From contig JAGGVT010000081.1 in assembly GCA_021157815.1 (NCBI GenBank), positions 1 through 23,275 on the forward strand: a DNA stretch of 23,275 bases, written 5' to 3'. How positions within the stretch are numbered: the stretch's first letter is position 1; every line of letters begins with the position of its first letter. The DNA is from a bacterium. GTDB lineage: Bacteria > JAJVIF01 > JAGGVT01. Shown one piece after another: positions 1 through 23,275 of this stretch. The position numbers and the translations under genes were made by a program. Below the pieces are notes generated by a model. It saw only the letters and a program-made list of their open reading frames with translations, did no database searches and was not told the DNA's origin.

Positions 1-1711
1 CGCCAGCGCCATCATCGCCGCGAATCAGAAGAGTGGTTTCCGCAGGTGTTGTAACACCAGCTACGCCATTGACTATTGTATCGAACGGATTAAGCATGTC
101 TCCGGGACCAACGCCCGTACCGATTGCGCCGTCAACATAAACGCCGGTTTTAAGAACTATCCCATCAACATAAGTAAATGTCATGGCATCATTGCCGTTG
201 AGTCGAAGCACTGGATAATATGTCCCGGGAGCTGTTCCCGCCGGATAACCGGCAGTATAAATCGGATCAGTCAGGCCCTCGACTTCGTATGTGCCGTCGC
301 CATCGATATCCCAATCGAACGTTAAAGCATCAATTGAGCAGGAGGCATCGAAATCGATAAGCCATTCAGTTGGAACAGGATTGTCATCTGTACCATCAGG
401 ACCATAGCCGTCAAAGTATTTGTGAATATCAACCGTAAAACACGCCTCGCCAGCCGCACCCTCAACCGATGCCTTGAATAGCTGGAATGTAGCGAATTCA
501 GGCAAATTGAAGTGTTCAAGCAGAATTCCATCGGGTGAGTCGATTATGAAATCCCTGTCTCCAATCGACCCCACAGCCCGCTCATCGGTTACTTTCACAA
601 GCCCGAAATAATCGCCCTCTTCAAGCAGATTCTCATTGGCGATTGCAAACGTGTAAACCAGAGGATCATCGGGAGTTCCGGTTCCACTGTCAGCAGTGTT
701 CATCGTTGGAAGAGCGCTGTTCATGCCGGGGATTTCAACCGTAACGCTCGAAACACCTGACGCGGCGTAAATGTCATCTGTATTGGTCAGCAACGGATCT
801 ACATTCGCGCCGATTTGCCAATCGTAAACTTCGACCACAACATCGCGAGCCGTTGCGCCATCACCCGCGGGCCATGCTTCAGTTGGAGGAGTAACATCCA
901 CTTTCCACGCGGCTTTACGATTGAATTCAGGATTGTAATACATGGGGATGAGGCGGTCAGGCTTTTTCGCGCTCCAACCGTAGCCCATCGTGATATACAA
1001 ATCAAAAGTCAACGAACCAGCTGTCAAATCAAACGCAGCATTGAATTCGATATCCTCAACGCCCATTTCGAACTTGTTGAACGTGCTTGATCCCTCGTCG
1101 CTGTCATCCACAATGAGGTAATACGGCAGCGCTGTGCCATTTTCGATTACTTCATCAAGCTCGGTGGTGTAACCGTCTGGAGCGACACAGATTCCGGGAT
1201 AAGCATCAGCGTGTGTCTGTGTGTAGATGCTCGGAGTTGTTTCCTGTGGATAAACAACCAGAGCCAGGTCGAAAACGTCCAAATCGAGCCTGTTTATCGC
1301 TGTTGGCGGTTTAAGCGCATCGCCTTTTTTAAACGGATGGCTTATCAGGAAATTCACAATTACATTTCCGTTTACATCAAGCTCAACTGATTTGATTTTC
1401 AAACAGTTTGAACATGGTGAAATGGTGAAAAAACCAATTCCACTTACAACATAGCTTTCGCCAATCGCGGATGTTCGTTTCGCTACCAGTTCAGCTGTGT
1501 TGTTCTGGGGATTGATGCTCATTTCATACGCGCCGAGCATTCCAAGCGCGTTGAAACTGCCATCCTCAAATATTGACGCGCCTATTATCGGTAGGCTGTC
1601 AATACTACCCACAGTTTGCTCTCCCTGCGGTGTCAGCGGATTATTGCCGCCACCTGAGCATCCTGCAATGATAAATGCAAGTAAAATCAAAAGAAACAAT
1701 TCTTTACGCAT
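1..1711 (-). CDS. A-type lipoprotein with PKD-like segment, C-terminus cut by window edge
   Basis: Secreted lipoprotein of unknown function, read by translating the minus strand from ATG 1711-1709; GGAGGT lies just upstream. About 570 codons are present without a stop. The signal peptide ends in a lipobox IIAGC with Cys18. It is followed by a short linker, an A-type chassis with CxxC (SPCSNC), the SHPF motif, the phrase NPEFNRKAAWKV, and a second module beginning VVVEVYDWQIGA. Beyond these lies a PKD-like stretch (FDWDIDGDGTYE). The last visible residues, around GPGDMLNPFDTI, resemble the start of DUF1565/parallel beta-helix repeats, which is an inference from a short stretch. It is divergent from, and closest in sequence to, the interrupted gene at 2294. 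Function is not known; attachment to the cell envelope is inferred from the lipobox. Confidence 0.85.
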   Translation of the reverse strand, partial: MRKELFLLILLAFIIAGCSGGGNNPLTPQGEQTVGSIDSLPIIGASIFEDGSFNALGMLGAYEMSINPQNNTAELVAKRTSAIGESYVVSGIGFFTISPCSNCLKIKSVELDVNGNVIVNFLISHPFKKGDALKPPTAINRLDLDVFDLALVVYPQETTPSIYTQTHADAYPGICVAPDGYTTELDEVIENGTALPYYLIVDDSDEGSSTFNKFEMGVEDIEFNAAFDLTAGSLTFDLYITMGYGWSAKKPDRLIPMYYNPEFNRKAAWKVDVTPPTEAWPAGDGATARDVVVEVYDWQIGANVDPLLTNTDDIYAASGVSSVTVEIPGMNSALPTMNTADSGTGTPDDPLVYTFAIANENLLEEGDYFGLVKVTDERAVGSIGDRDFIIDSPDGILLEHFNLPEFATFQLFKASVEGAAGEACFTVDIHKYFDGYGPDGTDDNPVPTEWLIDFDASCSIDALTFDWDIDGDGTYEVEGLTDPIYTAGYPAGTAPGTYYPVLRLNGNDAMTFTYVDGIVLKTGVYVDGAIGTGVGPGDMLNPFDTIVNGVAGVTTPAETTLLIRGDDGAG

Positions 1712-2293
1712 CGGATGACCTCCATCCTGAGTTTTATAAATACGGTGGTAAAACGTGGTTCTGGAAAAACAACAATATCTTTTCAGTAGAAATAAATTAC
1801 AATGTCCACCCACTTTGATACACAATATTAGCATATTAATATAATATTGGCAAATTTGATAATGAAAGCAAATTTGAATTGCAGAGTGATTATTTGGAAA
1901 AGCAAAGGGTTAAAGAGGGTGTCGGAAAAGGTTGTTTTTTTACTCCAGATTTCTTCAAAGATGACAGATTGTCATTCTGAACTTGATTCAGAATCCACAT
2001 CTTTTAGGTTTGAAGATGGATCCCGGGTCAAGCCCGGAATGGCATTGAATACAATTACGGATTTTTTATTATTACTTCCTTGCTTATTAAACCTTTTCCG
2101 ACAGGCTCTTAAGCCCTCTGCTAGTCATTAGTACATCTCTCCGAAATAATGCAACGAGCAATACTTGAAATTCCCAACCATTCTTGATAATCTGCTTTTA
2201 CTGGGGATTATGATTTTCTTTTTTATCACATCAGGTTGATACTGATATTCAGTTATCAGTTATTTTACTTATTTAATGTCAAGGAGATATATA
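1712..2293. other. Intergenic region between divergent lipoprotein genes
   Basis: About 580 bases separating two divergently transcribed A-type lipoprotein genes. It must hold both promoters, though I see no clear -35/-10 pair. The main structure is the TTAA-bounded inverted-repeat element at 1910-2112. The ribosome binding site AAGGAGA (2281-2287) precedes the ATG at 2294. No convincing coding region is present. Confidence 0.7.
1910..2112. mobile_element. TTAA-bounded MITE-like element with nested hairpins
   Basis: Both ends read TTAA followed by an imperfect inverted repeat: AGAGGGTGTCGGAAAAGG at 1914-1931 and its near complement CCTTTTCCGACAGGCTCT at 2092-2109. Inside are a perfect 8-bp hairpin (ATTCTGAA 1974-1981 with TTCAGAAT 1987-1994) and a second hairpin (CCGGG 2023-2027 with CCCGG 2033-2037). 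The roughly 200-bp size, lack of coding capacity and terminal inverted repeats with possible TTAA target duplication fit a miniature inverted-repeat element. Mobility is inferred; no transposase is nearby. Confidence 0.6.
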
Positions 2294-4489
2294 ATGAGAC
2301 GTATAATTCTGTTTCTCACCTTCATCGCATTATTAGTTGGCTGTTCATCAGGAAACTCGCCAACATCACCGCAGGAAAATGGAATTTCAAATGCAATCGA
2401 CAATCTTCCCATTATTGGGGCGTCACTATTTGAGAATGGCGGATTCAACGCGCTTGGAATGCTTGGCGCTTACTAGCTCACCATTAATCCTGAAGACAAC
2501 ACAGCTGAACTTGTCGCGAAACGCACCAGCGCGATTGGTGAAAGCTACGTTGTAAGTGGAATAGGCTTCTTCACAATTTCACCTTGTGCGGATTGCCTTA
2601 AACTAAAATCAATCGAGTTGAACCTTGATGGCAATGTCGTTTTGACATTTTCAATCAGCCATCCGTTTGAAAAAGGAATTATCGGTGATCCGCCGACTGG
2701 TAAGAACCGTCTTGATCTGGATGTTTTCGACCTTGCGCTTGTTATCGCGCCACAGGAAACAACCGCAATAAACTACAGCCTGATCGGCTTAAGCGTATAT
2801 AACAATATTTGCGGCGAAGCTGACGGCTACACAACTGAACTTGATGAAATGCTTCAGGACAGCGCCGCTATGCCATACTTTCTGGTAATCGATGACAGCA
2901 TCGGCGGATCAGGCACTTACAACAAATTCGAAATGGGAACGAAAGGTGTTGAATTCGACACTGTTTTCGATTTATCCTCCGGCGTGCTTCGATTCGACCT
3001 GTATCTAACAATGGGATACGGCTTTTCGGCAGTGAAAGCTGACAGGCTTAATCCTGCTTATTATAATCCCGAGTTCAATCGCAAAGCCTCGTGGAAAATT
3101 GTTGTCACCCCGCCTGAGGGAGATGATCCTCCTGCAATAGGCAACACATGGGACAATGCAGACAGTTTAACCTTATATAACGTAACAGTTGAAGTCTATG
3201 ACTGGCAGATAGGAGCTAATGTTGATCCTGATCTTACAAACCCGGACGACATTTATGCTGCATCCGGAGTTTCCAGTGTCTCTGTTGAAATACCTGGTAT
3301 GAACAATACACTCCAGTCAATCACCGACGATGACGGAACCGGAACCGGCATGCCGGATGCCCCGCTTATCTTCAATGTCCCATTTGCTAATGAGAATTTG
3401 CTTGCAACTGGTGAATATATTGGACTTGTAAAGGTTACCGATGAGCGATCGGTGGGAACCATTAGTGATCGTGATTTCCTTATTGACTGCTCGGATGGAA
3501 TCACACTCAATTACTTAAACTTGCCTGAATTTGCAACCTATCAGACTTTCGTTGCCACTGTCGTTTACGGTTGTGGCCCGATTACCGGTTCAATCACCGA
3601 TCCAGTCTGCCCACTTTCCGGAGTTGGTAACGGCGCCTATATTACTTTCACTGCTGATGCATCAAGTGCAAACGGTGGCGATCCTATTACCTTGTACGAA
3701 TGGGATCATGATTACGATGGCATTATTTTTGATGCCGAGTTCACCGGTGTGAGCGCATCAATTGGGCCTTTTAACAACCCAAACTGCCCGGAACCGACAC
3801 CCGTTACCTACACGGTCGCTGTGCAAGCAACTGACAGCTGTGATCACCCCAACCAGACTATCTTCGCAACCTGTGAGGTTACTGTCGATCAATGCTGCAC
3901 CAACCTGGAGCTGCTGTATGACTTCGTTGGCTGCGAGAGCCTGACCTTATCATGCCAGGGATGGACCGCAGGCGGATGTGACCTGCCGAACGATGACTTG
4001 TGGGGATGGGGCCAATTCGCCTGGGGATGCGATGTCGGTAGTCCCTGTGGTCTCACTTACCCATATGTAATCACCGGTGGTGATGTCGGTAGTTGCGGGA
4101 GTATGGACGACCAGGGTCGTGAAGCCGATTACAACCTGGTTAGCCCAATCATCAATCTGCCGGTCTCCGCAAACAGCACCCTCGAGTGGGATCACTGCAA
4201 CGCCTTTCCTGAACCCTGGCCCTTAGGAGGCGACCCGAGCTTCAACGTTTATATCTCGGAGAATGGTTGCGATGGGCCATGGATCGAACTTTGGGGCACT
4301 ACTGAGGCAAATGGATGCTTCAATGATTCAAATGTCGATATAAGCGATTACTCTGGTGATAACATCATGTTCCGCTTCCGCTATAATTGCATGCCCTACA
4401 GCTTCGACGGTGGCTCTTGCGGAAACGCAGGCTTGATAATTGACAACATCCGAATCTTCGGATGCTTCAATGGTGATCTTTACGACTAG
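2294..4489 (+). pseudogene. A-type lipoprotein with PKD-like and jelly-roll C-terminus, interrupted by in-frame TAG
   Basis: The reading frame from ATG 2294 (AAGGAGA six bases upstream) to TAG 4489 is continuous except for one TAG at 2474-2476, codon 61. The signal peptide has lipobox LLVGC with Cys17. Paralogues read AYEM or AYEI where this gene reads AY-stop, so a Glu codon became TAG by one base change. The remaining 670 codons keep the full A-type chassis (SPCADC, SHPF, NPEFNRKASWKI, VTVEVYDWQIGA), a PKD-like domain (YEWDHDYDG) and a C-terminal region like MAM/choice-of-anchor J jelly rolls (NLVSPIINLP, LIIDNIRIFG). That last part is rich in cysteine, about 19, suggesting disulfides. A later TTG at 2618 lacks a signal peptide and is unlikely to be a real start. 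It is either a recent pseudogene, a sequencing error or a readthrough gene. Confidence 0.8.
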
Positions 4490-4541
4490 TATTAGTTGCA
4501 TCATAAAAAAAACTTTTTATTTGAAGATTGTTAACATTTTT

Positions 4542-4566
4542 CCCGGGACACACTCCCGGGTTTTTT
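4542..4566 (+). terminator. Rho-independent terminator of the 2294 gene
   Basis: A 7-bp perfect stem (CCCGGGA 4542-4548, TCCCGGG 4554-4560) with loop CACAC is followed directly by six T. It lies about 50 bases after the stop codon at 4489. Confidence 0.85.
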
Positions 4567-4576
4567 ATTTGTATCT

Positions 4577-4690
4577 CCCCCCGGGAGATTCGGCACCCTT
4601 GCCGGAAACCCGAGTGCTTCAGCACTCCTGTTAAAAAAAACAGGGGGCTCTCCGCCCCCTTTCCGGCAAGGGTGCCGAAGCTCCCAGGGG
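4577..4690. repeat. Palindromic structured repeat, copy 1
   Basis: Outer arms of about 30 bp (4577-4608 and 4660-4690, core CGGCACCCTTGCCGGAAA) pair with few mismatches. The interior holds a perfect hairpin GAGTGCTTCAGCACTC (4612-4627), short arms CCTGTT/AACAGG and a GC hairpin with AGGGGGC/GCCCCCT stems (4642-4660). A second copy in opposite orientation lies at 18343-18450. There is no coding capacity, and it sits between two genes, directly after a terminator. It may be a REP-like or MITE-type dispersed element; the class is inferred. Confidence 0.8.
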
Positions 4691-4724
4691 AATGTATATT
4701 TTTTAACTATCCTACAGCATCAAA

Positions 4725-4753
4725 TAGTAATATCTATACCGCTCTGGTATAAT
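4725..4753 (+). promoter_or_regulatory. Probable extended -10 promoter of the first B-type lipoprotein
   Basis: TATAAT at 4748-4753 is preceded by TG (TGGTATAAT, extended -10). A conserved block TAGTAATATC starts exactly 23 bases upstream of the -10, placing TAGTAA in the -35 position with a 17-base spacer. The same arrangement precedes the paralogue at 9633-9661, although the surrounding sequence differs, which supports function. The -35 itself is poor. Confidence 0.6.
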
Positions 4754-4796
4754 GATTGTGGTTTTCATTACTTTAATTACTAGGAGAGTGTGCATT

Positions 4797-6533
4797 ATGC
4801 GTAATTTGTTTTTACTGGCTGTGGTTGTTTCATTTATGATTGCCGGATGCTCCAGCTCATCGAAACTCCCAACGCAGCCCAACAGCCCGGATTTGCCGCA
4901 GGCTGACTATTCAACACCCGAGACTGACCTGCTCTATTCAGGTACGTTTGAGATTGATCTTGAAACTCAAACTATCACTCAAACCGACAGGAAGTCTGAT
5001 ATTGTTTATGACATCACATGGCTCCTGCCAGACAAATGCCCAGGCGGTTGTTTCAGATTCACCATTGTTGGTTTCGTCGGATCAGTTCTTGAAATCGAAC
5101 TGACACTGGAAAATCCACTGGCGATTCAGGCATACGACCTGCGAGTTGAGTATCTTAATCTCTATGGCAAAGTTGTTCTTAACCCGGACAGCTACACCGA
5201 TTTTCTCGGATCTCAATATTGGGATATTCATCCGTTTACAGCGTTTGCGAAAGAGATTCCTGACCGAGCGTTTCCGCAGGGACCCGGTGGAATTGATACT
5301 GAAACTCTTTTCCTCGACTGCCCTCCGGGATCAGGTTCATATGTGAACTATGCAATAACCGCTCACCTGCCGGGACCGACTCCTGACCCGTATGAAATCG
5401 GTGATATGAATCAGGCAGGTGAACTTACCCCAGATGGCGGTTCGGCGACAATCAGCTGCCGAGTGGATGACCATCAGGATGATGTTTCCAGTGTGTATCT
5501 GGATGCAATCCCGTTCACAGGCGGTCCAGTCGAGATGGTTCCTGAAGTTGGAAATCCCGGATATTGGACTGTGGATATATCCAACACCGAGGGTGCGCCG
5601 ATTGGCGATTACATCCAGCTGATCATGGCTTTAAGCCCGAATCCACAGAATATCAGCACATATAATTATGTAACCATTTCAGTCACTGAAGCCGGCCTGA
5701 TTGAGACAATCGTATATGATGCTGATGTTGGTGTTAGCCGGGATATCTTCAGCATTGACCCTGAAGGTGTGAATCCTCCGGAACGATGGACAACACAAAC
5801 AGATCCGTCAGTCTGGTGTGAAGGGCCTGTTCTTTCACCCAACGGTGAATATATCGTTTACCTTCGCTACAGCTGGTCATCGTTTGCGAGTGAACTGAGA
5901 CGGATTGATATCGCAACTGGCGATGATAATTCCATCACAGGCGGTATGACTCACTGGTACACTTATGCCGACTGGCGCAGCGATGGCCAGAAACTGATCT
6001 GCAGCTATGGTGAGACTATCATGGATTCCTTTGAACTTTACACAATGGATCCCGATGGCTCCAACCAGGAACAATTGCCGGCAACATATCTTGATCCATT
6101 TAATCCTGTATATTCCGCAGATGACCAGTACGTTTACTTCCAGAGTTTCCTGAACAATGAATTGTATTTCATGGACATTGAAACAGGCACCCTGACTCAA
6201 TACACTGATAACGGCACCTGGAATGATGATGTCAACAAGAGTCCCGATGGCACTCAGGTAGCCTGGGCGACAATGTATGGCTGCGGATGCCGCCAGATTT
6301 ATATCTCGCCGGTAGATGGCCCATGGAATCCACCGGACAAGATTCTCAATTTCGATTCCTGTGTCCGCTCACCATGTTTCAGCCCTGACGGCACGAAAAT
6401 GGTTGTCGATCATGGCGGATTTGACGCATCCGAAATTGCAGTCTATGATCTTGTCGAGGACACATGGTATGACATCACAGGCAACGCATGGGGAGATTAC
6501 AGCGCTGACTGGGGATACATGATCCCGCATTAA
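4797..6533 (+). CDS. B-type lipoprotein with TolB/PD40-like beta-propeller
   Basis: Start ATG 4797 is chosen because AGGAG (4782-4786) precedes it and a lipoprotein signal follows directly (lipobox MIAGC, Cys18); an upstream ATG at 4752 would add 15 residues inside the promoter. The product has 578 residues. The N-terminal chassis has CPGGC, the ENPL motif, NPDSYTDFLG and HPFTAFAKEIPDRAF, then a second beta module (SCRVDDHQDDVSSVYLD). From about residue 310 there are PD40/TolB-type propeller repeats (SPNGEYIVYLR, SPDGTQVAWAT, SPDGTKMVVDH). Such propellers usually mediate binding; no enzyme signature is seen. It is a paralogue of the gene at 9706, nearly identical over much of the first 290 residues and then divergent. 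It has its own promoter and terminator. Confidence 0.92.
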   Translation: MRNLFLLAVVVSFMIAGCSSSSKLPTQPNSPDLPQADYSTPETDLLYSGTFEIDLETQTITQTDRKSDIVYDITWLLPDKCPGGCFRFTIVGFVGSVLEIELTLENPLAIQAYDLRVEYLNLYGKVVLNPDSYTDFLGSQYWDIHPFTAFAKEIPDRAFPQGPGGIDTETLFLDCPPGSGSYVNYAITAHLPGPTPDPYEIGDMNQAGELTPDGGSATISCRVDDHQDDVSSVYLDAIPFTGGPVEMVPEVGNPGYWTVDISNTEGAPIGDYIQLIMALSPNPQNISTYNYVTISVTEAGLIETIVYDADVGVSRDIFSIDPEGVNPPERWTTQTDPSVWCEGPVLSPNGEYIVYLRYSWSSFASELRRIDIATGDDNSITGGMTHWYTYADWRSDGQKLICSYGETIMDSFELYTMDPDGSNQEQLPATYLDPFNPVYSADDQYVYFQSFLNNELYFMDIETGTLTQYTDNGTWNDDVNKSPDGTQVAWATMYGCGCRQIYISPVDGPWNPPDKILNFDSCVRSPCFSPDGTKMVVDHGGFDASEIAVYDLVEDTWYDITGNAWGDYSADWGYMIPH

Positions 6534-6580
6534 TCTGAAACTTCTTCAATTACTTATCATTCCTTTCGATTGAATCAATA

Positions 6581-6609
6581 TCCCCCGCTTTTAGCAGCGG
6601 GGGATTTTT
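6581..6609 (+). terminator. Rho-independent terminator of the first B-type gene
   Basis: A 9-bp perfect stem (TCCCCCGCT 6581-6589, AGCGGGGGA 6596-6604) with a six-base loop is followed by five T. It lies 48 bases after the stop codon. Confidence 0.9.
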
Positions 6610-6780
6610 ACTTTTGCTTAACATTTTTCTTCCAAATTTGTCTTGTTTAATAATATTTTTACTGCTAAAATATCTTGCGCAGGGGATAACGCTTTTTTTT
6701 CATTTGACTAACCGATTTGGTCACCCTGAATTATTAAGTAACTTCTTTTGTTTACAATCTCAATTTCTGGAGGTATTACA

Positions 6781-9252
6781 ATGCGTACCGTAGTCGTGTT
6801 TCTAGCTTTATTAACCTTTGCACTGGTTGGCTGTTCCTCCGGCTCAAATACTCCGTTGACTCCCCAATCAAACGTACCCGCAGGAGAAATGGGTAGCGTT
6901 CCTATCATAGGAGGGTCAATGTTTTCTGATGGCGGATTTCAAGCGACAGGCATGCTTGGCGCATATGAAATCATTATCCATCCGGAATCTGCAACGGCTG
7001 ATTTGATTGCCAAAAGGACTCCCGCAATTGGTGAAGACTATATCGTAAGTGGAATCAGTTTCTTCACAATTGCACCATGCGCAAATTGCTTGAAAATCGT
7101 CGGAATCGATATTGACCCCGATGGCAACGCGATTTTAGTATTCTCAATCAGCCATCCATTCACACCGGGTATTACAAGTGATCCGCCGACAGCGGCGAAT
7201 CGGCTTGACCTGGATGTCTTCGACCTCGCAATGGTCATTGCGCCAAAAGAAGCGACAGCGATCACATATCCCCTTACTGGAGCTGGTGTTTATTCGGGAT
7301 ACTGCATTGATCCTGATGGCTACACAAAAGAGCTTGAAAATGTCATCTCGGACGCCAACGCGCTTCCCTTCTTCCTCGCTATTGATGATAGCGACACCGA
7401 CTCAAGCACATTCAACAAATTCGCGATGGGCGCTGACGCAACCTTCGATGTCGGATTCGACCTGACAGTAGGTGTACTCAACTTTGACATGTATCTTACG
7501 ATGGGTTACGGCTTCAGCGCAAGAAGGCCCGACAGGCTTACGCCAAAATACTACAACCCGGAATTCAACCGTAAAGCCGCATGGAAAGTGGTTGTAACAC
7601 CGCCTGAGGGCGATGACCCGCCTGAAATGGCAAATACGTGGAATGACACTAATAACACAGACCTATGGCCTGTAACAGTTGAAGTTTACGACTGGCAGGT
7701 CGGAGCTACTGTATTCACCGGATTGCCGGAAGAATTCGGCGATGCTGATGACGACAACGTTTTTGCCTCAAGTGAAGTCACGAGTGTTTCTGTTGAAATA
7801 CCCGGCATGAATTCAACGCTCCAGTCAGTAACCACCCCGGACAGCGGGACAGGAACACCTATTGATCCTCTCATTTACACTTTATCTATTGCAAATGAGA
7901 ATATTCTTGCTGTGGGTGAGTATCCTGGTCTTGTGAAAGTTACAGACGAGCGCGCGGTTCTTGCACCGGCTGATGGCCGTGATTTCCTTATCGACACACC
8001 GGATGGCATTGAACTGATCAACTATGAAATGCCTGAATACGCGACATACCAGATATTCATCGCCACAGTGGTAGTGGGCAACCTTATGCCAGTTGCAGAT
8101 GCTGTTGCCACAACAGCCACAGATATTCTTGAGGGAATGTCAGTTACTTTCGATGCGACAGCATCAGCTGACCCGGATGGAACCATTGATACTTATGAAT
8201 GGGATTTCGATGAGGACGGCGTTTTCGGTGAGACTCCTGATGATGATTACACCGGCGATGCCTGGACCCCGACACATGCCTTTGCTTTAGGTGATGGTTC
8301 AATCGATGTTCAACTGCGAGTAACAGACAATCTTCTCGGTGTTGATGAACTCGACACTCCGATTACAATCACAGTCAACCCTTCAAAGAACATCGTATTG
8401 CGAGCTGGAGTAAATATTTCTGATGTCGCCACAATTGAGGACACCGATGAAGTTCTGGTTATGTTCAGTGATCATCAGGTATGGCTTTATGACAATGGCT
8501 TGCAAAGTGGAGCATTGCATTTCACAATGCCGGGAACCGGAGATACACAACATATAGAAGCTAATTCAAACGGTGATTCACTCTGCGGCTGGTCAACAGC
8601 TAGCTCGCGTAACACCTATAGTTACGATTACAGTGGCAATCAAATTAGTGCACACGCCTATACAAACCTTGTTCCCATGGAACTCGTTGAACCTGTTGCA
8701 CTTTATACTGGTTCGTATAATAACTACCAGGCGGACATCTCCGGATTCTTTAGCTTCATGCCGAATTACACATGGTTTAACCGATATCAACCACCTTCAT
8801 ATCCGAATGGTGGTGGCAGCCTTCAGGGTCCAGCTACCGGAGCAAACCGACTTCACGCAGCATATATTAAGGGCGCACATGCATCCAAAACTGGGGCTCG
8901 AGTCTATTATCTTGAAGGCGACCCTGAATGGCGAGTTGAACGCACTAATCATGGTATGAGTTTCTTGGGCGGCTACTGGGGCGGTACACAGACCGATGCT
9001 GACACCGGTTTCTGGGATCCCCAGGATATCACTTCTGATGCCAACGATGATGTTTTCGTCCTGGATATCCTTTCCACAGGTGACCCATTGATTAAGAAAT
9101 TCACCAACTCAGGCGGTACATCTTTAGGCACATTCGGCGATAGCACTACAATATCATCCGACCCTGTCCGATTTGATGCCGCTTTTGCGAGTAACTGGAT
9201 CTATGTGGCTCATACTGACATGATTTCCATATTCTTCCCATCAGAGCAATAG
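6781..9252 (+). CDS. A-type lipoprotein with PKD domain and NHL-like C-terminus
   Basis: Start ATG 6781 has GGAGG at 6769-6773, seven bases upstream, and opens a lipoprotein signal (lipobox ALVGC, Cys18); a longer reading from 6748 adds only residues lying over the ribosome binding site. The product has 823 residues. Chassis features: CxxC at residues 100-103 (APCANC), SHPF at 124-127, NPEFNRKAAWKV at 259-270, and VTVEVYDWQVGA from 298. A PKD domain spans about 436-532 (VTFDATASADPDG, YEWDFDEDG). The last 290 residues resemble beta-propeller/NHL blades (DITSDANDDVFVLD, IKKFTNSGG) and end in FFPSEQ. This is the intact member of the pair with the interrupted gene at 2294. No catalytic motif is recognised; a binding or adhesive envelope role is inferred. 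Confidence 0.92.
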   Translation: MRTVVVFLALLTFALVGCSSGSNTPLTPQSNVPAGEMGSVPIIGGSMFSDGGFQATGMLGAYEIIIHPESATADLIAKRTPAIGEDYIVSGISFFTIAPCANCLKIVGIDIDPDGNAILVFSISHPFTPGITSDPPTAANRLDLDVFDLAMVIAPKEATAITYPLTGAGVYSGYCIDPDGYTKELENVISDANALPFFLAIDDSDTDSSTFNKFAMGADATFDVGFDLTVGVLNFDMYLTMGYGFSARRPDRLTPKYYNPEFNRKAAWKVVVTPPEGDDPPEMANTWNDTNNTDLWPVTVEVYDWQVGATVFTGLPEEFGDADDDNVFASSEVTSVSVEIPGMNSTLQSVTTPDSGTGTPIDPLIYTLSIANENILAVGEYPGLVKVTDERAVLAPADGRDFLIDTPDGIELINYEMPEYATYQIFIATVVVGNLMPVADAVATTATDILEGMSVTFDATASADPDGTIDTYEWDFDEDGVFGETPDDDYTGDAWTPTHAFALGDGSIDVQLRVTDNLLGVDELDTPITITVNPSKNIVLRAGVNISDVATIEDTDEVLVMFSDHQVWLYDNGLQSGALHFTMPGTGDTQHIEANSNGDSLCGWSTASSRNTYSYDYSGNQISAHAYTNLVPMELVEPVALYTGSYNNYQADISGFFSFMPNYTWFNRYQPPSYPNGGGSLQGPATGANRLHAAYIKGAHASKTGARVYYLEGDPEWRVERTNHGMSFLGGYWGGTQTDADTGFWDPQDITSDANDDVFVLDILSTGDPLIKKFTNSGGTSLGTFGDSTTISSDPVRFDAAFASNWIYVAHTDMISIFFPSEQ

Positions 9253-9280
9253 TAGTTAGTAATATCAGATTAAACACTTA

Positions 9281-9306
9281 CCCCGGTCGATTCGACCGGG
9301 GTTTTT
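9281..9306 (+). terminator. Rho-independent terminator of the 6781 gene
   Basis: A 9-bp perfect stem (CCCCGGTCG 9281-9289, CGACCGGGG 9293-9301) with loop ATT is followed by five T. It lies about 30 bases after the stop codon. Confidence 0.9.
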
Positions 9307-9387
9307 AATTCGTCGATACTGAAAAAGATTGAAAGATCAGTGTTTATGCTGAATTGCTTTCAAAATGAGAGTATTGTGAGTAGTGTA

Positions 9388-9425
9388 ACAGTATTGAAGA
9401 TGTGCCACAGTATTGAAGGTGTGTC
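9388..9425. repeat. Tandem 19-bp repeat, two copies
   Basis: ACAGTATTGAAGATGTGCC at 9388 is followed immediately by the near copy ACAGTATTGAAGGTGTGTC. Two units only, with two differences. It lies inside the noncoding region upstream of the second B-type gene; purpose unknown. Confidence 0.65.
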
Positions 9426-9450
9426 AGAACTCAGAAAATTTACCAAAATT

Positions 9451-9558
9451 GTCATTCTGAGCGCAGCGAAGAATCTATTCGCGATAATGTAAATATCTAT
9501 CCTTAGATTTAATCATTAATGCAGAAGCATATAGATTCTTCGCTGCGCTCAGAATGAC
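9451..9558. repeat. 28-bp perfect inverted repeat around a 52-bp spacer
   Basis: The arm at 9451-9478 (beginning GTCATTCTGAGCGCAGCG) is exactly complementary to 9531-9558. The AT-rich spacer has no coding potential. The arm resembles a dispersed repeat I recall from many bacterial genomes (CATTCTGAGCGCAGCGAAG type); that similarity is from memory. It shares the GTCATTCTGA opening with the hairpin inside the 1910-2112 element. Confidence 0.85.
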
Positions 9559-9632
9559 AGATATCCCAGTATGGCAGATATCCCAGAATGACATATAAAC
9601 CAATTTCTGTGACATTTTCAGTATCGATTCAT

Positions 9633-9661
9633 TAGTAATATCCATATAGTTCTGATATAAT
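9633..9661 (+). promoter_or_regulatory. Probable extended -10 promoter of the second B-type lipoprotein
   Basis: TATAAT at 9656-9661 is preceded by TG (TGATATAAT). TAGTAATATC begins 23 bases before the -10, exactly as in the copy at 4725-4753. The leaders of both genes also share AGGAGAGTGTGCATTATG. Conservation of spacing between paralogues is the main evidence. Confidence 0.6.
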
Positions 9662-9705
9662 TTATTTGTTTTCCTCACATTTACACATCAAGGAGAGTGT
9701 GCATT

Positions 9706-11430
9706 ATGCGTAAATTGTTTTTACTGGCTGCAGCGGTTTCGCTTCTATTTGCGTATGCTGGATGTTCCAGCTCATCGAAACTGCCAACGCAGCCCAACAG
9801 CCCGGATTTACCGCAGGCTGATTATTCAACACCCAAAACTGACCTGCTCTATTCAGGCACATTTGAGATTGATATTGAAACTCAAACTATCACTCAAACC
9901 GACAGGAAGTCTGATATTGTCTATGACATCACATGGCTCCTGCCAGACAAATGCCCAGGCGGTTGTTTCAGATTCACCATTGTGGGTATGGTCGGATCAG
10001 TTCTTGAAATTGAACTGACACTGGAAAATCCACTGACTATTCAGGCATACGACCTGCGAGTCGAGTATCTTAATCTCTATGGCAAAGTTGTCCTTAACCC
10101 GGACAGCTACACCGATTTCCTCGGATCTCAATATTGGGATATTCATCCGTTCACAGCATTTGCGAAAGAGATTCCTGACCGAGCGTTTCCATTGGGTCCC
10201 GGCGGAATTGATACTGAAACTCTTTTCCTCGACTGCCCTCCGGGATCAGGCGCGTATGTGAACTACGCAATCACGGCACACCTGCCGGGCATGACACCTG
10301 AGCCGTACGAAATCGGTGACATGGCTCAATCCGGTGAGCTCACACCGGATGGCGGCTCATCAACAATTAGTTGCCGCGTGGATGACCATCAGGATGATGT
10401 TTCCAGTGTGTATCTGGATGCAACCCCGTTCACCGGCGGTCCAGTCGAGATGGTTCCTGAAGTTGGAAATCCCGGATATTGGACAGTGGATATATCCAAC
10501 ACAGAGGGCGCACCAATTGGCGATTATATCCAGCTGATCATGGCTTTAAGCCCGAATCCACAGAACATAAGCACATATAATTACATGACAATCTCTGTCA
10601 CGGAACAGGGTTTGATTGAAACAATTGTCTATTGCGCGGATGGGCCTGCGGCGGGACGCCAAATTTATTCAATCGACCCCGAGGGCATTACCACACCTGA
10701 ACAATGGACTCAGGACACAGGTTTCATCGAATGTCCAAGGCTTTCACCCTGCGGTGAATATATCATGTACACTCGCGGATTCAGCGCGGGAATGAACGGA
10801 GACATAATGATGATTGATGTCGCTACCGGCGATATCACTGAAATCACACCATCAGGTATGGAGGGCGTTTATGGTGATTTCTCTCATGACGGCGCCAGAA
10901 TTGTCAGCGCGATGGGCGCTGATATCCTAATGTTGGATTTGTGGACGATGGACTACGACGGCGGAAATCCTGAGCAATTGACATTCGGCGCTGATGCGTG
11001 GAGCCCGTCATACAATTTCGATGACAGCAAGATCTATTATCAGCAATTCGCCAATTCGCAGATTTATATTTATGATGTCGATAGTGGCAGACTAACTCAA
11101 TACACCGACAACGGAACATGGAACGATGATCCGGAGGGCTGCTTAAATGGAACGCATATCGTTTGGGCGACACATTACGGCAACAGCTGTCGCTGGGTTT
11201 ATATCTCACCGATTGAAGCGTGGGATCCACCCGACAAGATTATCAATTTCGATTCCTGCGTGCGTTCGCCAGGCTACAGTCCCGACGGCACCAAACTTGT
11301 TGTTGACCACGGCAGATTTGACGCTGCCGAGATTGCAATCTATGATTTGGAAACTGATAACTGTTGGGATATCACAGGCAACGCCTGGGGCGATTACATG
11401 GCAGACTGGGGTTATATAATCCCGCATTAA
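9706..11430 (+). CDS. B-type lipoprotein with TolB/PD40-like beta-propeller
   Basis: ATG 9706 is preceded by AGGAG (9691-9695) and opens a signal peptide with lipobox AYAGC (Cys20). The GTG at 9697 lies in the leader that is identical in the paralogue and is not needed. The product has 574 residues. Chassis: CPGGC, ENPL, NPDSYTDFLG, HPFTAFAKEIPDRAF, then SCRVDDHQDDVSSVYLD. The C-terminal part has PD40-type blades (SPCGEYIMYTR, SPDGTKLVVDH) ending GDYMADWGYIIPH, almost the same terminus as its paralogue at 4797. Sequence identity with that paralogue is very high in blocks within the first 290 residues and drops sharply at the start of the propeller. This suggests a shared anchor with a differing binding face; the function is inferred. 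Confidence 0.92.
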   Translation: MRKLFLLAAAVSLLFAYAGCSSSSKLPTQPNSPDLPQADYSTPKTDLLYSGTFEIDIETQTITQTDRKSDIVYDITWLLPDKCPGGCFRFTIVGMVGSVLEIELTLENPLTIQAYDLRVEYLNLYGKVVLNPDSYTDFLGSQYWDIHPFTAFAKEIPDRAFPLGPGGIDTETLFLDCPPGSGAYVNYAITAHLPGMTPEPYEIGDMAQSGELTPDGGSSTISCRVDDHQDDVSSVYLDATPFTGGPVEMVPEVGNPGYWTVDISNTEGAPIGDYIQLIMALSPNPQNISTYNYMTISVTEQGLIETIVYCADGPAAGRQIYSIDPEGITTPEQWTQDTGFIECPRLSPCGEYIMYTRGFSAGMNGDIMMIDVATGDITEITPSGMEGVYGDFSHDGARIVSAMGADILMLDLWTMDYDGGNPEQLTFGADAWSPSYNFDDSKIYYQQFANSQIYIYDVDSGRLTQYTDNGTWNDDPEGCLNGTHIVWATHYGNSCRWVYISPIEAWDPPDKIINFDSCVRSPGYSPDGTKLVVDHGRFDAAEIAIYDLETDNCWDITGNAWGDYMADWGYIIPH

Positions 11431-11473
11431 GTGTAGTATATTTCTGTTATTTACAATAATTGAAACTGAAAGC

Positions 11474-11506
11474 AACATCCCCCGATTATAGAGTCGGGGG
11501 ATGTTT
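11474..11506 (+). terminator. Rho-independent terminator of the second B-type gene
   Basis: A 12-bp perfect stem (AACATCCCCCGA 11474-11485, TCGGGGGATGTT 11494-11505) closes an eight-base loop. The following T-run is short (TTTAATTT). Confidence 0.8.
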
Positions 11507-11599
11507 AATTTGCGCCCGAACTGCACAACGGTGTATAACTTTCGCAACTACTTCCTATACATTTTACATTGCAATCTTGGCTATTTATATCTGCGATAA

Positions 11600-11845
11600 A
11601 ATGGCATACTCTACGATCTGGGCTGGCACCACGGCTGTCACCGTGGCTATGAACCGGCAATCAAAAAATACACCGAGGACGGCACTGTAATAGGCATGTT
11701 CGGCGACTCGATATCAATAAACGGAACACCGTTGAGAATAGAAGGCAGCGATTATGTCGGTCCGGACGGCAATCTGATGTTCGTCATCCATGAGAGCAGC
11801 CCGTCTGACCTGCTTAGTGTCTTCCTCCCATCAGAAATGCCGTAG
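11600..11845 (+). pseudogene. Remnant C-terminus of an A-type lipoprotein
   Basis: In the frame ending at TAG 11843-11845 the translation reads ...AIKKYTEDGTVIGMFGDS... and ends SVFLPSEMP. The intact A-type protein at 6781 ends with IKKFTNSGGTSLGTFGDS and SIFFPSEQ, so the two C-termini are clearly homologous. Upstream the frame is closed by TAA at 11597-11599 and there is no start, signal peptide or ribosome binding site. This is the last 80 or so codons of a deleted A-type gene, which would continue the A-B-A-B order as a further A. Confidence 0.75.
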
Positions 11846-11910
11846 AGAATAAGTCTGGATTCTAATGAAACATGAATCAATAAAATAGCGTTGTTTGGGC
11901 TGCATGCTTA

Positions 11911-11954
11911 TTGACGACGAAACCCAATAGTGCTATCATTATGATAGCGCTATT
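11911..11954 (+). promoter_or_regulatory. Promoter and overlapping operator of the toxin-antitoxin pair
   Basis: TTGACG (11911-11916), a 17-base spacer and TATCAT (11934-11939) form a good sigma-70-type promoter. A 14-bp inverted repeat with one mismatch (AATAGTGCTATCAT 11926-11939, ATGATAGCGCTATT 11941-11954) covers the -10. This is the expected site for autorepression by the RHH antitoxin. A further half-site AAATAGCG lies at 11883-11890. Confidence 0.8.
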
Positions 11955-11968
11955 TTGGAGGCTGAATT

Positions 11969-12199
11969 ATGGCTGAAATACTTGTTCGTAATCTGGATAA
12001 AAAAACCGTTGACCGGTTAAAAAAACGCGCGAAGAAAAAAGGGCGCTCGCTTCAAACAGAGGTCAAGCAAATTCTTGAACAGGCGGCGTCTATCGACATG
12101 GATGCAGCTCGCAAACTAACAAGCAATATACGCAGCGGTTTAAAAAGAAAGAAGTTCTCCGACAGCACCGAGCTAATCCGTGAGGACCGTGACAAATGA
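11969..12199 (+). CDS. vapB: VapB/FitA-like ribbon-helix-helix antitoxin
   Basis: A 76-residue protein with the FitA/StbC-type ribbon-helix-helix start (AEILVRNLDKKTVDRLKKRAKKKGRS), followed by a longer helix (LQTEVKQILEQAA) and a basic, flexible tail expected to wrap the toxin. ATG 11969 follows GGAGG (11957-11961). The family binds operator DNA as a dimer and neutralises the PIN RNase by its C-terminus. The palindrome at 11926-11954 is its likely target. The stop TGA overlaps the start of the toxin gene (ATGA), coupling translation. Confidence 0.9.
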   Translation: MAEILVRNLDKKTVDRLKKRAKKKGRSLQTEVKQILEQAASIDMDAARKLTSNIRSGLKRKKFSDSTELIREDRDK

Positions 12200-12618
12200 G
12201 CATCCTTGTTGTTGATGCATGCATTGGCGCAAAGTGGTTCTTCGAGGAGATATACACCGAACACGCTGTTCGGATTCTCGATGATAAATACACTCTTCAT
12301 GCTCCAGATATTTTCCTGATGGAAATAACAAATCTGTTGTGCAAGAGAATTCGTCGCAGGGAAATAACCAATAAAGCAAGTGATGAAATCCGAAAGGCGT
12401 TAACGCAACTCCCGGTCAATTATCATGATGTAAATCAGCTTCTTGATTCAGCGTACGAAATCGCGGTCACAACAGGCAGCAGTTTATATGACTGTGTTTA
12501 TCTCTCTCTCGCGATTTTATTGGAATGCCAAATGGTAACATCGGACAAGCGACTTGTTGTCAATATAATAAACACCCCGTTTAATAAGCATATCCTTTGG
12601 ATTGAGGATGTTGAATAG
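12196..12618 (+). CDS. vapC: VapC-like PIN-domain ribonuclease toxin
   Basis: A 140-residue PIN-domain protein, the usual VapC length. The acidic metal-binding residues are all visible: Asp7 in VVDACIGAKWF, Glu43 in LMEITNLL, Asp99 in SLYDCVYLSLA and Asp117 in VTSDKRL. VapC proteins are Mg-dependent RNases that cut tRNA or rRNA; the actual target cannot be told from sequence. The ATG overlaps the antitoxin stop by four bases. The active site looks intact. Confidence 0.92.
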   Translation: MSILVVDACIGAKWFFEEIYTEHAVRILDDKYTLHAPDIFLMEITNLLCKRIRRREITNKASDEIRKALTQLPVNYHDVNQLLDSAYEIAVTTGSSLYDCVYLSLAILLECQMVTSDKRLVVNIINTPFNKHILWIEDVE

Positions 12619-12627
12619 GCAAATAAT

Positions 12628-12647
12628 CCCGGCAAAGGGATGCCGGG
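12628..12647 (+). terminator. GC hairpin after vapC, possible terminator
   Basis: A 7-bp perfect stem (CCCGGCA, TGCCGGG) with loop AAGGGA lies 10 bases after the vapC stop. It has no T-run, so termination is uncertain; it could equally be a small repeat. Confidence 0.4.
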
Positions 12648-12775
12648 TTACAATTACTTGAAATCACAAATTGTGATCTCAAATCCACCTGTCCACAGCT
12701 GAACAAATCCCACAAACCTTGATTAATTCCCAATTCCGCTTGCAATCGACCCTTGGTTGGTATTAAAATCACTCA

Positions 12776-14329
12776 ATGGCGGAACGAATGGAAAAGATTC
12801 TTATCCTTGATTTTGGTGCGCAGTATAACCAGCTCATCGCGCGTCGAGTGCGTGAGGCTAAGGTTTACTGCGAAATCGTTCCGTACGACATCACACCCAA
12901 AGAAATTAAAAAAGCGAAACCGAAAGGATTGATTCTGTCAGGAGGGCCATCATCGGTTAAATGGTCAGACCCGCCATTGCCTCATCCCGGAATCTACAAA
13001 CTTGGTTTGCCAATACTCGGAATCTGCTACGGCATGCAGGTAATGAATTTCCAACTTGGCGGCAGGGTTGGAAAAGTCCGCAAGAAGGAATTTGGCAGGA
13101 CGGATATCAAGGTAATCGAGCCGGATTTGCTGTTCAAGGATTTGAACCCGCAACTGGTCGGCTGGATGTCGCATGGCGACAGTGTAAAGAAACTCGCGCC
13201 GGATTTTATAACGCTTGCAAAGAGTGTCAACACTCCGTTTGCGGCATGCGCGAATCCGCAGAAAAAACTCTACGGCGTTCAGTTTCATCCTGAGGTCGTG
13301 CATACGCCGTGGGGCAAAGACCTGTTCCAGAATTTCCTCTATCATGTATGCGGACTCACCGACTCCTGGACAATGGAGAATTTTGTACGGGCGACTGTGG
13401 CTGATATAAAGGCAAAAGTCGGCAGGAAAAAAGTGCTGTGCGGATTGTCCGGCGGCGTGGATTCATCAGCGACAGCATCCCTTGTCCATAAGGCGATAGG
13501 AAAAAATCTTACATGCATTTTCGTTGATCACGGATTCCTTCGCAAGGGCGAGCGACGTCAGGTGAGGACAGCGTTTGTCGATCACTTTGGCGTAAATTTA
13601 ATTGTAGTCGATGCTAAAAAGCGATTCATGAAACGTCTCAAAGGCGTAACTGAACCTGAGACAAAGCGCAAGATAATCGGCGAAGAGTTTATTCGCACGT
13701 TCGAGGAGGAGGCGCGCAAGATTGGGAAATTCCATTTTCTCGCGCAGGGAACGCTTTACCCCGACATAATCGAAAGCGCGGCTCCGGGCAAACGCAAGGG
13801 ACCCACGCACGTAATTAAATCGCATCACAATGTCGGTGGACTTCCAGATGACATGGAGTTCGACCTTATCGAACCGCTAAGCCATCTATTCAAGGATGAG
13901 GTACGGGCAGTTTGTCTTGAAATGGGGCTTCCGCATAATCTGGTTTACCGACAGCCGTTTCCGGGTCCCGGCCTTGCGATACGCATTATTGGTGAAATCA
14001 CAAACGAACGTTTGAGAATTCTTCGCGATGCTGATGCTATCCTGCGTGAGGAAATTCTCAAAGGCGGGTTGTCGCGGGCAATCTGGCAGTACTTCACAGT
14101 CCTGCCGGTCATACGCAGTGTCGGCGTGATGGGCGATGAGCGGACATACGAATATCCTGTTGTCATACGAGCGGTTACAAGCGAGGATGGCATGACAAGC
14201 GACTGGGCGCGAATTCCGTTTGACCTGCTTGATAAAATCTCAAACCGAATCGTGAACGAGGTCGATGGTGTCAACCGTGTGGCGTATGACATCACATCCA
14301 AACCGCCATCGACAATCGAGTGGGAATAA
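12776..14329 (+). CDS. guaA: GMP synthase (glutamine-hydrolysing)
   Basis: Converts XMP to GMP using glutamine and ATP, the last step of de novo GMP synthesis in the cytoplasm. Full length (517 residues). The N-terminal class I glutamine amidotransferase domain has the triad Cys84 (GICYGMQ), His171 and Glu173 (QFHPE). The ATP-pyrophosphatase domain has its P-loop SGGVDSS at 225-231. The C-terminal dimerisation domain ends in the typical [16 protein letters not shown] 12776 has no clear ribosome binding site; ATG 12788 ([10 protein letters not shown]) is an alternative with a weak GGCGGA upstream, so the start is uncertain by four codons. It is followed after 105 bases by hpt on the same strand. 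Confidence 0.98.
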
Positions 14330-14434
14330 TTGGATATTCAAAAAGCGTTAAATAATCCGATTCAGTATGTGGGACATGGTTTATAATTGTTGTTGGAAGC
14401 AGACAAGGCTGTCTGCGTTCCGTGGAGTTCGAAC

Positions 14435-15013
14435 ATGTCGAAACAGAAACTAAAAATACTTGAGAGCCTTGATTACAAGATTCTCTACACCGAAAAACAG
14501 ATACAGAAGCGCGTAAAGGAAATCGCGAAAGAGATATCCAACGACTACGCGAATAAAAATCCGTACGTGGTCGGCGTGCTCCGGGGAGCGTTTATGTTCC
14601 TCGGCGACCTTATCCGCCATCTCGATTTTCCACTGACAACGGATTTCATGGCGATTAGCTCATACGGTTCAAGCACGAAATCAACCGGCGTTGTTCGTTT
14701 GATAAAAGACCTTGATGATAATGTCGAGGGCAGGCATGTTCTTGTTGTAGAGGATATTGTCGATTCAGGCCACACGATTTCATACATCACCGATATAATC
14801 CGCACCAGGCGGGTAGCGTCACTGAAACTGGTTTCATTTTTAGACCGCCCAAACCGTCGCGAGGTGCCGGTTGAAATCTCCTATAAGGGATTCGACATAC
14901 CGGACAAATTCGTGCTCGGTTACGGAATGGATTACTCACAGCTTTTCAGGAACACACCGTTCATATTCACATGCAAACATCTCCCCAGCGAAGAGAACGT
15001 AGTTAAAAGGTGA
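14435..15013 (+). CDS. hpt: Hypoxanthine phosphoribosyltransferase
   Basis: Salvages hypoxanthine (and usually guanine) with PRPP to give IMP or GMP. ATG 14435 is chosen because GGAG (14424-14427) lies seven bases upstream and it gives 192 residues, close to the usual 175-190. A TTG at 14387 would add 16 residues unlike the family. Visible motifs: RGAFMFLGDL (50-59), the flexible loop region SSYGSSTKSTG (75-85) and the PRPP-binding loop VLVVEDIVDSGHT (102-114). The ending, DKFVLGYGMDYSQLFRNTPFI, is typical. It follows guaA, so de novo and salvage GMP supply are grouped. An 8-bp tandem array starts five bases after its stop. Confidence 0.96.
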   Translation: MSKQKLKILESLDYKILYTEKQIQKRVKEIAKEISNDYANKNPYVVGVLRGAFMFLGDLIRHLDFPLTTDFMAISSYGSSTKSTGVVRLIKDLDDNVEGRHVLVVEDIVDSGHTISYITDIIRTRRVASLKLVSFLDRPNRREVPVEISYKGFDIPDKFVLGYGMDYSQLFRNTPFIFTCKHLPSEENVVKR

Positions 15014-15017
15014 AAAG

Positions 15018-15094
15018 AAGTTAGCAGGTTAGCAAGTTAGTAAGTTAGCAGGTTAGCAAGTTAGTAAGTTAGCAGGTTAGCAAGTTAGCAGGTT
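15018..15094. repeat. 8-bp tandem array, copy 1
   Basis: Nine and a half units of AAGTTAGC / AGGTTAGC / AAGTTAGT. The first seven units follow a 24-bp higher-order period of those three. It begins five bases after the hpt stop codon. The reverse complement family recurs at 22613-22695, just after ndk. Confidence 0.95.
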
Positions 15095-15383
15095 CACTAC
15101 TGTCCGGTTAAGTTAGATACCTATTACCGTATTGCTGATTAACAAAGAACATACCGGCTTATTGTATTTATAAGACATGAATAGTAAGTGAATGTCGAAT
15201 CGTTCTATCCGTAAAAAGGGGACAGTCCACAACAGGCTTCAAATCCGATGTTATCAATATATTATACTGTAAACCCTCATTTATACAGTACTTATTCACT
15301 TTTTTGGGACAGTCCCCTTTTTACTACCATCATGGAGTATTCTCAGCTTTTACTTATCTTCAAATTTAACCGGACAGTAGTGA
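15094..15383. mobile_element. MITE-like element with CACTACTGTCCGGTTAA ends
   Basis: Terminal inverted repeats: CACTACTGTCCGGTTAA at 15095-15111 and its exact complement at 15366-15382, one base longer at each side (T/A) and partly similar further in. The 290-bp interior has no ORF. A second inverted repeat is nested inside: GTAAAAAGGGGACAGTCC at 15211-15228 against 15306-15324, with one mismatch, and ACTGTA/TACAGT in the middle. From memory the outer ends look like those of IS4-type elements, unverified. Probably a non-autonomous derivative mobilised in trans. Confidence 0.75.
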
Positions 15384-15529
15384 TGTGATTAACCAATCAA
15401 GTTTGTACGTTGCTATTGTTATAAAATCATTTCATCGGGCTTGTAAATATTCAGGAACATTACTACAATTACTATTGATCTGCGTATTTTCTAATTCAGC
15501 AGAAATTAAATATGAGACGAGGTTCAGTT

Positions 15530-18325
15530 ATGAGAATGAAAAAAATATCACTTGTTTTGCTAGTTGTTATAGCATTTGCGCTTGCCTCGATTTCGTGTTC
15601 AAACGGCGAATCACCGGTTGAACCATCAGCAAATTTACCGGATACATCCTCAGAATTACCCCAGGATTTTGGAATTCAGTATATTTCCGAAAGGAACATA
15701 ATCAGTATTTACCAGGCGGAAATCGATCCGGATGCAGGAACTTTCACAATATAACCCATCGACCGTGCGAATGCATACCATTATCCGTTGTCACTGATTT
15801 TCCCGGACATTCTGGAAATCACAGATTTTGGATTCAGCCCGAATTTCTGGGCAACTATCAGATTGAACCATCCAATGCAGGGCAGTGGCATAGATGGTTT
15901 TGATCCACGAGTTATTGCGGTACTGCCTGCAAATCCGGGTGTGAGTATGAACTATCCAAATCTGGACGTTCATGCAAACAATTCAGTTGTTCTCAACCCC
16001 GATGGCTACACAAAGCTGTGGGATGAACCAACACTAATCGGCAACGCGAATCCCTTCGTCGCATATTTTAAATGCCAGCAATATCGGAAATGGTCATCCA
16101 GTGATGTTGTCGCGGAAACCAAAATATGGGATTTGGATTTGAGCGGATTCAGCGGACCAATGGCTTTCAATCTGATCGTGGATATCTCCACAAATTATCC
16201 TGATCCTTCTGAGCCGGTTGTTGGAAATGCGCCTGAACCGGTGGATATCGAACTTGATCTCCAATCAGGATTAACACCTGACTGCGGACAAGCTGTTGTG
16301 GATGTAACTTTATTGTATTGGCAGGGGCAGGATGGCATTGGCGGCGTTCAAATCGAATCACCCGATTTATTTAACGGAGCTGCAAATCTGTCTTTTAACA
16401 GTATTGAGGGAGATAACAAGTACTTATATCGAGGCGTTCTGGTTAACGAACTTCTTGCTCCTGAAGGTGAATATGATGTTCTGGTTGCGAGTTGGGATAC
16501 TAACACCGGAATATATATATATGAGGAATTCGTTGTTGAAGTTGAATATGAGACTGGAACATATATTGATGTAACTCCACCGTGGCTGAATTTCACTCCA
16601 AAAGATATATTTGTTGTTGGCGATTATACGTATATAGCAGGATCGGTAAACGGTTTTCATGTGTTCGATACAAGTGATCCGGAAAATCCTGTTTGGCTGA
16701 ACATGGTGCCGACATCGGATGAAGCTCTGGAAGTTTTTGTTTCAGGTGATTATGCGTATGTTGCGGATGACACAGGCGGGCTTCAAATTATAAATATAGA
16801 AACGCCTGAATTTCCATTTAATGTTGCTTCGTTATATTTGCCGGGAAAAGTAAATTCAGTACATGTAGTTGGTGATTATGCATACCTGGCAAATGAGGAT
16901 GAAGGATTGCAAATTGTCAATATCAGCCAGCCCGGTAATCCTGTAATGGAAAAAAGATTCAGTTTACCCGGCAATGCTCACGATATCTTTGCTCGTGGCA
17001 ACTATGTATATATAATCTGCAATTATTTTGATATGTATATTATTGATGTTAGTGAGCCGCAGGCGGTTGATGTCGTTGGCATCTATGAATCAGATGAATA
17101 CCTTCGCGATATTCATATTCAGAATCACTATGCGTATCTGATTTACTCAGGTGGAACAGAGATTGTTGACATTGAAAATATTTCTTCTCCCGAACTGATT
17201 AAAACCACATGGGGCTATTCGAACAATTTGAGTGGAATTTTCATAAGTGGCAGTTATGCTTATATCGCGGGAAACTGGAGCCTGGACATTATTGACATTA
17301 ACCCTCCTGAAGATGCGAGTCTTGTACATTCGGTTCCAATTCCCGGTAACTCGAGCAATGTATATATATCCGGAAATTACGCATATTTGGCAGACAGTAT
17401 TTCAGGCATGCATATATTTGATGTAACAGATCCTCCAACTGCAACATTGATAAGTACCGCTTATTCCGCCGGATATACCAGAGGAGTCGCTTGTTCTGGC
17501 GAACATGCCTACCTTGCGAATAGGACAGGAGGAGTGCACATTGTTGATGTTTCAACACCTGAACTGGCATATACGGTTAGCGTAGTTGATGCAATAGATG
17601 AATCCTGGGTTGATACCAATAAAGTTGATTTTCAAAATGGATACGCGTTTACTGCATCATCAGGATCTGGAATGGGTGTAATTGATGTCCAACCGGCTGA
17701 ATCAGCACATCTTATTATGTATGTCGGCACTTCCGGTTCAATAAAAAACATACATATTGATGGCGATTATGCATATACAATATCGCCTTATTCAGGCTAT
17801 GGGCTGGATATAGTGGATATCAGCATTCCTGAATCAGCTTATGTCGCCAAGCGTTTTTCACTCAACCATGGCGCTGATGATATTTATGTCGCCGATGGTT
17901 ACGCTTATGCCGCTATTAAAATCGATGGCCTTGAAATTCTTGATGTTGATCCGCTAATGGATATGTATAGCGTTAAAGTGGTTACCATGCCGCAATCTCC
18001 AATAGCTGTTTGCTGTGCGAATGGATACGCGTATGTTGCCATTACCAGCTCAGGTTTGTATATAGCGGATGTTGATCCTCCAGCCGATGCATTTGTTGCT
18101 AATATTGTTGACACGCCGGGTTACAGCTATGATGTTTGTATATCAGGAAATTACGCCTATGTTGCCACCAGTTATGGTGTTCAGGTTGTTAATATCACCG
18201 AACCTGAAACCGCGTTTTTGGAACACTCCATCGACACACCCGGAAGCCCAACAGGTATTGTTGTAGTTGACGGTTATATATATGTATCTGTTTCAAGCGG
18301 CGGTATGCGTATCATCAAATTGTAA
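15530..18325 (+). pseudogene. Lipoprotein with 14 LVIVD propeller repeats, interrupted by in-frame TAA
   Basis: The frame runs from ATG 15530 (GAGG seven bases upstream) to TAA 18325, broken only by TAA at 15752-15754, codon 75. The signal peptide ends with a weaker lipobox (SIS-Cys23). The text around the stop reads TFTI-stop-PIDRANAYHYP; a Glu codon one base away would restore it. The chassis is recognisable (LNHPM, DPRVIAVLP, NPDGYTKLWD, NPFVAYFKCQQYRKW). From about residue 360 there are 14 repeats of 41 or so residues of the LVIVD type (VSGDYAYVADDTGGLQIINI, ISGNYAYLADSISGMHIFDV). Fourteen repeats would make two seven-bladed propellers, an inference. A TTG at 15788 gives no signal peptide. 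Recent pseudogene, sequencing error or readthrough gene. Confidence 0.8.
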
Positions 18326-18342
18326 ATTATGATACATTCACC

Positions 18343-18450
18343 TCCGGGAGCTTCTGCACCCTTGCCGGAAAAGGGCGTAAGCCCCTCCAGTTTTTTAACA
18401 GGAGTGCTGAAGCACTCGAATTTCCGGCAAGGGTGCCGAAGCTCCCGGCG
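18343..18450. repeat. Palindromic structured repeat, copy 2 (inverted)
   Basis: Outer arms CCGGGAGCTTCTGCACCC... (from 18344) and ...GGGTGCCGAAGCTCCCGG (to 18448) pair over 28 bp with one mismatch. The interior carries the hairpin GAGTGCTGAAGCACTC (18402-18417) and a second hairpin around GGGCGTAAGCCC (18373-18384). It matches the copy at 4577-4690 in reverse complement. It sits between the ends of two convergent genes and may act as a two-way terminator. Confidence 0.8.
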
Positions 18451-18467
18451 GATAAACTCATGCAGAT

Positions 18468-20534
18468 TTAATCATCCAAAGCGTCGAGGAAATCATCCCA
18501 GCTTGTTTCCGTGAATCCCAGCGATGCATAATCCGCTCGATGGGTTGCCCAGTCATTGTTACTATAGTTTGTGGGAAACCATATCTGCCAGCCGGTTTCA
18601 TCGTACGGGCAGGTTGTACCGCCTGTTCCGGCATGGTCATGAACTATCATGGTTTCCTCGATGCTGACCACTAAATCATACGCCGCATCCCGTAACGACT
18701 GCGGAAGTGTGGTACTTTCATTCACAACCTCTGCGAATACGCCTATGTCTTTTACCCAGTACTGATTGCAGAAAGGCCATCCGCTGCCCCAACTGCCGGT
18801 TTGGTAACTGCAATTTAGAATGAGTGTTTTGTAATCGGGAAGCGCGAGTATTAGCTCATCCGCAAACGCATTAAGCGCCGGAATCGCGTTCAGATCCATT
18901 TGATCGCTTTCCCAGGTGGCAAGCGTGTAGCCGCTTCCGTATGATGACACTTCACTCATATATGTCGCAACTATTTCCGCGCCCAGTTCAACTGGTGTGC
19001 ATGTTTCGATATTGTCCAGAAGGTATTGCAGAAACAGGTGATACGGCAAATCGGGATTAAGCGGAATCACCATTTCCGACGCCACGCAAACCTCGCAGAC
19101 ATCCTTCAGGACATATCCGGTTTCGATGTAGCTCATCAGGCAGGAGTTGAATCCAATCATCGCGATTTTGTCCATATCCGGGTGTTCATCGAGAACAGTC
19201 TGGCATGCGTCCCGTATTTCCCACATTGACAATCCGCCGCAAACCTTGAAAAACTCAATTGGCTCAGGTTCAACTCCAAAAGGGCCATCACCGTGCGCGA
19301 TTGTGGTTATGGCGTAGTTCCTGGCGGGATAGTTTTCCATCGCCCATCTGAGAAAATTTTCCATCGTTTCACCATTACCCATGTCAAGGCCACCGGGCGG
19401 AATTACAGCGCCGCCATCATCAATATGTGGTGAGATTAAATACCCGTTAAAACCATTCGGATCTTTCGCGATTTCAAGAATCCAGTCATCGGCAGTATCT
19501 TTCCTGTCATACAGCGCGACAATATTCAGAATGCCATCAACCGAGCCGACTACTTCCATTTCATTTAAGTCAATGTTTATCGCGTTTTCCACACCGTATG
19601 TTTCATTAATGTATGTCAGGTACGTCCATTCAGCCACATCATCGGGGGAAACCGTGATCATTAACATTTGATAAAGCGTACCCGAACCTGAATTCGCGAG
19701 AATCACACCAACATACTCCCCATGGGCTGCGCCTGTCGCGTTTACCAGATTGAGGCTGTATTCGTTCAGGCTGACCTCAGTGAAATCAACAAGAGTCTGG
19801 CCTGTTATTTCAGGGCAGTAAAGCGAAACAGAATCGATATCAAGCTGCCAGTCATATACCTCGACAGTTATCTCCGCCTCGGAATCCGGGATTTCCAGAA
19901 GTTCATCCTGATGAAAATTCCGTATCGAATACGGCTCAATGCAGTTGCCGGGATATGATGCGTCAATCGCGAACAATACATTCGGATTCCCGGACGGCAG
20001 TAATATCTGAAGGTTTTCCGTGTGCTGGCTTAGTCCGTCGAATTGACGATATGGCGCGGTTTTCGCGTACGCAATAAACGGATTTATCGGCAAACCCTGC
20101 GCGATATCGAACAAGCCTGTCCAGTTATCAGGATTCATTAGATTGTGCCCGACACTGTCAGCGTAAATTATCAATCGCACGTCGCGGGCATCGATATCAA
20201 ACGGATTGGAAATCGTTACATCGACATCAATGATTCCGGTCAGCAAATCGTATGAATTAATCACAAAGGATGGCGCGGGAATGAACTCGGTTACATTGAA
20301 ATGCGCGACCGCATCCCTGTTTGGCGTGATCGCAGCGGTTAAATCATCGAGATTGAAAGCGGCTGTCCACTCGCCCCATTGGTGACGGTTCAAATCGCTC
20401 GGATTGGCTTGTGAAACGGGCAAAGAGAAGGCATCGCTGTCCGGCGATGGTGTAATTGGTTCAGGCGCGTCGGATGAACAGCCTGAGATAAGGATAAACA
20501 TTAGGATAATAAGGCCTGAGATAAATATTCGCAT
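18468..20534 (-). CDS. Clostripain-family (C11) cysteine peptidase lipoprotein
   Basis: A 688-residue lipoprotein (lipobox LISGC, Cys19; AAGGAAA precedes the ATG). Residues 75-290 are the chassis: SNPF, DVRLIIY, NPDNWTGLFD, NPFIAYAKTAPYRQF, then ITVEVYDWQLD. From about 300 the protein is a peptidase C11 domain: YINETYGVENAINIDLNEME, VALYDRKDTADDW, His414 in TIAHGDG and Cys465 in GFNSCLMSYIE, the expected His/Cys dyad, then VASEMVIPLNPDLPYH. C11 enzymes cleave after basic residues. The residue pair before the catalytic Cys is Asn-Ser rather than the common Asp-Ala. It converges on the 15530 gene. Action at the envelope or outside is inferred from the lipobox. Confidence 0.93.
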   Translation of the reverse strand: MRIFISGLIILMFILISGCSSDAPEPITPSPDSDAFSLPVSQANPSDLNRHQWGEWTAAFNLDDLTAAITPNRDAVAHFNVTEFIPAPSFVINSYDLLTGIIDVDVTISNPFDIDARDVRLIIYADSVGHNLMNPDNWTGLFDIAQGLPINPFIAYAKTAPYRQFDGLSQHTENLQILLPSGNPNVLFAIDASYPGNCIEPYSIRNFHQDELLEIPDSEAEITVEVYDWQLDIDSVSLYCPEITGQTLVDFTEVSLNEYSLNLVNATGAAHGEYVGVILANSGSGTLYQMLMITVSPDDVAEWTYLTYINETYGVENAINIDLNEMEVVGSVDGILNIVALYDRKDTADDWILEIAKDPNGFNGYLISPHIDDGGAVIPPGGLDMGNGETMENFLRWAMENYPARNYAITTIAHGDGPFGVEPEPIEFFKVCGGLSMWEIRDACQTVLDEHPDMDKIAMIGFNSCLMSYIETGYVLKDVCEVCVASEMVIPLNPDLPYHLFLQYLLDNIETCTPVELGAEIVATYMSEVSSYGSGYTLATWESDQMDLNAIPALNAFADELILALPDYKTLILNCSYQTGSWGSGWPFCNQYWVKDIGVFAEVVNESTTLPQSLRDAAYDLVVSIEETMIVHDHAGTGGTTCPYDETGWQIWFPTNYSNNDWATHRADYASLGFTETSWDDFLDALDD

Positions 20535-20772
20535 TTTTATAAGTTTCCTTTGAAATGAGATATAACTAATATAAATAATTTAAGACACGTTTTATTTTAC
20601 CATAAAAAGCGTGGGGGCGCGGCACACCCGGCGTAAAATTGATGTGGGAGCTGAGTTGCATGCATCGGGAATAATCCTCAACATCTCTAGTTTGAAAAAT
20701 AATTGTTTGGGTTTTGAATGAGTGATACAAAACCAATGACTTCTTGAATCATCTAGAATCAGGTCTTGCTAA

Positions 20773-21159
20773 TTATTCCTTTTCCTTTAGCATTTCATGA
20801 ATATTCAATGGGGGCATAACAAGTGTCGGTAAAATCCCTATTCTTGATGTAATATTTGCAACTAATTCACGTGCATAAGGAACAATATATGCAGGAGCGT
20901 GAACTTTTGAAAATTCATCTAATGTCGGTTCTCCTTCACCTTCGCCTGAATAATAACCAATGTATGTGAAATTCAATATTATTGGAGATTCTGCAATCTC
21001 ATGAAAAAGGTCGAAAGTCACGTTTTGTACTAGCTGTTTATCATCAGGAAAACTGGATTTCACATCGATATTGAGTGCAATTGAAATCTCTTTTACATCA
21101 AAGGATATTATCTCAAAGTTCATTCTGCTAAGGATAATTTTCTCGATTTTTATACTCAT
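20773..21159 (-). CDS. SecB-like chaperone
   Basis: A 128-residue protein whose C-terminal half matches SecB: VPYARELVANITSRIGILP (93-111) against the SecB pattern FPYAR...SR...FP, followed by LVMPPLNIHEML (113-124), the LxPVNFDALF equivalent. The N-terminal half reads as SecB-like beta strands. SecB holds unfolded proteins; orphan SecB-like proteins beside toxin-antitoxin genes act as dedicated chaperones for the antitoxin (the TAC type). It is the third gene of an operon; AGAGGA overlaps the stop of the upstream gene, 14 bases away. Its place beside a HEPN protein rather than secretion genes favours the TAC role, which is an inference. Confidence 0.8.
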   Translation of the reverse strand: MSIKIEKIILSRMNFEIISFDVKEISIALNIDVKSSFPDDKQLVQNVTFDLFHEIAESPIILNFTYIGYYSGEGEGEPTLDEFSKVHAPAYIVPYARELVANITSRIGILPTLVMPPLNIHEMLKEKE

Positions 21160-21173
21160 AAATCGGAATCCTC

Positions 21174-21878
21174 TTAAGCTGCCAATGAGAATGATGCAGG
21201 TGGTGAGTCAATGGTTAATTCATCAATCTCTGGAGTCATCCATAGTTCATCAGTTTGGCAAATCAAAAATTGGATGAGAATATCATCGTGTTCTTGGTCA
21301 TGGAAGGTAGGTAGTGAAAACCAAGTACTTTTTGTATAATCTGTATACTCTTCATAGTGTGTCATTAGTTTTTCATATTCCATCGAGAAATCTTCTGGAT
21401 TAAATTCCTTCAGGCTCTGTTTGAAATATGAAACCATTTCTTCTATTCCTTTACGCACAATATCCAACCAATCCTCGTTAAATGTCTTATTGAATAGTTC
21501 ATATGATTCCCGACAGGATGGACGATGAATCTCATTTAGTTGTGCCATTACAGAAGCATATTGCTGTGACAATCTAAGATATTTTTCTTCCTGATACTCT
21601 TTCAAGCGACATTTCTTTGTGGCTTCTGGTGATAAACAATGCACCATAATTGAGTAACCGTTTGGATTAGCAAGGTTTTCTTCCAATTCCCAAACAAAGT
21701 CTTCAAATCTCTCGTAATTATCATCAGTAATCCAGAATGCTTCAAATCCATCAACATAATCAAAATCTTCATCGGGGCAACCTGTGCCTGTCCAAACAAC
21801 AATGGATTCAGTAAACTCAGATTCAATTCTCTGAATTACTTGAGCAATTAATTTCTCTTTTGAAATTCTTGAATTCAC
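21174..21878 (-). CDS. Unknown acidic protein between HEPN-like and SecB-like genes
   Basis: I do not recognise this 234-residue protein. It starts with GTG 21878, overlapping the TGA of the HEPN-like gene (GTGA), so the two are translationally coupled. It is strongly acidic. The N-terminal 85 residues look alpha/beta (SIVVWTGTGCPDEDFDYVDG at 25-44, then FEAFWITDDNYERFEDFVWE), the middle is helical, and the last 30 residues form a tail (TDELWMTPEIDELTIDSPPA) without obvious structure. If the operon is a toxin-antitoxin-chaperone set, this is the candidate antitoxin (or toxin), with the tail as a possible chaperone-recognition segment. A very degenerate nucleotidyltransferase is conceivable, but the GSxxxG motif is absent. 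Confidence 0.75.
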   Translation of the reverse strand: MNSRISKEKLIAQVIQRIESEFTESIVVWTGTGCPDEDFDYVDGFEAFWITDDNYERFEDFVWELEENLANPNGYSIMVHCLSPEATKKCRLKEYQEEKYLRLSQQYASVMAQLNEIHRPSCRESYELFNKTFNEDWLDIVRKGIEEMVSYFKQSLKEFNPEDFSMEYEKLMTHYEEYTDYTKSTWFSLPTFHDQEHDDILIQFLICQTDELWMTPEIDELTIDSPPASFSLAA

Positions 21879-22321
21879 TTTTTATTTATTTCCTTGTCAA
21901 TAATTAGAAAAACTCCATCTGCACGTCTCTGAATATCTTCTAATTCGCGAAATTCAACATCCATATCCTTATAATCGCCTTTTACTCTCTTTTCAGCAGC
22001 TTTCTTTAGTATTCTATGTACATTGAATTTATAATCCTTGATTTCGATCTTTGCTTGGTTATGCAATTCATTCTTTGTCCAAACATTTGGATTGGGATTA
22101 GGTTTCATTCCTTCTCTGGTTTGTCTTTCTTTATTTACACTAATCCCTCTAAATTCGAAAAGTGCAAAAAACGCTTGATACAGCGCATAATAATATCGTG
22201 ATGCGGCAGCATTGTAATGATTGTTTTGAAACGATACTCTACTAACTGCCAAATTCTCAGCACTTTTTTTCCAGTAAATCTTTGCTCTTTCCTCATTATT
22301 CATATCTAGGACATTATTCAT
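21875..22321 (-). CDS. HEPN-domain protein
   Basis: A 148-residue helical protein of the HEPN type. The first helices read YWKKSAENLAVSRVSF and NNHYNAAASRYYYALYQAFF (33-52), the usual HEPN pattern of a YYA helix after an amphipathic one. KRVKGDY...ADGVFLIIDKEI fits the last helices. HEPN proteins are often RNase toxins or defence components and pair with nucleotidyltransferases; the catalytic RX4-6H motif is not visible, so it may be inactive or act otherwise. The start could also be ATG 22303; neither has a strong ribosome binding site. It is the first gene of the minus-strand operon and overlaps the next by four bases. Confidence 0.75.
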   Translation of the reverse strand: MNNVLDMNNEERAKIYWKKSAENLAVSRVSFQNNHYNAAASRYYYALYQAFFALFEFRGISVNKERQTREGMKPNPNPNVWTKNELHNQAKIEIKDYKFNVHRILKKAAEKRVKGDYKDMDVEFRELEDIQRRADGVFLIIDKEINKK

Positions 22322-22446
22322 TATTCTAAAGTTCTAAAAAAAATGGTTCCCCTAAATGAAACCAGCGAAATGATAAATCATCTATTAATCATAATCAACC
22401 TCAAGTTTGTTTAGCAAGTAACCTTAACTCTTTCTACCCTGAATTC

Positions 22447-22519
22447 GTAACCCGACGACGCTTCCCCGGGTGTTAGTCTCTTTATTAGGATTCGCCACGG
22501 CAAGGCGTTGACAGGTTAC
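22447..22519. repeat. Imperfect 73-bp inverted repeat
   Basis: The arms 22447-22468 (GTAACCCGACGACGC...) and 22498-22519 (...GCGTTGACAGGTTAC) pair at about 16 of 22 positions, with perfect GTAACC/GGTTAC at the outer ends. It could fold as a long hairpin on either strand. Class unknown. Confidence 0.5.
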
Positions 22520-22559
22520 AAATTGCCAACAGTCGGAACACATCGTCAATGCTCAGGAT

Positions 22560-22576
22560 CTCGACGGGACGTCGAG
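22560..22576. repeat. Short perfect hairpin
   Basis: CTCGACG (22560-22566), loop GGA, CGTCGAG (22570-22576). It lacks a T-run on either side, so a terminator role is doubtful. Confidence 0.5.
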
Positions 22577-22612
22577 GACACAGCCGATGGGACATCAGCG
22601 CTACGAGTCAGA

Positions 22613-22695
22613 ACCTGCTAACCGACTAACCTGCTAACTTACTAACCTACTAACCTGCTAACTTACTAACCTGCTAACTTGCTAACCTGCTAACC
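22613..22695. repeat. 8-bp tandem array, copy 2 (inverted)
   Basis: Ten units of ACCTGCTA / ACTTACTA / ACTTGCTA type plus ACC. On the ndk coding strand it reads GGTTAGCAGGTTAGCAAG and starts five bases after the ndk stop, the same family and placement as the array after hpt at 15018. Confidence 0.95.
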
Positions 22696-22700
22696 GTCTT

Positions 22701-23153
22701 TTAATCGCCAAATACCCAGTGATGGGCGTCGAGGGGGTAATTGAGGATTTCGTCCGGGGTGAAGTAGATTGCGATTTCACGCTTGGCTGAGGTGTCGGAG
22801 TCGGCGGCGTGGATGATGTTTCGGGATATGTTTTGAGCGAAATCATAGCGGATTGTGCCCGGTTCGGCATCCTTTGGGTCAGTGTCACCCGCGAGTTTGC
22901 GGATTTGCTTTACGCAGTCGCGACCCTCAATGACCATCGCGACAACTGGGCCGGACATGATGTAGTCTAAAAGAGGCTCATAAAAGTCCTTGCCTTCGTG
23001 TTCCTTGTAATGCTCCTTCGCCTGTTCGGGAGTGATGTTGATAAGTTTCATTGCCAGTATTTTCATTCCGCGATTTTCGAATCGCTCTATTACTTTCCCA
23101 ATTAATCCGCGCTGAACGCCATCCGGTTTTATAAATGCGAATGTTCTTTCCAT
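22701..23153 (-). CDS. ndk: Nucleoside diphosphate kinase
   Basis: Transfers the terminal phosphate from ATP to other (d)NDPs through a phosphohistidine, in the cytoplasm. The 150-residue length is normal. It begins ERTFAFIKPDGVQRGLIG, has the nucleotide-binding region ending GTIRYDF, and carries the catalytic His115 in RNIIHAADS. The usual motif is NxxH-G/A-SD; here the Ser two residues after His is Ala, a mild variant. ATG 23153 is preceded by AGGGAGA and overlaps the stop of an upstream membrane-protein gene (TAATG), implying an operon. Confidence 0.97.
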   Translation of the reverse strand: MERTFAFIKPDGVQRGLIGKVIERFENRGMKILAMKLINITPEQAKEHYKEHEGKDFYEPLLDYIMSGPVVAMVIEGRDCVKQIRKLAGDTDPKDAEPGTIRYDFAQNISRNIIHAADSDTSAKREIAIYFTPDEILNYPLDAHHWVFGD

Positions 23154-23275
23154 TATGATTCTCCCTTCGTTTTTTGAGTGTCTTTCTTTCGATTAAAAGA
23201 TGTGTTTCTATTTCGTCTAAAATAATAGTAAACCAGGAAAACGATTATAACACCGACACCGATTCCCGTTGTGAA
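23153..23275 (-). CDS. C-terminal end of a membrane protein, cut by window edge
   Basis: The minus strand from 23275 is open for 40 codons and stops at TAA 23155-23153, which shares its last A with the ndk start (TAATG). The visible residues are one hydrophobic segment (GIGVGVIIVFLVYYYF) and a highly basic tail (RRNRNTSFNRKKDTQKTKG), typical of a final transmembrane helix with the C-terminus in the cytoplasm. Product unknown. The overlap and shared ndk ribosome binding site support its being a real gene upstream in the same operon. Confidence 0.6.
   Translation of the reverse strand, partial: FTTGIGVGVIIVFLVYYYFRRNRNTSFNRKKDTQKTKGES

Follow-up and report, generated by a model that had tools for sequence, protein, structure and literature searches.

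A SecB-linked operon with a HEPN protein as the likely toxin: a candidate toxin-antitoxin-chaperone system

A stretch of bacterial DNA of 23,275 nucleotides (GenBank assembly GCA_021157815.1, contig JAGGVT010000081.1; the whole stretch is called the window below) contains a tight minus-strand operon coding for a HEPN protein, an acidic middle protein and a SecB-like protein (genes 1 to 3, Table 1). We read this operon as a toxin-antitoxin-chaperone (TAC) system with a HEPN toxin, a two-part antitoxin, a degron-tipped tail guarded by the chaperone and growth arrest triggered by phage. We assign this reading a probability of roughly 0.83. The TAC architecture of the operon is well supported and of an already known kind; for a HEPN toxin in such a system, no precedent was found in the open-licence literature.

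The GTG start codon of gene 2 lies inside a GTGA that overlaps the stop codon of gene 1. Only 14 bases separate gene 2 from gene 3, whose ribosome-binding site (AGAGG) shares bases with the TAA that ends gene 2. Strand, coordinates and spacing of these three packed genes are as an earlier sequence-only reading of the window had described them. The same reading had called the block AT-richer than its surroundings, which is borne out by a GC content of 0.34-0.35 compared with 0.45-0.52 in the flanking genes. The operon is bordered by a gene for a clostripain-family lipoprotein and by ndk, and it pairs a basic HEPN protein with an acidic partner. The hairpin upstream of gene 1 may mark the end of an upstream transcript or may act as an attenuator.

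Table 1. Positions of the operon genes, their parts and nearby elements in the window
Feature	Position	Strand	Remarks
Gene 1, HEPN protein, proposed toxin	21875..22321	-	148 aa, pI 9.5; PF05168
Gene 2, acidic protein, proposed antitoxin	21174..21878	-	234 aa, GTG start, pI 4.3
Gene 2, N-terminal domain (about residues 1-110)	21549..21878	-	Common to chaperone-less paralogue L002
Gene 2, C-terminal extension (about residues 111-234), proposed chaperone-addiction segment	21177..21548	-	
Gene 2, Leu-Ala-Ala codons	21177..21185	-	C-terminal ClpX-type degron by sequence
Gene 3, SecB-like chaperone	20773..21159	-	128 aa; PF02556, PADLOC PD-T4-9_C
Terminator-like hairpin and T tract, just upstream of gene 1	22344..22364	-	Consensus scan only
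44-bp dispersed repeat	22563..22606	.	blastn; 89-93% identical to repeats flanking the two-gene paralogue of the host

The assignment of gene 3 agrees between two independent libraries of sequence profiles (as distinct from a structure model), as expected from the earlier proposal that the third protein is SecB-like. This protein scores 27.2 bits against PF02556 (SecB; cut-off 26), and its best PADLOC match is PD-T4-9_C (8.9e-9), the model for CmdC of the CmdTAC system (PMC9519451). Chaperones from the other HEPN loci described below match the same model with values of up to 7.9e-16, and the chaperone of locus L005 is 44% identical to gene 3. The chaperone tree is poorly resolved and does not unite the HEPN-linked proteins. 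No second PF02556 match was found in the host genome (assembly 90.9% complete). Since gene 3 is the sole SecB found in this genome, no separate export SecB shares its work. By analogy with known TAC systems, gene 3 is likely a dedicated chaperone of the gene 2 protein.

The earlier suggestion that gene 1 encodes a HEPN-fold protein is supported by a PF05168 score of 22.6 bits, just above the curated Pfam cut-off of 22. This HEPN family is its only match; no HigB, HicA, MqsR or CmdT family was hit. A profile built from five HEPN homologues matches the solved HEPN structures 9xbd, 9xbc and 2hsb. PF05168 scores are 34.6 bits for the homologue of L023 and 22.5 bits for that of L037. The proteins of L002 and L005 fall below the Pfam cut-off, and family membership is weak for that of L021, which has no Pfam match and is assigned by alignment. 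The canonical Rx4-6H motif is absent from gene 1, which reads R112-VKGD-Y at this place with no histidine; the L021 protein carries R-RVSDY-H. The alignment shows H87, R112 and D116-Y117 to be invariant across the five homologues. Members of PF05168 with an aspartate in place of the histidine and a histidine elsewhere have been described (PMC3710099). H87 was considered as an equivalent of the alternative histidine of AF0298 and rejected, since the alignment places the two residues in different columns. RNase activity of gene 1 is uncertain because the protein has no canonical Rx4-6H and its invariant histidine lies elsewhere; with H87 and the AF0298 histidine in different columns, catalysis is unproven. 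HEPN proteins act as toxins in HEPN-MNT systems (PMC3710099). By analogy, the toxin is likely to be the gene 1 product, a basic protein that is encoded first, like the toxins of HigBAC and CmdTAC.

To survey the arrangement in other genomes, we searched 480 distinct genomes (G000-G479) with a chaperone profile built at first from two sequences and later from four and then five. The order HEPN, middle protein, SecB-like protein was found in 6 of them (G000, G001, G338, G387, G023 and G432), and the same gene order stands at L005/L018, L021, L037, L023 and L049. At L005, which is identical to L018 from a Lake Pavin sediment metagenome-assembled genome, the middle protein has 172 residues. The phylum-level searches around G338 and G023 exclude each other as well as the genome of the window, so that three phyla are involved. 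The three genes thus co-occur in order in distant genomes, as the sequence-only reading required of its proposal, and because the arrangement recurs in three phyla it is not a product of chance. The same searches recovered known TAC systems as controls, the type of each locus being assigned by reading the neighbouring proteins: HigBA at L022 and L046, HicAB at L024 and L025, MqsRA at L039, L041 and L051, and CmdTAC at L061 and L062. Export SecB was also recovered (L047 and L048). Being the only SecB found in the host, gene 3 could serve export and stand behind an unrelated pair of a HEPN protein and its partner by mere coincidence. We consider this extremely improbable in view of the order kept in three phyla, the match to a CmdC-type profile and, as described below, a tail and an LAA or VAA end that occur only together with the chaperone.

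In the near-identical pair G023 and G432, the three genes have dN/dS values of 0.21-0.36, based on few changes. Compared with G023, the G432 copy (L049, 521-829) has a frameshift close to the end of the HEPN gene, and its middle and chaperone genes are intact; either the toxin is broken or the assembly is in error. Chaperone searches of viral contigs and phages gave no match. Among plasmids they returned CmdTAC (Acinetobacter indicus, Candidatus Thiodictyon), a TAC of HicA type (Deinococcus) and two weak matches in Neisseria records, and the HEPN proteins had no match in plasmids. Three other loci were observed in passing. In G199, an ADP-ribosyltransferase-like reading frame is followed by a short chaperone-like stretch (L043, 1825-2352), possibly a broken CmdTAC, and at L026 and L042, in two genomes, a SecB-like protein follows a methyltransferase-like gene with no toxin or antitoxin.

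The middle protein falls into no family of Pfam or PADLOC and into none of NCBIfam above cut-off, and it has no relative among solved structures. Its homologues are found at L002, in the same genome, and at L005, in the same class as the host; searches of viral contigs, genome contigs and plasmids for further relatives of gene 2 returned none. Identity with the L002 protein amounts to 51% over residues 3-110. Profile comparisons of middle proteins between the three phyla, with 2-3 sequences a side, were not significant. As homology across phyla is therefore not demonstrable, the evidence for one antitoxin family reaches no further than the class of the window. We regard gene 2 as the likely antitoxin, of an undescribed family.

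An AlphaFold2 model of the N-terminal domain is weak (pLDDT 64, pTM 0.55) and predicts the order helix-strand-strand-helix-strand-helix; a model of the full-length protein (pLDDT 50) was discarded. At this model confidence, the N-domain matches KH/BolA-like, OsmC-like and nucleotidyltransferase structures, all at background level, and for this reason we claim no fold. These matches bear on the possibility that the operon is a HEPN-MNT system in disguise, in which gene 2 would be a diverged minimal nucleotidyltransferase (MNT) that silences the HEPN protein by AMPylation and the SecB-like protein would be an accessory. MNTs are indeed the classical partners of HEPN proteins, and the matches of the weak model include the MNTs 5yep, 7aer and 6m6u and the putative nucleotidyltransferase 1ylq (Z 6.3). 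However, these matches do not rise above those to unrelated folds and their rmsd is poor. The GSx...DxD motif occurs in none of the middle proteins, no MNT family of Pfam matches at E values of up to 1, and the MNT gene almost always comes first in HEPN-MNT pairs (PMC3710099), whereas here the HEPN gene does. On this balance a disguised HEPN-MNT system is very improbable.

The C-terminal extension of the middle protein varies in length and sequence at L005, L021, L037 and L023 (about 124 residues in the window, about 60 at L005) and is absent at L002. All five distinct chaperone-bearing HEPN loci encode a middle protein that ends in [LV]AA, with LAA in the window, L005 and L023 and VAA in L021 and L037; the same end is found in 0 of the 95 other long reading frames (150 aa and above) of the fetched loci. 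From its sequence, we propose that this end is a ClpX-type degron. In CmdTAC, the antitoxin CmdA carries a terminal LAA and its degradation depends on ClpP; this terminus is said to be common to other TAC antitoxins (PMC11618068). The antitoxins of our CmdTAC control loci L052 and L061 likewise end in LAA. A tmRNA tag of the host was sought for comparison, but no convincing tmRNA was found in this genome.

The host genome also holds the paralogue L002, the only two-gene homologue that we found. It consists of a HEPN gene and a gene for a middle protein of 111 aa, compared with 234 aa in the window, which stops where the tail would start, has no LAA and is followed by no chaperone gene. What sets TAC antitoxins apart from their homologues in two-component systems is known to be an extension at the C-terminus, which varies in both length and sequence (PMC5105189). 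Since the tail and the LAA or VAA end are present with the chaperone and absent from chaperone-less L002, the tail goes with the chaperone, as the logic of TAC systems predicts. The tail-less locus could also be a decayed TAC instead of a natural two-gene form.

From this organization and the precedents, we infer toxicity, binding, chaperone dependence, antitoxin degradation, the trigger and the role in defence as follows. The HEPN protein would act as the toxin and most likely be an RNase or some other translation inhibitor of the HEPN type, and the first 110 or so residues of the gene 2 protein would bind and neutralize it. The C-terminal extension would form an unstable segment tipped by the LAA degron. 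The chaperone would hold this extension, hide it from ClpXP and let the antitoxin fold. On infection, the chaperone would be diverted, probably by a phage protein present in abundance, in the way that the T4 capsid protein diverts CmdC. By this analogy, with the chaperone occupied by a phage protein, ClpXP would gain access to the tail; degradation of the antitoxin would then free the HEPN toxin, and growth would stop before phage progeny are made.

The genomic neighbourhood bears on what such a module may be for. Restriction-modification genes adjoin its relatives in G023, G432 and G387 as well as the two-gene paralogue in G000 (L064), with type IIG enzymes next to L023/L049 and the host paralogue. 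Near L037 lie a C5 methyltransferase with an unrecognized partner reading frame and a serine recombinase. No defence genes adjoin the operon of the window itself. The sequence-only reading had placed the block between repeats; this proved right for the upstream side, where an 8-bp tandem array (22612-22695) accompanies the 44-bp repeat, and did not hold for the downstream side. An operon of the same TAC architecture could serve stress response or element maintenance instead of phage defence. The lack of an adjoining defence gene in the window speaks for such a role, an AT-rich block beside repeats also fits a mobile addiction module, and the TAC of Mycobacterium tuberculosis is induced by stress (PMC5105189). 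Against this stand the protection from phages by CmdTAC and MqsRAC (PMC9519451, PMC11618068) and the restriction-modification genes beside relatives in several genomes. We hold a role outside phage defence to be unlikely, and the HEPN TAC module is probably anti-phage.

Several further repeats were noted. L002, on contig C134 of the host, is flanked by direct repeats of 143 bp (1201-1343 and 2326-2467; 91.6% identical), whose 44-bp core is the element found upstream of the window operon; the 143-bp repeats are possibly dispersed elements that have to do with how such modules move. The 8-bp array shares its unit with another at 15018-15094, 7.5 kb away and in opposite orientation (90% identity over 76 bases). 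A pair of 120-bp inverted repeats (4578-4697 and 18332-18451) is 86% identical, and its second copy is partly palindromic (18341-18451). The window also contains a reading frame of 140 aa (12196-12618) that by eye resembles a PIN-domain (VapC-like) protein and is possibly a second toxin gene.

In TAC systems the chaperone serves as a sensor of infection or stress. If the present reading is true, a HEPN toxin with its own antitoxin family would show that gating by a chaperone is portable, a control unit that natural selection has here added to another toxin superfamily. One genome with both forms, with and without tail and chaperone, offers a natural experiment on the role of the tail. For annotators, a simple search rule follows: a HEPN gene, next to it a gene whose product ends in LAA or VAA, and after that SecB. 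More tentatively, and at odds below even, SecB-like chaperones may have joined different HEPN-antitoxin pairs on several independent occasions through the addition of a degron-tipped tail. HEPN TACs would then be a separate, widespread class of chaperone-gated defence systems, and the antitoxin N-domain a new fold family that neutralizes HEPN proteins with an alternative active site without AMPylation.

Described TAC systems carry HigBA, HicAB or MqsRA pairs (PMC5105189), and another described TAC toxin is the ADP-ribosyltransferase CmdT (PMC11618068). The main text of a 2013 survey of HEPN proteins does not mention SecB (PMC3710099). Searches of the open-licence PMC literature, a body that leaves aside subscription papers and preprints, for HEPN together with SecB or TAC found no HEPN TAC; within it, the earlier remark that no described TAC has a HEPN partner stands. 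HEPN-MNT systems resemble the operon of the window in combining a HEPN toxin with an adjacent small antitoxin. They differ in that the window operon has no nucleotidyltransferase motif, places the HEPN gene first, gives the antitoxin a tail linked to the chaperone and has a SecB-like gene in third place. The HigBA, HicAB and MqsRA TACs, for example Rv1955-1957 of M. tuberculosis, share with it a variable C-terminal extension of the antitoxin and a dedicated SecB-like chaperone. In contrast to the window, their toxins are HigB, HicA or MqsR and their antitoxins belong to the HigA, HicB or MqsA families, and gene 2 matches none of these. CmdTAC (PD-T4-9) differs in its toxin CmdT, an mRNA ADP-ribosyltransferase with no such match in the HEPN protein of gene 1, and in its short antitoxin, which has no detectable similarity to gene 2. 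It resembles the window in the order of toxin, antitoxin and SecB-like chaperone, in the profile family of the chaperone, in the LAA end of the antitoxin and in the defence setting. Two marks of TAC systems go beyond those named in the sequence-only reading, the LAA or VAA end of the middle protein at every chaperone-bearing locus and the tail-less, chaperone-less paralogue of the host. The likeness to HigBAC and CmdTAC drawn in that reading is apt.
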